NCBI GenBank assembly: GCA_949287985.1
Contig: CASEIN010000055.1
Coordinates: forward strand, 1 to 64,000
Direction of reading: 5' to 3'
Origin: Mucispirillum schaedleri
GTDB lineage: Bacteria; Chrysiogenota; Deferribacteres; Deferribacterales; Mucispirillaceae
DNA length: 64,000 nucleotides
A model generated the notes under the pieces. It saw only the letters and a program-made list of their open reading frames with translations. It was not told where the DNA came from and searched no databases. The position numbers were made by a program, and so were the translations under genes. Numbering within the stretch: position 1 is the first letter of the stretch; every line of letters starts with the position of its first letter. Below, in pieces: positions 1 to 64,000 of the stretch.

Positions 1-75
1 CAATAGGGCTTCTATCATATAACACTCTTTTGCATTTAAGTGTTTATTTTTTCTCGGTTTTAGTGTAATATCCAT
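1..75 (-). CDS. IS30-like transposase, N-terminal fragment cut by window edge
   Basis: Reading the minus strand from an ATG at 75-73 gives 25 residues, open to the window edge: MDITLKPRKNKHLNAKECY then MIEALL. The NKHLNAKE..MIEALL pattern resembles the first helix of the IS30-family N-terminal helix-turn-helix (typically K-x-L-T-x-E-E-R-x-x-I-E-x-L-L). A GGAG element (92-89) lies 13 bases before the ATG, which is longer than usual. Only 25 residues are visible, so another HTH protein is possible, and whether the element is intact cannot be told. Confidence 0.45.
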   Translation of the reverse strand, partial: MDITLKPRKNKHLNAKECYMIEALL

Positions 76-76
76 T

Positions 77-149
77 AGTGGTTGTTCTCTCCTTATTTAT
101 TTTTTTGGCTAAAAAATATTATTTTATTTAAAGAGAGTTAACAACCACT
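77..149. repeat. Imperfect inverted repeat in the leader of the IS30-like gene
   Basis: The arms are 77-91 (AGTGGTTGTTCTCTC) and 133-149 (GAGAGTTAACAACCACT). They are complementary over 15 bp with a 2-base bulge (138-139) and separated by about 41 bases. The left arm covers the ribosome-binding sequence of the leftward ORF and ends next to its ATG. A minus-strand transcript starting beyond position 149 could therefore fold and hide that site. It may equally be part of a terminal inverted repeat or an operator; no second IS end is visible. Confidence 0.5.
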
Positions 150-287
150 TTTTTATTTACTACTTTTTTCGCAATCGTTTTTAGAATTTACCATATATAA
201 AAAAAAATATAATAAATTATTTTTACCAATAATCTGTTTATTATAAATAAGTTACAGTTTTTTAGGTGTATGGAATAAAAAATTTAC

Positions 288-315
288 TTGCATTTATTAA
301 AAAATAAGATATCCT
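288..315 (+). promoter_or_regulatory. Possible sigma70-type promoter for the CNNM/CorC gene
   Basis: TTGCAT (288-293) and TATCCT (310-315) are separated by 16 bases and lie about 50 bases before the ATG at 365. The fit is moderate, and in such AT-rich DNA it could be chance. Apart from this and the inverted repeat, I see nothing else in the noncoding stretch 76-364. A GGGAG (356-360) precedes the ATG. Confidence 0.3.
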
Positions 316-364
316 ATAAAGGACCACTCATATTTTGTGGAATAATTTTTAATTAGGGAGTGTA

Positions 365-1705
365 ATGGATACTACTGTTGGAGAGTCGGTCCTGTTATTG
401 GGGCTTGCTATTATTCTTGTTTTATTAAACGGTTTTTTCGTTTTATCAGAATTTTCTATTGTCAAAATCAGACGTTCAAGGTTAGAAGAATTAGTTAAAG
501 TTGGCAGACCAAATGCCAAGCTTGCTTTAGCAATGACGCATAAGCTTGATTCTTATTTAAGTGCAACACAATTAGGTATAACATTATCATCACTTGCTTT
601 AGGTTGGATAGGTGAGCCTGCTTTTGCTAAACTTTTAGAATATTTATTTAGTGACTTTTTTGGTGATAATAAAACACTACTTCATACTGTAAGTTTTGTT
701 ATTGCTTTTACTATAATTACATTACTTCATGTAGTTATGGGTGAGTTAATTCCAAAATCTGTAGCTATTGCAAAAACAGAAGGGGCTGTATTAAAAGTTG
801 CTGCCCCACTACACTTTTTTTGGATTTTATTTTTCCCATTAATAAGAACATTTGACTTTATTTCTGCATTTTTCTTAAAAAGAATGGGTATTCATCCAGC
901 TTCAGAATCAGAAACAGCTCATTCTGAAGAAGAACTTAAATTTATTGTTGGAGAAAGTGTTAAAGGTGGTGTGCTTGATACTGTAGAAGAAGAAATAATA
1001 AAAAATGCTGTTAACTTTTCTGATACTGTTGCAAAAGAAATTATGACACCACGTAAAGATATAGTTTGCCTTGTGGCAGATAAAACATATGAGGAAAATT
1101 TAGCTATAGTAAAACAATCTAACCATACTAGATATCCATACTGCAAAGGTGGAAAAGACTCTATTATTGGTATGATTCATATTAGAGATTTACTTGAAAA
1201 TGAGCTTTCTGAAAATTCTTCCCATGATTTATCAAAGCTTGTTAGAGAGATGATTATTGTTCCAGAAACTGCTTCTATTTCTGATATACTAGCAAAAATG
1301 AATAGACGCCAAATACATACAGCATTAGTGCTAGATGAATATGGTGGAACAGCAGGGCTTTTAACAATGGAAGATATAATTGAAGAAATTATGGGTGATA
1401 TATCTGATGAACATGATTTAAAAACTGAAGAATGTAAACAGATAGATGAATATACTTTTGAATTTGATGGAATGGCTTCTTTAGAAGATTCTGGTGAACG
1501 TATTGGCATTAACTATGAAGATGAAGAACAAGTTACAGTTGGTGGATACGTTTTTAATCTTTTAGGGCATTTGCCTTCTGTTGGAGATGTTGCTGAAGAT
1601 GATAACTGTAAATATGAAGTTTTAGAAATTGATGGAAATAGAGTAAAAAAAGTTCGTATATCCATTAAAAATAAAAATGAAATAGAAGCTGAAAGTTTTG
1701 AATAA
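365..1705 (+). CDS. CNNM/CorC-HlyC family membrane protein (CBS-domain transporter)
   Basis: A 446-residue protein with the DUF21/CNNM, CBS pair and CorC_HlyC order. Residues about 8-200 are the hydrophobic CNNM domain with several membrane segments and the family stretch GELIPKSVAI. The CBS pair opens with the typical MTPRKDIV and includes LVLDEYGGTAGL and MEDIIEEIMGDI. The last 80 or so residues form the small CorC_HlyC domain (VTVGGYVFNLLGHLP). Relatives are tied to Mg2+/Co2+ efflux or ion homeostasis at the inner membrane, and the haemolysin label is historical. The gene is monocistronic, with a GGGAG site before the ATG and its own terminator. Family assignment is firm; substrate is unknown. 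Confidence 0.92.
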   Translation: MDTTVGESVLLLGLAIILVLLNGFFVLSEFSIVKIRRSRLEELVKVGRPNAKLALAMTHKLDSYLSATQLGITLSSLALGWIGEPAFAKLLEYLFSDFFGDNKTLLHTVSFVIAFTIITLLHVVMGELIPKSVAIAKTEGAVLKVAAPLHFFWILFFPLIRTFDFISAFFLKRMGIHPASESETAHSEEELKFIVGESVKGGVLDTVEEEIIKNAVNFSDTVAKEIMTPRKDIVCLVADKTYEENLAIVKQSNHTRYPYCKGGKDSIIGMIHIRDLLENELSENSSHDLSKLVREMIIVPETASISDILAKMNRRQIHTALVLDEYGGTAGLLTMEDIIEEIMGDISDEHDLKTEECKQIDEYTFEFDGMASLEDSGERIGINYEDEEQVTVGGYVFNLLGHLPSVGDVAEDDNCKYEVLEIDGNRVKKVRISIKNKNEIEAESFE

Positions 1706-1711
1706 TTTATT

Positions 1712-1742
1712 AACTGCCTTGAATATCAAGGCAGTTTTTTTT
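1712..1742 (+). terminator. Rho-independent terminator after the CNNM/CorC gene
   Basis: A perfect 10-bp stem, AACTGCCTTG (1712-1721) with CAAGGCAGTT (1727-1736), has a 5-base loop and runs into a T tract to 1742. It sits 6 bases after the stop codon. Confidence 0.93.
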
Positions 1743-1790
1743 ATATTATTATCCCCTTGCCTATTTTTCATAATTTATATATAATGCATT

Positions 1791-3332
1791 ATGAGATTAA
1801 TGAGCAAAATTATTTTAATTATATTTATTGTTGTGGTAGTGATTGCTGTTCCTGCTGTTTTAATGCTTATACAAAATCAAAATAAAATTGTTCAAGAGCA
1901 GGCTCATATTAGAGCTCAAGCTATTTATCAAATGATTGTTGTAACAAGACAATGGGTTGCAGATAACAGGGATTTAGTTGAACCTGTACCTGCTGTTGTT
2001 ACAAAAGAATTAGCTCGTTATGCTGATCATATGGCAACATTTAAATTCCATATTACAAGTGATAAACTTGTTAACCCTGAAAATGCTCCCACAAGTTTTG
2101 AAAAAACTGCCAGCCAAAAAATACAGCAGGAGAAACTTAAAGAATATGCAGATATTTATGTAGATGATAATAACAGTAAACATTATAGATATGCTGCTCC
2201 ATTATTTATTAATCAGTCCTGTCTTACATGCCATTATGAACAGGATTATAGAATTGATGATTTTCGTGGGCTAATATCTATTACATTTCCACTTGATGAA
2301 ATGGAGCACTCTATTGCTAGTAACAATAAAATAATGTCATATTCTGTTATTATTGGGTTTCTAGTTATAATAGCAAGTATTAGTTTCTCTATATATATAA
2401 TGATTATTCGCCATCTTACAACGTTACAAAAAGCATCTGATTCTTTACGCCTTGGAGATAGAATAGAAACAAATATAAAAACTAATGATGAAATTGAAAC
2501 TCTTTCCCTAGCCTTTGACCAAATGAGCCTTCAAATTGCAAATAATGAAGAGATTTTAAAAAATAATTTGCAGCAGGCAGTATCAAAATATATTGATTTA
2601 GTAAAAGAACTTGAAAATAAAAATGAAAAATTAGATAGTTTAAATAAATTAAAATCTGATTTACTCGATTCTATTGCCCACGAAATTAGAACACCTTTAA
2701 CAAAAATATTATCATATTCCGAACTTCTACAAGATGATAGAGTCCTAGAAAAAGAAGAAATGAGGGATAAATTTGCTTCAGCACTAAAGCATAATGTAAA
2801 TGTTTTGAAAAACATGTTTAATGATATTATTACATTAAGCAGGCTTGAACATGACCAGCATACATATCACCCTATACCTGTCAATATTGAATCATTAATT
2901 GATGATTTGGTAAATGGTGCTGAAATTGATATACAAAATAAAAATTTGAATATAGAAATAAATATTGAACCGTGCACAGTTTTTGTTGATGGTGAAACTT
3001 TCACCATAGCACTTTCCAATATCATATCAAATGCTATTAAATATTCTAAAGAAAATGGCAGTATAGAAATAAATGGATATATTAATAATGATGGAGAAAC
3101 ACCATCATATACATTGACATTTAAAGATTATGGAATTGGTGTTTGTAAAGATGATATTTCAAAATTATTTGATAGATTTCACAGAGGTGAAAATGCAAAA
3201 AAAGAATATCCCGGAACTGGACTAGGGTTATCTATTGTTGCTCGTATTATAAAAGCTCATAAAGGTATTATTACAATAGATTCTGAAATCAATCAATGGA
3301 CACTTGTAAAAATTACTCTTCCTTTGCAGTAG
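1791..3332 (+). CDS. Sensor histidine kinase with Tll0287-like haem-c-motif sensor domain
   Basis: A 513-residue membrane kinase. Residues 6-27 are a membrane segment. About 30-180 is an extracytoplasmic domain of Tll0287/DUF3365 type, with VTRQWVADNR and a c-type haem motif CLTCH (C144, C147, H148). About 184-205 is a second membrane segment, followed by HAMP (to about 258), a coiled region, HisKA with phospho-acceptor H297 (HEIRTPLTK) and an HATPase (DYGIGV, GTGLGLS). The haem motif suggests redox or small-gas sensing, and needs export and cytochrome c maturation. No response regulator is adjacent, so it is an orphan kinase here. Its 3' end overlaps the convergent next gene by 20 bp. A second ATG at 1800 is an alternative start. 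Confidence 0.88.
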   Translation: MRLMSKIILIIFIVVVVIAVPAVLMLIQNQNKIVQEQAHIRAQAIYQMIVVTRQWVADNRDLVEPVPAVVTKELARYADHMATFKFHITSDKLVNPENAPTSFEKTASQKIQQEKLKEYADIYVDDNNSKHYRYAAPLFINQSCLTCHYEQDYRIDDFRGLISITFPLDEMEHSIASNNKIMSYSVIIGFLVIIASISFSIYIMIIRHLTTLQKASDSLRLGDRIETNIKTNDEIETLSLAFDQMSLQIANNEEILKNNLQQAVSKYIDLVKELENKNEKLDSLNKLKSDLLDSIAHEIRTPLTKILSYSELLQDDRVLEKEEMRDKFASALKHNVNVLKNMFNDIITLSRLEHDQHTYHPIPVNIESLIDDLVNGAEIDIQNKNLNIEINIEPCTVFVDGETFTIALSNIISNAIKYSKENGSIEINGYINNDGETPSYTLTFKDYGIGVCKDDISKLFDRFHRGENAKKEYPGTGLGLSIVARIIKAHKGIITIDSEINQWTLVKITLPLQ

Positions 3333-4506
3333 AATAACTTTTTTTCATTAATCCAACCATTAGACCAATTATAAAAAGTGACTGCATACAAGAAAGTGAT
3401 AAACCAAAATTATTTTCAGTAAATCCTTCTAAAATATATGCTGTAAAAACTGATATCCCAATAAATGCATAAGATGATGAATATATATTTTTCAGAAAAT
3501 CTAACAATATCTTACCATAAAATAAAATAAATGTTATTATCCCTACACTACCATAAGTAACAAGATGCATAATAAAACTATTATGAGCATGGCTCATAGG
3601 TAAACCTATATTAGCAGGCATTAATGGTGTAATTAATTTCTCAAAAGCACCTTCGCCTATTCCAAATAAAGGATATTCATTTAATAACATCATACTATTT
3701 TTCCATAAATATAGACGCCACCCATGACTTGTAGCAGGATTTTTTATTCCTTCAAAAAAGTTATTAAACCTGCCTGCCATATATGGATCAAAAACCATAT
3801 AGCTAATAAAAACACTAAATAAAATAACAGCTAAAATCAGTCCTTTCCAACGTAATTTCAGTATAAACATAAGACCTGTTATTAAAGCTACTACAAATAA
3901 AGGCATACGTGTAGCTGTTAGAAAAAGTGCATAACATGATAATAGGACCGTTATTATATAAAATAAAATATACCATTTACGTTTTTCTATTTTTGAAAGT
4001 ACTACCGCAATCAAAAATATGATGCCAATAGATAATAAATGAGCAGTTATCATATATGGCCCTGCAAAACTGTAAGAACGAAAATATCTGTAGTCTACCT
4101 GACCAAGTGTAAAATAGTAGTAAAAACTTGAAATCGACATTATAAAAAGACCTAAAGCAAAAGCAAATATTACATAATTAATATTTTTTTCAGTAGAAAA
4201 ATAAAAGGATACAAAAAATATCAGCATTGGCCATGGACTTGTAAGCCCTTTACTTATACTAGCATATTCACTTCCTAAAAATGTTGATAAAACAGCTGAT
4301 ATCCAGTATATAAAAAACAGCATAAAATAAATATTATTTTTTAAAATATTATATTTTCTTTCAACAACATAAATAATTAATAATAATAGTAAAACACCAA
4401 GTGTGATTTGTGATACAGATATGGAGATACTTAAAAAGAAACCTAGAAGAATTATAAATAAGGTAGTTGCAATATTATAATATTTTAACTCTGTAATTTT
4501 TACCAT
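3313..4506 (-). CDS. O-antigen ligase / polymerase-like membrane protein (Wzy_C family)
   Basis: A polytopic protein of about 397 residues with 10-12 hydrophobic segments and the Wzy/WaaL-like pattern: a large loop with HGWRLYLWKNSMMLLNEYPLFGIGEGAFE and then SHAHNSFIMHLVTYG. Such proteins ligate or polymerise undecaprenol-linked glycans on the periplasmic side. I chose the ATG at 4506, preceded by TTTAGG at good spacing; the frame can be extended to a TTG at 4563 (416 residues) but that start has no clear ribosome site. It stands alone, not in a glycan cluster, and its 3' end overlaps the sensor kinase gene tail to tail. Ligase versus polymerase cannot be decided from sequence alone. Confidence 0.82.
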   Translation of the reverse strand: MVKITELKYYNIATTLFIILLGFFLSISISVSQITLGVLLLLLIIYVVERKYNILKNNIYFMLFFIYWISAVLSTFLGSEYASISKGLTSPWPMLIFFVSFYFSTEKNINYVIFAFALGLFIMSISSFYYYFTLGQVDYRYFRSYSFAGPYMITAHLLSIGIIFLIAVVLSKIEKRKWYILFYIITVLLSCYALFLTATRMPLFVVALITGLMFILKLRWKGLILAVILFSVFISYMVFDPYMAGRFNNFFEGIKNPATSHGWRLYLWKNSMMLLNEYPLFGIGEGAFEKLITPLMPANIGLPMSHAHNSFIMHLVTYGSVGIITFILFYGKILLDFLKNIYSSSYAFIGISVFTAYILEGFTENNFGLSLSCMQSLFIIGLMVGLMKKSYSTAKEE

Positions 4507-4632
4507 AAAAATACCTAAAGAATTTTCACAAGTATTACTTAAATATTTTATTTTGTCAATCAATTATAAAATATTTCTTGATTATTATTATATTATTCTT
4601 TATCCTATAAGTAATACAATATGAGGTTTAGT

Positions 4633-5157
4633 ATGAAAAAATACTATTATGCGTTAACTTTTGTTAATACAGATTCTAAAGGCATAGTTTATGAAACTAC
4701 AAAAGTTCTATATCATAACGGCTTTAATATAGCTGATTCCAGCTCTACTTTATTACAGGGTGTATTTTCTATGATATTCATTGTAACAAGTGATAAAGAC
4801 TATACTGAGCAGGAAATAAAGGAAATGTTCAAGGAAGTTCGTTCTCATATGGAAGTTTTTAAATATGATAAAATGCCAGAAGAACAAGATGGATTTCATT
4901 ATTCAATTTCAGTATATGGTGCTGATAAACCGGGTATCGTAAATGCTATTACTGAAGAAATAGCTAAAAATAACCTTAATATTATTGATTTACAAACAAA
5001 GATTACAGATAAAAGTCCACAAGTTTATATTATGATGCTTGAGGTAACAGCAGAAAGTGAAGATAATGAAAATGTATGGCAGGAAGCATTGAAAAATACT
5101 GCAAAAAAAATCAATACACAAATTAATATTAAAAAAATAGAGTTTTTTGAGCTATAA
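4633..5157 (+). CDS. ACT-domain protein, GcvR-like
   Basis: About 174 residues comprising two ACT domains (about 1-78 and 88-170). The first begins YYYALTFVNTDSKGIVYETTK, the second YSISVYGADKPGIVNAITEEIAK, both with the G-I-V turn that binds amino acids. This tandem arrangement is that of GcvR and related amino-acid-sensing regulators; there is no enzyme domain. I prefer the ATG at 4633 because TGAGG (4622-4626) lies 6 bases before it; an upstream ATG at 4621 has no such site. The stop is one base from the peptide deformylase ATG, so the two are surely co-translated. The regulatory target is not evident. Confidence 0.8.
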   Translation: MKKYYYALTFVNTDSKGIVYETTKVLYHNGFNIADSSSTLLQGVFSMIFIVTSDKDYTEQEIKEMFKEVRSHMEVFKYDKMPEEQDGFHYSISVYGADKPGIVNAITEEIAKNNLNIIDLQTKITDKSPQVYIMMLEVTAESEDNENVWQEALKNTAKKINTQINIKKIEFFEL

Positions 5158-5158
5158 T

Positions 5159-5659
5159 ATGGCAGTTAGACAAGTTTTAAAATATCCTAATGAATTATTA
5201 AAACAAGAATCAGTTGAAGTAACAGAAATAAATAATGAAATAAAAGAAATAATTAATGATTTAAAAGATACTATGCTTGATGCTGGTCATTCTACAGGAA
5301 TAGCTGCGCCACAAATTGGAAAGTTAGTTAGAATTATTACAATAGATGCATCTTTAAATAAAAAATGCAAGGAAAATCATGGGTTTATGGTAATGATTAA
5401 CCCTGAAATAATTGAACATAGTGGGACGACTACATCTCGAGAAGGTTGTATGTCTGTGCCAGATTATACAGGTAATGTTACTCGTGCTGAAAGAATTGTT
5501 ATAAATTATTATGATGAAAATATGCAGCAAAACGTATTAGAAACAAGTGGTTTTGAAGCCATACTTATACAGCATGAAACAGACCATTTAAATGGAATGT
5601 TATTTATAGATAGAGTTATTTCTAAAAGAACAGATTTATTTAAAAGAAAAAAATATTAA
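5159..5659 (+). CDS. def: Peptide deformylase
   Basis: A 166-residue protein with all three deformylase motifs: GIAAPQIG (motif 1), EGCMS (motif 2, Cys metal ligand) and QHETDHL (motif 3, HExxH metal site). It removes the formyl group from N-terminal methionine of new proteins. I chose the ATG at 5159, right after the stop of the ACT gene; an in-frame TTG at 5147 would overlap that gene. def usually pairs with fmt, but here it is followed by a dehydrogenase gene instead. Length is normal for the family. Confidence 0.97.
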   Translation: MAVRQVLKYPNELLKQESVEVTEINNEIKEIINDLKDTMLDAGHSTGIAAPQIGKLVRIITIDASLNKKCKENHGFMVMINPEIIEHSGTTTSREGCMSVPDYTGNVTRAERIVINYYDENMQQNVLETSGFEAILIQHETDHLNGMLFIDRVISKRTDLFKRKKY

Positions 5660-5672
5660 TAAGAGGAAAAAC

Positions 5673-6641
5673 ATGAAAGTCGTTATCACTTCCAAAATGC
5701 CTGAAGTTATTACAAAACATCTTGAAGATATCCGTATTGATAGTAATTCTACAGACGAACCACTTCCAACTATCAGACTTAGGCAAATGATGAGTGATAC
5801 TGATGCTTTAATATGCACATCTAGTGATATAATTGATAGACCATTAATGGAATCCTCACCTAAATTAAAAGTAATAGCAAATTATGATGCAGGAACAGAT
5901 AATATTGATATTGATTATGCAACTCATAGAGGTATTACTGTATGTACTGCAAAGCATATTTTAACTCAAAGTGTGGCAGAACTTGGTTTTGCTCTTTTAA
6001 TGAGTGCTGCTCGCCATATCCCACAAGCTGATAAATATGCTAGAAATGGCAGATTTTCAGGGAATACAAACCACAGCTTTATGACTGGGCTTGATTTTTA
6101 TAAAAAAACAATAGGCATATACGGTATGGGTAATATTGGACAGGCCGTTGCAAAAATAGCATCTGGTTTTTCTATGGATATTATATACCATAATAGAAAA
6201 AGAGATAAACAGGCAGAATTGATTTTTGGTGCTACATATGCAACTTTTGATGAACTGCTTGAATGGTCTGACTATTTAATTATTACTGCACCACTTACAA
6301 TGGATACAAGACACGCTTTTTCATTAAAAGAATTTAAAAAAATGAAAAAATCTGCTGTCCTTGTTAATGTTGGCAGAGGTCCTATAATTAGAGAAAGCGA
6401 TTTAGCAACGGCTCTTGCAGAAAAAATTATATATGCTGCTGGGCTTGATGTTTATGAATTTGAACCAGAAATAAATGAGGATTTAAAAAAGCTGGATAAT
6501 GTTATACTTTCCCCACATTTAGGAAGCTCTACCCAGTCTACAAAAGAAAATATGGCTATAAGCTGTGCTGAATCAGTTGTAAGCGTATTAAAAGGTGGCA
6601 TCACTCCTGATACTGCTGTGAATAAACCTGTAATTATTTAA
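5673..6641 (+). CDS. D-isomer-specific 2-hydroxyacid dehydrogenase
   Basis: A 322-residue NAD(P)-dependent dehydrogenase. The Rossmann motif GMGNIG is at 151-156, the catalytic Arg lies in VNVGRGPII, and the catalytic His in LSPHLGSST, with a Glu between them in DVYEFEPE. It resembles glyoxylate/hydroxypyruvate reductases and related D-2-hydroxyacid dehydrogenases. The absence of a C-terminal ACT domain argues against a long-form SerA. An AAGAGG site precedes the ATG and the gene follows def by 13 bases, making a likely ACT-def-dehydrogenase operon. The 3' end overlaps the convergent MFS gene by 8 bp. The exact substrate is open. Confidence 0.87.
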   Translation: MKVVITSKMPEVITKHLEDIRIDSNSTDEPLPTIRLRQMMSDTDALICTSSDIIDRPLMESSPKLKVIANYDAGTDNIDIDYATHRGITVCTAKHILTQSVAELGFALLMSAARHIPQADKYARNGRFSGNTNHSFMTGLDFYKKTIGIYGMGNIGQAVAKIASGFSMDIIYHNRKRDKQAELIFGATYATFDELLEWSDYLIITAPLTMDTRHAFSLKEFKKMKKSAVLVNVGRGPIIRESDLATALAEKIIYAAGLDVYEFEPEINEDLKKLDNVILSPHLGSSTQSTKENMAISCAESVVSVLKGGITPDTAVNKPVII

Positions 6642-7788
6642 TATTACAGCCTTTAATTCGGTAGTTTAGATACTCTGATGATATAAGCATTATTACAGCA
6701 CCAAATAAAATAAAAAACGGCAGAATAAAAAAAGTTGTTTTACCTGCTAAAAAACCAAATAGTAATGGTGCAAGTGCACCCCCTGTATATGTTACTGCCA
6801 TTTGCATACCCATCATAGTTAGGCTTTTTTCGCTGCCAAATATTTTTGGCGTGCTATGAAGCATTGCAGGGTAAATTGGCGATGAACCAAGCCCTGTTAT
6901 AATAATACCTGCTGTTTTTATATATAAACTATCAATCATCATTAAAAGACAGCCTAAAATAACAATAATTTCTCCTGCACGAATAAGTTGATAGTTTTGA
7001 AAATTATTAGAAAATATACCTGTTACTATTCTTCCCGCTGTTATAGAACCATAATAAAAAGCTGTAATAAGAGCAGCTTGAGCAGGGTTAACTCCAAAAC
7101 TATAAACTAAATAACTGCTTATCCATAAACCTGTAGTTAATTCTATATAACTAAAAAATGAAAACGATATTAAAGTAGGCTTTACAAGTGGCTCTTTTAA
7201 AATATTTTTACTGCTTATATGCTTTGTATTATTAACAATATAATCTTCTTTTAACCAGTATTTTTTTGATGATAAAACAAAAACTGCGATTATTAATAAT
7301 ATTACAGCTATAATAATAAAACCTGTACGCCAGCTTATATTATTATGTATCATCATACTCATAATAAATGGTCCAGAAAACGCCCCTATTCCCCAAAAAC
7401 CATGTAAAAAATTCATTACATTTGATTTAAAATGATTTGCCACATATCCATTTAAAGCAGCATCAACACACCCTGCCCCAAGCCCTAAAGGAACGGCTGC
7501 AAAAAATAAAAATATTATATTACTAGATGATGCATAAAGCATTAATGCAAAAGATGTTAATAATATACTTGCAAAAGTAACTATACGTGTTGAAAATTTT
7601 TGAACCAAACGGGAAGCAAAAAGGCTGGATAATACAGTACCGCATTGAACTATCAGCGTAATTACTCCTGCACCATATACAGAAGATGATGTTTCCTTTT
7701 GTATAACAGGCCAGATACTTCCAATTACAGTATCTGGCAAACCAAGCCCTATAAATGCTAGGAAAATTACAGCTAATAATACTATCAT
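6634..7788 (-). CDS. MFS transporter
   Basis: A 384-residue protein with about 12 hydrophobic segments. The N-terminal half has the MFS-type start FLAFIGLGLPDTVIGSIWPVIQ and a loop-2 region LVQKFSTRIV; the middle carries a polar loop and the second six-helix bundle. It resembles the sugar or small-molecule MFS branch (YbjJ/FucP-like), but I cannot name a substrate. It begins 8 bases after the small membrane-protein gene, suggesting co-transcription from kdsA. Convergent overlap with the dehydrogenase gene leaves no room for a separate terminator. Confidence 0.82.
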   Translation of the reverse strand: MIVLLAVIFLAFIGLGLPDTVIGSIWPVIQKETSSSVYGAGVITLIVQCGTVLSSLFASRLVQKFSTRIVTFASILLTSFALMLYASSSNIIFLFFAAVPLGLGAGCVDAALNGYVANHFKSNVMNFLHGFWGIGAFSGPFIMSMMIHNNISWRTGFIIIAVILLIIAVFVLSSKKYWLKEDYIVNNTKHISSKNILKEPLVKPTLISFSFFSYIELTTGLWISSYLVYSFGVNPAQAALITAFYYGSITAGRIVTGIFSNNFQNYQLIRAGEIIVILGCLLMMIDSLYIKTAGIIITGLGSSPIYPAMLHSTPKIFGSEKSLTMMGMQMAVTYTGGALAPLLFGFLAGKTTFFILPFFILFGAVIMLISSEYLNYRIKGCNIK

Positions 7789-7796
7789 ATTATTCT

Positions 7797-8051
7797 CTAA
7801 AATGGTTTTTCTGGCACAATGGAACGTGAATGACTAGACCTTGCCTTTAATTCTGTTTCTTCCTTTGAAATAGTCTGCTGGCTGGCTATAGAACCATCTT
7901 CATTATATTCTGTATATATAAATGTATCTATACTTTTTTCTGATATATGATATACTGCCATTAAAACAACAGTTATAGCAAAGGCAATATACCAGTATTT
8001 CATATATTCCCCACCAAAATATTTTGAAAAACGTTTTTTCTTTTCTCCCAT
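7797..8051 (-). CDS. Small single-pass membrane protein, unknown
   Basis: An 84-residue protein with a basic N terminus (GEKKKRFSKYF), one hydrophobic segment at about 19-36 (YWYIAFAITVVLMAVYHIS) and a polar tail, so probably a cytosolic N terminus with most of the tail outside. GGAG lies 6 bases before the ATG at 8051; an internal ATG (residue 17) also has a GGGG-type site. It sits 11 bases after kdsA. In this position many Gram-negatives keep small LPS-export genes, but I see no LptC domain and do not recognise the family. Confidence 0.6.
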   Translation of the reverse strand: MGEKKKRFSKYFGGEYMKYWYIAFAITVVLMAVYHISEKSIDTFIYTEYNEDGSIASQQTISKEETELKARSSHSRSIVPEKPF

Positions 8052-8062
8052 TTATAACTCCA

Positions 8063-8851
8063 TTAAATATTATGTTTAAGTATTATATCAAGCATGCTGC
8101 CGAAATCATCTAATTTAATCATATTTGAACCATCTGATAAAGCTTTATTTGGTTCTGGGTGAGTTTCAGCAAAAAAACCTTTTATACCACAGGCACTACT
8201 TGCTGCTGCTAAATATGGTGTATATTCTGGATTACCACCACTTTTACCATCTAATGCGCCCGGTTTTTGTGTAGAATGCGTTAAGTCCATAATAACTGGC
8301 ACATTAAACTGCTGCATATCTACTAAATTACGAATATCCACAACTAAATTGCCATAGCCAAACATATTTCCACGCTCTGTAAGCATTACTTGGTTATTTC
8401 CTGCAGCATTAACTTTTTCTAGTGGGTATTTCATATCCATACCACTTAAAAACTGTGCTTTTTTTATATTTACAATTTTTCCAGTATTTGCAGCAGCTAT
8501 TAAAAGGTCTGTCTGCCTGCATAAAAATGCTGGAATTTGAATTATATCGCATACTTTACCAACTGGTTCTGCCTGATAACTTTCATGAATATCTGTAACT
8601 ACAGGTATATTATATTTTTCTTTTATTTCTGAAAGTATTTCAAGCCCTTTTTCAAGCCCTGTGCCTCTGTAACTGCTGTTTGATGTTCTATTTGCCTTAT
8701 CAAAAGATGCTTTAAAAACATACTTAATATTACGCCTGCTTGTTTCCTGAATACACTTTTCAGCTATTTCAAAACAAATATCCTTGCTTTCAATAACACA
8801 TGGACCTGATAAAATAAAAAGATTATTTTTTAATTCTTCATATAAACTCAT
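8063..8851 (-). CDS. kdsA: 3-deoxy-D-manno-octulosonate 8-phosphate synthase (KdsA)
   Basis: A 262-residue enzyme condensing phosphoenolpyruvate with arabinose 5-phosphate to KDO-8-phosphate, the first committed step to the KDO of lipopolysaccharide. Family marks are LSGPCVIES near the start, FKASFDKANRTS, GLEILSEIKEKYNIPVVTDIHE, and the C-terminal GFFAETHPEPNKALSDG. Cys18 in GPCVIES corresponds to the metal-ligand Cys of metal-dependent KdsA; metal-independent forms have Asn there. Its presence shows the cell makes LPS. It lies between the large exported-protein gene (9 bases upstream) and the small membrane protein. Confidence 0.97.
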   Translation of the reverse strand: MSLYEELKNNLFILSGPCVIESKDICFEIAEKCIQETSRRNIKYVFKASFDKANRTSNSSYRGTGLEKGLEILSEIKEKYNIPVVTDIHESYQAEPVGKVCDIIQIPAFLCRQTDLLIAAANTGKIVNIKKAQFLSGMDMKYPLEKVNAAGNNQVMLTERGNMFGYGNLVVDIRNLVDMQQFNVPVIMDLTHSTQKPGALDGKSGGNPEYTPYLAAASSACGIKGFFAETHPEPNKALSDGSNMIKLDDFGSMLDIILKHNI

Positions 8852-8859
8852 AAAATACC

Positions 8860-10923
8860 CTATTTTATATTTATAAACTCTTCATAAATTTTGCCATCTA
8901 TAACTGCTTTAATAGTTAACTTACTAATATCTTCTTCCCTCATAGAACCTTTATATAAATGCAAATCAAATTTTTCATCATTATTATTTAGCTTTATATT
9001 TATAGTTCCATCACTACTATTTAATATTCCACCTTCCTGCACAACTCCAACTGCAGGATATATATCATTAGGCTTAGTATTCCAAGCACGTTTACTTTTT
9101 CCTTCAGCTGTAACTTCTAATGATTCAAGCGTTCTGCCCTTTGCTGCCACATTTAAAGAAATAACTAAATCATTTTCACCATCTTTTTCTATATTTCCTT
9201 TATTTGCTACAATATCTTCACCTTGAAAATCTGAAACAGTAAAAGATAATACTTTTCTAATTTTATAAGTATCAGCATCACCATAATAACTAAGCTCTAA
9301 ACGAACATTACTACCATTTAAAATTATATAATCCCCTTCTGCTCCAGTAATCCCTATAAAATAACCATCTTTTGCAGGCATTCTAATTTGGCTTGATACA
9401 TCAAGAGAAAGTTCAGAATTATCTTTATTTGTAATAGTTTTTAATGGTGCAATTTTATGCATTGTAATAATGCCGTTTTTATTTACTATCCTTTCAAAAA
9501 GAGTAATTTCTGCCTCATTTTTTATATTTAACCCTAAAACATTAAATTTTAAATAAGCTTCTTTAAAATAAAGCATATCTTTTCCATTAAATATGTTTGT
9601 GTTAAATTCTAAATAACTTGCATTATTGCCAGAATTTAATGCCAGATTATTTTGACTGCTGTATTTTTGCATACCATTATTTAAAACAGTTAATTTAAGC
9701 TCTGCGCCAGTATCACGTATATATGGGTTTTCAGTAAAAACAGTAAATTTCTTTTTATCAATAGTAAAATCACCACTGCCAACACCAATTGCTTTTCCTT
9801 TAACTAAATAATCTGAAACTAGTGAACCTTTAAATATTTTACGGCAGTTAAAAGAAGCGCCCTGCTCTGTGCAGTCTGCATCTAAAGTAACATTATCTCC
9901 ACGCACATTACCAGATAATGGGAAACGTTTATTGCTTACTCTATCTATCATATACCCTGAAAGCCTGCTGCCATCTACAAGCACATTAATAAGGGCAGAA
10001 TATACTACCTGACCATTTTTTTTAACTTCAATTGGATAAAATCCTGTTGATAATGCCTGCACTTGACCAGTATAAGCAAATGGAAGAAATATGGTTTTTA
10101 CCATAGATATAGATTTACCTTCGCCTGATGATACAAGAAGGCTGAATTTACCATATTTATCTGTCTGTGTCTGCTGATTTGTTTCTATTGATTTAATAGA
10201 TGCATTTGGAACAGGTTTATTATTTATATCAAGCAAAATACCTGTAATTAAAACAGATGCTACCTTATCACCTGTAAAAGAAAGACTGTCTATATATTCT
10301 GATTTACCAGTATTTACAAGCAGATTAATTTTATTTACTGCATAGTTAATACCTTTACTTTCAAGATATTTGTATATTCTTTTTTCTATTTCACCAGACA
10401 TATCCATTTGAGCAAAGCCATCATCTGAATATACTTGGATAACAAAATTTCTAAAAATAAATGTAACATAATAATTTGCCTGCTGGCTTCTACCCTGCAC
10501 ATCTTTTAAAGGCAGCGCCACCATAATACCCTGCTCTCCAAATGGAACTGGAGCAATTTGTTTTTTCTTAGCATTTTTTTTAGATATTTCTGCTAATTCT
10601 TTATATGTATCAAAAGCTACACCAAAATTATCACAGTCAAAAATTCTAGCTGACACCATGTATGTATTACTGCGTTCTATATCTAATATTTTCTCTTTTT
10701 TTGTGGAATAGTATGCATATATATTATCATATACTGTGCATCTGCCACGTTTTTCTTTATTAACACCTGATACAATCCAAGATGATGAGCCACCTTTCAT
10801 TTCAGATGCTTTTGGCAGAATGTCTTTTGCTTCCTTAATTGTTTGAGAAAAAGCATATGTAGTGCTAAATACAAATAATAATATAAATATAACTAATTTT
10901 TTCATCATAATAATTTTTAGCAT
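8860..10923 (-). CDS. Large exported protein of unknown function
   Basis: A 687-residue protein. The signal peptide (MKKLVIFILLFVFSTTYAFSQ) starts at internal Met 7; the outermost ATG at 10923 lacks a good ribosome site. Residues about 25-210 form a globular domain that may resemble DUF6599-type periplasmic domains. About 225-275 looks like a carboxypeptidase-regulatory-like Ig fold (GILLDINNKPVPNASIKS..TDKYGKFSLLV). About 440-570 has an all-beta look similar to DNRLRE-type modules (YLEFNT, YLKFNVLG, LSLDVSSQI). No catalytic motif is apparent. It is probably a periplasmic or surface protein, in an operon with kdsA; these domain likenesses are by eye only. Confidence 0.62.
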   Translation of the reverse strand: MLKIIMMKKLVIFILLFVFSTTYAFSQTIKEAKDILPKASEMKGGSSSWIVSGVNKEKRGRCTVYDNIYAYYSTKKEKILDIERSNTYMVSARIFDCDNFGVAFDTYKELAEISKKNAKKKQIAPVPFGEQGIMVALPLKDVQGRSQQANYYVTFIFRNFVIQVYSDDGFAQMDMSGEIEKRIYKYLESKGINYAVNKINLLVNTGKSEYIDSLSFTGDKVASVLITGILLDINNKPVPNASIKSIETNQQTQTDKYGKFSLLVSSGEGKSISMVKTIFLPFAYTGQVQALSTGFYPIEVKKNGQVVYSALINVLVDGSRLSGYMIDRVSNKRFPLSGNVRGDNVTLDADCTEQGASFNCRKIFKGSLVSDYLVKGKAIGVGSGDFTIDKKKFTVFTENPYIRDTGAELKLTVLNNGMQKYSSQNNLALNSGNNASYLEFNTNIFNGKDMLYFKEAYLKFNVLGLNIKNEAEITLFERIVNKNGIITMHKIAPLKTITNKDNSELSLDVSSQIRMPAKDGYFIGITGAEGDYIILNGSNVRLELSYYGDADTYKIRKVLSFTVSDFQGEDIVANKGNIEKDGENDLVISLNVAAKGRTLESLEVTAEGKSKRAWNTKPNDIYPAVGVVQEGGILNSSDGTINIKLNNNDEKFDLHLYKGSMREEDISKLTIKAVIDGKIYEEFINIK

Positions 10924-11003
10924 ATTTTTTTGTAATTATGAATAGTTATTTTTTTAATTTTTAAAAAATATTATAAATTTCTATAATTTGTTGAAAATCT
11001 TAT

Positions 11004-11031
11004 TTGATTTTATTTATTTATATGTTATAAA
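11004..11031 (+). promoter_or_regulatory. Probable sigma70-type promoter of hisF-hisE-argH
   Basis: TTGATT (11004-11009) and TATAAA (11026-11031) are spaced by 16 bases, and the ATG of hisF follows 31 bases later with AAGGTG as ribosome site. The AT-rich background makes chance matches common. Confidence 0.45.
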
Positions 11032-11061
11032 AAAATTTCAGAAAATAATTAAGGTGCATAT

Positions 11062-11820
11062 ATGCTTGCAAAACGTATTATCCCATGTCTAGATATTAAA
11101 GATGGCAGAGTTGTTAAGGGAGTGAATTTTGTAAATATTAAAGATGCTGGAGACCCTGTTGAAGCAGCTATAGAATATGAAAAACAAGGGGCTGATGAAA
11201 TTGCATTTTTAGATATTACAGCCACTCATGAAAATAGAAATATTATGCTTTCTGTTATTGAAAAAGCAGCAGAAAATGTGTTTATGCCAATAACAGTTGG
11301 TGGTGGTATTAGAACTATTGAAGATATTAGAAGTCTTTTTGCTGCAGGGGCTGATAAAGTATCCATTAATTCAGAAGCTGTTAAAAACCCAAACTTTATA
11401 AAAGAAGCTTCCAATAAATTTGGCTCTCAGGCAGTTATTGCTGCCATTGATGCTAAATCAAATGGTGATAATTCATGGGAAGTGGTTATTGCTGGTGGCA
11501 GAAAAAAAACAGGGCTTGATGCTGTTTCATGGGCAAAAACAATGGAAGAGTTTGGTGCTGGAGAAATACTGCTTACTAGTATGGATAAAGATGGAATGAA
11601 AACAGGCTATGATATTGCCCTTACAAAAGCTGTAAGCCAGGCTGTTACAATACCTGTTATTGCTTCTGGCGGTGTTGGAACAATGGAACATTTTTATGAA
11701 GGTTTTAAAGATGGATATGCTGATGCTGCACTTGCTGCCAGTGTTTTCCATTTTCAAGAAATGACAATTATGGAAGTAAAAGAATATTTAAAAAATAAAA
11801 ATATACCTGTTAGAATCTAA
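11062..11820 (+). CDS. hisF: Imidazole glycerol phosphate synthase cyclase subunit HisF
   Basis: A 252-residue TIM barrel. With HisH it turns PRFAR plus glutamine-derived ammonia into imidazole glycerol phosphate and AICAR. The N terminus [21 protein letters not shown] contains the catalytic Asp11, and AIDAKSNG holds the second catalytic Asp near residue 130. Phosphate-binding turns are [12 protein letters not shown] and PVIASGGVG. hisE follows by 13 bases and then argH, so late histidine genes are grouped with arginine synthesis; hisH, hisA and hisI are not in the window. Confidence 0.98.
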
Positions 11821-11833
11821 TTTGAGGGATAAA

Positions 11834-12127
11834 ATGGAAAATATATTACTTACTCTTAATGAGACTATTAAAGAAAGGCAGAAAAAACCGAGCCCCTCTT
11901 CTTATACCACCACATTATTAGAAGGTGGTGCTAATAAAATAATAAAAAAATTAGGTGAAGAAAATGCTGAATTTATTAAAGCATTACTTACAGAACCACC
12001 TTATGAAACAGCATGCGAAGCAGCTGATTATATTTATCACCTTATGGTTGCTTTAAGGTATAAAGGAATAGATTTTACTGATGTTCTTAAAGAACTTGAA
12101 AAAAGACATGCACCTAAAGGAGAGTAA
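11834..12127 (+). CDS. hisE: Phosphoribosyl-ATP pyrophosphatase HisE
   Basis: A 97-residue all-alpha MazG-like protein that hydrolyses phosphoribosyl-ATP to phosphoribosyl-AMP, step two of histidine synthesis. Marks are [37 protein letters not shown] and [14 protein letters not shown], which hold the acidic Mg2+ ligands (E-E-x-x-E, E-x-x-D). The ATG at 11834 follows GAGGG (11824-11828) at 5-6 bases; the frame extends to a TTG at 11822 that overlaps this site and is unlikely. HisE stands alone rather than fused to HisI. Confidence 0.95.
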
Positions 12128-12129
12128 TA

Positions 12130-13515
12130 ATGAGTGATAAACCATGGGCTGGCAGATTTAACCTGCCTACAGATAAATTTGTTGAAGAATTTAATGCATC
12201 AATCTATTTTGATAAAAGATTATATAAATTTGATATAAAAGGCAGCATTGCTCATGCTACTATGCTTAGCAGGCAAGGTATAATTGATGAAAGTGAAGCT
12301 CGTATTATTGTTGCAGGATTAGAACAAGTTCTTGAAGAAATTGAAAATGGTCAGTTTGAATTTAATATGGCTGATGAAGATATACATATGGCAGTGGAAA
12401 AAAGACTAACTGAAATAGTTGGACCTGTTGGTGGTAAACTGCATACTGCAAGAAGCAGAAATGACCAGGTGGCTGTAGATATTAGAATGTATATAATGTA
12501 TGAAGCAGATTCTGTAAAAGCATACCTTATAAACCTTATGAAAGTAATTGTTGATAAAGCAGTTAATAACCTTGGAGTTATAATGCCTGGCTTTACCCAT
12601 TTACAAACTGGGCAGCCTATATTATTCTCCCATTATTTAATGGCTTATTTTCAAATGTTTAAACGTGATTTTCAACGTTTTAATGATATGATGATGCGTG
12701 CAAACTACTGCCCGTTAGGTGCTGGAGCACTTGCTGGCACAACATTTCCAATAGATAGAAATTTTACAGCCAGTCAGCTTAATTTTTATGGTCCTACTGA
12801 AAACAGTATAGATTCAGTATCTGATAGAGATTTTGTAATAGAATTCTTATCAGCAGCAAGTATTACCATGATGCATTTATCAAGATTTTCTGAAGAAATA
12901 ATACTTTTTTCAAATCCAGATGTTAATTTTATATCATTAACTGATGATTACTGCACAGGTTCTTCTATTATGCCACAAAAGAAAAATCCTGATATTCCAG
13001 AATTAATTAGAGGAAAAACTGGCAGAGTATATGGCAGCCTTATGACAATGCTTACAATTATGAAAGGGCTTCCACTTGCTTATAATAAAGATATGCAGGA
13101 AGATAAAGAGCCACTTTTTGATACTGTTGATACAATACTTGCATCTCTTAAAGTATTTGCCCCTATGGTTGAAAAAATGCAGGTATTAGAAAATAATATG
13201 AAAAATTCAGCTGGTAAAGGATATTCTACAGCTACAGATTTAGCAGATTATTTAGTTAGGAAAGGTGTCCCTTTCAGGCAGGCACACCATATAGTTGGAA
13301 AAACTGTTGCTTATGCTATTGATGTTAATAAAAATTTAGATGAACTTTCCATTAATGAAATGCAGCAGTTTTCAAAACTTATAGATAATGATATTTATAA
13401 CTATATAACACTAGAAGCTTCTGTAAACAGCCGTAACTCATATGGTGGCACATCAGCAGAATCAGTTATGACTCAAGTGAAGCTTGCAAAGAGTTTTATT
13501 GATGAAAATGTTTAA
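12130..13515 (+). CDS. argH: Argininosuccinate lyase
   Basis: A 461-residue member of the fumarase/aspartase superfamily that cleaves argininosuccinate to arginine and fumarate. It starts KPWAGRF, has [14 protein letters not shown] and [10 protein letters not shown] (catalytic His), and the superfamily signature [12 protein letters not shown] with the mobile catalytic Ser. Length is normal. It begins 2 bases after hisE and its 3' end overlaps the lipoprotein gene by 14 bases, so all four plus-strand genes look co-transcribed. Confidence 0.98.
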
Positions 13516-14386
13516 GCATATATATATTATTGCTTTACTTATTTTTTTATCATCTTGTGGTTTAAAATCAGATGTAGTTCCTAAAGGCTCATTTGATATA
13601 CCATACCCTACAAATATTGATTATGCAATTAACAATGATGGTGTAACAATTTATAATGGCAGTGATAATTACACATTATTTGTTGAACGTGCAGATGAAA
13701 GCATTGGGTTTATTAATCTTTCAAGCTATAAACGTGTTGCATTAATTAACCCAAAACAAACTTATACAGATGAAGATGTTATTAATAATAGAATATATAA
13801 ATACAGATTTCGCCATTATAATGGTAGGGTAAAAACATACTCACCTGCTGTTGTTAGAACTGTAAAATACTATAAACCTATTAAACATGATATAATCAAT
13901 GCAACATTTGAAAAAAATAAAGTATGCTTATATTTAGGTTTAAGTGAACGGATTGATAGAACTGAGGTAAATATTAATGGTGTAATGGTTGGCAATGCAA
14001 AAAATGGATTAAAAACATGTTTTGATAATTACCCTAATACTTCAGTAAATTTAGTTATTACTGCCATACCTTATGATAAAAACAATAATACTGGTATTCC
14101 ATATAAGACTACAATAAAACGTAATGCTGCTGCACTTAATCTTCCACCACAAAACATACAGGTTAGAAGAAATGGAAGTGATATTGTAATTGTATGGGAT
14201 AAAGAAAAAAATTCTCCAAAATACAATATATATCTTGTAGAAAATGGAAAAGATAAATTATACAAGCAAATAGATATTGAATTATTTAGGTATACTGCTA
14301 AAACTGATAAATGTGTGGAGTTTAAAATATCAACTGTTCGTAAAGGTAAAGAATCTAAAAGAATTGCAGTTTCTGCATGTAAATAA
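13502..14386 (+). CDS. Predicted lipoprotein with fibronectin-III-like C-terminal domain
   Basis: About 294 residues. The N terminus [19 protein letters not shown] is a lipoprotein signal with lipobox L-S-S-C, giving Cys19 followed by GLKS. The rest is beta-rich; the last 85 or so residues ([35 protein letters not shown]) look like a fibronectin type III fold. The ATG at 13502 overlaps the end of argH; ATG 13508 is a second option. Small lipoproteins next to argH occur in several Gram-negatives (LptM/YifL-like), but this one is much longer and I cannot assign a role. Its stop abuts the stop of the convergent gene with no base between. Confidence 0.72.
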
Positions 14387-15118
14387 CTACTTAAACAGGC
14401 CGTAAAACCAAATTCTTGCTCCATCTTTTAAAATATAGTCTTTGGTTCTAAAGTATTTTTTAGAGGTAGAATTATCTCCGTCCATACCACTTTCCAACCT
14501 TATACAGCCTTTATAATTATAATAATATGCAAGTTGAGTATTTACGTAATAATTACAGTCACTACTAATCATTCTTGCATCAATTGGAGCTACTGGATAT
14601 GGTGCAATATCTATTTTCTTTAAAATTATTTCTTTTTGAGTTTTATCTGCATTTGCGATATATTCAAGACGATGTATATTTTGTTTGTAATAACTTTTAT
14701 GCTCACCAAAACTAATTATAGAGCCTGTAAAATCATCAGAATTAAATACAGAAAATAAAGAGTAAAAACAAATGAAAATAATAAATTTCTTTTTATGAAT
14801 ACAAAACATATTATAAAAATTTATGTAATACAGTAAGTAAATATTACCAAAAATAAAGGTAATCAGTGAAAAAGTTTGTGGTATTACTTTTGCTCTTGGT
14901 GGAAGCCCTAATGCCCCAAGACCATAGGAAATAACAAAATGAGCAGCCCAGCTTAAAACTATACCTAAACCAATAAATATAATACCATGATATTTGTATG
15001 ATAAATTAGGAAAAATTTTTTTAGGTTTATTATTATGAAAAATAAGATATAAAAATAACGAAACAGGAATAACTGCAGTTGCAAAATAATACGAAAAACC
15101 ACGCTCTAAAGATGTCAT
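14387..15118 (-). CDS. DUF6056-like membrane glycosyltransferase, C-terminal part (out of frame)
   Basis: A 243-residue reading frame with about six hydrophobic segments, then a polar C-terminal domain (about 150-243) typical of the end of GT-C-like membrane proteins. Its first ATG overlaps the stop of the upstream part (TAATG), but the frame stays open before that ATG as NTDLLFGIYRGLMTSLERG, back to the G run at 15155-15163. That upstream stretch reads as natural protein, so this is very probably the C-terminal half of one gene with the piece at 15118-15885. Independent restart through TAATG coupling is possible but would give a half-protein. Confidence 0.7.
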   Translation of the reverse strand: MTSLERGFSYYFATAVIPVSLFLYLIFHNNKPKKIFPNLSYKYHGIIFIGLGIVLSWAAHFVISYGLGALGLPPRAKVIPQTFSLITFIFGNIYLLYYINFYNMFCIHKKKFIIFICFYSLFSVFNSDDFTGSIISFGEHKSYYKQNIHRLEYIANADKTQKEIILKKIDIAPYPVAPIDARMISSDCNYYVNTQLAYYYNYKGCIRLESGMDGDNSTSKKYFRTKDYILKDGARIWFYGLFK

Positions 15119-15885
15119 TAACCCCCTGTATATGCCAAATAATAAATCAGTATTCCCCCCCCCGCTCTATTACTGCTGCCAGGGGCAAAAAGAATAAAAA
15201 TAAATGCCACAATTAATACTAACATATTTAGTGTAAGTAAAGATTTTAATCTAGTATTTTTATAAACAATGCCATATAAAAATATCAAAAAATATATTAT
15301 AAAAAATACTAAAAACAGTGCTTCATTAGAAAATGATGAAATAAAAAGAATGGTTGATGAAAGAAGCACTAAAAATATTGTATATAATAAGCTATCAGTA
15401 TAATAAGCTTTAAGTAAAAGATATATACTAAAAAACATTAATGTCATTGGAAATAAATAATTAAATATCCCACCATACCAAAGGACTGTATCATTCATAG
15501 AATTTAGGCTTAATAACCATATGAATAGGAAAATACAAGTTAAAGAAAATATATCTTTTTTACTAAAGCTTTTAAATATAATTGATAAAAGCAGGTAAAC
15601 AACTATACCAAAAAATATAAAAGTAAATATAGGAAGTATTTGATAAATTATTAGATTATTATTAGATACACCTGCAAAAAAATGATATAGTGTGTTTGAA
15701 AATATTCTACCACTTGAGCCATACAAATAACTATTTATTGCTAGAGTAAATGAATTTAAAGAATATTTTGCACCATAGATAAAATCATCTGCTGATGGAA
15801 AATTATAAATAGAAAAACTAATTAAATAAATTGAAAAAAATATAGAGATTAATGCAAAATAATATAAGTATCTATTATACAGCAT
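15118..15885 (-). CDS. DUF6056-like membrane glycosyltransferase, N-terminal part ending just past a G run
   Basis: A 255-residue frame with about eight hydrophobic segments. DUF6056/GT-C-like marks are SADDF (about 31-35, the acidic pair after the first membrane helix), SSGR in the next loop and the conserved APGSSNR turn near the end. Right after NRA the frame enters nine G bases and ends 17 codons later. One added G, or two lost, joins it to the next frame to give about 498-499 residues, the usual size of the family. Such proteins are thought to add sugars from polyprenyl-phosphate donors to surface glycans. The ATG has a GGAGAG site and lies 15 bases after folE2, so it belongs to the rpmH-folE2 transcript. 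Confidence 0.75.
   Translation of the reverse strand: MLYNRYLYYFALISIFFSIYLISFSIYNFPSADDFIYGAKYSLNSFTLAINSYLYGSSGRIFSNTLYHFFAGVSNNNLIIYQILPIFTFIFFGIVVYLLLSIIFKSFSKKDIFSLTCIFLFIWLLSLNSMNDTVLWYGGIFNYLFPMTLMFFSIYLLLKAYYTDSLLYTIFLVLLSSTILFISSFSNEALFLVFFIIYFLIFLYGIVYKNTRLKSLLTLNMLVLIVAFIFILFAPGSSNRAGGGILIYYLAYTGG
15155..15163 (-). repeat. Run of nine G (coding strand) at the frame break: candidate phase-variation tract
   Basis: The plus strand shows nine C in a row. It is the longest G/C homopolymer I noticed in this otherwise AT-rich window, and it sits exactly where the DUF6056-like gene changes frame. Ten or seven G would give one open frame; nine gives a stop. Slipped-strand mispairing of such tracts is a well-known switch for surface genes in Campylobacter and Helicobacter. 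A base-calling or assembly length error in the run is the main alternative. Confidence 0.75.
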
Positions 15886-15900
15886 AAAGCTAACTCTCCA

Positions 15901-16677
15901 TTAGTATTTTCTTCTTTCTATCCTTGCCCATGCGTTATGGTTATGAATTGATTCCATATTTTCGCATTCCACTAAAAACCATGTGATTCTTTCATCATTC
16001 ATAAGTTTTTCAGATAAATTACGAACTATATCTTCCACAAATGCAGGGTTTTCATAAGCATGTTCTGTTACAAACTTTTCATCTTCCCTTTTTAATAGTG
16101 AAAATATTGGTGAGCTAGCAGAACTTTCAGCAATTTCTATTAAATCTTCAATCCATACAGTTTGATTAAAACGAACAGATATAGAAGCAATACTTCTTTG
16201 GTTATGAGCTCCATATTCTGAAATTTCTTTAGAACAAGGACATAATGACTGAACAGGCACTTTCACTGTTAATACAAAATCAAGCCCATTATTTGAGCAA
16301 GTGCCTGCAAACTCACATTCATAATCCATTAAAGAAGCAAGATTGGAAACTGGTGCTTTTTTCTCCATAAAATAAGGAAATTTTAATGATATAAATGATG
16401 TATGTGATGATAATCTTTCACGCATATCCTGTAATATAGAGCCTACATTATGAATATCCATATTATCTTTGTGTTTATTTAATATCTCCACAAACCTAGA
16501 CATATGTGTGCCTTTATATTGATGGGGAAGCTGCACACTCATAGATATTTTAGCAGTAGTATGCTGCACACCTTTACTTTTATCACGTAAAGATATGGGG
16601 TAAATTATATCCTTTATACCCACATTATCAATATCTATATTTCTAGTATCTTTAGAACTTTGAACATCTTCAAGCAT
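15901..16677 (-). CDS. folE2: GTP cyclohydrolase FolE2 (type IB)
   Basis: A 258-residue T-fold enzyme turning GTP into 7,8-dihydroneopterin triphosphate, the first step to folate (and queuosine). Family marks are VGIKDIIYPISLRDKSKGVQHTTAKISM, LPHQYKGTHMSRFVEIL, and VPVQSLCPCSKEISEYGAHNQRS, where the Cys of SLCPCS and the nearby acidic and His residues form the metal/catalytic site. Unlike FolE1, the family is not strictly Zn-dependent. It starts 7 bases after the TPR gene and is followed 15 bases later by the DUF6056-like gene. Confidence 0.96.
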   Translation of the reverse strand: MLEDVQSSKDTRNIDIDNVGIKDIIYPISLRDKSKGVQHTTAKISMSVQLPHQYKGTHMSRFVEILNKHKDNMDIHNVGSILQDMRERLSSHTSFISLKFPYFMEKKAPVSNLASLMDYECEFAGTCSNNGLDFVLTVKVPVQSLCPCSKEISEYGAHNQRSIASISVRFNQTVWIEDLIEIAESSASSPIFSLLKREDEKFVTEHAYENPAFVEDIVRNLSEKLMNDERITWFLVECENMESIHNHNAWARIERRKY

Positions 16678-16684
16678 AAAGCAC

Positions 16685-17404
16685 TTATCTTCTAGTAATT
16701 TTTTGTCTACCTATTAAGGTTTGATACTGTTTAATACCATCTGGCATTTTTGCAAGATGAAGTTGTAACCATAATGTGCCGTAAGCCTGCATTTTGATTT
16801 TCTTTCTATTTTTTAAAGCATCACTTGCATTTTGCAGCCTTTCATCACTTGGAAGTTTTTTCATAGCTTTTGCAAGCACAGCAATAGCACCATCAACATC
16901 ACCAGTTTCAGATAAGAAATATGCATACAAGCATTGAGTAAAACTGTCTTTTTTATTGGCTTTAGATGATTTTTCCATAACAGCTTTCATATTTGCATAA
17001 TCTTTTTGTTTATAATAATATGCTGCTAACATACTCATAGACATCCAGTTAGCTTTCAATGAATTTTTTAAATAAGGCAGTGCTTCATCAAACCTTTTGT
17101 TAGCATATAAAATAATACCAATTTGAGAATCTATTTGCTGTTTTACTAAAAACTGCCATTTAGCATATTTATACCCAGCTTTCATTTTTTCAATTGCAAT
17201 ATCTGCTTTACCTGACTTAATATCTTTTTCCGTTGAGTTAAATACAGCTGTTAACTTGTTCATAAAGTAACGTCCCATAAAAAAGTTAAAAACTAATATA
17301 CCTACAACAAATGTAATACTTGCAAGTACAAAGCTTGGATATATAAGATAACCTAAATAACCTGTTATAATACCAACTAATATACCTAGTAATAATGTTA
17401 ACAT
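16685..17404 (-). CDS. Membrane-anchored TPR-like protein, unknown
   Basis: A 239-residue protein. Residues 1-20 and 24-42 are two close hydrophobic segments (LLLGILVGIITGYLGYLIYPSF, ASITFVVGILVFNFFMG). The rest is alpha-helical with tetratricopeptide-like repeats (KRFDEALPYLKNSLKAN; TGDVDGAIAVLAKAMKKLPSDE). It is probably anchored in the inner membrane with the TPR part in the cytosol, serving protein-protein contacts. It sits between the YHS-protein gene and folE2. I do not recognise a named family; a link to membrane-protein assembly is only suggested by the yidC-jag context. Confidence 0.7.
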   Translation of the reverse strand: MLTLLLGILVGIITGYLGYLIYPSFVLASITFVVGILVFNFFMGRYFMNKLTAVFNSTEKDIKSGKADIAIEKMKAGYKYAKWQFLVKQQIDSQIGIILYANKRFDEALPYLKNSLKANWMSMSMLAAYYYKQKDYANMKAVMEKSSKANKKDSFTQCLYAYFLSETGDVDGAIAVLAKAMKKLPSDERLQNASDALKNRKKIKMQAYGTLWLQLHLAKMPDGIKQYQTLIGRQKITRR

Positions 17405-17420
17405 TAAAACTCCTACAAAA

Positions 17421-17675
17421 CTAACTATTATTAGTATGTTTTTCTATAAATTTATTTTTACATTCATCAGAACAAAAGTAATATATTTTATCATGCAGTT
17501 TTACTTTATATTTTGTAGTATCTTCCACAAATGAACCACATATGCTATCCTGCTTCATCTCAACAGCATTTATAGTATCATTAGACTGTTTTTCGATTTG
17601 TTTCTTATCTTTCATTCTGAAAAATAAAACAATACCTGCAACAACAGCAAGTAAAAATGCAATTTTTGTAACCAT
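17421..17675 (-). CDS. Small membrane-anchored YHS/TRASH-domain protein
   Basis: An 84-residue protein: an N-terminal hydrophobic anchor (about 4-20), a polar linker, then a YHS-type metal-binding domain with C46 (DSICGSFV), C68 and C72 (YYFCSDECKNKF). This Cys arrangement binds a transition metal in relatives, where the module sits in Cu or other heavy-metal handling proteins. Its ATG overlaps the jag stop (TAATG), so the two are translationally coupled. The metal and partner are unknown. Confidence 0.8.
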   Translation of the reverse strand: MVTKIAFLLAVVAGIVLFFRMKDKKQIEKQSNDTINAVEMKQDSICGSFVEDTTKYKVKLHDKIYYFCSDECKNKFIEKHTNNS

Positions 17676-18367
17676 TAATTATCTTCTTTTCTATTTCTAT
17701 AATTTCTTTTATTACCATTAAAACGGCGGTTATTACCTTTTGATTTTTCTGATACAATAGAAATTTGTTTTAATGGTCCTTCACCTGTTGATATAGTAGT
17801 AATACCCGGTATGCTTTTTAAAGCAATATGTATTTCTTTACGTATAATACTAGACATTGGTGCAAGCTTAAATGGTCTGCCGCTTCTTTTTACTTTTTCA
17901 GCCATTGCAAGAGCTTTAGATACATTTTCTTCCACCCTTCTTTTTCTGTAATAACCAACATCAACAATTAAGCTGACAGAAGTATCTTCTGGTAAATTAA
18001 TCATTTTATCAAAAACATACTGTAATGCATCTAATGTTTGAGCAGATTTACCAATTAAAAGTTCAGGTGTATCTGTTTCAATGTTTAATATTACTCTATT
18101 ATCATTATTTTCTGCTGTTACATGAGCATCAGCAAAACCTGCTTTTTCTAAAAGTTCATTTAATAATAACTTACCTTTCTTTTTTACATGTTCTACTTCA
18201 TTATAACTAATTTTTACTTTTGCTGTTTTCTTACCAAGCCCAAATAAACCTTTTGAACCTTGTTCCATTACTTCATATTTTATATAATCAGAAGGAACAT
18301 CTTTTTCTTTCATGAAATGAGCAACAATTTCCTCAACGCTATCGCCTTCAACTTCAAATATCCTCAT
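17675..18367 (-). CDS. jag: RNA-binding protein Jag/KhpB (SpoIIIJ-associated)
   Basis: A 230-residue protein with the full Jag order: Jag-N (about 1-52, MRIFEVEGDSVEEIVAHFMKEKD..GLFGLGKK), KH domain (about 75-150, with TPELLIGKSAQTLDALQYVFDK) and R3H (about 150-210, RKRRVEENVSKALAMAEKVKRSG), then a basic Asn/Arg-rich tail (GNNRRFNGNKRNYRNRKEDN). It binds RNA and in many bacteria is encoded next to yidC, as here. GAGG precedes the ATG. In many genomes mnmE follows; here a YHS protein does. Confidence 0.95.
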   Translation of the reverse strand: MRIFEVEGDSVEEIVAHFMKEKDVPSDYIKYEVMEQGSKGLFGLGKKTAKVKISYNEVEHVKKKGKLLLNELLEKAGFADAHVTAENNDNRVILNIETDTPELLIGKSAQTLDALQYVFDKMINLPEDTSVSLIVDVGYYRKRRVEENVSKALAMAEKVKRSGRPFKLAPMSSIIRKEIHIALKSIPGITTISTGEGPLKQISIVSEKSKGNNRRFNGNKRNYRNRKEDN

Positions 18368-18396
18368 AAGATTACCTCATTTTATAAATCATACAA

Positions 18397-19953
18397 TCAA
18401 TTTTTACGTTTATTAATAATATACTGCTGTATAATAGAGAGTATATTATTTGTAAGCCAGTATAACACAAGTCCTGACTGGAAATTAATAAACAGGAACG
18501 TAAATATAACCGGCATTGCTAAAAATATTTTTTGCTGCACAGGGTCTGCTGTGCTTGGTGTCATTTTTTGCTGTATAAACATTGCTATACCCATAAGTAT
18601 AGGTGTAATATAATATGGGTCTTTTGCTGATAAATCCACTATCCAGCCAAAGAATGGAGCGCCTTTTAATTCAAGAGATAATAAAAGGGCTTTATATAAT
18701 GCAAAAAATATTGGAATTTGTAATAGTAATGGGAAACAACCACTTAATGGATTAACATTATGCTCTTTATAAAGCTGCATTGTTACCTGATTAAGTTTTG
18801 CAGGGTCATTTTTATATTTTTCACGAAGTTCCATCATTTTTGGCTGCAATTTCGTCATCTCTTTCATAGATACCATACTTTTTATTGTTAATGGTAATGT
18901 TAATATTTTTACAATAATTGTAAGGAAGATAATTGCAATACCATAGTTGTGAAAAATATCATATAAGAAATTTAAAATATAAAGCATAGGAATAGCTATA
19001 AAATAAAACCAGCCATAATCCATACTTTTTTGTAATGAAAGCCCATATGATTTTAATTCATCATAATATTTAGGACCAACATATAAGCTAAATTTCGCAT
19101 CATGCCTGCCTGATGGGTTAACAATAAAATCAGTGCTAATGGAAGCAACAGCTAAATTATTTTCAGGTGATATTTCAGCCTTCTTAAATAAATCATTACT
19201 TGCTGCTGCAAATAAGAAATATTTAGATGTGTAACCTGCCCATACAGCATTATCTAATGTTTCCTTATCTGTATCATCTGCTTTTATTCTATATGTTTTA
19301 CCACCATTTGTAATAACAGCCCCTTCAAATACATACATACTGTCTTCAAAACCACTGCCAAGCTTAGGTCCAATCTTTACATTTAATGGCACATTTAAAG
19401 ATGAGTTACCTGTATTTGTTACACTAACAGATGTATTTATAATATAGCTTGTATTTGAAAGCTCATATGATTTTGTTACAATTAAAGAACCAGCCTCAGC
19501 TGTAAAAGAAACTATAATACCATTATCCACTTGAGTAACTGTTTTTTGATAACCATTTGCAACAGGTGTTAAAAGAGATGCATAATCAGTATTACCATTT
19601 TTATTAAAAGTTACACGTCCACCCTCTGTATCTGCCCAGTTTAATAAAGATACACTTCTAATATTACCAGTCTGGCTGTTAAATGTAACTTCCATAAGTT
19701 TAGATTTTTCAGTTGTTAAAGTTGCAGGAGCAGATACTTCTACATTATTATTTTGAAGCTCTACATTGTTAACTGTAGTAGTGCTGTTATTATCTGCTTT
19801 AGAAGCAGAATTTACAGGTGCTGCTGGAATTTTTGCAGCAGAAGAATTATCAACCACTGGGGCTTCTGGTGTAAATATTGGAACAACAATATATGTCCAC
19901 CCAAAAATAACTATAAAACTAAGCACAAGGGCTAGTAATGTCCTTTTATCCAT
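18397..19953 (-). CDS. yidC: Membrane protein insertase YidC
   Basis: About 518 residues, Gram-negative type: a first membrane segment (MDKRTLLALVLSFIVIFGWTYIVV), a large periplasmic beta-sandwich domain (about 55-310) and the conserved five-helix insertase core (FHNYGIAIIFLTIIVKILTLPLT; MKEMTKLQPKMMELREKYKNDP; NPLSGCFPLLLQIPIFFALYKAL). It inserts membrane proteins alone or with SecYEG. I chose the ATG at 19953 because AAGGA lies 8 bases before it; the frame extends to 19977 without a site. It is followed by jag after 29 bases. Confidence 0.97.
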   Translation of the reverse strand: MDKRTLLALVLSFIVIFGWTYIVVPIFTPEAPVVDNSSAAKIPAAPVNSASKADNNSTTTVNNVELQNNNVEVSAPATLTTEKSKLMEVTFNSQTGNIRSVSLLNWADTEGGRVTFNKNGNTDYASLLTPVANGYQKTVTQVDNGIIVSFTAEAGSLIVTKSYELSNTSYIINTSVSVTNTGNSSLNVPLNVKIGPKLGSGFEDSMYVFEGAVITNGGKTYRIKADDTDKETLDNAVWAGYTSKYFLFAAASNDLFKKAEISPENNLAVASISTDFIVNPSGRHDAKFSLYVGPKYYDELKSYGLSLQKSMDYGWFYFIAIPMLYILNFLYDIFHNYGIAIIFLTIIVKILTLPLTIKSMVSMKEMTKLQPKMMELREKYKNDPAKLNQVTMQLYKEHNVNPLSGCFPLLLQIPIFFALYKALLLSLELKGAPFFGWIVDLSAKDPYYITPILMGIAMFIQQKMTPSTADPVQQKIFLAMPVIFTFLFINFQSGLVLYWLTNNILSIIQQYIINKRKN

Positions 19954-19983
19954 AAAAAATATCCTTATATCAAACAAAATACC

Positions 19984-20238
19984 CTATTTTACAGGGTCAT
20001 AGCCACCCTTATTAAAAGGGTTGCAACGCAGGATACGCCAAACTGTAAGTAACATTCCTTTAAAAAAACCTTTCTTTTGAAAGGCCTCCACTGCATAAGT
20101 TGAGCAGCTTGGATAAAAACGACAATGGTTTCCCAAGTATGGAGAAATACAATATTTATAACACTTTATCAGCATTATTGCCAGATTCTTTGGCTGCAAT
20201 AACCTTAAAAAGTGAAAGAATTTCTCTTTGAATTTCAC
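19984..20238 (-). CDS. yidD: Membrane protein insertion efficiency factor YidD
   Basis: Up to 84 residues; the family core is [57 protein letters not shown] with the conserved Cys residues and CNP-GG-D-P end. It helps YidC insert membrane proteins. The start is uncertain: ATG at 20238 overlaps rnpA by 83 bp, TTG at 20199 and ATG at 20175 are shorter choices, and homology seems to begin a few residues before the last. Overlap of rnpA and yidD is common. Confidence 0.9.
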
Positions 20239-20557
20239 TAAAATCAGCCCCTGCTGCTTTTGGCAGCCCCCTAATTATTACATAAATCCCATTAGGCAAC
20301 ATATTACTATTAATACGATATATTTCCCTAAGTATACGTTTTATTCTATTGCGTTTAACTGCTGATTTACTAACTTTTTTACTTACAGTAATACCTGCTT
20401 TAGAGTAACCACCCATATGTTTATAATAAATTATAAACATAGAGCTTGAAACACGTTTCCCCGTATAAACATTATTAAATTCAGTAGTTTTACAAATTCG
20501 TCTACTACGGGGGAAACTTTCAGGTTTAAATTGCAAGACGTTTACGACCTTTTGCAC
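20156..20557 (-). CDS. rnpA: Ribonuclease P protein component
   Basis: Up to 133 residues. The RNase P protein signature [24 protein letters not shown] is present; the N-terminal part ([22 protein letters not shown]) matches the family start. It binds the RNA subunit and helps cleave tRNA 5' leaders. The longest start is a GTG at 20557 that lies inside rpmH; a TTG at 20536 is an alternative that fits the usual family length better. Either way the gene overlaps rpmH upstream and yidD downstream. Confidence 0.94.
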
Positions 20558-20666
20558 GTCTTCTTTTTAAAACTAATCTGCCACCTTTAGTAGCCATTCT
20601 TGCACGAAAACCTTGTTTGCGAACTTTCTTTAAGTTGGTACGCTTTGCTAAAGTAAGCTGTGCCAT
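20526..20666 (-). CDS. rpmH: 50S ribosomal protein L34
   Basis: A 46-residue frame found by reading the minus strand from ATG 20666: it ends [20 protein letters not shown] then [10 protein letters not shown], the L34 signature. The N-terminal 15 residues ([15 protein letters not shown]) differ from the usual MKRTxQPS start. GGAGG (20678-20674) lies 7 bases before the ATG and a strong promoter precedes it. It heads the rpmH-rnpA-yidD-yidC-jag operon; dnaA, often divergent here, is not adjacent. Confidence 0.96.
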
Positions 20667-20731
20667 CTTTCTGCCTCCATATATTTATATGCAAAACTCT
20701 TTTTAGAGTTATATTTATATAGTGAAAAATG

Positions 20732-20760
20732 ATAATAAGAATTTTATGCAAAATTGTCAA
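20732..20760 (-). promoter_or_regulatory. Strong sigma70-type promoter of the rpmH operon
   Basis: On the minus strand a perfect -35 TTGACA (20760-20755) is followed after exactly 17 bases by TATTAT (20737-20732). Transcription would start near 20725, leaving a leader of about 58 bases with a small AACTCT/AGAGTT hairpin (20695-20710) and the GGAGG site of rpmH. Confidence 0.8.
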
Positions 20761-20788
20761 ATAAAATTTTATAAATTATGCATTTTTT

Positions 20789-22414
20789 TTATTTTAATAT
20801 ACCAATTTTGCCATTAGGAAATATTATAAGTTTTAATAAATTATTGCCTATAATATTCTCTTTAAATAAATTTTCCACATTTTCTTTTATATTAGTTAGT
20901 ATACTTTTTGATGTTATACTTTCTTTATTAAAATCTTTAAAATATCCACAAATCTCTTTTATAGATATATTATTATTTAACATTTCAAATTCCATATAAA
21001 TATAACAGTATGGTTTTTCAATAAAATACTGCTCCAATTCATCTGATATATTAAGCAGATTAATGGCAATACTGCTTTCATTCATATCTTCTACCGTTGT
21101 AAAAGATAAAAAACTAAATTCTTTATATAACAAACTTTTTTCATCTACTTCATTATTGCCATTATTTACAAAACTAAATAGCACTGTAAATAAATTTTCA
21201 TCATCTACCCTTTCGCCAAAATAATCATACATGGCAGGATAATATTTGCCATATTCTGTTCCCAGCTCTTCCATATAGCTTTCTTCATCAAAATTTTCAG
21301 ATAAATTTTCAACAATATTAATTTCTGTATATGGTTTATTATCTACATTATAATATGGATATACCATAGTAAAATTTTCAGTGTTTTGGATTATTACCAT
21401 GCCATTATTCCATGCTGGAACAGGTTCTAATATTCTTGCATGCAGATTATTCATATAACTTAATGCATATTCTTTTTCACTGCCTTTTGTTGGAAAATAA
21501 TCATTATCTTCATCTTCATAATAATGTTCATGAGTGCAGCTTTCATCATGGCTGTGGTCATGCTCTATATCACTTTCTTCATCATCATAAGGGTAAAATG
21601 TAATACTATACCTTTTATCTTTAAAAAGTGTAACAGTAAAGCCTGATATATCATATGGGGAAATATTACTAATTAATGATAATATTTCGCTGTCTATATT
21701 CATATCAACATAAAGTTCATCATAATCCATTTCTTCAATACCGTCTTTTGAAAGCAGTAGATATGATGATTCCTGATTATTATCAAGCTTACCATCTTTA
21801 ATATAAAAAGTGCAGTTTAATATTTGCCACTCTGTATTTATATTAGGCATAAGTTTTTTTGATAAATTACGTATAGATATAATTTCTTCTTCACTAGATT
21901 TGCCATTGTCTATAAGAGCAGGGGCTGGTTTTCTGTAAAAAAGCCTGCTTAAGCCAGTAAGCTTTTCAAATACATTTTCTACTTCGTCATTGCCAAAGCC
22001 AATAATTACATATGATTTTTCTTCACTAGACAAATATAAACCATAAAAAATGTCATAAGTTGTATCATCTATATGGTTGCCACCAAGGACTTCAAGCCCA
22101 AACATATCATCAATTACAACATTTCTTGCAGCATATAACTCTGATGATGTTTTACCAAAAAGATGGTCAAATATTATTTCAAGCTTATCCTGTATTTCAT
22201 CTACTTCACAAGGAGAATCTTCTATAACAGCTGCTAAAAAGCTGTTTTCATTATCCTGCCATGAAAAACATATGCCTTTTTCTGCTGTTTTTTCTATTTT
22301 TAAAGTATTTTCATCAACACTTTCAATTATAGAAAAACTTAAATCCTCTTGATTAGCAGATTCAGTTTTAAAAACAGGAAACCCTTTTTCAATAATATCT
22401 AACCATCTTTTCAT
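20789..22414 (-). CDS. Unrecognised large acidic protein with a His-rich segment
   Basis: A 541-residue soluble-looking protein, strongly acidic, without signal peptide or membrane segments. Around residue 285-310 there is a His/Asp/Glu-rich stretch (HDHSHDESCTHEHYYEDED) that could bind metal ions. The N-terminal half resembles an alpha/beta regulatory or immunity-type domain only in vague composition. It starts 15 bases after fabI and probably shares its transcript. I do not recognise a family. Codon use matches the neighbours, so recent transfer is not suggested. Confidence 0.65.
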   Translation of the reverse strand: MKRWLDIIEKGFPVFKTESANQEDLSFSIIESVDENTLKIEKTAEKGICFSWQDNENSFLAAVIEDSPCEVDEIQDKLEIIFDHLFGKTSSELYAARNVVIDDMFGLEVLGGNHIDDTTYDIFYGLYLSSEEKSYVIIGFGNDEVENVFEKLTGLSRLFYRKPAPALIDNGKSSEEEIISIRNLSKKLMPNINTEWQILNCTFYIKDGKLDNNQESSYLLLSKDGIEEMDYDELYVDMNIDSEILSLISNISPYDISGFTVTLFKDKRYSITFYPYDDEESDIEHDHSHDESCTHEHYYEDEDNDYFPTKGSEKEYALSYMNNLHARILEPVPAWNNGMVIIQNTENFTMVYPYYNVDNKPYTEINIVENLSENFDEESYMEELGTEYGKYYPAMYDYFGERVDDENLFTVLFSFVNNGNNEVDEKSLLYKEFSFLSFTTVEDMNESSIAINLLNISDELEQYFIEKPYCYIYMEFEMLNNNISIKEICGYFKDFNKESITSKSILTNIKENVENLFKENIIGNNLLKLIIFPNGKIGILK

Positions 22415-22429
22415 ATATTAAAATACCTT

Positions 22430-23194
22430 TTACATTGCTGTAATATTAAAGCCACCATCTACATATATAACAGAGCCTGTTACATTTTTAGCTTTTGAAC
22501 TTAATAAAAATGCTGCCATAGTGCCACAGTCATCAATATCTACATTTCTACCAAGTGGAATACGTGGTTCGTTATTGTTAAGCATAGATTTAAAGCCTGC
22601 AATACCTGCTGCAGACAATGTTCTAATAGGACCTGCTGAAATTGCATTTATTCTTCTACCATCTTTACCTAAATCAACAGCTAAATAACGAACAGTAGCT
22701 TCTAATGCTGCTTTTGCAACACCCATAACATTATAGTTTGGAACAACTTTTTCACTGCCATAGTATGTAAGAGTAATAACACTTGCATCTTCACTCATAA
22801 TACGTTCAAATTTTTTCACAACTGCTATTAATGTATAAACACTTACATTCATAGAAAGAAGAAAATCATCTCTAGTAACTTCTAAAAATCTGCCAGATAA
22901 TGCTTCTCTTGTAGCAAATGCAACAGAGTGAACAATAATATCAATTTTGCCAAACTTTGCTTCGTATTTATTAACTAATGCATCAATTGCATTATCATCT
23001 GATAAATCACATTCTTCTACAAATGTAGAGCCTAATTCTTCAGCAATTGACATAACTCTTTTTTCATGAGCTGCTACATAAGATAATGCAACATCTGCTC
23101 CTTCTGCTTTTAATTGTTTTGCAATACCATAAGCAATACTTAAATTACTTGCAACACCAAATACTAATGCTTTTTTACCTTCTAAAATTCCCAT
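22430..23194 (-). CDS. fabI: Enoyl-[acyl-carrier-protein] reductase FabI
   Basis: A 254-residue SDR enzyme performing the last reduction of each fatty-acid elongation cycle, using NADH/NADPH. It starts MGILEGKKALVFGVASNLSIAYGIA, where FabI has its altered glycine motif, and has catalytic Y154 and K161 (Y-x6-K, the FabI spacing), followed by INAISAGPIRTLSAAGI. The family is the target of triclosan. GAGGGTGAT precedes the ATG, and a promoter candidate lies upstream. Confidence 0.97.
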   Translation of the reverse strand: MGILEGKKALVFGVASNLSIAYGIAKQLKAEGADVALSYVAAHEKRVMSIAEELGSTFVEECDLSDDNAIDALVNKYEAKFGKIDIIVHSVAFATREALSGRFLEVTRDDFLLSMNVSVYTLIAVVKKFERIMSEDASVITLTYYGSEKVVPNYNVMGVAKAALEATVRYLAVDLGKDGRRINAISAGPIRTLSAAGIAGFKSMLNNNEPRIPLGRNVDIDDCGTMAAFLLSSKAKNVTGSVIYVDGGFNITAM

Positions 23195-23232
23195 AAATTA
23201 TCACCCTCTTTAATAATTTTCATTTTTTAAGC

Positions 23233-23260
23233 AGTATATTTATAATAAGTAAAATAGCAA
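23233..23260 (-). promoter_or_regulatory. Probable sigma70-type promoter of fabI
   Basis: TTGCTA (23260-23255) and TATACT (23238-23233) on the minus strand are spaced by 16 bases, about 39 bases before the fabI ATG. Confidence 0.5.
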
Positions 23261-23294
23261 GAACTTTTTTATATATATACATGATTTTAGGATA

Positions 23295-24308
23295 TTATAT
23301 ATTTTTCTTTTCTAATGTACTTTTACAGAATTTATCAAAATCAGAATTTATTTTTTGTGTTTTATTAAAAATAATATACTCTTGCTCTGCCTTTTCTTTT
23401 GCATGCTCCATTGAAATATTGCATTTATCCGATAAAATATCATACCTTCTAAAGTTTAAAAATTCATTTACACTTGCAGAAAATTCTTCAATAGTAAATG
23501 TATTTTCCCTTTCTATTAAATCTTCAATATAATCAAAATACCCTGTTACTACCCTTTCAAGCTGTTTTATTTCTTTTTCCGATAAGTAATTTTTTGCAAA
23601 TAAAGCATCAGATTTTAATATTCTGCCATCTAGAGCATTTTTCCATGTTTTAAGCCCCATACTTTCTTTAGAGCTGTCTGCATTTGTATATATTATTTCT
23701 GCTGCAGTTTGATATGTTATGGCATAATGAAACTTATTTTGAATAGTTGCAAAAAATTCTTTAGTGGTAGACGAATTTTTATTATAGTCTATGGAACATT
23801 CTGCAAAAATATCTGTTATTTGCTGCCATATTCTTCTTTCGCTTGCTCTTATAGAGCGAATTCTTTCTAAAAGTTCTTTAAAGTAGTCTTTACCAAAAGT
23901 GGTTTTACCCTACTTTAACTTTTCATCATCTAAAACAAAGCCTTTTTGTATAAATTCTTTTAATACACCAGTTGCCCATATTCTAAACTTAGTTGCTTTT
24001 GAAGAATTTACTCTGTAACCAACAGATATAACTGCATCAAGATTATAAAAATTTACTTCTCTTGTCTGCTCTTTTCCTGCTATTGCTCCATGTTGAGTGG
24101 TTATTGCAATTTTTGCAATAACTACTTGTTCTGATAACTCACCTTCTGTAAAGATATTCTTTAAATGCCTATTTATCGAAGATAAATCAACCCCAAACAG
24201 TTCTGCCATAGATTTTTGAGTAAGCCATAATGTTTCGTCTTTTATTACCACATTTATAGCCACATTTTCACTTATTTCTTTATAGAGTATAAATTCTACT
24301 GGTGTCAT
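23295..24308 (-). pseudogene. rhuM: RhuM-family protein gene interrupted by one in-frame amber codon
   Basis: Reading from ATG 24308 gives the RhuM N-terminal domain (IKDETLWLTQKSMAELFGVDLSSINRHLKNIF; YNLDAVISVGYRVNSSKATKFRIWAT). It reaches a TAG at 23912-23910 directly after DDEKLK. Translation past it in the same frame has no other stop and continues with GKTTFGKDYFKELLERIRS, ASERRIWQQITDIFAECSIDY, HYAITYQTAAEIIYT, MGLKTWKNALDGRILKSD, and KTQKINSDFDKF, all RhuM-like. As I recall the family it has Gln before GK, so one CAG-to-TAG change would explain the break. Full length is about 337 codons. RhuM proteins are accessory, found near mobile and restriction genes; function is poorly known. A restart at 23660 is possible but unsupported. 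Confidence 0.85.
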
Positions 24309-24339
24309 CAAACTCTCTTATAATTTAAAGTATAAAATT

Positions 24340-25680
24340 TTATTTTAATAAATCAGCAATATTTTTTATATTAATAAGTTTCAGATTGTCGCTTTTTTCA
24401 TCTTTAAAATTAGTGTAGAATTTTTCTACACCAAAGCGTATACATTCATTGATTCTACCTTGAATATTAGCAACAGAACGCACTTCTCCAGTTAAGCCAA
24501 CTTCCCCAGCAAAAGCTGTAGTATAAGGTATTGGAATATCTTTATATGATGAAATTAAGGCAGCACATACTGCCAAATCTGCACTTGGTTCATTAATTTT
24601 TAAACCACCTGCAATATTTAAATAAATATCAGCTCCAGATAAATTTAGCCCTGCTTTTTTCTCAAGTATTGCTATAAGCATAGCTAATCTATTATTATCA
24701 TAGCCTGTAGCATTTCGTTTTGGATACTGGAAAAATGATGCAGAAACTAAAGCCTGCACTTCTATTAAAAATGGTCTTGTGCCTTCAAGTACTGGGCATA
24801 TAACTTTACCACTTGCCTGCATACCATCTTTATCAAAAAAAGCTTTATCCCCTGCTTCTATAAGCCCTAAAGAACTCATTTCAAAAACACCAACTTCATC
24901 AGTTGAACCAAACCTGTTTTTTACTGAACGTAAAATCCTTACTCCCCTTGAGTAATCCCCTTCAAAATAAAGAACAGTATCCACCAAATGCTCCAAAACT
25001 TTTGGACCAGCAATATTACCGTCTTTTGTAACCTGACCTATAATAAATACAGTAAGCCCTGTGCTTTTTGCAATTTCTACAAGCCTGTATGTTACATGGC
25101 GAATTTGCCCTACTGCTCCCCCTGCTGATAATAATTCGCTGCTTGTTATTGTTTGTATAGAATCTATTATTAAATAATCATAACTATTACTTTCAATAGC
25201 TGATAGCACATCTTCAAAAGATGTGCTTGATAAAAGCTCTATATCATTTGGTGAAACATTTAGCCTTTCTGCACGCATTTTTATCTGCGTTGGAGATTCT
25301 TCGCCAGATACATATAAAACTTTCTTATTTTTATCAGATAGTATTCCACATACTTGAAGTATTACTGTAGATTTACCAATGCCTGGTTCACCACCAATTA
25401 AAACTACAGAACCTTTTACTATGCCACCACCTAATACCTGGTCTAGCTCATTAATACCAGTTTTAAAACGAACCTGTTCAATACCTTCTACATTTTTAAG
25501 AAAAACTGGAGCATTCTTTGGAGTATAATTTTGAGATAAACTGTTTTTTGAAGAAGATGATTTTTCCACCACTTCTTCCACTAAAGAATTCCACGAATTA
25601 CATTCTGTGCATTTACCAAGCCATTTAGAATGGACTGCACCACAGTTTTGGCATATATAGCTTGTTTTAAGTTTTGCCAT
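24340..25680 (-). CDS. radA: DNA repair protein RadA (Sms)
   Basis: A 446-residue RecA-like helicase that processes recombination intermediates. It has the N-terminal zinc finger (C10, C13, C24, C27), Walker A GEPGIGKST, the RadA-specific KNRFGSTDEVGVFEM, and a C-terminal Lon-like domain (LNIAGGLKINEPSADLAVCAALISS; AFAGEVGLTGEVRSV). Its ATG overlaps the ruvB stop (TAATG), so radA is translationally coupled with ruvABC, forming a recombination operon. Confidence 0.97.
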   Translation of the reverse strand: MAKLKTSYICQNCGAVHSKWLGKCTECNSWNSLVEEVVEKSSSSKNSLSQNYTPKNAPVFLKNVEGIEQVRFKTGINELDQVLGGGIVKGSVVLIGGEPGIGKSTVILQVCGILSDKNKKVLYVSGEESPTQIKMRAERLNVSPNDIELLSSTSFEDVLSAIESNSYDYLIIDSIQTITSSELLSAGGAVGQIRHVTYRLVEIAKSTGLTVFIIGQVTKDGNIAGPKVLEHLVDTVLYFEGDYSRGVRILRSVKNRFGSTDEVGVFEMSSLGLIEAGDKAFFDKDGMQASGKVICPVLEGTRPFLIEVQALVSASFFQYPKRNATGYDNNRLAMLIAILEKKAGLNLSGADIYLNIAGGLKINEPSADLAVCAALISSYKDIPIPYTTAFAGEVGLTGEVRSVANIQGRINECIRFGVEKFYTNFKDEKSDNLKLINIKNIADLLK

Positions 25681-26711
25681 TATTCATCTTCCAAAAATTC
25701 TTCAATAGTGCCAGCTTTTGGGTGATAAGAATAGCCTAAATGGTCATATGTTAGTTTTGAAGCAATTCTACCACGTGGAGTTTTTTTAATAAACCCTTTA
25801 TATATTAAAAATGGCTCTATAACATCTTCAATAGTATCTTTTTCTTCACTGGTTGCAGCTGCTAATGTTTCCACACCCACAGGTCCACCATCATATTTTT
25901 CTATAATAGTTTCTAAAAGCCTTCTATCATTTGCATCAAGCCCACAGTTATCTATTTCTAAACGCTCTAAACCATCACGAGCCACATCTAAAGATATTAC
26001 CCCATTATTAAAAACATGGGCAAAATCTCTCATTCTTCTAAGTATTCTATGAGCTATGCGGGGCGTTCCTCTGCTGCATTTTGCAATTTCTAATGCTGCC
26101 TGTTTTTCAATTTTTGTATTTAATAGTCCTGCTGCTCGCGTAATAATACTTGCAAGTTCTTCATCATTATAAAATTCAAGGCGTATAATCATACCAAACC
26201 TATCTCTAAGTGGAGAAGTTAAAAGCCCTGCTCTAGTTGTAGCACCTACTAAAGTAAACTTTGGTAAATCAATACGCATGCTTCTAGCACCTGGACCCTG
26301 CCCTATTAATAAGTCCAGTTTAAAATCTTCCATAGCAGGATATAATATTTCTTCCACACTGGAATGAAGTCTGTGGATTTCATCAATAAAAAGAACTTGA
26401 TTTGTAGTAAGGTTTGTTAAAAGTGCAGCCAAATCACCAGATTTTTCAATAGCTGGACCACTTGTAATTGTAATATCCACCCCAAGTTCATGGGCAATAA
26501 TATTTGCAAGCGTTGTTTTTCCAAGCCCTGGAGGGCCGTAAAAAAGGCAGTGGTCAAGGCTGTCGCCTCGTTCTTGAGCAGCTTTTACATATACTTTTAA
26601 GTTTTCAATAACTTTTTTCTGCCCTGTGTAATCATCAAACCTTTCAGGGCGTAAAGCTCCAAGCTTATCTTCTACTGTTTCGGTATTTGTGTATATGTCG
26701 CTTTCTTTCAT
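25680..26711 (-). CDS. ruvB: Holliday junction branch-migration helicase RuvB
   Basis: A 343-residue AAA+ motor. It has the RuvB start [19 protein letters not shown], Walker A GPPGLGKT, Walker B FIDEIHRL, sensor [18 protein letters not shown] and the C-terminal winged helix ([16 protein letters not shown]). It drives branch migration with RuvA. Its ATG overlaps the ruvA stop by one base. Confidence 0.98.
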
Positions 26712-27283
26712 TATTTTTTACCTGATAAAAGCTGTAAAGCATTTTTAAGTATAACTTCAAAACCATCTGCTGGGTTTGCTTTTTCCACTGCTTTTCTAGC
26801 ATCTTGAGTTTTATATCCTAAATTAACTAAAGCACTAACCACTTCTTCTCTAATATCATTAGCTTGGAAAGTTGTGCTTTCGCTGTCAAACTTATCTTTT
26901 AATTCTACCACTATTCTTTCGGCAGTTTTTTTACCAATACCCGGGATTGCTGCAAGCATTTGATAATCCTTTGAACTAATAGCAGATATTAAACTTTCAA
27001 CACCAATACCACCTAAAATTTTTACTGCCATTTTAGGTCCAATACTTGAAACTGTTATTAAATGTAAAAAAAGGCGTTTTTCTTCTTTTGTAGCAAAACC
27101 ATATAAATATACGCCATCTTCTCTAACAGCCATATAAGTATATACTTCGCATATTTCACCAACATTTCCAAGATAAGCATATGTGGCAATGGAAATAGAA
27201 ACCTCATAAGCAACCCCACCAGTATCTATAACCACATAATTAGTATCTTTTTCCAATATTTCGCCTTTTAATTTATATATCAA
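26711..27283 (-). CDS. ruvA: Holliday junction DNA-binding protein RuvA
   Basis: A 190-residue protein with the three RuvA domains: N-terminal OB fold ([28 protein letters not shown]), tandem helix-hairpin-helix ([36 protein letters not shown]) and a C-terminal RuvB-contact domain ([23 protein letters not shown]). It starts 11 bases after ruvC. Confidence 0.97.
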
Positions 27284-27294
27284 AGAATCACCTT

Positions 27295-27780
27295 TTATAT
27301 AATATTACTTCGTTCATGGTATGCAAGGCATAAAGCACATGCAAGCCCGTCAGTTACATCTAAAGGAACGCCACCTTTTACCACAATATTAAGCTGTAGC
27401 TCCACAAGTTTTTTCACCTGCTCTTTTTCTGCCTTGCCATATCCTGTAACAGCTTTTTTAATCTGCAAGGCAGTAAACTCTTTCACAGGTATGTCATGAG
27501 CTATCATAGCGGCAATTAAAGCACCACGAGCCTGCCCCAAAAGTAAGGCACTTTTTACATTTACAGAATGGAAAATATCCTCAATAGCTCCCATATCTAC
27601 TTTATGTTCTATGGCAAGCTCAGCTATGCCTGTTATTAAGCTTCCAAGCCTAAAGGGCAGTGGGTCTGATGCTTTTGTGGTAATAAGACGGTGGGCAACA
27701 TATTCTACCTTATTTTTTTCAGCATATATAATACCCACCCCAGTTTTATTAAGCCCTGGGTCTATCCCCATATATATCAT
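27295..27780 (-). CDS. ruvC: Holliday junction endonuclease RuvC
   Basis: A 161-residue RNase H-fold resolvase. The start MIYMGIDPGLNKTGVGII holds the first catalytic Asp (D7), AIEDIFHSVNVKSALLLGQARGALI the Glu, and the C-terminal DVTDGLACALCLAYH the last Asp pair. It follows yebC by 3 bases. Confidence 0.97.
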   Translation of the reverse strand: MIYMGIDPGLNKTGVGIIYAEKNKVEYVAHRLITTKASDPLPFRLGSLITGIAELAIEHKVDMGAIEDIFHSVNVKSALLLGQARGALIAAMIAHDIPVKEFTALQIKKAVTGYGKAEKEQVKKLVELQLNIVVKGGVPLDVTDGLACALCLAYHERSNII

Positions 27781-27783
27781 ATT

Positions 27784-28527
27784 TTAAAGCTCATCAAAAA
27801 CAGAATCATCTATTTTATAGTTACCGTAAACTTCCTGCACATCATCTAAATCTTCCAACGCTTCCACTAAAGCAATTAATTTTTTAGCAGCTTCGCCTTC
27901 CACATCAATAGTTGTTTTAGGTTTCATAGAAAGTTCTGCAAAATCTATTTGAATATGATTGCTTTCTAAATGTTTTTTAACGTTTTCAAATTCAGAAGGT
28001 TCTGTAGTAATAGAATAAATATCCCCATCTGTTACCACATCTTCAGCACCTGCTTCTAAAGCATGGTTCATAATATCATCTTCAGAACATGCAGTTATTG
28101 GCACTTCAATAATACCTTTATTTTCAAACTGCCATGCAACAGAACCAGCCTCAGCCATAGAGCCGCCGCGTTTAGTAATAACAGTTCTAACTTCCATAAT
28201 AGTTCTATTTCTATTATCAGTAAGAGTTTTTACTAAAATACCAACACCACCTGGAGCGTATCCTTCATAAGTAATATCTTCAAATACTTGGTCGTTACCT
28301 TCCCCTGTTCCTTTTTTAATAGCTCGTTCCACATTATCTTTAGGCATATTTGCAACACGTGCTTTATCTAAAGCTAAACGAAGGCGAGAGTTAGAAGCAG
28401 GGTCGCCGCCACCAATTTTTGCAGCAACAGTTAATTCTCTTGCTATTTTAGTAAAAATTTTACCTTTTTTATTATCCTGAGCTTCTTTTCTGTGTTTAAT
28501 ATTTGCCCACTTACTATGTCCTGCCAT
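27784..28527 (-). CDS. YebC/PmpR family protein (translation or transcription factor)
   Basis: A 247-residue YebC-family protein starting MAGHSKWANIKHRKEAQDNKKG, with LRLALDKARVANMPKDNVERAIKKG and the family stretch YEGYAPGGVGILVKTLTDNRNRT. Older work describes these proteins as DNA-binding regulators; newer work ties some to relief of ribosome stalling. I use the ATG at 28527, preceded by GGAGG; the frame runs back to 28593 without support. yebC-ruvC-ruvA-ruvB is a common order. Confidence 0.95.
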   Translation of the reverse strand: MAGHSKWANIKHRKEAQDNKKGKIFTKIARELTVAAKIGGGDPASNSRLRLALDKARVANMPKDNVERAIKKGTGEGNDQVFEDITYEGYAPGGVGILVKTLTDNRNRTIMEVRTVITKRGGSMAEAGSVAWQFENKGIIEVPITACSEDDIMNHALEAGAEDVVTDGDIYSITTEPSEFENVKKHLESNHIQIDFAELSMKPKTTIDVEGEAAKKLIALVEALEDLDDVQEVYGNYKIDDSVFDEL

Positions 28528-28678
28528 AGCTGTAACCTCCAAAATATATAAATAAACTATAATATTAATTAAAATTTTTTTAAAAGATAGCAAATAATAT
28601 AATTAAAATCAATAATATTATTTAAAAGTTGAAAAATTTTATCATATTTGCTATTATATTACAACAAAAGGGGGTAAT

Positions 28679-29644
28679 ATGGATTTATTAAAAAGATTTT
28701 TTTCATTTTACAATAATGTAATAGATATTCATAATATAGATACTGTAACAAGAAAAGAATATGGAAAATATCTCTTATCCACCTTAATAATATATGTTTT
28801 TTTATGCTCTCTTATTTATATATTTACTTTTATATCAAACATATTTCCTAATAAGTATGAAATAGATTATATCGCTGCATTTTTTTTATGTATTTGGTTA
28901 CTTTTTATTTTTTATATCCAATTTTTATTTGTTACATTAAAAAGATTTATAAATGGTGATATACCCGTATTTTTGATTTTTATACTGCCTTTTTTAGTAT
29001 GCATTTTATTTTCTTTTGCTAAAGATTCTTTAGATAGTGACCCCTACTATTATGTTCTAATTTATGTCGTATATATATTATATAATATATCCCTTATAAT
29101 ACTTGCTTTAACAGTAAAAACAGCAGAAAAACAAAACAATATACTTAAAAAAATAATGAATAAAAAATTTGTATATAAATATCTTATATTACCTTTTAAT
29201 CATATTTTTATGCTTAATTTTAAAGGGCGAATTACAAGATTACAGTATATAATTTCCATTTTATTTGCAATTTTTGCACCTTTACTTTTAATAATTATTT
29301 CATATGCTGCAATACAAGGGTTGAAATATATATACTCATTTTTATTTAATATACCTTTTAATGATATCTTTTTTAGCTTAAATTTATTTGGGATAGTTTT
29401 ATTCTTTTATATACACACTGTTATTTTAAGCAGTATTTTTCTAATAATCTTAAGAATTAATGATATAATAAAAAACAAAATAATAAAGATTATTATGTAT
29501 ATAATTACTATATTTGTTACAACTTATTTAATAGCTGATTTTAAACATAATACAATATATTTTCTTATTATAATTGCTATTCCAGCATTATTTAAAAGTA
29601 GAAATATTGAAGATAATAATTTAACTGCAAAAGGAAGTGAGTAA
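28679..29644 (+). CDS. DUF805-like multi-pass membrane protein, copy 1
   Basis: A 321-residue protein with about eight hydrophobic segments. It looks like two DUF805-type halves. Each opens with a TRxEY/TRxQY element (TRKEYGKYLL near 24; ITRLQYIISILFA near 180) and ends with an arginine/lysine turn (TLKRFINGDIP; ILRINDIIKNK) like the RRLHD turn of DUF805. The function is unknown; DUF805 proteins are inner-membrane proteins without known activity. GGGGG just before the ATG is the ribosome site. Its stop nearly touches the next copy's start. The duplication claim is by eye. Confidence 0.62.
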   Translation: MDLLKRFFSFYNNVIDIHNIDTVTRKEYGKYLLSTLIIYVFLCSLIYIFTFISNIFPNKYEIDYIAAFFLCIWLLFIFYIQFLFVTLKRFINGDIPVFLIFILPFLVCILFSFAKDSLDSDPYYYVLIYVVYILYNISLIILALTVKTAEKQNNILKKIMNKKFVYKYLILPFNHIFMLNFKGRITRLQYIISILFAIFAPLLLIIISYAAIQGLKYIYSFLFNIPFNDIFFSLNLFGIVLFFYIHTVILSSIFLIILRINDIIKNKIIKIIMYIITIFVTTYLIADFKHNTIYFLIIIAIPALFKSRNIEDNNLTAKGSE

Positions 29645-29645
29645 T

Positions 29646-30647
29646 ATGGGTTTACTTAAAAGAATTTATGTATTTTACAAAAATGTAATGGATATTTATA
29701 ATATTGATTTTGTAACTAGAAAAACATATATAAAATTTCCTTTAACCATATTTATGTTAGTATGCTTTATATTTACTGGAGCTGTAATATATAATATAGA
29801 TACTATTGACTACTTTAGTTTCGTTTATGATATTTCATATATACTTATATGCTGCACTTTCTTTTTATATCTCCCATTTTTATATATTACACTAAAAAGG
29901 TTTATAAATGGTGGAATACCTTTAATATTTATTTTTGTTGTTCCATTTTTCATATTATTTATGTTTTCTCTTGTTCAGATTAATACATTTGGCAAAACTC
30001 TTTTTAACCTTCAGTTTCTTAATGCAAAAGTAATATTTGTATTTTTTGTAATATATAATATGTTTTTAATGTTGCTTGCTGTAACAGTTAAAACATCAAA
30101 TAAAAAGAATAAAATATATGAAAGCATAATAAATAATAAAACTTTAAATAAGTATATCTTAAGACCTTTAAACCATATTTTAACACTAAACATAAAAGAA
30201 AAGCTTACACGAGCAGAATATATAATTGCTTTAATATTTATACCTGCTGCAACTATGTTTACCACTTTTATATCCTATAAAATAATACAAGGGTTAAGAT
30301 ATATCTACCGTTTTAACTTAGATATGCAGTTTTATGATGGTGGTTTTTATGGTGCTACAACTCTGATTTATTTCGCCGCTGTGCTGTTATGTGCATTTAT
30401 AATTATTATAAGCAGTTGTATTTTACTTATATTAAGGCTTAATGATTTAATAAATAATAATATTATAAAAATAGTAATATGTATTGATATGGCAATTTTT
30501 ATAACCTTTTTATATACCATTTTAGATATTCCCTATAACTATATAAGTATAGGTCTATTTCTATCATTTTTAATAATCTTGTTTATAATGCCTGCATTTT
30601 TTAAAAGTAAAGCTTCAGAATTCAATAAAAAACCCCTGCCATATTAA
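29646..30647 (+). CDS. DUF805-like multi-pass membrane protein, copy 2
   Basis: A 333-residue paralogue of the preceding gene. The N termini match closely (GLLKRIYVFYKNVMDIYNIDFVTRK versus DLLKRFFSFYNNVIDIHNIDTVTRK), as do TLKRFINGGIP, LTVKT and ILRLNDLINNNIIK. I chose ATG 29646, one base after the upstream stop; a GTG at 29637 would overlap. The two copies form a two-gene plus-strand unit ended by a terminator. Confidence 0.62.
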   Translation: MGLLKRIYVFYKNVMDIYNIDFVTRKTYIKFPLTIFMLVCFIFTGAVIYNIDTIDYFSFVYDISYILICCTFFLYLPFLYITLKRFINGGIPLIFIFVVPFFILFMFSLVQINTFGKTLFNLQFLNAKVIFVFFVIYNMFLMLLAVTVKTSNKKNKIYESIINNKTLNKYILRPLNHILTLNIKEKLTRAEYIIALIFIPAATMFTTFISYKIIQGLRYIYRFNLDMQFYDGGFYGATTLIYFAAVLLCAFIIIISSCILLILRLNDLINNNIIKIVICIDMAIFITFLYTILDIPYNYISIGLFLSFLIILFIMPAFFKSKASEFNKKPLPY

Positions 30648-30658
30648 AAAGCAGGGGT
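30632..30658. terminator. Bidirectional terminator between convergent genes
   Basis: The stem ACCCCTGC (30632-30639) with GCAGGGGT (30651-30658) overlaps the end of DUF805-like copy 2. On the minus strand it is followed by TTTTTATT, giving a good terminator for the beta-barrel genes; on the plus strand it is followed by ATATATTTTTAATT. Confidence 0.8.
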
Positions 30659-30682
30659 ATATATTTTTAATTATATTTTATA

Positions 30683-31315
30683 TTACCAAATAATCCCTAT
30701 TTCGCCACCAAAACTAAAGCCTGATAAGTTTTTATTTACACCACTTAATTTTGGGTTATGATACATATATTCAGCACCTACACCCACAAATAAGAATTTT
30801 AAAGCCTGCAGACGAACACCAAGTTTTGTAGAAAAACCTACATCAAAGCTGGTATCAGATGATGAGTTTGATGCACCAATAAGTTCTGCTGTAGAATTAT
30901 AGCCACTAATCGAAAAAGAAGGACCTATACCAAAATAAGGGCGAATAGAAATTAAATCTATGCCTAATTTTGGCTGTAATAAAAGGTATGGCTTGATATC
31001 AAATGACCAAAGTGCATTTTTAGCAGATACCACACTTGAGCCATCAAGTGTTCTATATGTTTCCTCCCCTAATCTCCATCTAGAGCCAAGAGTAAGTTCA
31101 AGACCAATAAAACGCCAAATATCTCCACCAAAAGTTAATGTGGCAGGCCCCATTAGCCCATCAACTGCACTGTCTGATGGAACAGTATAACCATACCCTA
31201 ATAAAAACCATGCATCTTTACTTCTTTCATTGCTTTCTTGAGCAAAAGATGTTGATACATAAGTAAAGCATACTCCAACTACTACAAATAAAATAAACTT
31301 ACTTAAATGTTTCAT
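30683..31315 (-). CDS. Outer-membrane beta-barrel protein, copy 1
   Basis: About 210 residues: signal peptide MKHLSKFILFVVVGVCFTYVSTSFA, then alternating beta-strand pattern (WFLLGYGYTVP, ATLTFGGDIWRFIGLELTLGSRW, FFGIGPSF-like PYFGIGPSFSI) ending in an aromatic strand (GGEIGIIW), as expected of small OmpW/OMP_b-brl-type barrels. The ATG at 31315 is chosen because the signal peptide starts there; the frame extends to 31333. It lies immediately after a paralogue. Confidence 0.75.
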   Translation of the reverse strand: MKHLSKFILFVVVGVCFTYVSTSFAQESNERSKDAWFLLGYGYTVPSDSAVDGLMGPATLTFGGDIWRFIGLELTLGSRWRLGEETYRTLDGSSVVSAKNALWSFDIKPYLLLQPKLGIDLISIRPYFGIGPSFSISGYNSTAELIGASNSSSDTSFDVGFSTKLGVRLQALKFLFVGVGAEYMYHNPKLSGVNKNLSGFSFGGEIGIIW

Positions 31316-31336
31316 AAGAATCTCTGTAAACAAAAT

Positions 31337-31879
31337 TTAAAAGACAGTTCCTATTTCTGCTCCAAAAGCAACACCTGAACCATTAAATTTTTCTTTAATA
31401 CCATTATGATTTGCTTCCAAATGATTATATAAGTATTCTACACCTATACCAAATAGTAAACCATCTTCCATAAACCTTACACCAGCTTTGGCAGAAAATC
31501 CATAAGAAAATATATTATTTGCAAAATCTGTATTATTTGCTGCCACATGTGGACCTATACCTATATATGGAAGCACTTCAAACATACCAGTATCAAATAT
31601 TGGCTGTAAAAGAGCATGTAGTCTTACAGGCATTGTATTAATATCTGTTGTAGCATTTTTTGGTTTTAAATCCCATAAATAGCCCACTGTTAAATCAATA
31701 GCAACCCAGTCCATAATCTGACCACCTACTGTTAAATTAACAGGACCAACTGGTGCTTTTGAACCACTTTGTTCTGGTAAATAATAACTATAACCAATAG
31801 TTATCCAAGTATCATCTTCTGCAAAAGAAAAAGAAGCAAAAGAGAATATAAACATTAATATAAATAATATTCTTTTCAT
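31337..31879 (-). CDS. Outer-membrane beta-barrel protein, copy 2
   Basis: A 180-residue paralogue of the following gene. It has a signal peptide (MKRILFILMFIFSFASFSFA), then shared strands: TWITIGYSYYLP, GPVNLTVGGQIMDWVAIDLTVGYLW, LPYIGIGPHVA, FSAKAGVRF, FGIGVEYLYNHLE, and the last strand AFGAEIGTVF. TGAGGTG precedes the ATG. The pair arose by tandem duplication. The ligand or role is unknown. Confidence 0.75.
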   Translation of the reverse strand: MKRILFILMFIFSFASFSFAEDDTWITIGYSYYLPEQSGSKAPVGPVNLTVGGQIMDWVAIDLTVGYLWDLKPKNATTDINTMPVRLHALLQPIFDTGMFEVLPYIGIGPHVAANNTDFANNIFSYGFSAKAGVRFMEDGLLFGIGVEYLYNHLEANHNGIKEKFNGSGVAFGAEIGTVF

Positions 31880-31964
31880 GATTCACCTCATATCTGTATG
31901 TTATCCTATACATAAATCGGAAGTTTATGCATTTAGGTTACAATATATTTAACTAATAAAAAAA

Positions 31965-34514
31965 TTATTTATTATTTTTTTCTACAATAAATTGGTAGAT
32001 TGTTCTAAATAATATATTATAATTAATTGGTTTAGTAATATGTGCATTCATACCAGCTTTTGATGTTGCCTGCATATCTTCAGTAAATGCATTTGCAGTA
32101 AGTGCTATAATAGGTATAGTCTGCATATCCTGTCTTTGCATTGACCTTATATTTATAGCTGTTTCACAGCCGTCCATTACAGGCATCTGCATATCCATTA
32201 ATATAATATCAATACTATTTTCTTTTGAATTTTTAATAATTTCTAATGCTTCTTTTCCATCATATGCTTCAATAATATTTATTTTTTTATATTTAAAAAG
32301 CTCCCTTAATATTTCCATATTTACTCTATCATCATCTACTACTAAAACATTTATATTTTCAAGAATTTTTTCATTGTAATTATTTGCTTCAACTTCATTA
32401 TTATATTCATATACTGGTTTCGTAAAAGGTAAAGTAATAGTTATTTCTGTTCCTTCACCAATATTACTTTCTATTTTAATATTACCAGACATACTGTTAA
32501 CCCTGTCTAAAACAATAGACATACCAAGCCCTGTGCCCTGCACTTTTTTATCATTAAACATTTTCTCCCGTGCAAAAGGCTCAAATATACGTTTTAAAAA
32601 TGATTTAGACATACCAACACCACTATCTTTTACTGTAATCTGATATAGTGGCGAGTTACCAGAGCTAATTTGTTTTATTCCTAAATAAATTTCATCATTT
32701 TCATTTGTATATTTAAAAGCATTTGATAATAAGTTATTTATAATATGGCATAATTTATTATAATCTCCCAGCACATTTTCCACTTCTACATTAAAGTAGA
32801 CATTAAAGTTTTTATGTTCTGATTCTGCCTGTATTTTAAATACATCTAAAATAGTGTCTATATCCTTATGAATATTAAATTCTACAATATCCTGTTCTTT
32901 ATAAATTTGCTCACTTTTCATCTGTTCAATAATATCATCAACTAGCGATTTTAAAAGATTTGCTGAAACTTGTATTTTATCAGTATATTCTATTACTTTT
33001 TCTTTATTATCAATATTTAGTTTTAGTAATTTTATAAGCCCAAAAATACCATTAATAGGTGTTCTCATGTCATGGGATACACTTGAATAAAACTGCTTAT
33101 TAATCTTAATATTATTTTGCATATCATTAACATTGCTTTCTAAAAGCTGCATATTTTCAAGCTGTTTTCTCCGTTCATTATCTACATTTTTAAAGCATAT
33201 TAACGCATCATCACTACTTAAAAATGAATCAAATAATATAGCAGCATTCATCCAGCTTACTCTACCATTAACTTCCCACTTAAAATCACCACCAAATTCA
33301 TGCACGTTTTCCTTAGATAGTTTTTTAATATTATTAATAGAAAAATGTTTATTAAATTCTTCTTTTGTTTCTTTATCCATTACCACATTAAATGATGAAA
33401 GAAGTATATCATAATCACCTTTTAATGCGATTTCAGAAGAATGAAATTCAGATTTTTTGATGCTTATATATTTATGTGTTTTTAAATTTACCCTAAATAT
33501 TGCCACATAGGAATTACCTAATGCTTGTATGGACTGGTTTTGGTATTTAACCATTTTGCTTAAATTAATTATCTGCACAAAAATGATGAGTAAAATAAAT
33601 AATATACCAATAAATATTTCTATGTATTTATATATAAAAGATATAATATCATCTACCATAATATCTAATGACTGGGAATATAAAACAGATTGAGGTATCG
33701 TTAATATCACAATCATATTATTAAGAGTAAAATTATAAAAAAGACTGCGTTTTTTCCCTTCTAAATCTATTATATGGTGAAATGCTGAATTATAATTATG
33801 TTGACCAGAATATATTTTTCCAATTACTCTTTTTACTACTGATTCAAAATAGTTTAAAGGTTGGTTAATTGGGGAAGCAAGTAGTATTATCTCACCTTTA
33901 GAATCTGTTAAAAAATAAGATGTATCTTTAGGCAGGCTCATATCTAAAAGCCACCTTGTTCCAAGCTGTTTTGGGAAAATATCAAGTGCTAATACATCTT
34001 TACCATTATTTAATGAAATGGAAAGTGTAAAAACCTTTTCACCATTTACAATATCTGTATAAACTTCTGAATAAAATATTTCACCTTTATGTTTTAATGC
34101 TTCTGTATAAAAAAGCATTTCATTAATAGGTTTTGTAACATTATCAAGCCTGCCTAAACCTGAAATAAGTTTGCCATTAATAATGCCAAAAACATCTATC
34201 CCTTTTGTACCAATAGTATTTTCTATATAATCAATATAGTTATGCATCCACTCTTGAATATCTTTTTCTGTATAATTTTTTTTCATTAAATATGAAAGGC
34301 TGGAAGCTCCACTTTCTAAAATAGTAGCGTGTTTATTTATAACTTTTTCTGCTGAATATGTAAAAGAATTAACGTAGTTTATACCTATTTGCTCTGCATT
34401 ATGAATAAGCTTATATGAAATAGTAAAAAATAATAGTAAAAAAATAATAATTATAAGAGTAATAGCAAAAGTTTTAGTCATACTAACAGATTTTAACTTA
34501 ACGCCATTTTGCAT
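31965..34514 (-). CDS. Hybrid sensor histidine kinase with extracytoplasmic sensor domain and receiver
   Basis: About 849 residues. Membrane segment (about 14-34), an extracytoplasmic region (about 38-290) resembling a dCACHE-type sensor, a second membrane segment (about 295-318), a PAS-like linker (about 330-450), HisKA with His near 481 (SVSHDMRTPING), HATPase (NLLSNAFKY, DSGVGMSK, GTGLGMSIV), and a C-terminal receiver with phospho-acceptor Asp near 774 (LMDMQMPVMDG). I start at ATG 34514, preceded by GAGGG; the frame begins at 34526. There is no HPt or separate output gene nearby. The signal is unknown. Confidence 0.85.
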   Translation of the reverse strand: MQNGVKLKSVSMTKTFAITLIIIIFLLLFFTISYKLIHNAEQIGINYVNSFTYSAEKVINKHATILESGASSLSYLMKKNYTEKDIQEWMHNYIDYIENTIGTKGIDVFGIINGKLISGLGRLDNVTKPINEMLFYTEALKHKGEIFYSEVYTDIVNGEKVFTLSISLNNGKDVLALDIFPKQLGTRWLLDMSLPKDTSYFLTDSKGEIILLASPINQPLNYFESVVKRVIGKIYSGQHNYNSAFHHIIDLEGKKRSLFYNFTLNNMIVILTIPQSVLYSQSLDIMVDDIISFIYKYIEIFIGILFILLIIFVQIINLSKMVKYQNQSIQALGNSYVAIFRVNLKTHKYISIKKSEFHSSEIALKGDYDILLSSFNVVMDKETKEEFNKHFSINNIKKLSKENVHEFGGDFKWEVNGRVSWMNAAILFDSFLSSDDALICFKNVDNERRKQLENMQLLESNVNDMQNNIKINKQFYSSVSHDMRTPINGIFGLIKLLKLNIDNKEKVIEYTDKIQVSANLLKSLVDDIIEQMKSEQIYKEQDIVEFNIHKDIDTILDVFKIQAESEHKNFNVYFNVEVENVLGDYNKLCHIINNLLSNAFKYTNENDEIYLGIKQISSGNSPLYQITVKDSGVGMSKSFLKRIFEPFAREKMFNDKKVQGTGLGMSIVLDRVNSMSGNIKIESNIGEGTEITITLPFTKPVYEYNNEVEANNYNEKILENINVLVVDDDRVNMEILRELFKYKKINIIEAYDGKEALEIIKNSKENSIDIILMDMQMPVMDGCETAINIRSMQRQDMQTIPIIALTANAFTEDMQATSKAGMNAHITKPINYNILFRTIYQFIVEKNNK

Positions 34515-34630
34515 ACTATCCCTCATAAAATTTAATACTTATATATTATACTGATTTATGAAGTATATTGCAATATTTATTATTTGATAAATAAAAAGAA
34601 ATTTTGTTTAATTAGAATAATTAAGAATAT

Positions 34631-34667
34631 AAAAAAGACTGCTGAAAAATTTTATTTTCCAGCAGTC
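34631..34667 (-). terminator. Rho-independent terminator of glnN
   Basis: On the minus strand GACTGCTG (34667-34660) pairs with CAGCAGTC (34644-34637) across a 15-base AT loop, followed by TTTTTT (34636-34631). It is 15 bases past the glnN stop. Confidence 0.88.
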
Positions 34668-34681
34668 GAAAAGAATATAAT

Positions 34682-36820
34682 TTATTTAATAAAGAGCATT
34701 TCTCTATATTTTGGTAAAGGCCATAGTGTATCTGATACTACTTTTTCAAGGCTGTCTACCACTTCTCTTAATTCGCTCATAGCTTCTAAAATTTCTTCAT
34801 GCAGCCCTTTTACAGCTTTTTCCATTTTCTCTGTTTTTTCAGTTAATTTTTCCAAGCCTTTTCCTAAAAGTTCTACATTTCTTTTTAAAGCATCAACACC
34901 AACTGTAATCCCTGCATCTGTTGCTGATTTTACAGCAGATAATTCTGTTTTAAATTCTTCAATAACAGCAGGCATAATATTATTACGAACAATATTTAAT
35001 GCAATTTCGCCTTCAATACGAATTTTTCTGTGGTATTCTTCTAAAAATACTTCAAAGCGTGATTCTAACTCTTTTTTAGAATAAACACCATATTTACCAA
35101 AAAGGTTTATATTTTTATCATTAACTAAAAATCGTAATGCGTCCATTGTAGTAACAGCATTTGGCAAGCCCCTGCGTGCTGCTTCTTCTTTCCATTCATC
35201 AGTATAGCCATCGCCATTAAAAATAACTCTTTTATGAGTTTTAATAATATCTTTTAATATTTCCTGTAATGCATGATTAAAAGCATCTTCATTACCTACA
35301 TGGCTTTCAAGTTTTTCAGCAATATAATCAAAAGAATCTGCAACAATTGTATTTAACACTGTCATAGGACCAGAGCAGGACTGGCTTGAACCAGGAGCCC
35401 TAAATTCAAATTTGTTACCAGTAAAAGCAAATGGGCTTGTTCTGTTTCTATCTGTTGCATCTTTTGGAAGCGGCGGCAGAGTATCAACTCCTATCTGCAT
35501 AACACCTGCTTTATGTTTTGCACTATTTTCGCCTTTTTCAATATTTTCAATAACCTCATTTAACTGGTCCCCAAGATAAATAGAAATAATTGCAGGTGGT
35601 GCTTCATTTGCTCCAAGCCTGTGATCATTTCCTGCATGAGCAACTGTCGCTCTTAACATATCTGCATGAGTATCAACTGCACGGATAATACCAGAAAGAA
35701 CAGTTAAAAATACTGCATTTTGCTGTGGATTATTTCCCGGATTTAAAAGATTTGTTTCCCCATAGTTAATAGACCAGTTATTATGTTTACCACTACCATT
35801 TACTCCAGCAAAAGGTTTTTCATGTAATAAACATACAAATCCATGCCTGTCTGCCACAAGGCGTAAAGTATCCATTACAAGCATATTATGGTCAACTGCT
35901 AAGTTTAAATCTTCAAACATAGGTGCAAGCTCAAATTGAGCAGGTGCAACTTCATTATGTCTAGTTTTTGCAGGCACTCCTAAACGCCATAATTCATGCT
36001 CCACATCATTCATAAAGTTAAGCACTCTTTGATGAATTGAACCAAAATAATGGTCTTCTAACTGCTGATGTTTTGGAGGTGTTGCACCAAAAAGAGTTCT
36101 TCCAGTTTGTAAAAGGTCTGGTCTGTGAAGGTAAAACTTTTTATCTATTAAAAAATATTCTTGTTCAGCCCCAAGTGTTATGGTTACTTTTTCTTCTTTC
36201 ATACCAAAACATTTCATAAGCCTTTGTGTAGATGATGAAAGGCATTGAATTGAGCGTAAAAGTGGTGTTTTTTTATCAAGAGCTTCACCAGTGTATGAGC
36301 AAAAAGCAGTAGGAATACATAATGTAGCACCATTTGAATGGCGTTTAATAAATGCTGGGCTTGTAGGATCCCATGCAGTATATCCTCTTGCTTCAAAAGT
36401 TCTTCTTAAACCACCTGAAGGAAATGATGAAGCATCAGGCTCACCTACTATTAAATTTTTAGCAGAAAAAGCAAATATTGCATTACCGTCTTCTATTTCT
36501 AAAAAAGAATCATGTTTTTCTGCTGTAGAACCAGTTAATGGCTGAAACCAGTGAGTAAAATGTGTTGCTCCCCTTTCTATTGCCCATTGTTTCATACCGT
36601 GAGCCACATCTGCTGCAATTTCAGGGTCAAGCTCTGCTCTATTATTAATTGTATTTAATAATTTTTCTGCTGATTTTTTAGGTAAATATTCCCTAATAGC
36701 TTTTGCATTAAATACATCTTCACCATAATTATCTAACGTTGCTTTTTTAGCTTCTGCATACCCTAATGACTTGTTTTCTGCAATAGAGTTGATTATGCTG
36801 TAACGTTTAGAATAACTCAT
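34682..36820 (-). CDS. glnN: Type III glutamine synthetase (GSIII)
   Basis: About 712 residues, the GSIII size. It makes glutamine from glutamate, ammonia and ATP. GSIII marks are THFTHWFQPLTGSTAEKHDSF, ARHNEVAPAQFELAP-type KTRHNEVAPAQFELAPMFEDLN, GSGKHNNWSINYGETNLLNPG and NKFEFRAPGSSQSCSGPMTVLN. GSIII is distinct from GlnA types I and II and has no adenylylation loop like enteric GSI. ATG 36820 is chosen since GGAGG (in ATGGAGGCATATATG) precedes it; the frame begins at 36832. A near-consensus sigma54 promoter lies upstream and the gene is divergent from gltB. Confidence 0.96.
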   Translation of the reverse strand: MSYSKRYSIINSIAENKSLGYAEAKKATLDNYGEDVFNAKAIREYLPKKSAEKLLNTINNRAELDPEIAADVAHGMKQWAIERGATHFTHWFQPLTGSTAEKHDSFLEIEDGNAIFAFSAKNLIVGEPDASSFPSGGLRRTFEARGYTAWDPTSPAFIKRHSNGATLCIPTAFCSYTGEALDKKTPLLRSIQCLSSSTQRLMKCFGMKEEKVTITLGAEQEYFLIDKKFYLHRPDLLQTGRTLFGATPPKHQQLEDHYFGSIHQRVLNFMNDVEHELWRLGVPAKTRHNEVAPAQFELAPMFEDLNLAVDHNMLVMDTLRLVADRHGFVCLLHEKPFAGVNGSGKHNNWSINYGETNLLNPGNNPQQNAVFLTVLSGIIRAVDTHADMLRATVAHAGNDHRLGANEAPPAIISIYLGDQLNEVIENIEKGENSAKHKAGVMQIGVDTLPPLPKDATDRNRTSPFAFTGNKFEFRAPGSSQSCSGPMTVLNTIVADSFDYIAEKLESHVGNEDAFNHALQEILKDIIKTHKRVIFNGDGYTDEWKEEAARRGLPNAVTTMDALRFLVNDKNINLFGKYGVYSKKELESRFEVFLEEYHRKIRIEGEIALNIVRNNIMPAVIEEFKTELSAVKSATDAGITVGVDALKRNVELLGKGLEKLTEKTEKMEKAVKGLHEEILEAMSELREVVDSLEKVVSDTLWPLPKYREMLFIK

Positions 36821-36860
36821 ATATGCCTCCATAATCTAAAAAAATTCAAACCTAATAAAT

Positions 36861-36875
36861 GCAATATAAATGCCA
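36861..36875 (-). promoter_or_regulatory. Sigma54 (-24/-12) promoter of glnN
   Basis: The minus strand reads TGGCATTTATATTGC with the GG and GC elements exactly 10 bases apart, followed by AT. This matches the -24/-12 consensus (TGGCAy-N5-TTGCw) very well. Transcription would start about 12 bases further on, near 36849, with the GGAGG site and ATG 36820 beyond. It needs RpoN and an enhancer-binding activator; one is encoded at 44409. Confidence 0.75.
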
Positions 36876-36965
36876 AATTATTTTAAAGGTAGATTATATA
36901 TAAAAAACTCTTATTTTAAAAGCAAAAATATATATTTTTTTAAAATTTAATTACAACACATTTTA

Positions 36966-37008
36966 TTACAAAATTGTAAAAACGTGTTTATTGTTTTACA
37001 ATTTTTAC
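36966..37008. promoter_or_regulatory. Palindromic operator candidates in the glnN-gltB intergenic region
   Basis: TTACAAAATTGTAA (36966-36979) is a perfect 14-bp palindrome. Fifteen bases later TTTTACAATTTTTACC (36993-37008) carries a degenerate second copy, and TGT-N10-ACA (36985-37000), the NifA-type upstream activator spacing, overlaps it. The same 14-mer (other orientation) recurs before the NifA-like gene at 44352. The location between two divergent sigma54-type promoters fits activator binding. In AT-rich DNA each short match alone could be chance. Confidence 0.5.
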
Positions 37009-37051
37009 CAAAAAATATTATGAAAAATAATGAATTTACATTAAAAAATTA

Positions 37052-37067
37052 TGGCATACTTTTTGAT
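37052..37067 (+). promoter_or_regulatory. Weaker sigma54-like promoter of gltB
   Basis: TGGCATACTTTTTGAT has TGG at 37052-37054 and, 10 bases after GG, GA (37065-37066) where the consensus has GC. It lies about 43 bases before the gltB ATG. The single departure at the -12 element lowers confidence. Confidence 0.45.
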
Positions 37068-37109
37068 TATATGTAAAAGTGAAGGAATAAATTAATGTGA
37101 GGTTTTCCA

Positions 37110-40100
37110 ATGTATCCTGAAAATATCGGACTTTATGACAGTCAGTATGAAAAAGATGCCTGTGGTGTAGGGCTTATAGCTGACTTAAAAAATATACCAA
37201 CTCATAATACTGTAGAAAACGGTATTACAATATTAAAAAATTTAATGCACAGGGGTGCAACAGGTGGCGATCCTGAAACTGGTGATGGTGCTGGTATACT
37301 TGTTTCTATTCCTGATGAATTTTTTAGAAAAGTAGTTAAAGAAAAACTACCAGAATATGGCAAATATGCTGTTGCTGTTGTTTTTGGTGGGCAGGATATT
37401 GAAGAAGAAATTGAAAAAATAATTCAAGATAAATGCGGCAGTATAATTTGCTGGCGAGATGTGCCTATTGATTTAAATGCAATTGGTAAAGCAGCTAGAG
37501 ATACATGCCCTAAAATAAGACAGATATTTATTGAAAGTAAATATAATGACCAAAACACATTTGAAAGAAAACTTTTTATTGCAAGAAGATTAATAGAAAT
37601 TAAGCTTTCTAATGTATATATCCCTAGTATGTCATCAAAAAGTGTTGTATATAAAGGGCTTTTTATGGCAACTCAAGTGGAAAATTTTTATAAAGATTTA
37701 AATGATTTAGATTTTAAATCCCCTATTGCTTTAGTGCACCAAAGGTATAGCACAAATACTTTTCCTACATGGGAGCTGGCTCACCCTTTTAGGTATGTTG
37801 CCCATAATGGTGAGATTAATACATTAAAAGGTAACTTAAATAATTTAGCAAGCAGGCAGCCACAATTTTCATCATCTCTTTTAGGGGAAGATTTAAAAAA
37901 AATACTGCCATTAATAAAAGATGGACAAAGTGACTCTGCAAGCCTTGATAATATGTTTGAACTGCTTGTAGCAAGTGGTAGAGATTTATGCCATGCTATG
38001 CTTATGCTTATACCTCAAGCCTGGGGGCAAAAATACCATATGGGAAAAGATGTGAGAGCATTTTTTGAATATCATTCTGCATTAATGGAGCCATGGGACG
38101 GACCTGCTGCTGTTGCATTTTCTGATGGTGTTAATGCTGGAGCTATTCTTGATAGAAATGGTCTTCGCCCTGCAAGGTATACTATTACTAAAGATAATGT
38201 ATTTGTTCTTGCTTCAGAAACTGGTGTATTAGATATACCAAGTGATAATGTTATGAAAAAAGGCAGACTTCGCCCCGGTGAAATCGTATACTGTGATTTA
38301 GAAAATAATAGAATAGTAAGCGATGCTGCTGTTAAAAAATTAGCTGCACGCAGCCTGCCTTATAGAAGATGGATAAATGAAAACAGGATATATGTGCATG
38401 GGCTTTTTGAATCCCTTGCTCCTGACGGTCCATCTGGTGATATGCAAAAACAACAGAAACTTTTTGGCTATACAAAAGAAGACTTTGAATTTATTTTAAA
38501 ACCAATGGCAGAAAAAGGTGCTGAACCTGTTGGCTCTATGGGTAATGATGCAGCTTTAGCAGTATTAAGTGAAAAACCTCAGCTTTTATTTAACTATTTT
38601 AAACAGCTTTTTGCTCAAGTAACTAACCCACCAATAGATTCTATTCGTGAAGATTTAGTTATGAGCCTTGTTACATTTATTGGTAATAAAGGTAATATTT
38701 TAGAGGACGGACCTCATCATGCAAGAGTTATTGAGCTTCCTCGCCCTATTATTACATCTGATGAACTTTCAAGACTTAAAAATATTAGGGAAATTGGGTT
38801 TAAATCTGCCGTTATTAGTATGTCATTTAAAAATGATTTAGAACAGGCTTTAAAAAATATTGCAGAAATTGCTGTAGAAAAGGTAAAAGCAGGATACCCT
38901 GTTCTTATATTAAGTGATAAAAATTTAGATGATGAATACACACCTATTCCTTCCATGCTTGCTGTTACTGCTGTAAATAAAGCATTATCAAAAGCAGGTA
39001 TACGCCCAGAATCTGCTGTAATTGTAGAAACTGGGGAAGCAAGGGAGATTATGCACTTTGCTCTGCTTTTAGGTTATGGAGCAACAGCTGTATGCCCATA
39101 TATTGCATTACAAAGTATTTCACTATTAGTAGATGAAAATGAAATATCAGTAGATAAAGTAAAAGCTACTGAAAACTATATAAAAGCAGTTGATAAAGGG
39201 CTTTTAAAAGTTATGAGTAAAATGGGTATATCCACATTAAGAAGCTATAGAAGCGGTCAGCTTTTTGAAGCTGTTGGGTTAAACAGCGATGTTATAAAAG
39301 AGTTTTTTACAGGCACTGCAAGCCGTATAAATGGCATTGGCTTAAAAGAAATTGAAAAAGAAGCATTAATGAGAAGAAAAAGTGCCAATGATAATTTTGA
39401 AAATATTTCTTTAGGTGGTCAGTATCACTATAGAAGAAATGGTGAAAACCATTTATGGACTCCTGAAAGTATTACAGTTTTCAGACAGGCAGTGCAGAAT
39501 AATGATAGAGAAAAATATAAAGAGTATGCAAAACTTATTAATGACCAGTCTAAAAATTTATGCACATTAAGGGGGCTTTTTGAATTTGTAGATTCTGTTG
39601 CTGTTCCTTTAGAAGAAGTAGAAAGTGCTTCATCTATTGTAAAAAGGTTTGTAACTGGTGCTATGTCACTTGGTTCTATAAGCCCAGAAGCTCATGAAAC
39701 TATTGCTATTGCCATGAATAAATTAGGTGGTATGAGTAACTGTGGTGAAGGTGGTGAAGACCCTGAAAGATATACTCCTAATGAAAAAGGCGAAGTAAGA
39801 AGCAGTGCTATTAAACAGATTGCAAGTGGCAGGTTTGGTGTTACCATAGAATACCTTACTAATGCAAAAGAGCTGCAAATTAAAATGGCACAAGGTGCAA
39901 AACCGGGAGAAGGTGGCCAGCTTCCAGGTCATAAAGTTAACCCATTTATTGCAAAATTAAGGCACTCTATGCCAAATGTTAGCTTAATATCACCTCCTCC
40001 ACACCATGATATTTATTCTATTGAAGATTTGGCGCAGCTTATATATGACCTTAGAAACTCAAATCCAGAAGCAAGAATTTCTGTAAAACTTGTTTCTGAA

Positions 40101-41519
40101 GTAGGTGTTGGAACAATTGCAGCAGGTGTGGCAAAAGCTCATTCTGATGTTATATTAATAAGCGGTCATGACGGTGGAACTGGTGCTTCCCCATTAACTA
40201 GTATAAAACACGCAGGGCTTCCTTGGGAGTTAGGACTTGCAGAAGCTCAACAAACACTTGTACTTAATAAACTTCGTGGCAGAGTGCGGCTTCAAACTGA
40301 CGGCCAGTTAAAAACTGGGCGAGATGTTATAATTGCTGCCCTTTTAGGTGCTGAAGAGTTTGGGTTTGCTACTACTGTTTTAGCATCATTAGGCTGTGTT
40401 ATGATGAGACAATGCCATTCTAATACATGCCCTGTTGGTATTGCTACTCAAGATGAAAATTTAAGAAAGAAATTTACAGGAAAACCTGAGTATGTAGAAA
40501 ACTTTTTAATATATGTAGCAGAAGAAGTTAGGCAGTATTTAGCACAGCTTGGCTTTAGAACATTAGATGAAGCCATAGGCAGAAGCGATTTACTGCAGAT
40601 GAATAAAGCTTTAGAGTTTTATAAAACTAAAAACTTAGATTTTTCTAAAATATTAAAGACTGTAAAAGGCGATGAGTGTAAATACAATAAAAATACAAAA
40701 TACACTTTAGAAAACTATGATAGAGAATTTTTACTTGATAAATTAAAAGATAGTATTACAAGTGGCAGCAAAAAATCTCTTGATTTAGAAGTAAAAAATA
40801 TAAACAGAACTGTAGGAACAGAACTTTCTCATGAAGTTGCTAAAAAATACGGTTTAAAAGGGTTAGATGATGGCACTATTACAGTAAACTTTAAAGGCTG
40901 TGCAGGTCAAAGCTTTGGTGCATTTTTAGCCCACGGTATTACATTTAATTTAACTGGTGAAGCAAACGACTTTGTGGGTAAAGGCATATCTGGTGGTAAA
41001 ATAATTATAAAACCCGATGATAATGCTTCATTTAAAGCAGAAGAAAATGTTATTGCTGGAAATGTTATAGGATATGGTGGCACAAGTGGTAAAATATTCT
41101 TAAACGGTCAGGCTGGTGAAAGGTTTGCTATACGTAACAGTGGCTTTACATCAGTTGTTGAAGGAATTGGTGACCATGGTTGCGAATATATGACAGGCGG
41201 TAGAGTTGTAATACTTGGTAAAACTGGTGTAAACTTTGCAGCAGGTATGACTGGTGGTATTGCTTACGTCCTTGATATGAGTAACGACTTTGACTTAAGG
41301 TGCAACACTGCTTCAGTTGATTTGGAAAATATTGTAAAAGACAGTGATGATGAAAAAGAACTGCTTTCACTTTTAAAAGAGCATATTTTATATACAGGCA
41401 GTGAAAAAGCAAAAAATATTGTTTCAGACTGGGAAAACTACAGAGATATGTTTGTAAAAGTATTTCCTGTAGATTACAAAAAAGCGTTGCTTGCTTTAAA
41501 AGAACAAGGCAATAAATAA
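37110..41519 (+). CDS. gltB: Glutamate synthase large subunit
   Basis: A 1469-residue GOGAT alpha subunit. Residue Cys18 (after EKDA) is the N-terminal nucleophile of the glutaminase domain, so a 17-residue propeptide must be removed. The middle has the FMN-binding synthase barrel (GHDGGTGASPLTSIKHAGLPWELG) and the 3Fe-4S cysteines (MRQCHSNTCPVGIAT). The C-terminal GXGXG beta-helix domain (GGTSGKIFLNGQAGERFAIRNSG is its core) follows. With GltD it turns glutamine plus 2-oxoglutarate into two glutamates. GAGG precedes the ATG. gltD and dapL follow. Confidence 0.98.
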   Translation: MYPENIGLYDSQYEKDACGVGLIADLKNIPTHNTVENGITILKNLMHRGATGGDPETGDGAGILVSIPDEFFRKVVKEKLPEYGKYAVAVVFGGQDIEEEIEKIIQDKCGSIICWRDVPIDLNAIGKAARDTCPKIRQIFIESKYNDQNTFERKLFIARRLIEIKLSNVYIPSMSSKSVVYKGLFMATQVENFYKDLNDLDFKSPIALVHQRYSTNTFPTWELAHPFRYVAHNGEINTLKGNLNNLASRQPQFSSSLLGEDLKKILPLIKDGQSDSASLDNMFELLVASGRDLCHAMLMLIPQAWGQKYHMGKDVRAFFEYHSALMEPWDGPAAVAFSDGVNAGAILDRNGLRPARYTITKDNVFVLASETGVLDIPSDNVMKKGRLRPGEIVYCDLENNRIVSDAAVKKLAARSLPYRRWINENRIYVHGLFESLAPDGPSGDMQKQQKLFGYTKEDFEFILKPMAEKGAEPVGSMGNDAALAVLSEKPQLLFNYFKQLFAQVTNPPIDSIREDLVMSLVTFIGNKGNILEDGPHHARVIELPRPIITSDELSRLKNIREIGFKSAVISMSFKNDLEQALKNIAEIAVEKVKAGYPVLILSDKNLDDEYTPIPSMLAVTAVNKALSKAGIRPESAVIVETGEAREIMHFALLLGYGATAVCPYIALQSISLLVDENEISVDKVKATENYIKAVDKGLLKVMSKMGISTLRSYRSGQLFEAVGLNSDVIKEFFTGTASRINGIGLKEIEKEALMRRKSANDNFENISLGGQYHYRRNGENHLWTPESITVFRQAVQNNDREKYKEYAKLINDQSKNLCTLRGLFEFVDSVAVPLEEVESASSIVKRFVTGAMSLGSISPEAHETIAIAMNKLGGMSNCGEGGEDPERYTPNEKGEVRSSAIKQIASGRFGVTIEYLTNAKELQIKMAQGAKPGEGGQLPGHKVNPFIAKLRHSMPNVSLISPPPHHDIYSIEDLAQLIYDLRNSNPEARISVKLVSEVGVGTIAAGVAKAHSDVILISGHDGGTGASPLTSIKHAGLPWELGLAEAQQTLVLNKLRGRVRLQTDGQLKTGRDVIIAALLGAEEFGFATTVLASLGCVMMRQCHSNTCPVGIATQDENLRKKFTGKPEYVENFLIYVAEEVRQYLAQLGFRTLDEAIGRSDLLQMNKALEFYKTKNLDFSKILKTVKGDECKYNKNTKYTLENYDREFLLDKLKDSITSGSKKSLDLEVKNINRTVGTELSHEVAKKYGLKGLDDGTITVNFKGCAGQSFGAFLAHGITFNLTGEANDFVGKGISGGKIIIKPDDNASFKAEENVIAGNVIGYGGTSGKIFLNGQAGERFAIRNSGFTSVVEGIGDHGCEYMTGGRVVILGKTGVNFAAGMTGGIAYVLDMSNDFDLRCNTASVDLENIVKDSDDEKELLSLLKEHILYTGSEKAKNIVSDWENYRDMFVKVFPVDYKKALLALKEQGNK

Positions 41520-41533
41520 GTTGAGGCTGCATT

Positions 41534-42925
41534 ATGAAAAATATATCAAGAATACAAAATATATATAGAATGGAATCTTCTAGAATAGAAGACTTTTTAG
41601 ATGTGGAAAGAAAATTACAAAGCGATGAACTACAAGAGCAGTCATCAAGGTGTATGGACTGCGGTATCCCTTTTTGCCATGGGCTTGGTTGTCCCCTTGG
41701 TAATGTGATACCTGATATGAATGAAGCAGTTAGGCAGGATGATTATAAAAAAGCGTGGAATATTCTTTCAAGCACAAGCAATATGCCAGAATTTACAAGC
41801 AGAGTATGCCCTGCTCTTTGCGAAAATGCCTGCACTAAAAATATTGAAAATGAACCTGTTATGATTAGGCAGCTGGAAAAAGCAGTGGTGGAAAAAGCAT
41901 TTGAAATGGGCTATGTATCACCTATTACTCAAAAAAATAAATATGATAAAAAAGTAGCAGTTATTGGTGCAGGTCCTAGTGGGCTTTATATGGCTTATGA
42001 GCTTTTTAAATTAGGCTATAAAGTAACAGTATATGAAAAAAGAAAATATGCTGGTGGGCTTTTAAGGTATGGTATTCCTGATTTTAAATTAGAAAAGCAT
42101 ATTATTCAAAGACGTATTGATTTACTTATGGAATCAGGTATAAAGTTTCAATTTAATACAGAAATTGGAAAAGATATTTCAGCAGAATATTTAAAAAAGA
42201 AATATGATGCGTTAGTTTTAGCAATAGGAACGCCACTGCCAAGAGATTTAAATGTGGAGGGCAGGCAGCTTAAAAATATTCATTTTGCATTAGAATTTTT
42301 ATCTAGCCAAAATATGCTTATTGGTAAAGAGATTGATAAATTAAAAATAGATGTAAAAGGAAAAGATGTTGTAATCATCGGTGGTGGAGATACAGGAAGC
42401 GACTGTTTAGGCACTTCCATTAGGCAAAAAGCAGCAAATATTACTCAAATTGAGATTATGCCAGAACCACCAAAAGAGCGTTCTGCTTCTACCCCATGGC
42501 CAGACTGGCCTTATGAGTTAAAAACATCTTCAAGTCATAAAGAAGGTGGCACAAGGCTTTGGGCAAAAGTAGTTAAAAAATTCCATGGAGAAAATGGAAA
42601 AGTAACAGCAATAGATATTGTAGATGCTGCATGGAAGTTTTCAGAAAACGGTAAACCATTATCATTTACTGAAATTGAAGGCTCTCTGCAAACTATAAAG
42701 GCAGATTATGTATTTATTGCCATGGGCTTTTTGGGAGTAGATGCAAACTCATTTGTAAAAGATATTAATTTAGAAGTTGATAAAAGAGGCAGAGTAGAAA
42801 GCCTTGCTTCTCAAGGTATCTTTACATGTGGTGATATGAGAACTGGCCAGTCATTAGTTGTGCGTGCTATGGCTGATGCAAAAAATATAGCAAAAAATGT
42901 AGATGAATATTTAAAAGGATTATAA
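41534..42925 (+). CDS. gltD: Glutamate synthase small subunit
   Basis: A 463-residue NAD(P)H-oxidising beta subunit. The N-terminal Cys clusters CMDCGIPFC and [10 protein letters not shown] bind 4Fe-4S centres; FAD binds at [15 protein letters not shown] and NAD(P) at [16 protein letters not shown]; the C-terminal [19 protein letters not shown] closes the fold. Electrons pass from NAD(P)H to GltB. It lies 14 bases after gltB with TTGAGG as ribosome site. Confidence 0.97.
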
Positions 42926-42926
42926 T

Positions 42927-44159
42927 ATGGCAAAGATTAATTCCAACTATTTACTGCTTCCAAACAGTTATCTTTTTGCAGAAATTGCAAGAAAAGTAAA
43001 TGCTTATATGCAGGCAAACCCAAAGGCTGATATTATTAAAATGGGTATAGGCGATGTAACTATGCCTTTAACTTCTGCTGTTACTTGTGCTATGGAAAAA
43101 GCAGCAAAAGAAATGGGCAATAAAGAAACATTTAGGGGTTATGGACCAGAACAGGGATATGATTTTTTAATTGATGCTGTCATAAAAGGTGAATATAAAT
43201 CAAGAAATATTGATATATCCCATGATGAAATATTTATAAGTGATGGTTCAAAATGTGATGTAGCTAATATTCAAGAAATTTTTGATATAAACTCCACTAT
43301 TGCTATTGCAGACCCAGTTTACCCTGTTTATTTAGACAGTAATGTTATGGCAGGCAGAAGTGGTGCATTAAATAATAATGGCTATTTTGAAAAAATTATA
43401 TATATGCCTTCTACAAAAGAAAATAATTTTAAACCATCTTTTCCAAGCCGTCATGCAGATTTAATATATATATGCTCCCCTAATAACCCTACAGGGGCAG
43501 CATTAACTAAAGATGAACTTAAAGCATGGGTAGATTATGCCTTGGAAAATAACTCTATAATACTTTATGATAGTGCATATAGCGCATATATTCAGGAAGA
43601 AAATGTATGTGGCTCAATTTATGAAATAAGTGAAGCTTGCAAATGCGCCATAGAGTTTAAGTCATTTTCTAAAACTGCTGGTTTTACTGGTATTAGGTGT
43701 GCTTTTACTGTTGTGCCAAAAGAGTTATATGCTTTTGATGATAAGGGCAATAAAGTTGAATTAAACAGGCTATGGAACAGAAGGCAGACTACAAAATTTA
43801 ATGGCGTATCATATGTTACTCAACGTGCTGCTGAAGCTGTATATTCTATAGAAGGCATGAAAGAAACAAAAGAAGTTATAAGCTATTATATGGATAATGC
43901 AAAAATAATATTAGATGGCTTAAAACAAGCAGGCTTTGAAGCTTACGGCGGGGTAAATGCTCCATATATATGGTGGAAAATACCAAATAACATTAAATCT
44001 TTTGACTTTTTAGATATACTTTTAAATAAATACCAAATAGTAGGCACACCAGGTTCTGGTTTTGGACCAAGTGGTGAAGGCTACTTTAGATTAACTGCTT
44101 TTGGAAATAAAGAGAAAACTAAGGAAGCTATGCAACGGATAATAAAAGGTGGCTTCTAA
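42927..44159 (+). CDS. dapL: LL-diaminopimelate aminotransferase
   Basis: A 410-residue PLP enzyme converting tetrahydrodipicolinate directly to LL-diaminopimelate with glutamate as amino donor, for lysine and peptidoglycan. DapL marks are [60 protein letters not shown], and the PLP lysine in [15 protein letters not shown]. One base separates it from gltD, so its amino donor is made by the preceding two gene products. dapL occurs in scattered lineages and bypasses acylated intermediates. A terminator follows. Confidence 0.95.
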
Positions 44160-44176
44160 GGTTTATTCCTTCACAT

Positions 44177-44205
44177 ATCCCCCTGCTATCAGGGGGATTT
44201 ATTTT
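44177..44205 (+). terminator. Rho-independent terminator of gltB-gltD-dapL
   Basis: A 9-bp stem ATCCCCCTG (44177-44185) with CAGGGGGAT (44190-44198), a 4-base loop, then TTATTTTG. It is 17 bases after the dapL stop. Confidence 0.9.
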
Positions 44206-44351
44206 GTATATATAACTTCAAAAATACTTCAAATACTATCTTTATAAATCAATATTATCAAATAATATAAGTATAATGCAGTATAAAAATATTTATTTGT
44301 TACCTATACATAATTTTATAAAATGTATTGTAATAATAATTATTTTTCTCT

Positions 44352-44365
44352 TTACAATTTTGTAA
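44352..44365. promoter_or_regulatory. Palindrome upstream of the NifA-like gene, same sequence as in glnN-gltB region
   Basis: TTACAATTTTGTAA (44352-44365; extends by one pair to TTTACAATTTTGTAAA) is the reverse complement of the palindrome at 36966-36979 and lies 43 bases before the ATG at 44409. This could be an autoregulatory site or the site of another nitrogen or redox regulator. I found no sigma54 promoter here. Otherwise the 249-base gap 44160-44408 shows only the terminator. Confidence 0.45.
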
Positions 44366-44408
44366 AATATGATTATAACCTATTATTCACAATAATTAAG
44401 GATTATAA

Positions 44409-45977
44409 ATGGCAGAAAGAAAAACTACTACACATCATGAAGAGGAACATTCATTAAGTGCAGAGATTACAGTGCTGCAGGAAATAAGCTATGCTATTGT
44501 TCATAAAAAAAATGTAAGTGAGCTGCTGCATCAAATATTAGAAATATTAAGTTTACGCCTTAATATGATACGCGGCACATTTACAACAGTAAAAAATAAT
44601 AAACTGTATATTGAAGCAACTCATGATTTAGAAGAAGCAGAAAAAAAGCATATATCATATAATCTTGGTGAAGGGATTACAGGCCATGTGGCAGAATGTG
44701 GCAGACCACATTTAATTGAAGATATAGTCCATGACCCAAGGTTTTTAAACAGGCTTGGTGCAAGGGATAAAAATGAAAAAATAGCCTTTATATGCGTTCC
44801 TGTTATTTATATGGAGCGGGTTATCGGCACATTAAGTGTTGATAGAGTTATGGGTGCAAATGCAGACTTACAAAAAGATTTAAAATTTTTAGAAATAGTT
44901 GGCAATATTGTAGGTGAAGCATTAATGGCTGTTGTAGCAGAGCATGAAGAAATGCAGCAACTTTTACACGAAAATAAACAGCTTAGGGATATGTTAGATG
45001 ATACTAACCCACCAGCTTTAATTGGAAATTGTAAAAGTATGCGTGAAATATATGACCTTATAAAGCAGGTGGCAGCAAGTGATGCTACAGTTTTACTTCG
45101 TGGCTCTTCAGGCACTGGTAAGGAAATGGCAGCAAGAGCCATAGTTTCTTTAAGTGATAGAAAAAATAAACCATTTATTACATTAAACTGTGCAGCAATT
45201 CCTGAAAATTTAGTAGAAAGTGAGCTTTTTGGTCATGAAAAAGGTGCATTTACTGGTGCAGTTGCAAGGCGTATTGGTCATGTGGAAAAAGCAAATACTG
45301 GCACATTATTTTTAGATGAAGTTGGAGATTTATCACTATCATCACAAGTAAAACTTTTAAGATTTATTCAAGAAAGAACATTCTCTAGGCTTGGAAGCAG
45401 CCAAGAATTAAAATCAGATATTCGCCTTATTGCTGCTACAAGTAGAAATTTAGAAGATATGATATCAAAAGGCCAGTTTAGAGAAGACTTATATTACAGG
45501 CTTAATATTTTCCCTATTACTATGCCTGATTTAAACTCAAGAAGAAGCGATATTATACTTTTAGCTGAATATTTTATAGAAAAACATAATCTAAAATATA
45601 AAAAGAATATAAAAAGGCTTTCCACCCCTGCTATTAATATGCTTATGAGCTACCACTGGCCGGGTAATGTACGTGAGCTTGAAAACTGTATAGAACGGGC
45701 AGTTATCACTGCAACAGATGACTGTATACATGGCTATAATCTTCCTGCTTCTTTGCAGACTGGTAAAACATCTAATTCTTCCCTTTTACCAGAAGGTAAA
45801 GCATCATTTAATACTTTAGTTGATTCTTATGAAAGAGAATTAATTGTAGAAGCATTAAAACAAAACCATGGTAATATGTCTGCAGCAGCTAGAGATTTAG
45901 ATTTATCCCCTAGAGTAATACACTATAAAATACACAGATTAGGCATTACTCCAGAATGGTATCAAGATAAGCAGTAA
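44409..45977 (+). CDS. NifA-like sigma54-dependent transcriptional activator (GAF-AAA+-Fis)
   Basis: A 522-residue enhancer-binding protein. GAF domain (about 30-180, with [21 protein letters not shown]), linker, AAA+ domain with Walker A GSSGTGKE (about 232-239), the sigma54-contact loop GAFTGA (279-284), Walker [10 protein letters not shown] and R-finger region, then [16 protein letters not shown] and a Fis-type helix-turn-helix ([25 protein letters not shown]). This is the NifA/anfA-like layout, but no nif genes are present in the window. Its site between gltB-gltD-dapL and a terminator, and sigma54 promoters at glnN/gltB, suggest it controls ammonia assimilation. The GAF ligand is unknown. 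Confidence 0.9.
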
Positions 45978-46030
45978 AACTAAGTATTAAAATTTTAATA
46001 TAAAATATGTTAATAATATAAATTAAAAAA

Positions 46031-46054
46031 AAGCCCGTATAAACGGGTTTTATA
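46031..46054. terminator. Bidirectional terminator between NifA-like gene and M23 peptidase gene
   Basis: AAGCCCGT (46031-46038) pairs with ACGGGTTT (46043-46050), including one G-U pair, with a 4-base loop. T follows on the plus strand (TTTTATA) and, on the minus strand, a run of eight T from the A tract before it. It serves both converging genes. Confidence 0.85.
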
Positions 46055-46077
46055 TATCTATTTTTCTTAATAATCTT

Positions 46078-47253
46078 TTAAAACTGAACCATAAACATAG
46101 AATTGTTTATTGGTGAAACAGATAATGACGGGCTGTATTGAGCATAAACTATAGTAGACATATTTAGTTTATTAAAAAATACAGATGCATGCTCTAAAAA
46201 TGCTGGTACATCATCTTTTTTAAGAGTTTTAGGTGTTGCCACAAATTTTAATGGGTTTAACCATCTGCCGTTTTTTCTAATACGATAATCAAGGTGTGGT
46301 CCAGTTGAATAACCTGTTGAGCCAACATAACCAATAATCTGCCCCTGTTCCACATAGCTGCCTTGTCTAATTGCTCTATTAAAACCATTTAAATGAAGGT
46401 AAAATGTTTCATAGCCATTTGGGTGACGTAAAGCAATATAGTTACCATTACCCTTTGTTCTTGATTTTATTTTAACTACACCACTGGCAGTTGCTTTCAC
46501 AGGTGTACCTGTTGGAGCAGCATAATCAACACCATAATGTGGTCTGTGATAACCTAATACTGGGTGCAGCCTTGATGTAGAATAACGTGAAGATATACGA
46601 GAATAATTTAATGGAACCCTTAAGAAACCACGTTCAAGTCCTTCACCTTTTTCGTTATAGTAACCTTTATTTTTATTACCGTCATTATAATAAACGGCTC
46701 TTTTTAATTTACCTTGGTTATAAAAATCAGCAGCTAAAATTTTACCATAACCTGCATATTTATCTTTTATAAATTTTTTCTCAACTAAAACAACAAACCT
46801 GTCCCCTGGACGTAAATCTTTAAAGAAGTCTATTTCCCACTCAAATATACTTGCAAGGTTTGCAGCCAGTTCTGCATCCTCCCCTGCTTTATACATTGCT
46901 TCAAACAAGTTGTTTTCAATGGTGCCACGAACTACCACATTCATCATATCATGTTCATATATATTTACTGTAACAGTAGCTGTGCCGTCTGCTAATTTTT
47001 CTATTATTACGTCTTTATCAATAGCAGCATTGAGTAATACTTTATCTTTTTCAAGAGTAAGTTTCATACCCGGTCTTAAAACAAAGCCTTTAATATCTTT
47101 CTTAATTTTTGATGTGATTTCTGCCATTTCCTGTGGAGTAAATCTATCTGATAAGATACCATATAAAGTATCGCCTGATTTTACTTCATAAGTTTCTGCA
47201 TAAACTGATGTGGAAATAAAAACAATTAATAATAAAAAAATAAACTTCTTCAT
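46078..47253 (-). CDS. LysM and M23-family peptidoglycan endopeptidase (MepM-like)
   Basis: A 391-residue exported protein: signal peptide (MKKFIFLLLIVFISTSVYA), LysM domain (about 20-67, YEVKSGDTLYGILSDRF), an OapA/Csd3-like middle domain, and a C-terminal M23 domain with HYGVDYAAPTGTPV (zinc His and Asp). The second zinc/catalytic motif reads GPHLDYRI where the usual form is HLH, so the third zinc ligand would be Asp or lost. Relatives cut cross-links in the cell wall. It is the last gene of the minus run and starts 10 bases after dedA. Confidence 0.88.
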   Translation of the reverse strand: MKKFIFLLLIVFISTSVYAETYEVKSGDTLYGILSDRFTPQEMAEITSKIKKDIKGFVLRPGMKLTLEKDKVLLNAAIDKDVIIEKLADGTATVTVNIYEHDMMNVVVRGTIENNLFEAMYKAGEDAELAANLASIFEWEIDFFKDLRPGDRFVVLVEKKFIKDKYAGYGKILAADFYNQGKLKRAVYYNDGNKNKGYYNEKGEGLERGFLRVPLNYSRISSRYSTSRLHPVLGYHRPHYGVDYAAPTGTPVKATASGVVKIKSRTKGNGNYIALRHPNGYETFYLHLNGFNRAIRQGSYVEQGQIIGYVGSTGYSTGPHLDYRIRKNGRWLNPLKFVATPKTLKKDDVPAFLEHASVFFNKLNMSTIVYAQYSPSLSVSPINNSMFMVQF

Positions 47254-47263
47254 AAAGTTACAC

Positions 47264-47923
47264 CTATTGTGAGACTGTTTCTCTGCGTTTTCGGTATTTA
47301 TATTTTAAAATGTATAATATTATAAGCAAAATTAATGCCGGAAATACAAAAATCATAATATGGTCAACATTTTCTTTGATAATGTCAATATTATTACCAA
47401 CATAGTAACCCACAAGTGCAAGAATTGTACACCATATAGCAGCACCTAAACCTGTGTAGAATATAAACTTTTTCAAATCCATACGCACAAGCCCAGCAGG
47501 AAAAGAAATATACTGCCTAATAACAGGGATAAGCCTGCCTACAAATGTGGTTATTTCACCATGAGTATTGAAAAATACTTCAAACTTATCAAATTTTTCC
47601 TTATCAATAAAGAAATATTTAGAATATTTTAATAAAAAATCTCTGCCAAAACGAGAAGCTATCCAGTAGTTAAGAAGTGCACCTAATATAGAACCTACAG
47701 TACCTGCAATAATAACAAGAAATAAATTCATCTCACCTTTTGAAGCCAAATAACCAGCAGGTGGCACAACCACTTCACTTGGAAATGGTACAAAAGAGCT
47801 TTCAATAGCCATTAATAATACTACACCTGCATAACCAAGTTTTCCAACAGTATTAACTAAAAATGTAACAAACACTATGCCTAATGCTAAAATATCGTGG
47901 TATATACCCTTTAAAAACTCCAT
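47264..47923 (-). CDS. DedA family membrane protein
   Basis: A 219-residue protein with 5-6 hydrophobic segments and the DedA/SNARE-assoc signature: IESSFVPFPSEVVVPPAGYLA, GALLNYWIASRFGRDFLLKYSKYF, FVGRLIPVIRQYISFPAGLVRM. DedA proteins act as lipid scramblases or flippases, including undecaprenyl phosphate recycling in some. Its ATG overlaps the recN stop (TAATG). Confidence 0.92.
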   Translation of the reverse strand: MEFLKGIYHDILALGIVFVTFLVNTVGKLGYAGVVLLMAIESSFVPFPSEVVVPPAGYLASKGEMNLFLVIIAGTVGSILGALLNYWIASRFGRDFLLKYSKYFFIDKEKFDKFEVFFNTHGEITTFVGRLIPVIRQYISFPAGLVRMDLKKFIFYTGLGAAIWCTILALVGYYVGNNIDIIKENVDHIMIFVFPALILLIILYILKYKYRKRRETVSQ

Positions 47924-49578
47924 TAAATACTACCTCTATTAATCATATCTTCTGCCTGCTGCAACGCTGTTGGAGTAGCTTCACCAGAAATCATCACCGC
48001 TATTATATTTATTTTTGATGATTTGTCAAGTTTTAAAATATTAGTAGCAGAAACGCCATCTTTATCTGATTTTGATATGTGAAAATGGCTGTCGCCCATA
48101 GCTGCAACCACAGGTAAATGTGTAATTACAATTATTTGTTTTTTCTTACTTAATTCTTTTAATTTTTTTGCAACACTTTGGGCTGCTTTTCCGCTGATAC
48201 CTGTATCTATCTCATCAAAAAGCATTGTGCCTACATTATCAAAATCTGCAAATACTTCTTTTAATGCAAGCATAACACGTGATACTTCACCACCTGAAGC
48301 AACCGTTGCAAGTGGTGCTGTTTGAAAACCTGCGTTTGTAGAAATATAAAATTCTGCTGATATTCCTGCCTGGTAATCAAGGCTTTCATTATCCTTAAAT
48401 TTTACTTCAAATTTAGCAGATTTTAATTCCAGTTCTTCTAATATATTTACAGTTTTATTACAAATTTCTACAGATACTTTTTTTCTTGCTTCATTTAAAA
48501 CATCTGCACTTTTTTTAGCTTCCTTATATAATTCTTCTACTTCCTTTTCTAAAGATTCAAGCATATCATCTTGGTTATCCATACCTGCTAAATCATTTTC
48601 CAACTTTTTCATGTATTCTATGGCACTTTCAAGTGAGCCACCATATCTTTTACAAATATCCTGTAGTTTATATTTTCTATCTATTAAATGGTTTAAATCA
48701 TCACTTGAATTTTCTTCGTCTTCTTCACTTATAAGCCCTGTTATATAGCTTTGAGCTTCTGTAATATTTGCAAGTGCTGCATTTAAAAATTCTTCTGCTT
48801 TTGAAGCATCGTTTGACATATTACTTATGCTGCTTAATGCTCTAATAGATTTTTCTATTAATTCAGTAGCTGATATTTCACCATCACTTAAAGCTTCCAT
48901 AGATGAAGTAACTGTTTCTTTTACTTTTTCAATATTAGATAAAAATTTAATACGTTCTTCCAGCTGACTGTCTTTCTCTAAATCAATATTGTAAGATACC
49001 AGTTCATTATACTGCATTTTATACATTTCCTGCATTTTTATAATATTTTCTTTATTTTTCTTAATATTTTCAAGATTATCTAATTTTTCTCTATATAGTT
49101 TATATTTGTTTGTAAATTCATTTTTTAAGCTGTCTTCCACAAAATAGTCTATAAAAGTAAGATGCCTTGCTGGGTTAAATAAAAACTGGTTTTCATGCTG
49201 GCCATGTATATCAATTAAATATTCAGATACATCTTTTAACTTATTAACTGGTGCTGCCCTGCCGTTAATAAATGCTTTATTTTTTGCATTTTCATCAGTT
49301 TCTCTAAATAAAATAAGTTCATCATCTATTTCATACTGTTCTTTTAATTCTGGCTCGATTTTAAGTTCATCTGCAAAAATACCTTCTGCTGAAAACTTTT
49401 CAGATGGATTTCTTGGGCTTACTTTTCCAAGTCTGTCCCCTGTTAAATACTTTAATGCTCCCACAAGGACAGATTTACCAGCACCAGTTTCCCCTGTAAT
49501 AACATTTAGGCCTTTTTCAAACTCTAAACTGACTTTTTCTATAACTGCTATATTTTTCACAGCAAGATATGTTAGCAC
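47923..49578 (-). CDS. recN: DNA repair protein RecN
   Basis: A 551-residue SMC-like ATPase acting in double-strand break repair. Walker A GETGAGKSVLVGALKYL is at about 31-48, a long coiled-coil core follows, then signature ATVASGGEVSRVMLALKEVF and Walker B MLFDEIDTGISGKAAQSVAKKL. The start overlaps the end of nadK by 7 bases. Length is normal. Confidence 0.97.
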   Translation of the reverse strand: MLTYLAVKNIAVIEKVSLEFEKGLNVITGETGAGKSVLVGALKYLTGDRLGKVSPRNPSEKFSAEGIFADELKIEPELKEQYEIDDELILFRETDENAKNKAFINGRAAPVNKLKDVSEYLIDIHGQHENQFLFNPARHLTFIDYFVEDSLKNEFTNKYKLYREKLDNLENIKKNKENIIKMQEMYKMQYNELVSYNIDLEKDSQLEERIKFLSNIEKVKETVTSSMEALSDGEISATELIEKSIRALSSISNMSNDASKAEEFLNAALANITEAQSYITGLISEEDEENSSDDLNHLIDRKYKLQDICKRYGGSLESAIEYMKKLENDLAGMDNQDDMLESLEKEVEELYKEAKKSADVLNEARKKVSVEICNKTVNILEELELKSAKFEVKFKDNESLDYQAGISAEFYISTNAGFQTAPLATVASGGEVSRVMLALKEVFADFDNVGTMLFDEIDTGISGKAAQSVAKKLKELSKKKQIIVITHLPVVAAMGDSHFHISKSDKDGVSATNILKLDKSSKINIIAVMISGEATPTALQQAEDMINRGSI

Positions 49579-50429
49579 GGTATACCTCCCCAGCCTAATT
49601 TATCTCTTAATATACTATAATAATTTCTATTTGGTGATACTACTAAATTTAAATCTCCAGTAGATTTCGTTACCTTTAAAACACTTCCACTTGTAAAAGG
49701 ACGCACAATCTGACCGTCAAATGTGGCATAACATTCCACATTAGGTGTTTCTACCCTGATAGCTACTGTGCTTGATTTTGACAGCACTATTGGGCGAATA
49801 TTTAATGCATGTGGGCATATTGGCGAAAGAATAATAGTATCTAAATCAGGGTGCACAATAGGTCCACCTGCTGAAATAGTATAACCTGTAGAACCTGTTG
49901 GAGTAGAAATAATTGCACCATCTGAACGGTATCTTGTAACAAAATTATTATCTATATAAATAGAAAGCTCTATCATACGAGAAGGTGCACCTTTATTAAT
50001 AACTATCTCATTTAATGCATCTTCCTCATATATTTTTGTATCATTATCAATAATCTCACCAGAAAGTTTCATACGTCTTTGAATCATTACTTTATTTTCA
50101 ATATACGATTTTACAACCTTCTCAAAATCTTCCATATGGTGTTCCATAATAAAACCAAGCCTTCCAAGATTAAACCCTAATATAGGAACACTTAAAAACC
50201 TAAAAATACGTGAAGCATATAATAATGTGCCATCTCCACCTAAAACTATTACAATATCTGCCATATTTCGCATTTCTGAAATAGTATAGCTTTTCATATT
50301 TAAAATAAGCCTTTCCACTGTTTCATTTTCCATTAACGGCACAATATTATACTTTTCTAAAACAGATATGGCATATTCTACCTGCTGCTTTACTTCCCCT
50401 TTTGGTTTAACTATTAATGCTGCTTTCAC
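49572..50429 (-). CDS. nadK: NAD kinase
   Basis: A 285-residue NAD kinase that phosphorylates NAD to NADP. The GGDGTLL motif (VIVLGGDGTLLYASR) and the conserved LGRLGFI, NEIVINKGAPSRMIELS and STPTGSTGYTISAGGPIVHPD motifs are all present. The start lies inside the end of tlyA (23-bp overlap). The tlyA-nadK-recN order is found in many bacteria. Confidence 0.97.
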   Translation of the reverse strand: MKAALIVKPKGEVKQQVEYAISVLEKYNIVPLMENETVERLILNMKSYTISEMRNMADIVIVLGGDGTLLYASRIFRFLSVPILGFNLGRLGFIMEHHMEDFEKVVKSYIENKVMIQRRMKLSGEIIDNDTKIYEEDALNEIVINKGAPSRMIELSIYIDNNFVTRYRSDGAIISTPTGSTGYTISAGGPIVHPDLDTIILSPICPHALNIRPIVLSKSSTVAIRVETPNVECYATFDGQIVRPFTSGSVLKVTKSTGDLNLVVSPNRNYYSILRDKLGWGGIPC

Positions 50430-51213
50430 TGTTATAAACTACCTTTTCTATTAATTTTTCAATATCTTCTATTTCTGATATACCCTTATACACAAAATAA
50501 CACAAGTATTCAATATTTCCTTTTGCACCTTTTATTGGTGATGCTGTAATATTTTTAAAAGAAAAACCATATTCTATGGCAAACTCAACAACTTTTTTTA
50601 TTACTTTTATATGTATTTCTTTATTATTAACTATACCACCTGATTCTACCTCATCTTTTTCAGCTTCAAACTGTGGTTTTATAAGTGGTATAAATATTGT
50701 CCCCTGTTTACAAAAATTCACTGCATTTGGAATAACAGCACAAAGGGATATAAAAGCTACATCTGTTACTATATAATCACAAGATGCAGCAATACTTTCA
50801 CAATAGAAATTTTTAAAGTTAGAATTTTCAAAAGACTTAACACGGTCATCATGCAAAAGTTTATTATGAAGCTGTGCCGTTCCAGAATCCACTGCCACCA
50901 CTTGTTTTGCACCTTCCTGTAAACATACATCAGTAAAACCACCAGTTGATGAACCAATATCTAAAACCAACGCATCTTTTAAGTTAAGATGAAAACTATC
51001 TATGGCATGTTTTAATTTTAACCCACCACGGCTAACATAGGGTAATCTCTCTTTAAGCCTTATATGAGCATCACTTGGCACCATATCCCCTGCTTTATCC
51101 ACCCTTTTATCATCAGCTATTGCAAGCCCTGCCATAATAAAACGCCTTGCTTCATCTATACTTGAAGCAAGCCCGTTTTCAAAAAGCATAATATCCATTC
51201 GCTTTTTTTTCAT
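50407..51213 (-). CDS. tlyA: TlyA-family rRNA 2'-O-methyltransferase (haemolysin A family)
   Basis: A 268-residue protein with an N-terminal S4 RNA-binding domain (RMDIMLFENGLASSIDEARRFIMAGLA) and an FtsJ-like Rossmann methyltransferase domain: YVSRGGLKLKHAID, LDIGSSTGGFTDVCLQEGAKQV (SAM site), IVTDVAFISL. Relatives methylate 16S and 23S rRNA; the haemolysin name is historical. It follows dxs by 7 bases, a common pairing. Confidence 0.94.
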   Translation of the reverse strand: MKKKRMDIMLFENGLASSIDEARRFIMAGLAIADDKRVDKAGDMVPSDAHIRLKERLPYVSRGGLKLKHAIDSFHLNLKDALVLDIGSSTGGFTDVCLQEGAKQVVAVDSGTAQLHNKLLHDDRVKSFENSNFKNFYCESIAASCDYIVTDVAFISLCAVIPNAVNFCKQGTIFIPLIKPQFEAEKDEVESGGIVNNKEIHIKVIKKVVEFAIEYGFSFKNITASPIKGAKGNIEYLCYFVYKGISEIEDIEKLIEKVVYNSESSINS

Positions 51214-51220
51214 AAATTAA

Positions 51221-53104
51221 CTAACTTTTTATATTTTCTATATAGTTTTTTATTTTGTTATAAATAGATACACTATCAATACCTGCATCTTTTCGTAGTT
51301 CTGCAACAGTTCCATGCTCAAAAAATTTATCTTCTATACCTATATTTCTACATTTAATATTTAGTCCGTTATTATTTACTAGTGCAGTAATCATTTGCCC
51401 TGCCCCACCTAATAAAGAACCTTCTTCTACTGTTACAACCATAGATTTATCTTTTAATAAATCACATAAATAACTGCTGTCAAGTGGTTTTAAAAACCTT
51501 AAATTTATTAGCGTTACTTCTATATTATCATTTAAAAGCATATTATATGCATTATAAACTTCTTCAAATATATGGCCAATAGAGATTACAGCTATGCTGC
51601 CACCATTTTTTACAACTTCTACTTTTCCTATTTCTATCTTATTTTTTTCAAGGCTAGGATTATCGTATACATTACCCCTTGCATAACGAATAGCAACTGG
51701 GCAGTTTAATTCATAGCTTAAATCAAGCATAGATTCCAGCTCATATTTATCTTTAGGAAGCATAACTGTTATATTTGGAATTGGGGATAAGTATGACATA
51801 TCATATATGCCATGGTGTGTTGAACCATCTGCACCAACAAACCCACCTCTGTCAATACATATTGTAACAGGAAGCCCTGCAATTGCTATATCATGAATAA
51901 TCTGGTCATAAGCACGCTGCAAAAATGTAGAATATATAGCACAATATGGCTTCATATTAGCAGTTGCAAGCCCAGAAGCAAAAGCAAGTGCATACTGTTC
52001 TGCAATGCCTACATCAAAAAACCTATCAGGAAACTTTTCAGCAAAATTTTTAAGCCCTGTGCCGTCTTTCATAGCTGCTGTAATAGCTGCCACATTATTA
52101 TGTTTTTCAGCTATTTCACATATTGTATTACTAAAAACTTCTGTCCAAGAAAGATTTGAGCTTTTACCAAGGGATATTCCTGTTTCTTTATTAAAGGAGG
52201 GCACACCATGAAAAATATCAGGTTTATTTTCTGCATGCTCATACCCTTTACCTTTTTTAGTAGCAACATGAACTAAAACAGGGCGTTTTTGTAGTTTAGC
52301 ATTAGTTAATGCTTTTTCTACTTCCTTAATATTATGTCCATCTATTGGTCCAATATACCTAATACCTAAATTTTCAAAAAATGAGCCGGGAGATACTGCT
52401 GTTATCATCATTTTTTCCATTTTTTTAGCTATTTTTAATAAAGCACCACCAAATGGTTTGCCACCTGCTGCACTTTTTAAATCATACCTAATTTTTGTAG
52501 CAATAGCACCAGTTAATGATTTAGATAAATATGCAGAAAAACCACCAACATTTTCACTTATAGACATTTCATTATCATTTAAAACAATAATAATATTTTT
52601 CTTATATTCACCAATATTATTTAATGCTTCTAATGCAACCCCGCCAGTTAAAGCACCATCACCAATAACAGCAACAGCTTTACCATCATTTCCTAAAATA
52701 TCATTAGCTAGAGTAATACCAACAGCAGAAGAAATAGAAGTGCTTGCATGACCTGCAATAGTAGTATCATATATACTTTCTTCAGGACGTGAAAAACCAC
52801 TAATGCCACCATACTGACGAAGTGTATGGAAATCCTTTAATCTACCTGTTAATATTTTATAAGCATAAGCCTGATGACTTACGTCCCATATAATTTTATC
52901 CTTAGGTAAATCAAAAACTTTTAAAAGTGCGAGGGTAAGCTCCACAACGCCAAGACTAGGTGCAATATGACCACCATTTTTAGATGTAACATCTATGATT
53001 AATTCCCTAATTTCGTTTGCTATCCTTTCTAAATCACTATATGATAAACCTTTTATACCATCTGGTAAATCAAGAGAATTTAATAAGGAACTTTCTTCTG
53101 GCAT
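51221..53104 (-). CDS. dxs: 1-deoxy-D-xylulose-5-phosphate synthase
   Basis: A 627-residue thiamine-diphosphate enzyme making DXP from pyruvate and glyceraldehyde 3-phosphate, the entry to the MEP isoprenoid pathway. The ThDP motif is GDGALTGGVALEALNNIGE..NDNEMSIS; DVGIAEQYALAFASGLA holds the catalytic Glu; CIDRGGFVGADGSTHHGIYDMSYL is the pyrimidine-domain end. It starts 5 bases after ispA. Confidence 0.98.
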   Translation of the reverse strand: MPEESSLLNSLDLPDGIKGLSYSDLERIANEIRELIIDVTSKNGGHIAPSLGVVELTLALLKVFDLPKDKIIWDVSHQAYAYKILTGRLKDFHTLRQYGGISGFSRPEESIYDTTIAGHASTSISSAVGITLANDILGNDGKAVAVIGDGALTGGVALEALNNIGEYKKNIIIVLNDNEMSISENVGGFSAYLSKSLTGAIATKIRYDLKSAAGGKPFGGALLKIAKKMEKMMITAVSPGSFFENLGIRYIGPIDGHNIKEVEKALTNAKLQKRPVLVHVATKKGKGYEHAENKPDIFHGVPSFNKETGISLGKSSNLSWTEVFSNTICEIAEKHNNVAAITAAMKDGTGLKNFAEKFPDRFFDVGIAEQYALAFASGLATANMKPYCAIYSTFLQRAYDQIIHDIAIAGLPVTICIDRGGFVGADGSTHHGIYDMSYLSPIPNITVMLPKDKYELESMLDLSYELNCPVAIRYARGNVYDNPSLEKNKIEIGKVEVVKNGGSIAVISIGHIFEEVYNAYNMLLNDNIEVTLINLRFLKPLDSSYLCDLLKDKSMVVTVEEGSLLGGAGQMITALVNNNGLNIKCRNIGIEDKFFEHGTVAELRKDAGIDSVSIYNKIKNYIENIKS

Positions 53105-53109
53105 ATTTT

Positions 53110-54003
53110 CTATGAGTTACGCTCCGTAATAAATTTTGCAATATCTCTTAAAATATCTGCACGCTCTTTAAAAATATCTAAATGAGCCATTGCTTTTTCC
53201 ATATATTCATCAGCCTTTGCTTTTGCTCCCTCCAGTGAATATACAGCAGGATACGTGGCTTTATTGCTTTCCATATCCTTTTTAACATTTTTGCCTAATA
53301 CTTCTGATGATGAAGTAATATCTAAAATATCATCAACCACTTGAAAAGCAAGCCCTATATTTTTTCCAAAAGCAATTAAATTATCAATTTCTTTTTCATC
53401 AGCTTCTGCAGCTACTGCACCTAAATATATGGCACACTCTATTAAAGCCGATGTTTTGTTTTTATGAATATAATCTACAAGTTCAACAGTTGGTTTTTTG
53501 CCTTCTGATGTAATATCTGCAAACTGACCACCTACCATACCATTATCACCTGCTGCACGAGCAAGTTTATATATGGCTTTTAGCCTAATATCTGCTGGAA
53601 TTTGTGGGCTGTAGCTAATATCAGACATTATTTCAAATGCTTTTGTTAAAAGCCCATCGCCTGCTAATATTGCCTCAGCTTCACCAAAAGCTTTATGGTT
53701 AGATGGCTTGCCGCGACGCATATCATCATTATCCATAGCTGGTAAATCATCATGAATAAGTGAATATGTATGCACAACTTCAATGGCTGCAGCAAAGGGC
53801 GTTACCATATCATAATCTTCTTTAAAAAGACCATAACTTGCATAAACTAATGTAGGACGCAGCCTTTTACCACCTGCAAAAAGGCTGTATCGCATACCTT
53901 CATTTAAACCTGATGTAAAAACAGATGAATTAAGCATACAGCCATCTAAAAATACTTCCACTCTTTTCGAGCATTCTTTAAAAAAATCGACTATATTATT
54001 CAT
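53110..54003 (-). CDS. ispA: Polyprenyl (farnesyl/geranylgeranyl) diphosphate synthase
   Basis: A 297-residue all-alpha prenyltransferase. First Asp-rich motif DDLPAMDNDDMRRG, second DDILD, with GGKRLRPTL near the start and GQFADITSEGKK. It makes C15 or C20 chains for undecaprenol and quinones; product length is set by residues near the first motif and cannot be fixed here. It overlaps xseB by 8 bases and precedes dxs, a standard order. Confidence 0.94.
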   Translation of the reverse strand: MNNIVDFFKECSKRVEVFLDGCMLNSSVFTSGLNEGMRYSLFAGGKRLRPTLVYASYGLFKEDYDMVTPFAAAIEVVHTYSLIHDDLPAMDNDDMRRGKPSNHKAFGEAEAILAGDGLLTKAFEIMSDISYSPQIPADIRLKAIYKLARAAGDNGMVGGQFADITSEGKKPTVELVDYIHKNKTSALIECAIYLGAVAAEADEKEIDNLIAFGKNIGLAFQVVDDILDITSSSEVLGKNVKKDMESNKATYPAVYSLEGAKAKADEYMEKAMAHLDIFKERADILRDIAKFITERNS

Positions 54004-54229
54004 CTGTTTTCAAATCGCTTGTAGTGATATTGCCATCACTATCTTCTTCCATTACCTGTTTAACTGATTTTTCCACTTCCTGCAAAGCTTTCCTACACTC
54101 TTTAGAAAGGTTTACACCTTCTTGAAATAATTTAACAGTATCTTCTAATGACTGCTCCTCTTTTTCTAAAGCAGTAACTATAGCTTCCAAACGTTTTAAA
54201 TTATTTTCAAAATCTTTTGTTGCACTCAT
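53996..54229 (-). CDS. xseB: Exodeoxyribonuclease VII small subunit
   Basis: About 77 residues, the helical hairpin family: FENNLKRLEAIVTALEKEEQSLEDTVKLFQEGVNLSKECRKAL. It associates with XseA (not in this window) to degrade single-stranded DNA. I use ATG 54229, overlapping the bcp stop (TAATG); the frame could begin at 54241. Confidence 0.93.
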   Translation of the reverse strand: MSATKDFENNLKRLEAIVTALEKEEQSLEDTVKLFQEGVNLSKECRKALQEVEKSVKQVMEEDSDGNITTSDLKTDE

Positions 54230-54684
54230 TATAACACACAATCCAATACTTTTTTAGCATGACCTGCTGCTTTTACTTTATAATATGCTTCTTCAATAAC
54301 ACCATCTTCATTTATGATAAATGTAGAACGTATTATGCCTTTATAAACTTTACCATACATAGTTTTATCACCATATGCATAGTAAGCAACTGATACTTTA
54401 TTTTCAGGGTCTGAAAGTAAAGTTACTTTTAAGTCATGGTCTTTTATAAACTTATGGTGTTTATCCATTTTATCTGGGCTTACACCAAATATTTTAACAC
54501 CTTTTTTAGCAAATTCACCAATTAATTCACTAAATTCAATGGCTTCTTTTGTGCAGCCTGATGTATTATCTTTTGGGTAAAAATATAAAACATATTTTAC
54601 ACCTTTTAAGTCTTCACTAGATATTTTACCACCATCACTTGATTCTAATTCAAAAAAAGGTGCATTATCACCAATTTGTAACAT
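54229..54684 (-). CDS. bcp: Thioredoxin-dependent peroxiredoxin (Bcp/PrxQ family)
   Basis: A 151-residue peroxiredoxin that reduces peroxides. The peroxidatic Cys is C44 in PKDNTSGCTKEAIEF. E. coli Bcp has a resolving Cys five residues later (CTKEAC); here it is Ile, so the enzyme is either 1-Cys or uses the Cys near the C terminus (KVLDCVL). It lies 14 bases after rlmN and overlaps xseB by one base. Its presence fits an anaerobe that must survive oxygen stress. Confidence 0.94.
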   Translation of the reverse strand: MLQIGDNAPFFELESSDGGKISSEDLKGVKYVLYFYPKDNTSGCTKEAIEFSELIGEFAKKGVKIFGVSPDKMDKHHKFIKDHDLKVTLLSDPENKVSVAYYAYGDKTMYGKVYKGIIRSTFIINEDGVIEEAYYKVKAAGHAKKVLDCVL

Positions 54685-54698
54685 AATTTTCTCCTTTT

Positions 54699-55745
54699 TT
54701 AACTATCTGCTCCCTTGTATTCAGCAGCAAGCTGACCACAAGCACCAGATATATCCTGACCTAATTTTTTTCTTATAAATGCAGTAACATTATTATTAAT
54801 TAAATATTCTTGAAATTGCAATACATTTTCCTCTATTGGTGCTTTAAACTTAGAAAAAGGCGAACCATTAAAGGATATTAAATTAACCTTAGCTTTTACA
54901 CCTTTAATCAACTGGCAAAACTCTTTAGCATGGCTTAAAGAATCATTTATATCACCTAATAAAACATATTCTAAAGTTATACGTTTTCTTTTATCAATAT
55001 CCACAGTTTTTAATATATTAATCAAATCATTTAATGGATATTTGTTTGATACAGGCATTATTTCCTGTCTTATTTTTTGATTTGGAGCATTAATTGATAC
55101 AGCCAAATTAACAGGAGTTTCCATAGTAAAAAACTTTTTAATACCATCTATTAAACCAGATGTGGAAACTGTAATCTTCCTGTGGGAAAAGCCAAAAGCA
55201 TTATCATCTAAAAGAATAGTCAATGCTTTTTTTAAATTATCAATATTATCAAGTGGTTCACCCATGCCCATAAATACAAGGTTTAAAAGTTTTTCATCAA
55301 AAAGTTCTTCTGCACTTTTTCTTAAAGCTGATACCTGCTGTAATATTTCGCCAACTGATAAATTTCTTTTAAAACCAACAGCTGCATATGTAGCACAAAA
55401 TTTACAGCCCATTTTACAGCCCACTTGTGTGGAAATACAGCCGGAAATCCTGTTGCCATCTCTTAATAAGACAGACTCTATATGCTCACCATCTTCTAAT
55501 TTAAATAAAAATTTAATAGAACCATCGCTGGAAGTTAACCTTTTTACTTCTTCAAAATAAGTAAACTCATAATCACTTTCAAGCTTTTCTCTAAGTGATG
55601 ATGGAATATTAGTCATCATATCAAAGGAAGACACATTATTATGATAAAGCCAGTTATATATTTGCCTGCTGCGAAAAGATGGCTCCCCATAAGATAAAAC
55701 TATGCCATCAAGTTCTTCAGCAGATAAACAATCAATTTTTTTCAT
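54699..55745 (-). CDS. rlmN: Dual-specificity 23S rRNA/tRNA methyltransferase RlmN
   Basis: A 348-residue radical-SAM enzyme methylating C2 of A2503 in 23S rRNA and A37 of tRNAs. The 4Fe-4S CxxxCxxC is C110, C114, C117 (GCKMGCKFC), followed by FMGMGEPLDN, SHRKITVSTSGL and LAVSINAP. RlmN also needs a C-terminal Cys; CGQL near residue 338 fits. Cfr would also need this motif, but length and order favour RlmN. Confidence 0.95.
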   Translation of the reverse strand: MKKIDCLSAEELDGIVLSYGEPSFRSRQIYNWLYHNNVSSFDMMTNIPSSLREKLESDYEFTYFEEVKRLTSSDGSIKFLFKLEDGEHIESVLLRDGNRISGCISTQVGCKMGCKFCATYAAVGFKRNLSVGEILQQVSALRKSAEELFDEKLLNLVFMGMGEPLDNIDNLKKALTILLDDNAFGFSHRKITVSTSGLIDGIKKFFTMETPVNLAVSINAPNQKIRQEIMPVSNKYPLNDLINILKTVDIDKRKRITLEYVLLGDINDSLSHAKEFCQLIKGVKAKVNLISFNGSPFSKFKAPIEENVLQFQEYLINNNVTAFIRKKLGQDISGACGQLAAEYKGADS

Positions 55746-55762
55746 ATTTTCCCTGCAAATGA

Positions 55763-56113
55763 TTATTTTAAAAGCTTTGCACGTGCCTCATTATCATCAC
55801 TAACAATTGTAAAAAGTCTGTTTAAGTTAGTGTGGACAAATATTTTATAAATATCATCACTTACATTTGAAAAAATTAATGCTTTATCTTTCTCTTTTAA
55901 TACTTTAAAAAGCTGAATTAATTCTCTTAAACCACTTGAGTTTAAATAAGTAATATCAGCAAAATTAATAACTACACTATTAACTTCTCCAATAATACCT
56001 TCAATATAAACCTTAAGTTCTTCTCCATTAAAAGAATCAATCTCATGAATAGGAAAAATAAATTCTACATTAATATTTTCACCTATTGTTTCACGCTGAC
56101 TATTAAAAGACAT
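55763..56113 (-). CDS. STAS-domain anti-sigma factor antagonist-like protein
   Basis: A 116-residue protein of the SpoIIAA/RsbV family. The core is FADITYLNSSGLRELIQLFKVLKEKDK with the phosphorylatable Ser59 or Ser60. Such proteins are switched by phosphorylation by an anti-sigma kinase and bind it in the unphosphorylated state; no partner kinase or PP2C phosphatase is nearby. It lies between the PilZ gene and rlmN, spaced 17-18 bases on both sides. Confidence 0.88.
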   Translation of the reverse strand: MSFNSQRETIGENINVEFIFPIHEIDSFNGEELKVYIEGIIGEVNSVVINFADITYLNSSGLRELIQLFKVLKEKDKALIFSNVSDDIYKIFVHTNLNRLFTIVSDDNEARAKLLK

Positions 56114-56131
56114 TGTTCCTCCTAATATATA

Positions 56132-56806
56132 TTATCCATTAAGCTTTCTTTGTTCTGCCTGACGCATAAAAACACGTTTTACTATTTTATCTCTATCGGA
56201 TTCTGATAATGATGTAAACATTACACCATAAGCATAATATTCATCTTCAGAATCTGTCTGCCGGACAATTGTGCCTTCAACTTTACCTATATCATCAATA
56301 AAGCCGCTTAAATCAATATCCACTTTATCATCTATTTGCAGCCCTACAGGACTTAAAAGTTTTAAACCACCACCAGAAATATCTGTACATACCATAGTAA
56401 CCATCTCGCCTTTTTTAAAGGACTTGCCAGTGATATAATCTTCTGTATCACGCCTTAAAAATACAGGCAAATGGCGTAACAGGTCTACCCTGTAAAATGC
56501 ACGCATTTCATTTCTAACTATTTCTTTTGGCAGGTTAATTGCCAAAAGCGTAAATTTATCTTTTATAATACCTATTGCATTTGTTGTAAAGTAATACTTA
56601 CCACTGTCTTTCATAAACATAAATTCCAGCTGAGTTTTTTTCGTAACAGATAATTTCTCACCATTATCTGTTGGTGGGTATATAGTAAAAGATTCTGGGT
56701 AAACATCATATACTCTAGTTAGAAATAAACGTGATGTGCCCTTAATACTTACCCACAATTTCATAGTTGGAACTATTAATTTTTTAACAGCAGTAACTGT
56801 TTCCAT
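56132..56806 (-). CDS. PilZ-domain protein, c-di-GMP binding (YcgR-like)
   Basis: A 224-residue protein. The N-terminal half (about 1-98) looks like the flagellar-brake YcgR-N type beta domain (LFLTRVYDVYPESFTIYPP..KTQLEFMF). The C-terminal half is PilZ with RAFYR (102-106) and DISGGG (142-147), the two c-di-GMP motifs (RxxxR and D/NxSxxG). This fits a protein linking c-di-GMP to motility or surface traits. It starts 8 bases after pyrE; the STAS gene follows. Confidence 0.87.
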   Translation of the reverse strand: METVTAVKKLIVPTMKLWVSIKGTSRLFLTRVYDVYPESFTIYPPTDNGEKLSVTKKTQLEFMFMKDSGKYYFTTNAIGIIKDKFTLLAINLPKEIVRNEMRAFYRVDLLRHLPVFLRRDTEDYITGKSFKKGEMVTMVCTDISGGGLKLLSPVGLQIDDKVDIDLSGFIDDIGKVEGTIVRQTDSEDEYYAYGVMFTSLSESDRDKIVKRVFMRQAEQRKLNG

Positions 56807-56814
56807 TATTCACC

Positions 56815-57393
56815 TTACTTTGCAAAAACACGGCTTCCCGGTTTCACACATGGTATGCCTTCTTTACACATTGAGCATTCTTCAGCATTATAACTTTTCA
56901 CTTCAACTGCAGCAAGTGGGTAAAACGGCACACTAAAACCTGCCGTGCCAGAGCTTCTATCAATAATAGATGTTATACCAACTACTATACCACCAGCTTC
57001 CTCTATTGCTTTCATACATTCTTTTGTAGATTTACCAGTAGTAACTACATCTTCTGCTACTAATACTTTTTCGCCCTGTTTTAAAGAAAAACCACGACGA
57101 AAAGTCATAACACCATCTACTCTTTCTGTAAAAAGGCTTCTTTTATTTAACTGAGATGCAAGCTCGTATCCAAATCGTATACCACCAATTGCAGGGCTTA
57201 CAATAGTATCAAACTCTACATCTTTTAAAATTTCTTTTAAACCACTTATTACTTTTTTTGCATTAGCAGGGTTTTGCATAATTAATTCTGACTGTAAGTA
57301 AGCATCAGAATGAAGGCCAGAAGAAAGTAAAAAATGCCCCCTTAATAATGCACCATTTTCTTCATAATTTTTTATAACTTCATCACTATTCAT
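56815..57393 (-). CDS. pyrE: Orotate phosphoribosyltransferase
   Basis: A 192-residue PRTase that joins orotate and PRPP to orotidine 5'-phosphate. The PRPP-binding motif is VLVAEDVVTTGKSTKE, with SPAIGGIRFGYELA and FLLSSGLHSDAYLQ upstream. It begins 2 bases after pyrF. A C-terminal Cys cluster (CSMCKEGIPC) is present as in several long PyrE forms. Confidence 0.96.
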   Translation of the reverse strand: MNSDEVIKNYEENGALLRGHFLLSSGLHSDAYLQSELIMQNPANAKKVISGLKEILKDVEFDTIVSPAIGGIRFGYELASQLNKRSLFTERVDGVMTFRRGFSLKQGEKVLVAEDVVTTGKSTKECMKAIEEAGGIVVGITSIIDRSSGTAGFSVPFYPLAAVEVKSYNAEECSMCKEGIPCVKPGSRVFAK

Positions 57394-57395
57394 AA

Positions 57396-58100
57396 TTAAC
57401 CATTTATCTCCTTTATAATACTTTCAGCTGCTGCTGCTGGGTTATCTGCCTTTGTAATAGGCCTGCCTACCACAATATAATCAGAACCTAAAAGCAGTAC
57501 ATCTTTTGGGGTAACAACACGCTTTTGGTCTGTAACATCATTTCCAAGTGGTCTAATACCCGGAGTGATTGTTAAAAACTCTTTACCTAAATTTTCTTTT
57601 ATTATTTTAGTTTCTTTAGCACTAGATACTACACCATCAAGCCCACATTCTTTAGCTAATGTGGCAAGTTTTAAAACGTAACCTGCTGAAGAATAATCAT
57701 TAATATCATATTCTTTTAAATGGTTATCATCTAAACTTGTAAGCAGTGTAACCCCTATTAATAATGGACGTTTTAGACCTTTTTTGCTGCACTCATTATT
57801 AAGTTCATCAACACACATTTTCATCATATCCACCCCACCTTGTGTATGGATATTAATAATATCAGCGCCATAATTTGCAGCAGCAGAAACTGCTCGAGAT
57901 GCTGTATTTGGTATGTCATGAAATTTTAAATCAAGAAATACATTTTTACCTTCTGATTTAAGCCAGTCAATAATTGCAGGCCCAGAAGAAACAAATAACT
58001 CTAAACCTACTTTATAATAATTAATACAGCTGCCAACCTTTTTTACTAATGATTTAGCCTTTTCTATTTCATTAAAATCTAATGCAGTAATTACTTCCAT
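57396..58100 (-). CDS. pyrF: Orotidine 5'-phosphate decarboxylase
   Basis: A 234-residue TIM barrel converting OMP to UMP, last step of pyrimidine synthesis. The catalytic motif FLDLKFHDIPNTASRAV is clear, with TPGIRPLG and GRPITKADNP at the phosphate site. AGGAAAT precedes the ATG. It heads the pyrF-pyrE-PilZ-STAS part of the run, after the only sizable gap (94 bases). Confidence 0.97.
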   Translation of the reverse strand: MEVITALDFNEIEKAKSLVKKVGSCINYYKVGLELFVSSGPAIIDWLKSEGKNVFLDLKFHDIPNTASRAVSAAANYGADIINIHTQGGVDMMKMCVDELNNECSKKGLKRPLLIGVTLLTSLDDNHLKEYDINDYSSAGYVLKLATLAKECGLDGVVSSAKETKIIKENLGKEFLTITPGIRPLGNDVTDQKRVVTPKDVLLLGSDYIVVGRPITKADNPAAAAESIIKEING

Positions 58101-58127
58101 ATTATTTCCTGTTATCTAGTCATTACT

Positions 58128-58159
58128 ATTATACTACCATAATAATAAAAAAACTTCAA
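58128..58159 (-). promoter_or_regulatory. Possible promoter of pyrF
   Basis: On the minus strand TATAAT (58133-58128) is a perfect -10, but the nearest -35-like TTGAAG (58159-58154) is 20 bases away, which is too long. A promoter in this 94-base gap is plausible; I see no terminator there. Confidence 0.3.
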
Positions 58160-58194
58160 TTATATATTTACATACGTATTATTTTTTGTAAACA

Positions 58195-58968
58195 CTAAAA
58201 CTTAATTACATCACAGGGGCATACATCTACACAATGGTTACATTTGACACATTTATTATAATCAATTGATGCTAAAAAGTTTTCCACATGTATTGCATCA
58301 TAATTACATACTTTTTCGCATTTTTTACAACCTATACAGCCAGTATTACAAAACTGTTTTTGCACCCCACCTTTTTCAGTAGAGTTACATGCTACATATA
58401 CAGCATGTTCTGATGATAAAAATATTAAATTTTTAGGGCATTCTTCTATACATACACCACAGCCTGTGCATTTATCATAAACTATTTCTGCCATATTATA
58501 TTCATTCATAATAATAGCATCAAAAGGACATGCTTTTTGGCAGCTACCACCACCTACACAACCATATATACAGCTTTTAACACCACCATCATACTGGCTC
58601 ATACATAGGCAGTCTTCTGGACCAAAATATTCATATCTATTCTGGCAGTTTGTGCCACCTGCGCATTTTATATATGCTTTCATACGTATATTATTTGTAA
58701 CAGTTTGCCCTAAAAGGCTTGCAATATTACGTATTTCATCTTCTTTTAATGCACTGCATACACTTACAGGCACTTCATTATTACATATTGCTTGAGCAAG
58801 CATTCCACAGCCTGCATACCCACAAGCTCCACAGTTAGCTCCTGGAAGCAATTCTTTTACAGCTTCTACTTTTTCATCTTTTTCCACATGAAAATATTTT
58901 GATGCAAAAGCAAGAGCAGCACCTGCAACAAGTCCCATTACACCTAACACAAGAACTGTATATAACAT
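58195..58968 (-). CDS. rnfB: Rnf complex subunit RnfB
   Basis: A 257-residue iron-sulfur subunit with an N-terminal membrane segment, the C-x2-C-x4-C-type cluster in GANCGACGYAGCGM, and four ferredoxin-type motifs (CVGGGSCQKACP, CTGCGVCIEECP, CIGCKKCEKVC, CVKCNHCVDVCP). It passes electrons from ferredoxin into the Rnf membrane complex. Four ferredoxin motifs make it longer than E. coli RsxB. It is the last gene of rnfCDGEAB; one base separates it from rnfA. Confidence 0.97.
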   Translation of the reverse strand: MLYTVLVLGVMGLVAGAALAFASKYFHVEKDEKVEAVKELLPGANCGACGYAGCGMLAQAICNNEVPVSVCSALKEDEIRNIASLLGQTVTNNIRMKAYIKCAGGTNCQNRYEYFGPEDCLCMSQYDGGVKSCIYGCVGGGSCQKACPFDAIIMNEYNMAEIVYDKCTGCGVCIEECPKNLIFLSSEHAVYVACNSTEKGGVQKQFCNTGCIGCKKCEKVCNYDAIHVENFLASIDYNKCVKCNHCVDVCPCDVIKF

Positions 58969-58969
58969 A

Positions 58970-59548
58970 TTATTTCACCATACCTGAAAAACCCATAAAC
59001 GCAAGGGATAATATCCCTGCCATTATAAATACTATTGGCATACCCTTAAAATACTTTGGAACAGCAGAATATTCTATTCTTTCTCTTAAAAGTGAAAAAA
59101 GCACAAGGGCAAGCCCAAAGCCTGCTGCCGTTCCAAAACTAAATACAAGCATTTCTAAAAATGTATATTCATATTGAACATTTAATAAGGCAACACCTAA
59201 AACTGCACAGTTTGTTGTAATAAGTGGTAAATATATACCAAGACCAGCATAAAGCTGGGGCAGAGTCTTTTCTATTACCATTTCCACAAACTGAACTAAT
59301 GCGGCTATTATTAAAATAAATACTATTGTCCGTAAATTTTCTAAATGAAGTGGAACTAATATAAATTTATCTATTATAAATGATACAGTAGATGAAATAG
59401 TCATTACAAAAGCAACAGATAAGCTCATACCTATGGCAGTTTCTGAACTTTTTGATACACCCATAAATGGGCATATTCCTAAAAACCTGCTTAAAACTAT
59501 ATTATTAACTAAAGCTGCACCAACAAACAGTAGTAAAAAATGCTCCAT
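58970..59548 (-). CDS. rnfA: Rnf complex subunit RnfA
   Basis: A 192-residue membrane protein with six hydrophobic segments: MEHFLLLFVGAALVNNIVLSRFLGICPFMGVSKSSETAIGM is the family start. RnfA and RnfE are homologous and form an inverted pair in the membrane that carries a shared iron-sulfur centre. Its ATG overlaps the rnfE stop. Confidence 0.97.
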   Translation of the reverse strand: MEHFLLLFVGAALVNNIVLSRFLGICPFMGVSKSSETAIGMSLSVAFVMTISSTVSFIIDKFILVPLHLENLRTIVFILIIAALVQFVEMVIEKTLPQLYAGLGIYLPLITTNCAVLGVALLNVQYEYTFLEMLVFSFGTAAGFGLALVLFSLLRERIEYSAVPKYFKGMPIVFIMAGILSLAFMGFSGMVK

Positions 59549-60147
59549 TAGTCACCACCTTTTATTTTATCATCTAAAAATTGTTTGCCGGCAAAAATAA
59601 AACCTAAAAATAAAAAAGCACCTGGTGGGAGTATGGCTATTAATAACGGATTATATGATGATAACATAACTGGCATATTAAAAAATGTTCCTGCCCCTGC
59701 TATTTCTCTTACACTGCCTAATATTAATAATGCAATAGTAAAACCAATCCCTACACTTAAGCCATCTAATAAAGAATAAAGTGGGTTATTTTTAGATGCA
59801 AATGATTCTGCCCTGCCTAATACAATACAGTTAACCACAATTAAAGGTATAAAAATACCTAATACTTTATGCATGGAATATAAATTTGCTTTCATAAGCT
59901 GGTCTATAATCGTTACAAAACATGCAATTATTACAATATATGACGGAATACGAACATTTTTAGGAATATATTTTGCCACTAGTGATATTACAAAATTAGA
60001 ACCAGTAAGCACTGCTGTTGTTGCAAGCCCCATTCCTAATGCATTTGTGGCACTTGTAGTAACTGCTAAAGTTGGGCATAACCCAAGCATTTGTTTAAAA
60101 ATTGCGTTATTATTATATAAACCATTAAGAATAATATTTTTAATCAT
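59548..60147 (-). CDS. rnfE: Rnf complex subunit RnfE
   Basis: A 199-residue membrane protein with six hydrophobic segments; family stretches are NAIFKQMLGLCPTLAVTTSATNALGMG and PPGAFLFLGFIFAGKQF. Homologous to RnfA. It overlaps rnfG by 8 bases and rnfA by one. Confidence 0.97.
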   Translation of the reverse strand: MIKNIILNGLYNNNAIFKQMLGLCPTLAVTTSATNALGMGLATTAVLTGSNFVISLVAKYIPKNVRIPSYIVIIACFVTIIDQLMKANLYSMHKVLGIFIPLIVVNCIVLGRAESFASKNNPLYSLLDGLSVGIGFTIALLILGSVREIAGAGTFFNMPVMLSSYNPLLIAILPPGAFLFLGFIFAGKQFLDDKIKGGD

Positions 60148-60694
60148 TTTGTAACCCTTTTGCTTTATTAACAGCTTCTAATGAATTTTGCACTGCTTTT
60201 GCAACTGCTCTTGGGCTTATAGTAGCACCACTAAACTGCTCTATATCTCCACCATCTTTTTTTACTGCTATTCTATCTTCCACTCTTTTACCTGTAAAAG
60301 AGTTTAAAAATGATTTATCCATTATTTTATCACCAAGCCCCGGAGTTTCGGAATGGTAAATTATTGCAACACCAGTAACAGCACCTTTTACATCTACCCC
60401 AGTAAGCACAGATATTGCCCCACCATAACCTGATGTTTCTATTACATTTACTGCATAGCCTGTTATTTCATTATCTTTTTTACCAACGAAAACTTTTATA
60501 CCATTATTTATTATAACATCTTTATCTGGCTCATTATTATGAAATGGTAGAACCGATTTTAATGCAGTTAGCACTTCCTGCCTTTCCTGATATGCTATTT
60601 TATCTTTAGTAGCATTGTGAGATAAAGCAAGCATTACTGCTGCTGTTACTGTAATCAATGTAATTGTTATAACAGATTTAAAATAGTTTTTCAT
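60140..60694 (-). CDS. rnfG: Rnf complex subunit RnfG (covalent FMN)
   Basis: A 184-residue protein: one N-terminal membrane segment then a periplasmic FMN-binding domain. Thr158 in FSGATISPRAV is the site of covalent phosphoester FMN. I use ATG 60694 with GGAGA before it; the frame extends to 60745 inside rnfD. It overlaps rnfD by 17 bases. Confidence 0.95.
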   Translation of the reverse strand: MKNYFKSVITITLITVTAAVMLALSHNATKDKIAYQERQEVLTALKSVLPFHNNEPDKDVIINNGIKVFVGKKDNEITGYAVNVIETSGYGGAISVLTGVDVKGAVTGVAIIYHSETPGLGDKIMDKSFLNSFTGKRVEDRIAVKKDGGDIEQFSGATISPRAVAKAVQNSLEAVNKAKGLQND

Positions 60695-61658
60695 CTCTGT
60701 CTCCAAAAACATTTGGTCTAAAAAACTTATCAAGCATTGGAACAAATGCGTTCATTATTAATATGGCAAAACCAACACCTTCAGGATAGCCACCATATAC
60801 TCTTATAATTACCGTTAAAAACCCACAGCCTATTCCAAAAATTATTTTTCCAACTGTAAACATGGGGCTTGTAGAATAATCTGTTGCCATAAAAAAAGCA
60901 CCCAGTAGAAGCCCGCCACTAAAAACATGATGATATGCTGATATTGTCATATTGCTGTCTATTTGGTTTAGTATAAATGTAAAAATAAAAACTGTGCCTA
61001 TAAATGTTATAGGAATATGCCAGGATATAATCTGCTTATAAAGTAATAAAAGCCCACCAATTATTATTGCAATGGGAGAAATCTCTCCAATAGAACCACC
61101 TGCTGTAAACAGCATATAATTTATATCTATTGGAAAATGACTGATATATCCATATGTAGAAATATCTGTTTTTGCATTGCCTAATATGGTTGCTCCACTT
61201 AATGCATCAATTGTAGTATAAACTGGTCTTTGAAATGATGTCATAAGTGCAGGAAATGATACAAGAAGCACCATTCTGCCAGTTAAAGCAGGGTTAAAGG
61301 GATTTTGCCCTATTCCACCAAAAACCATTTTACCTACTACTATTGCAAAGAAAACACCAATTACTGCTGCCCATATAGGAAGTGCTGGTGGCAGTGTCAT
61401 AGTAAACAGTAAGCCTGTAACAACAGCACTTAAATCTTTTATACTGCTTTTTTTACCTTGAATAACACAAAATATATGTTCAAAAAGTAATGCTGCACTA
61501 ATACAAATGCCATATAAAGTAAGCACGTATAACCCATAGTTTATAACAGATAAAACTACAGAAGGAATTAATGCTGCTATAACATAAAGCATAATTGTAG
61601 ATGTGGTCATATGGCTTCTAATATGTGGTGCAAATGTTACATTCATTAACTCTTTCAT
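60678..61658 (-). CDS. rnfD: Rnf complex subunit RnfD (covalent FMN)
   Basis: A 326-residue membrane protein with about ten hydrophobic segments. Thr157 in DALSGATILG is the covalent FMN site. The family start FAPHIRSHMTTSTIMLYVIAALIP and FNPALTGRMVLLVSFPALMT are clear. One base separates it from rnfC. Confidence 0.97.
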   Translation of the reverse strand: MKELMNVTFAPHIRSHMTTSTIMLYVIAALIPSVVLSVINYGLYVLTLYGICISAALLFEHIFCVIQGKKSSIKDLSAVVTGLLFTMTLPPALPIWAAVIGVFFAIVVGKMVFGGIGQNPFNPALTGRMVLLVSFPALMTSFQRPVYTTIDALSGATILGNAKTDISTYGYISHFPIDINYMLFTAGGSIGEISPIAIIIGGLLLLYKQIISWHIPITFIGTVFIFTFILNQIDSNMTISAYHHVFSGGLLLGAFFMATDYSTSPMFTVGKIIFGIGCGFLTVIIRVYGGYPEGVGFAILIMNAFVPMLDKFFRPNVFGDRDEKLF

Positions 61659-61659
61659 A

Positions 61660-62958
61660 TTACTTACTTTCCTTATGGGTAGATAAATAAATGGCAGCCC
61701 TTTTTTTACCTGCTTTTATAGTTTCTGCTAAAAGCCTTCTTGATGGGCAAATGTAAGAACAGCAGCCGCATTCAATACAGCTCATAATATTTTCATCAAT
61801 ATTTTTTGAAGTATTATTTATTAAAAAGTTTTGCTCTAAATCTCTTGGCACAAGCCCCATAACACATACTTCGCTGCATTTTCCACACCTAATACATGCA
61901 AGTATTTCCTGTTTTTTTATTTTTTTAAGCAGCAGCACTCCACCTGTTGTTTTAATAAGTGGTATTTGAAGTGAAGCAACAGAACCACCAGTCATGGGTC
62001 CACCAAATATAACTTTATAGCCTTTTTTATATTTATTACTGCTTCGTTCTAAAAACCTGTCAACTGGCACACCTAAAGGCATACGGTAATTGGCAGGGTT
62101 TTCCACATCACCAGAAATAGTAACCACCCTTTCATATAAAGGTTTTGAAAAAATAGCTGCTTCATATAAAGCATTAGCTGTTGCCACATTTTGTATTAGA
62201 ACCCCAATATCTGCTGGCAGCCTGCCAGAAGGCACTACTCTGCCAAGTATGGAAAAAATAAGCTGTTTTTCGCCCCCTTGAGGGTATTTTACAGGAAGCC
62301 CAATAATATCTATACCATATTTTCCTGCTTTTTGTTTCAATATTGCAATACAGTCTTTTTTATTATTTTCAACAGCTATAATACAGGCAGATGCTTTCAC
62401 CTGCTCTTTTATCATTAAAGCACCCTGTAAAATATTCTCTGGCTTTTCACGCATTAAAGCATGGTCGCACATTAAGTATGGTTCACACTCTGCCCCATTT
62501 ATTATAACAGTATCAACAGGTTTATTTGGCTTTAATTTTACATGGGTAGGAAAGCCTGCCCCACCAAGCCCAACTATTCCTGCTTTTAATGCAACTTCTG
62601 CTAAATTTGAGCCACCATCAATTTTTTTATAATCACTATTTATACCGTCTGCTGTAATAATACAGCCTTGAATCTGCCCTATTGCTGGGTGAAAAACTGA
62701 TGATATATCTTTAACTTTTCCAGAAACTGGACTATGAATGTTAGATGACAGCCCCTTGCCACATTCTGCTATTAAAGAGCCTTTTTCAACATAATCCCCT
62801 ATTTGAACCACACTTACAGCAGGAGAGCCAATGTGTTGAATAAAGGGGATAAAAAACTCGTCCCCTTTTAATATTTGAAAATCATTTACCATGGATACAT
62901 CTGCAATTTTATGACCTGCAGGGTGTATCCCACCTTTTAATCCAAACTGACCAAGCAT
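61660..62958 (-). CDS. rnfC: Rnf complex subunit RnfC
   Basis: A 432-residue NADH-binding peripheral subunit. It has the flavin/NADH loop GLGGAGFPTHVKL, NGAECEPYLMCDHALM, and two C-terminal 4Fe-4S motifs (CIRCGKCSEVC; CIECGCCSYICP). Rnf couples ferredoxin and NAD with ion pumping (Na+ or H+); the order CDGEAB matches that of acetogens such as Acetobacterium. It overlaps the dCMP-deaminase gene by one base. Confidence 0.97.
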   Translation of the reverse strand: MLGQFGLKGGIHPAGHKIADVSMVNDFQILKGDEFFIPFIQHIGSPAVSVVQIGDYVEKGSLIAECGKGLSSNIHSPVSGKVKDISSVFHPAIGQIQGCIITADGINSDYKKIDGGSNLAEVALKAGIVGLGGAGFPTHVKLKPNKPVDTVIINGAECEPYLMCDHALMREKPENILQGALMIKEQVKASACIIAVENNKKDCIAILKQKAGKYGIDIIGLPVKYPQGGEKQLIFSILGRVVPSGRLPADIGVLIQNVATANALYEAAIFSKPLYERVVTISGDVENPANYRMPLGVPVDRFLERSSNKYKKGYKVIFGGPMTGGSVASLQIPLIKTTGGVLLLKKIKKQEILACIRCGKCSEVCVMGLVPRDLEQNFLINNTSKNIDENIMSCIECGCCSYICPSRRLLAETIKAGKKRAAIYLSTHKESK

Positions 62959-63410
62959 TAGTTTTCTTTCTTATATTGTAACACTCTTATATCTGTGTCT
63001 TTTAATAACTCATCTGCTAATGGGTCATTATAATATTCATCATACACTATTCTTGATATTTTAGCATTAATAATCATTTTAGTGCATATGGAGCAAGGTT
63101 TTGTAGTGCAGTATATTGTTGCGCCTTCTGTAGAAACCCCATGGAGTGCTGCTTGAATTATAGCATTTTGCTCCCCATGAAGCCCGCGGCACAACTCATG
63201 ACGCTCCCCACTGGGAACGTTTAATTTCTGCCTAAGACAACCTGTAACTTCGCAGTGGGTAACACCACTTGGTGCTCCATTATACCCTGTTGCAATAATA
63301 CGGGTATCCTTTACAAGAACTGCTCCAACATGGCGGCGAAGGCATGTAGAACGCTTAGCCGCCAGCTTTGTCATTTCCATGAAATATTCGTCCCAGCTGG
63401 GTCTTTTCAT
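62958..63410 (-). CDS. Deoxycytidylate (dCMP) deaminase, ComEB family
   Basis: About 150 residues with the cytidine/deoxycytidylate deaminase zinc site: HGEQNAII (His and catalytic Glu) and [11 protein letters not shown] (two Cys ligands), preceded by [24 protein letters not shown]. It turns dCMP into dUMP for dTMP synthesis. I use ATG 63410 ([10 protein letters not shown]), with AAGGAAGG before it; the frame extends to 63449 inside glyA. It joins folate-linked glyA with nucleotide metabolism, which makes biochemical sense. Confidence 0.93.
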
Positions 63411-63411
63411 T

Positions 63412-64000
63412 TTAATATAACCTTCCTTTATATAAAGGGAAAGCTGCACATAATTCTTTAACTTTACCTTTTATTTCTGCAATCTTATTATCATCATTAA
63501 TGTTTTCAAAAACATCTGCAATAAAATTACCAATTAATTCCATTTCTTTTTCTTTCATACCTCTTGTTGTAACAGCTGGAGCACCAATACGGATACCACT
63601 TGTAACAAATGGAGATAATGTTTCAAAAGGAATAGTATTTTTATTTGTAGTAATATTTGCTTTATCTAAAGCATGCTGGCAGTCTTTACCAGTTAAGCCT
63701 TTAGACTGAACATCTATTAATACAAGGTGATTATCAGTGCCACCAGAAACTATTCTAAAACCTCTTGCTTTAATTGTTTCTGCAAGCTGTTTTGCATTTT
63801 TTACTATTTGAGTTTGGTATGCTTTAAATTCATCACTTAATGCTTCTTTTAACGCCACTGCTTTACCTGCAATAACATGCATTAATGGTCCACCCTGCAT
63901 ACCTGGGAATACCTGCGAGTTAATAGCTTTTTCATACTGAGCTTTGGCAAGTATCATACCACCTCTTGGACCTCTTAAAGTTTTATGAGTTGTAGTAGTA
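63412..64000 (-). CDS. glyA: Serine hydroxymethyltransferase, C-terminal part (cut by window edge)
   Basis: The minus-strand frame is open to the window end and gives about 195 residues, roughly the last half of GlyA. The PLP-lysine motif [13 protein letters not shown] is in the last 45 bases of the window, followed by [27 protein letters not shown] and [18 protein letters not shown]. The enzyme interconverts serine and glycine and loads one-carbon units on tetrahydrofolate. It is the first visible gene of the long minus run, one base from the deaminase gene. Confidence 0.97.

Follow-up and report, generated by a model that had tools for sequence, protein, structure and literature searches.

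A Run of Nine G Divides a DUF6056 Gene

Is a gene that is interrupted at a homopolymer misassembled, decaying, or switched off for the time being? The question is raised by a DUF6056 membrane-protein gene (14387..15885, minus strand) found in the 64,000-nucleotide stretch of DNA from an uncultured Mucispirillum gut bacterium analysed here (the window), where it is out of frame in assembly GCA_949287985.1, a draft genome of 2.44 Mb in 79 contigs. A first inspection of the letters (the sequence-only reading) had placed nine G between two minus-strand frames and proposed a phase-variable gene. The run is indeed exactly nine G long (15155..15163, minus strand) and codes Gly-Gly-Gly if read in frame. 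ORF analysis gave 245 open codons in the frame entering the run, closed by a stop 11 codons past it, and 255 open codons in the frame leaving the run, which differs from that of the upstream half. The upstream half (15118..15885, minus strand) has a predicted truncated product of 255 residues in the G9 state, and the first ATG of the downstream half (14387..15118, minus strand) overlaps the upstream-half stop (TAATG). The motifs SADDF, APGSSNR and NTDLLFGIYRGLMTSLERG, noted earlier, were located in the two halves. Among the G/C runs of the window, 101 have length 4 and 12 have length 5, none has 6, 7 or 8, and a single one has 9. A homopolymer of at least eight within the reading frame, above chance expectation, is the mark of a repeat-driven phase-variable gene, and the run-length spectra place the DUF6056 run in that position.

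The Gene Is Intact and under Selection in Close Relatives

Comparisons between species used one genome per species: the own genome (G000), nine other Mucispirillum genomes of genus g1 (G001 to G009) and G011, which belongs to genus g3 of the same family. The closest named relatives in a contig search were uncultured Mucispirillum genomes. In the nearest one, G005 (96% identical), the run has ten G and the DUF6056 frame is whole with 499 residues, bearing out the length that had been predicted for ten G. The frame is also whole in G007 (90% identical), where nine G are followed by A, and in G008, where the three glycines are encoded as GGT GGG GGA without a long run. The G009 orthologue is decayed, with several breaks. 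Run length (9 in the own genome versus 10 in G005) therefore sets whether a full-length or a truncated product is encoded: the own genome is out of frame, and G005 and G007, with intact genes and other runs, are in frame. The dN/dS ratio is 0.15–0.17 before the run and 0.12–0.24 after it, which denotes purifying selection on both sides. Because both halves are under such selection, the G9 state reads as a frameshift that arose recently in a functional gene; orthologue states and dN/dS together argue that selection was still acting on DUF6056 as a single protein very recently and that the length of the run is the break. Apart from one distant relative, the contig scan matched only other species of Mucispirillum, and no same-species variants of the DUF6056 run were found among viral contigs.

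Gene Neighbourhood and the Slot behind folE2

The DUF6056 gene is the last member of a tight rpmH-rnpA-yidD-yidC-jag-YHS-TPR-folE2-DUF6056 run on the minus strand. The upstream part of this run (15901..20666), with gaps of at most 29 nt, is the probable source of its transcript; a candidate promoter, TTGACA-17-TATTAT (20760-20732), lies ahead of it, and folE2 (15901..16677, minus strand) ends the series 15 nt upstream of the DUF6056 gene. These short gaps fit with the proposed steady transcription from a housekeeping operon. On the other side, the end of a convergent lipoprotein-like gene (13484..14386, plus strand) and the DUF6056 stop are one base apart.

The slot behind folE2 differs between species. 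DUF6056 is present there in G005, G007, G008 and G004 (in which it is cut by the contig end). Two lipoprotein genes, each with its own in-frame nine-base run, are found in G006, and other sequence in G003 and G009. Nothing is inserted in G002, where the orthologue of the convergent lipoprotein-like gene directly follows folE2 and shows the empty form of the slot. In G008 a broken second folE2 end and a broken DUF6056 end (L157:6823-7507) were observed behind the intact pair; these copies are a trace of tandem duplication at the folE2 slot.

Putative Function of DUF6056

The assignment to DUF6056 (Pfam PF19528) holds: the upstream half matches the family at E = 3.5e-13 and 49.6 bits (cut-off 27), and the intact orthologues match nearly the whole model at E = 1e-15 to 4e-21 (58–76 bits). 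Twelve positions are invariant in six DUF6056 proteins (N28, F29, D33, D34, R60, W136, G139, N142, Y143, E188, P235 and R240), the last of them just before the G run. The acidic pair D33-D34, invariant in the same six proteins, follows the first membrane helix, and an acidic pair in this position marks GT-C enzymes. DUF6056 paralogues of G006 and G007 lie ~420–440 nt after a GT2 gene, which in G007 matches GtrB sll0501 (E = 8e-96). DUF6056 is a polytopic membrane protein and, from this family context with paralogues beside a GtrB-like enzyme, probably a glycan-modifying transferase. The GT2/GtrB-like neighbours are consistent with a possible dependence of this transferase on a polyprenyl-phosphate-sugar donor. 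A profile search of the PDB with DUF6056 returned no match at E ≤ 10, PHROGs and NCBIfam gave no useful match, and no literature on DUF6056 was found. An AlphaFold model computed on a four-row DUF6056 alignment had a pLDDT of 38 and was unusable.

A Nine-Base Class of G/C Runs in the Genus

The own genome has 30 G/C runs of at least eight bases (one of 8, 24 of 9, four of 10 and one of 11), whereas just one run is exactly 7 long. Since 30 runs of eight or more stand against one of seven, their number does not follow a chance decay with length, and a chance origin was rejected on the run-length spectra of the window, the genome and the order. An excess of runs of exactly nine over those of exactly seven is found in nine of the ten Mucispirillum genomes: 24:1 in the own genome, 37:2 in G001, 24:0 in G002, 32:1 in G003, 22:1 in G005, 33:5 in G006, 25:2 in G007, 18:0 in G008 and 10:1 in G009; in G004, which is 57% complete, the ratio is 2:2. 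The free-living order-mates have the reverse skew, with sevens exceeding nines; the ratios in the other families of the order are 1:61, 0:22, 4:71, 0:15, 1:18, 1:36, 2:19, 1:34, 1:13, 5:159 and 2:91. The Mucispirillum genomes examined carry 29–49 runs of at least eight. The closed, single-contig genome G006 has 49, also with a nine-base mode, so the excess is not an artefact of draft assemblies. A ratio of 60:11 and one poly-C promoter were observed in G011, which suggests that the sister genus probably has an even larger phasome, or set of slippage switches.

Loss of mismatch repair, a conceivable driver of these runs, was not found in the own genome and was rejected, as mutS1 and mutL are intact. 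Slippage rates may therefore be modest.

Reading frames contain 17 of the 30 runs, of which ten are in frame, five are out of frame and two lie near the C-terminus. The run-bearing genes have Pfam matches to GT2, GT8, GtrII, FdtA, sulfatase, formyltransferase, SAM-methyltransferase, FAD-dependent oxidoreductase, two N6/N4 DNA methylases and MBOAT (the latter below cut-off). One of them is a type III mod gene with an in-frame G9, whose end is overlapped by res (L051:2-4224, on another contig of the own genome; MTase_III E = 5.6e-208, REase_III E = 1.4e-228). In G005 the run of this gene is G11, and the orthologue is read out of frame. A second methylase gene was observed to be broken at a G10 run (L049, near 3001), with a helicase-like gene downstream (L223:3006-6131).

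Run length differs in seven of 16 orthologous pairs between the own genome and G005. Orthologues of five genes are in opposite reading phase: the DUF6056 gene of the window, a sulfatase (C17), the type III mod (C57), a methyltransferase (C60) and a GT8 gene (the latter relative to G007). In a control alignment of two species, G/C runs of 9–11 differed in 5 of 13 cases, A/T runs of 8 in 3 of 11 and A/T runs of 7 in 3 of 39. Because long A/T runs vary too, length variation alone is weak evidence, and the argument rests on the excess and the placement of the G/C runs.

Poly-C Promoters

Ten runs of the own genome, all outside the 64-kb window, occupy the spacer of 15, 16 or 19 bp that separates a TTGACA (−35) from a TATAAT-like (−10) box. 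Random sites pass the same test in 3.3% of cases, so that about one would be expected by chance against the ten seen. This recurrent promoter, TTGACA-C9-TATAAT-like, accounts for about a third of the own-genome runs. Most of the ten are followed by genes, several at ~40–200 nt ahead of genes for lipobox-bearing or exported proteins. The C9 runs in spacers of 15–16 bp near position 3001 of L037, L042, L043, L044, L047, L048 and L052 (other contigs of the own genome) mostly precede genes for lipobox-bearing, outer-membrane-like or membrane proteins. Of the ten g1 genomes, nine have the TTGACA-poly-C-TATAAT pattern, as does g3; the same search covered 49 other genomes and found it in none of these. 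Spacers with perfect consensus boxes in G006 range from 14 to 17 bp and from C8 to C11. A repeat-rich lipoprotein gene of 708 residues (L038, near 3001) also has a G10 run 126 nt ahead of it, and a clear promoter around this run was not seen.

A broader proposal, which we regard as evenly poised between true and false, is that TTGACATT-Cn-ATGATATAAT may be a genus-wide dispersed promoter module acting as a portable rheostat for unrelated lipoprotein and membrane-protein genes. Together with the coding G runs and the switching type III methylase, it would let a mucus-dwelling commensal stochastically re-draw its whole surface, with the folE2 slot as a hot spot for the exchange of genes switched in this way.

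Proposed Switch and Alternative Explanations

We consider it very likely that the DUF6056 gene is switched by slippage at the level of translation and belongs to a Mucispirillum phasome. Slipped-strand changes in the poly-G run coding for three glycines would switch DUF6056 translation: with nine G the frame would be lost and translation would stop 11 codons later, the off state of assembly GCA_949287985.1, and in the frame of G005 and G007 ribosomes would read through to 499 residues, the on state. As the final gene of a housekeeping operon, it would be transcribed together with rpmH-yidC-folE2, and switching it off would harm no downstream gene. The locus would be part of a phasome of ~30–50 poly-G/C runs per genome, most of which lie in reading frames for surface-glycan or membrane functions or for DNA methyltransferases and roughly one in three in promoter spacers. 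The runs are probably such a genome-wide set of slippage switches, by which the bacterium would flip its surface on and off at random in the manner of Campylobacter and Neisseria. Three independent lines (intact orthologues with other runs, purifying selection and a genome-wide G9-type class) support the phase variability proposed by the sequence-only reading. The sequence states, the length differences between species, the selection and the genome-wide excess are observations; that the run slips within a strain and turns expression on and off is inferred, as is a glycan role of DUF6056.

Three other explanations were weighed. Expression might be split in the G9 state, re-initiation yielding two half-proteins or ribosome slippage yielding some full-length product. 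The junction reads AGGGGGTTAATGACA, the stop overlaps an ATG (TAATG, 15113-15125) with AGGGGG just before it, and this ATG corresponds to a Met in the intact orthologues. However, all intact orthologues conserve TTA ATG as Leu-Met, which means that coding alone explains the overlap, and the length differences together with the other 29 runs favour control by slippage; split expression is unlikely. It is somewhat less likely still that an assembly or sequencing error hides a run that is always in frame, with DUF6056 expressed constitutively. The draft nature of the 79-contig assembly, the error-prone sequencing of homopolymers and the in-frame DUF6056 genes of G005 and G007 would agree with an error. 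The ten other runs of the assembly that are in frame and the five that are not speak against it, and its weight is reduced because the pattern is seen at 30 loci and its nine-base mode recurs in a closed single-contig relative. Even if this one run were misread, its length class and placement would stand.

The least probable of these explanations is that the frameshift is fixed and marks the onset of pseudogene decay without reversal. Decay does occur in the family, as seen for the broken G009 orthologue and for the remnants of a second copy in G008, but the 1.5 kb gene of the own genome has no second lesion, its dN/dS is 0.12–0.24 over both halves, and its sole lesion is in a run of hypermutable length that belongs to a genome-wide class.

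Comparison with Known Systems

The putatively slippage-switched DUF6056 gene can be compared with glycan-modification loci and with the phasomes of other bacteria. Gtr clusters for O-antigen or glycan modification combine GtrB with a serotype-specific transferase. Similarly, a GT2 gene precedes the DUF6056 paralogues of G006 and G007, and a separate GtrII-family gene of the own genome carries a G9; unlike in gtr clusters, the DUF6056 gene of the window is a lone gene that closes a housekeeping operon.

Type III mod phasevarions are described in H. influenzae, Neisseria and H. pylori (e.g. PMC3230613). The mod gene of the own genome, a candidate phasevarion with its in-frame G9, overlapping res and out-of-frame G11 orthologue in G005, resembles them, but here the repeat is poly-G and the phylum is another one. 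In Neisseria meningitidis opc, poly-cytidine between the −35 and −10 boxes sets their spacing (Sarkari et al. 1994, as cited in PMC5084427). The Mucispirillum promoters have the same poly-C position with a surface-protein gene behind; unlike opc, nearly the same promoter recurs within one genome, where it precedes several unrelated genes, and throughout the genus.

No report of a phasome in Mucispirillum or Deferribacteres was found in the open-licence literature on phase variation, hypermutable repeats and poly-G runs, and the genome paper of M. schaedleri describes none in its main text. In the mouse gut, Mucispirillum is counted among the core bacteria; it also figures in a defined mouse flora and has been linked to inflammation in mouse models (PMC5285517, PMC9600240). 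A 2025 review asks why genomes rich in phase-variable genes appear to be restricted to pathogens, and if this is just a sampling effect (PMC11868660); a phasome above the C. jejuni median in a mouse gut commensal bears directly on that question. The idea is testable in gnotobiotic mice; if it is true, one reference sequence would not describe the surface met by the host.

The closest likeness is to the phasome of Campylobacter jejuni, for which the PhasomeIt survey reports a median of 20 runs of at least 7 per genome and, in one C. jejuni/C. coli genome set, 52% 9G and 30% 10G, nine G being commonest (PMC6321876). The two have in common many poly-G runs that lie mostly within reading frames with G on the coding strand, nine as the commonest length, and glycan, methyltransferase and surface genes as carriers. 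They differ in that Mucispirillum is a gut commensal of another phylum with 29–49 runs of at least 8 (against the median of 20 of at least 7), a third of its runs are in promoter spacers, and mutS1 and mutL are intact here. In the candidate phasome a known mechanism turns up where it was not expected: it is a Campylobacter/Neisseria-like system in a gut commensal of a different phylum, and the DUF6056 gene of the window is one predicted off-phase member.
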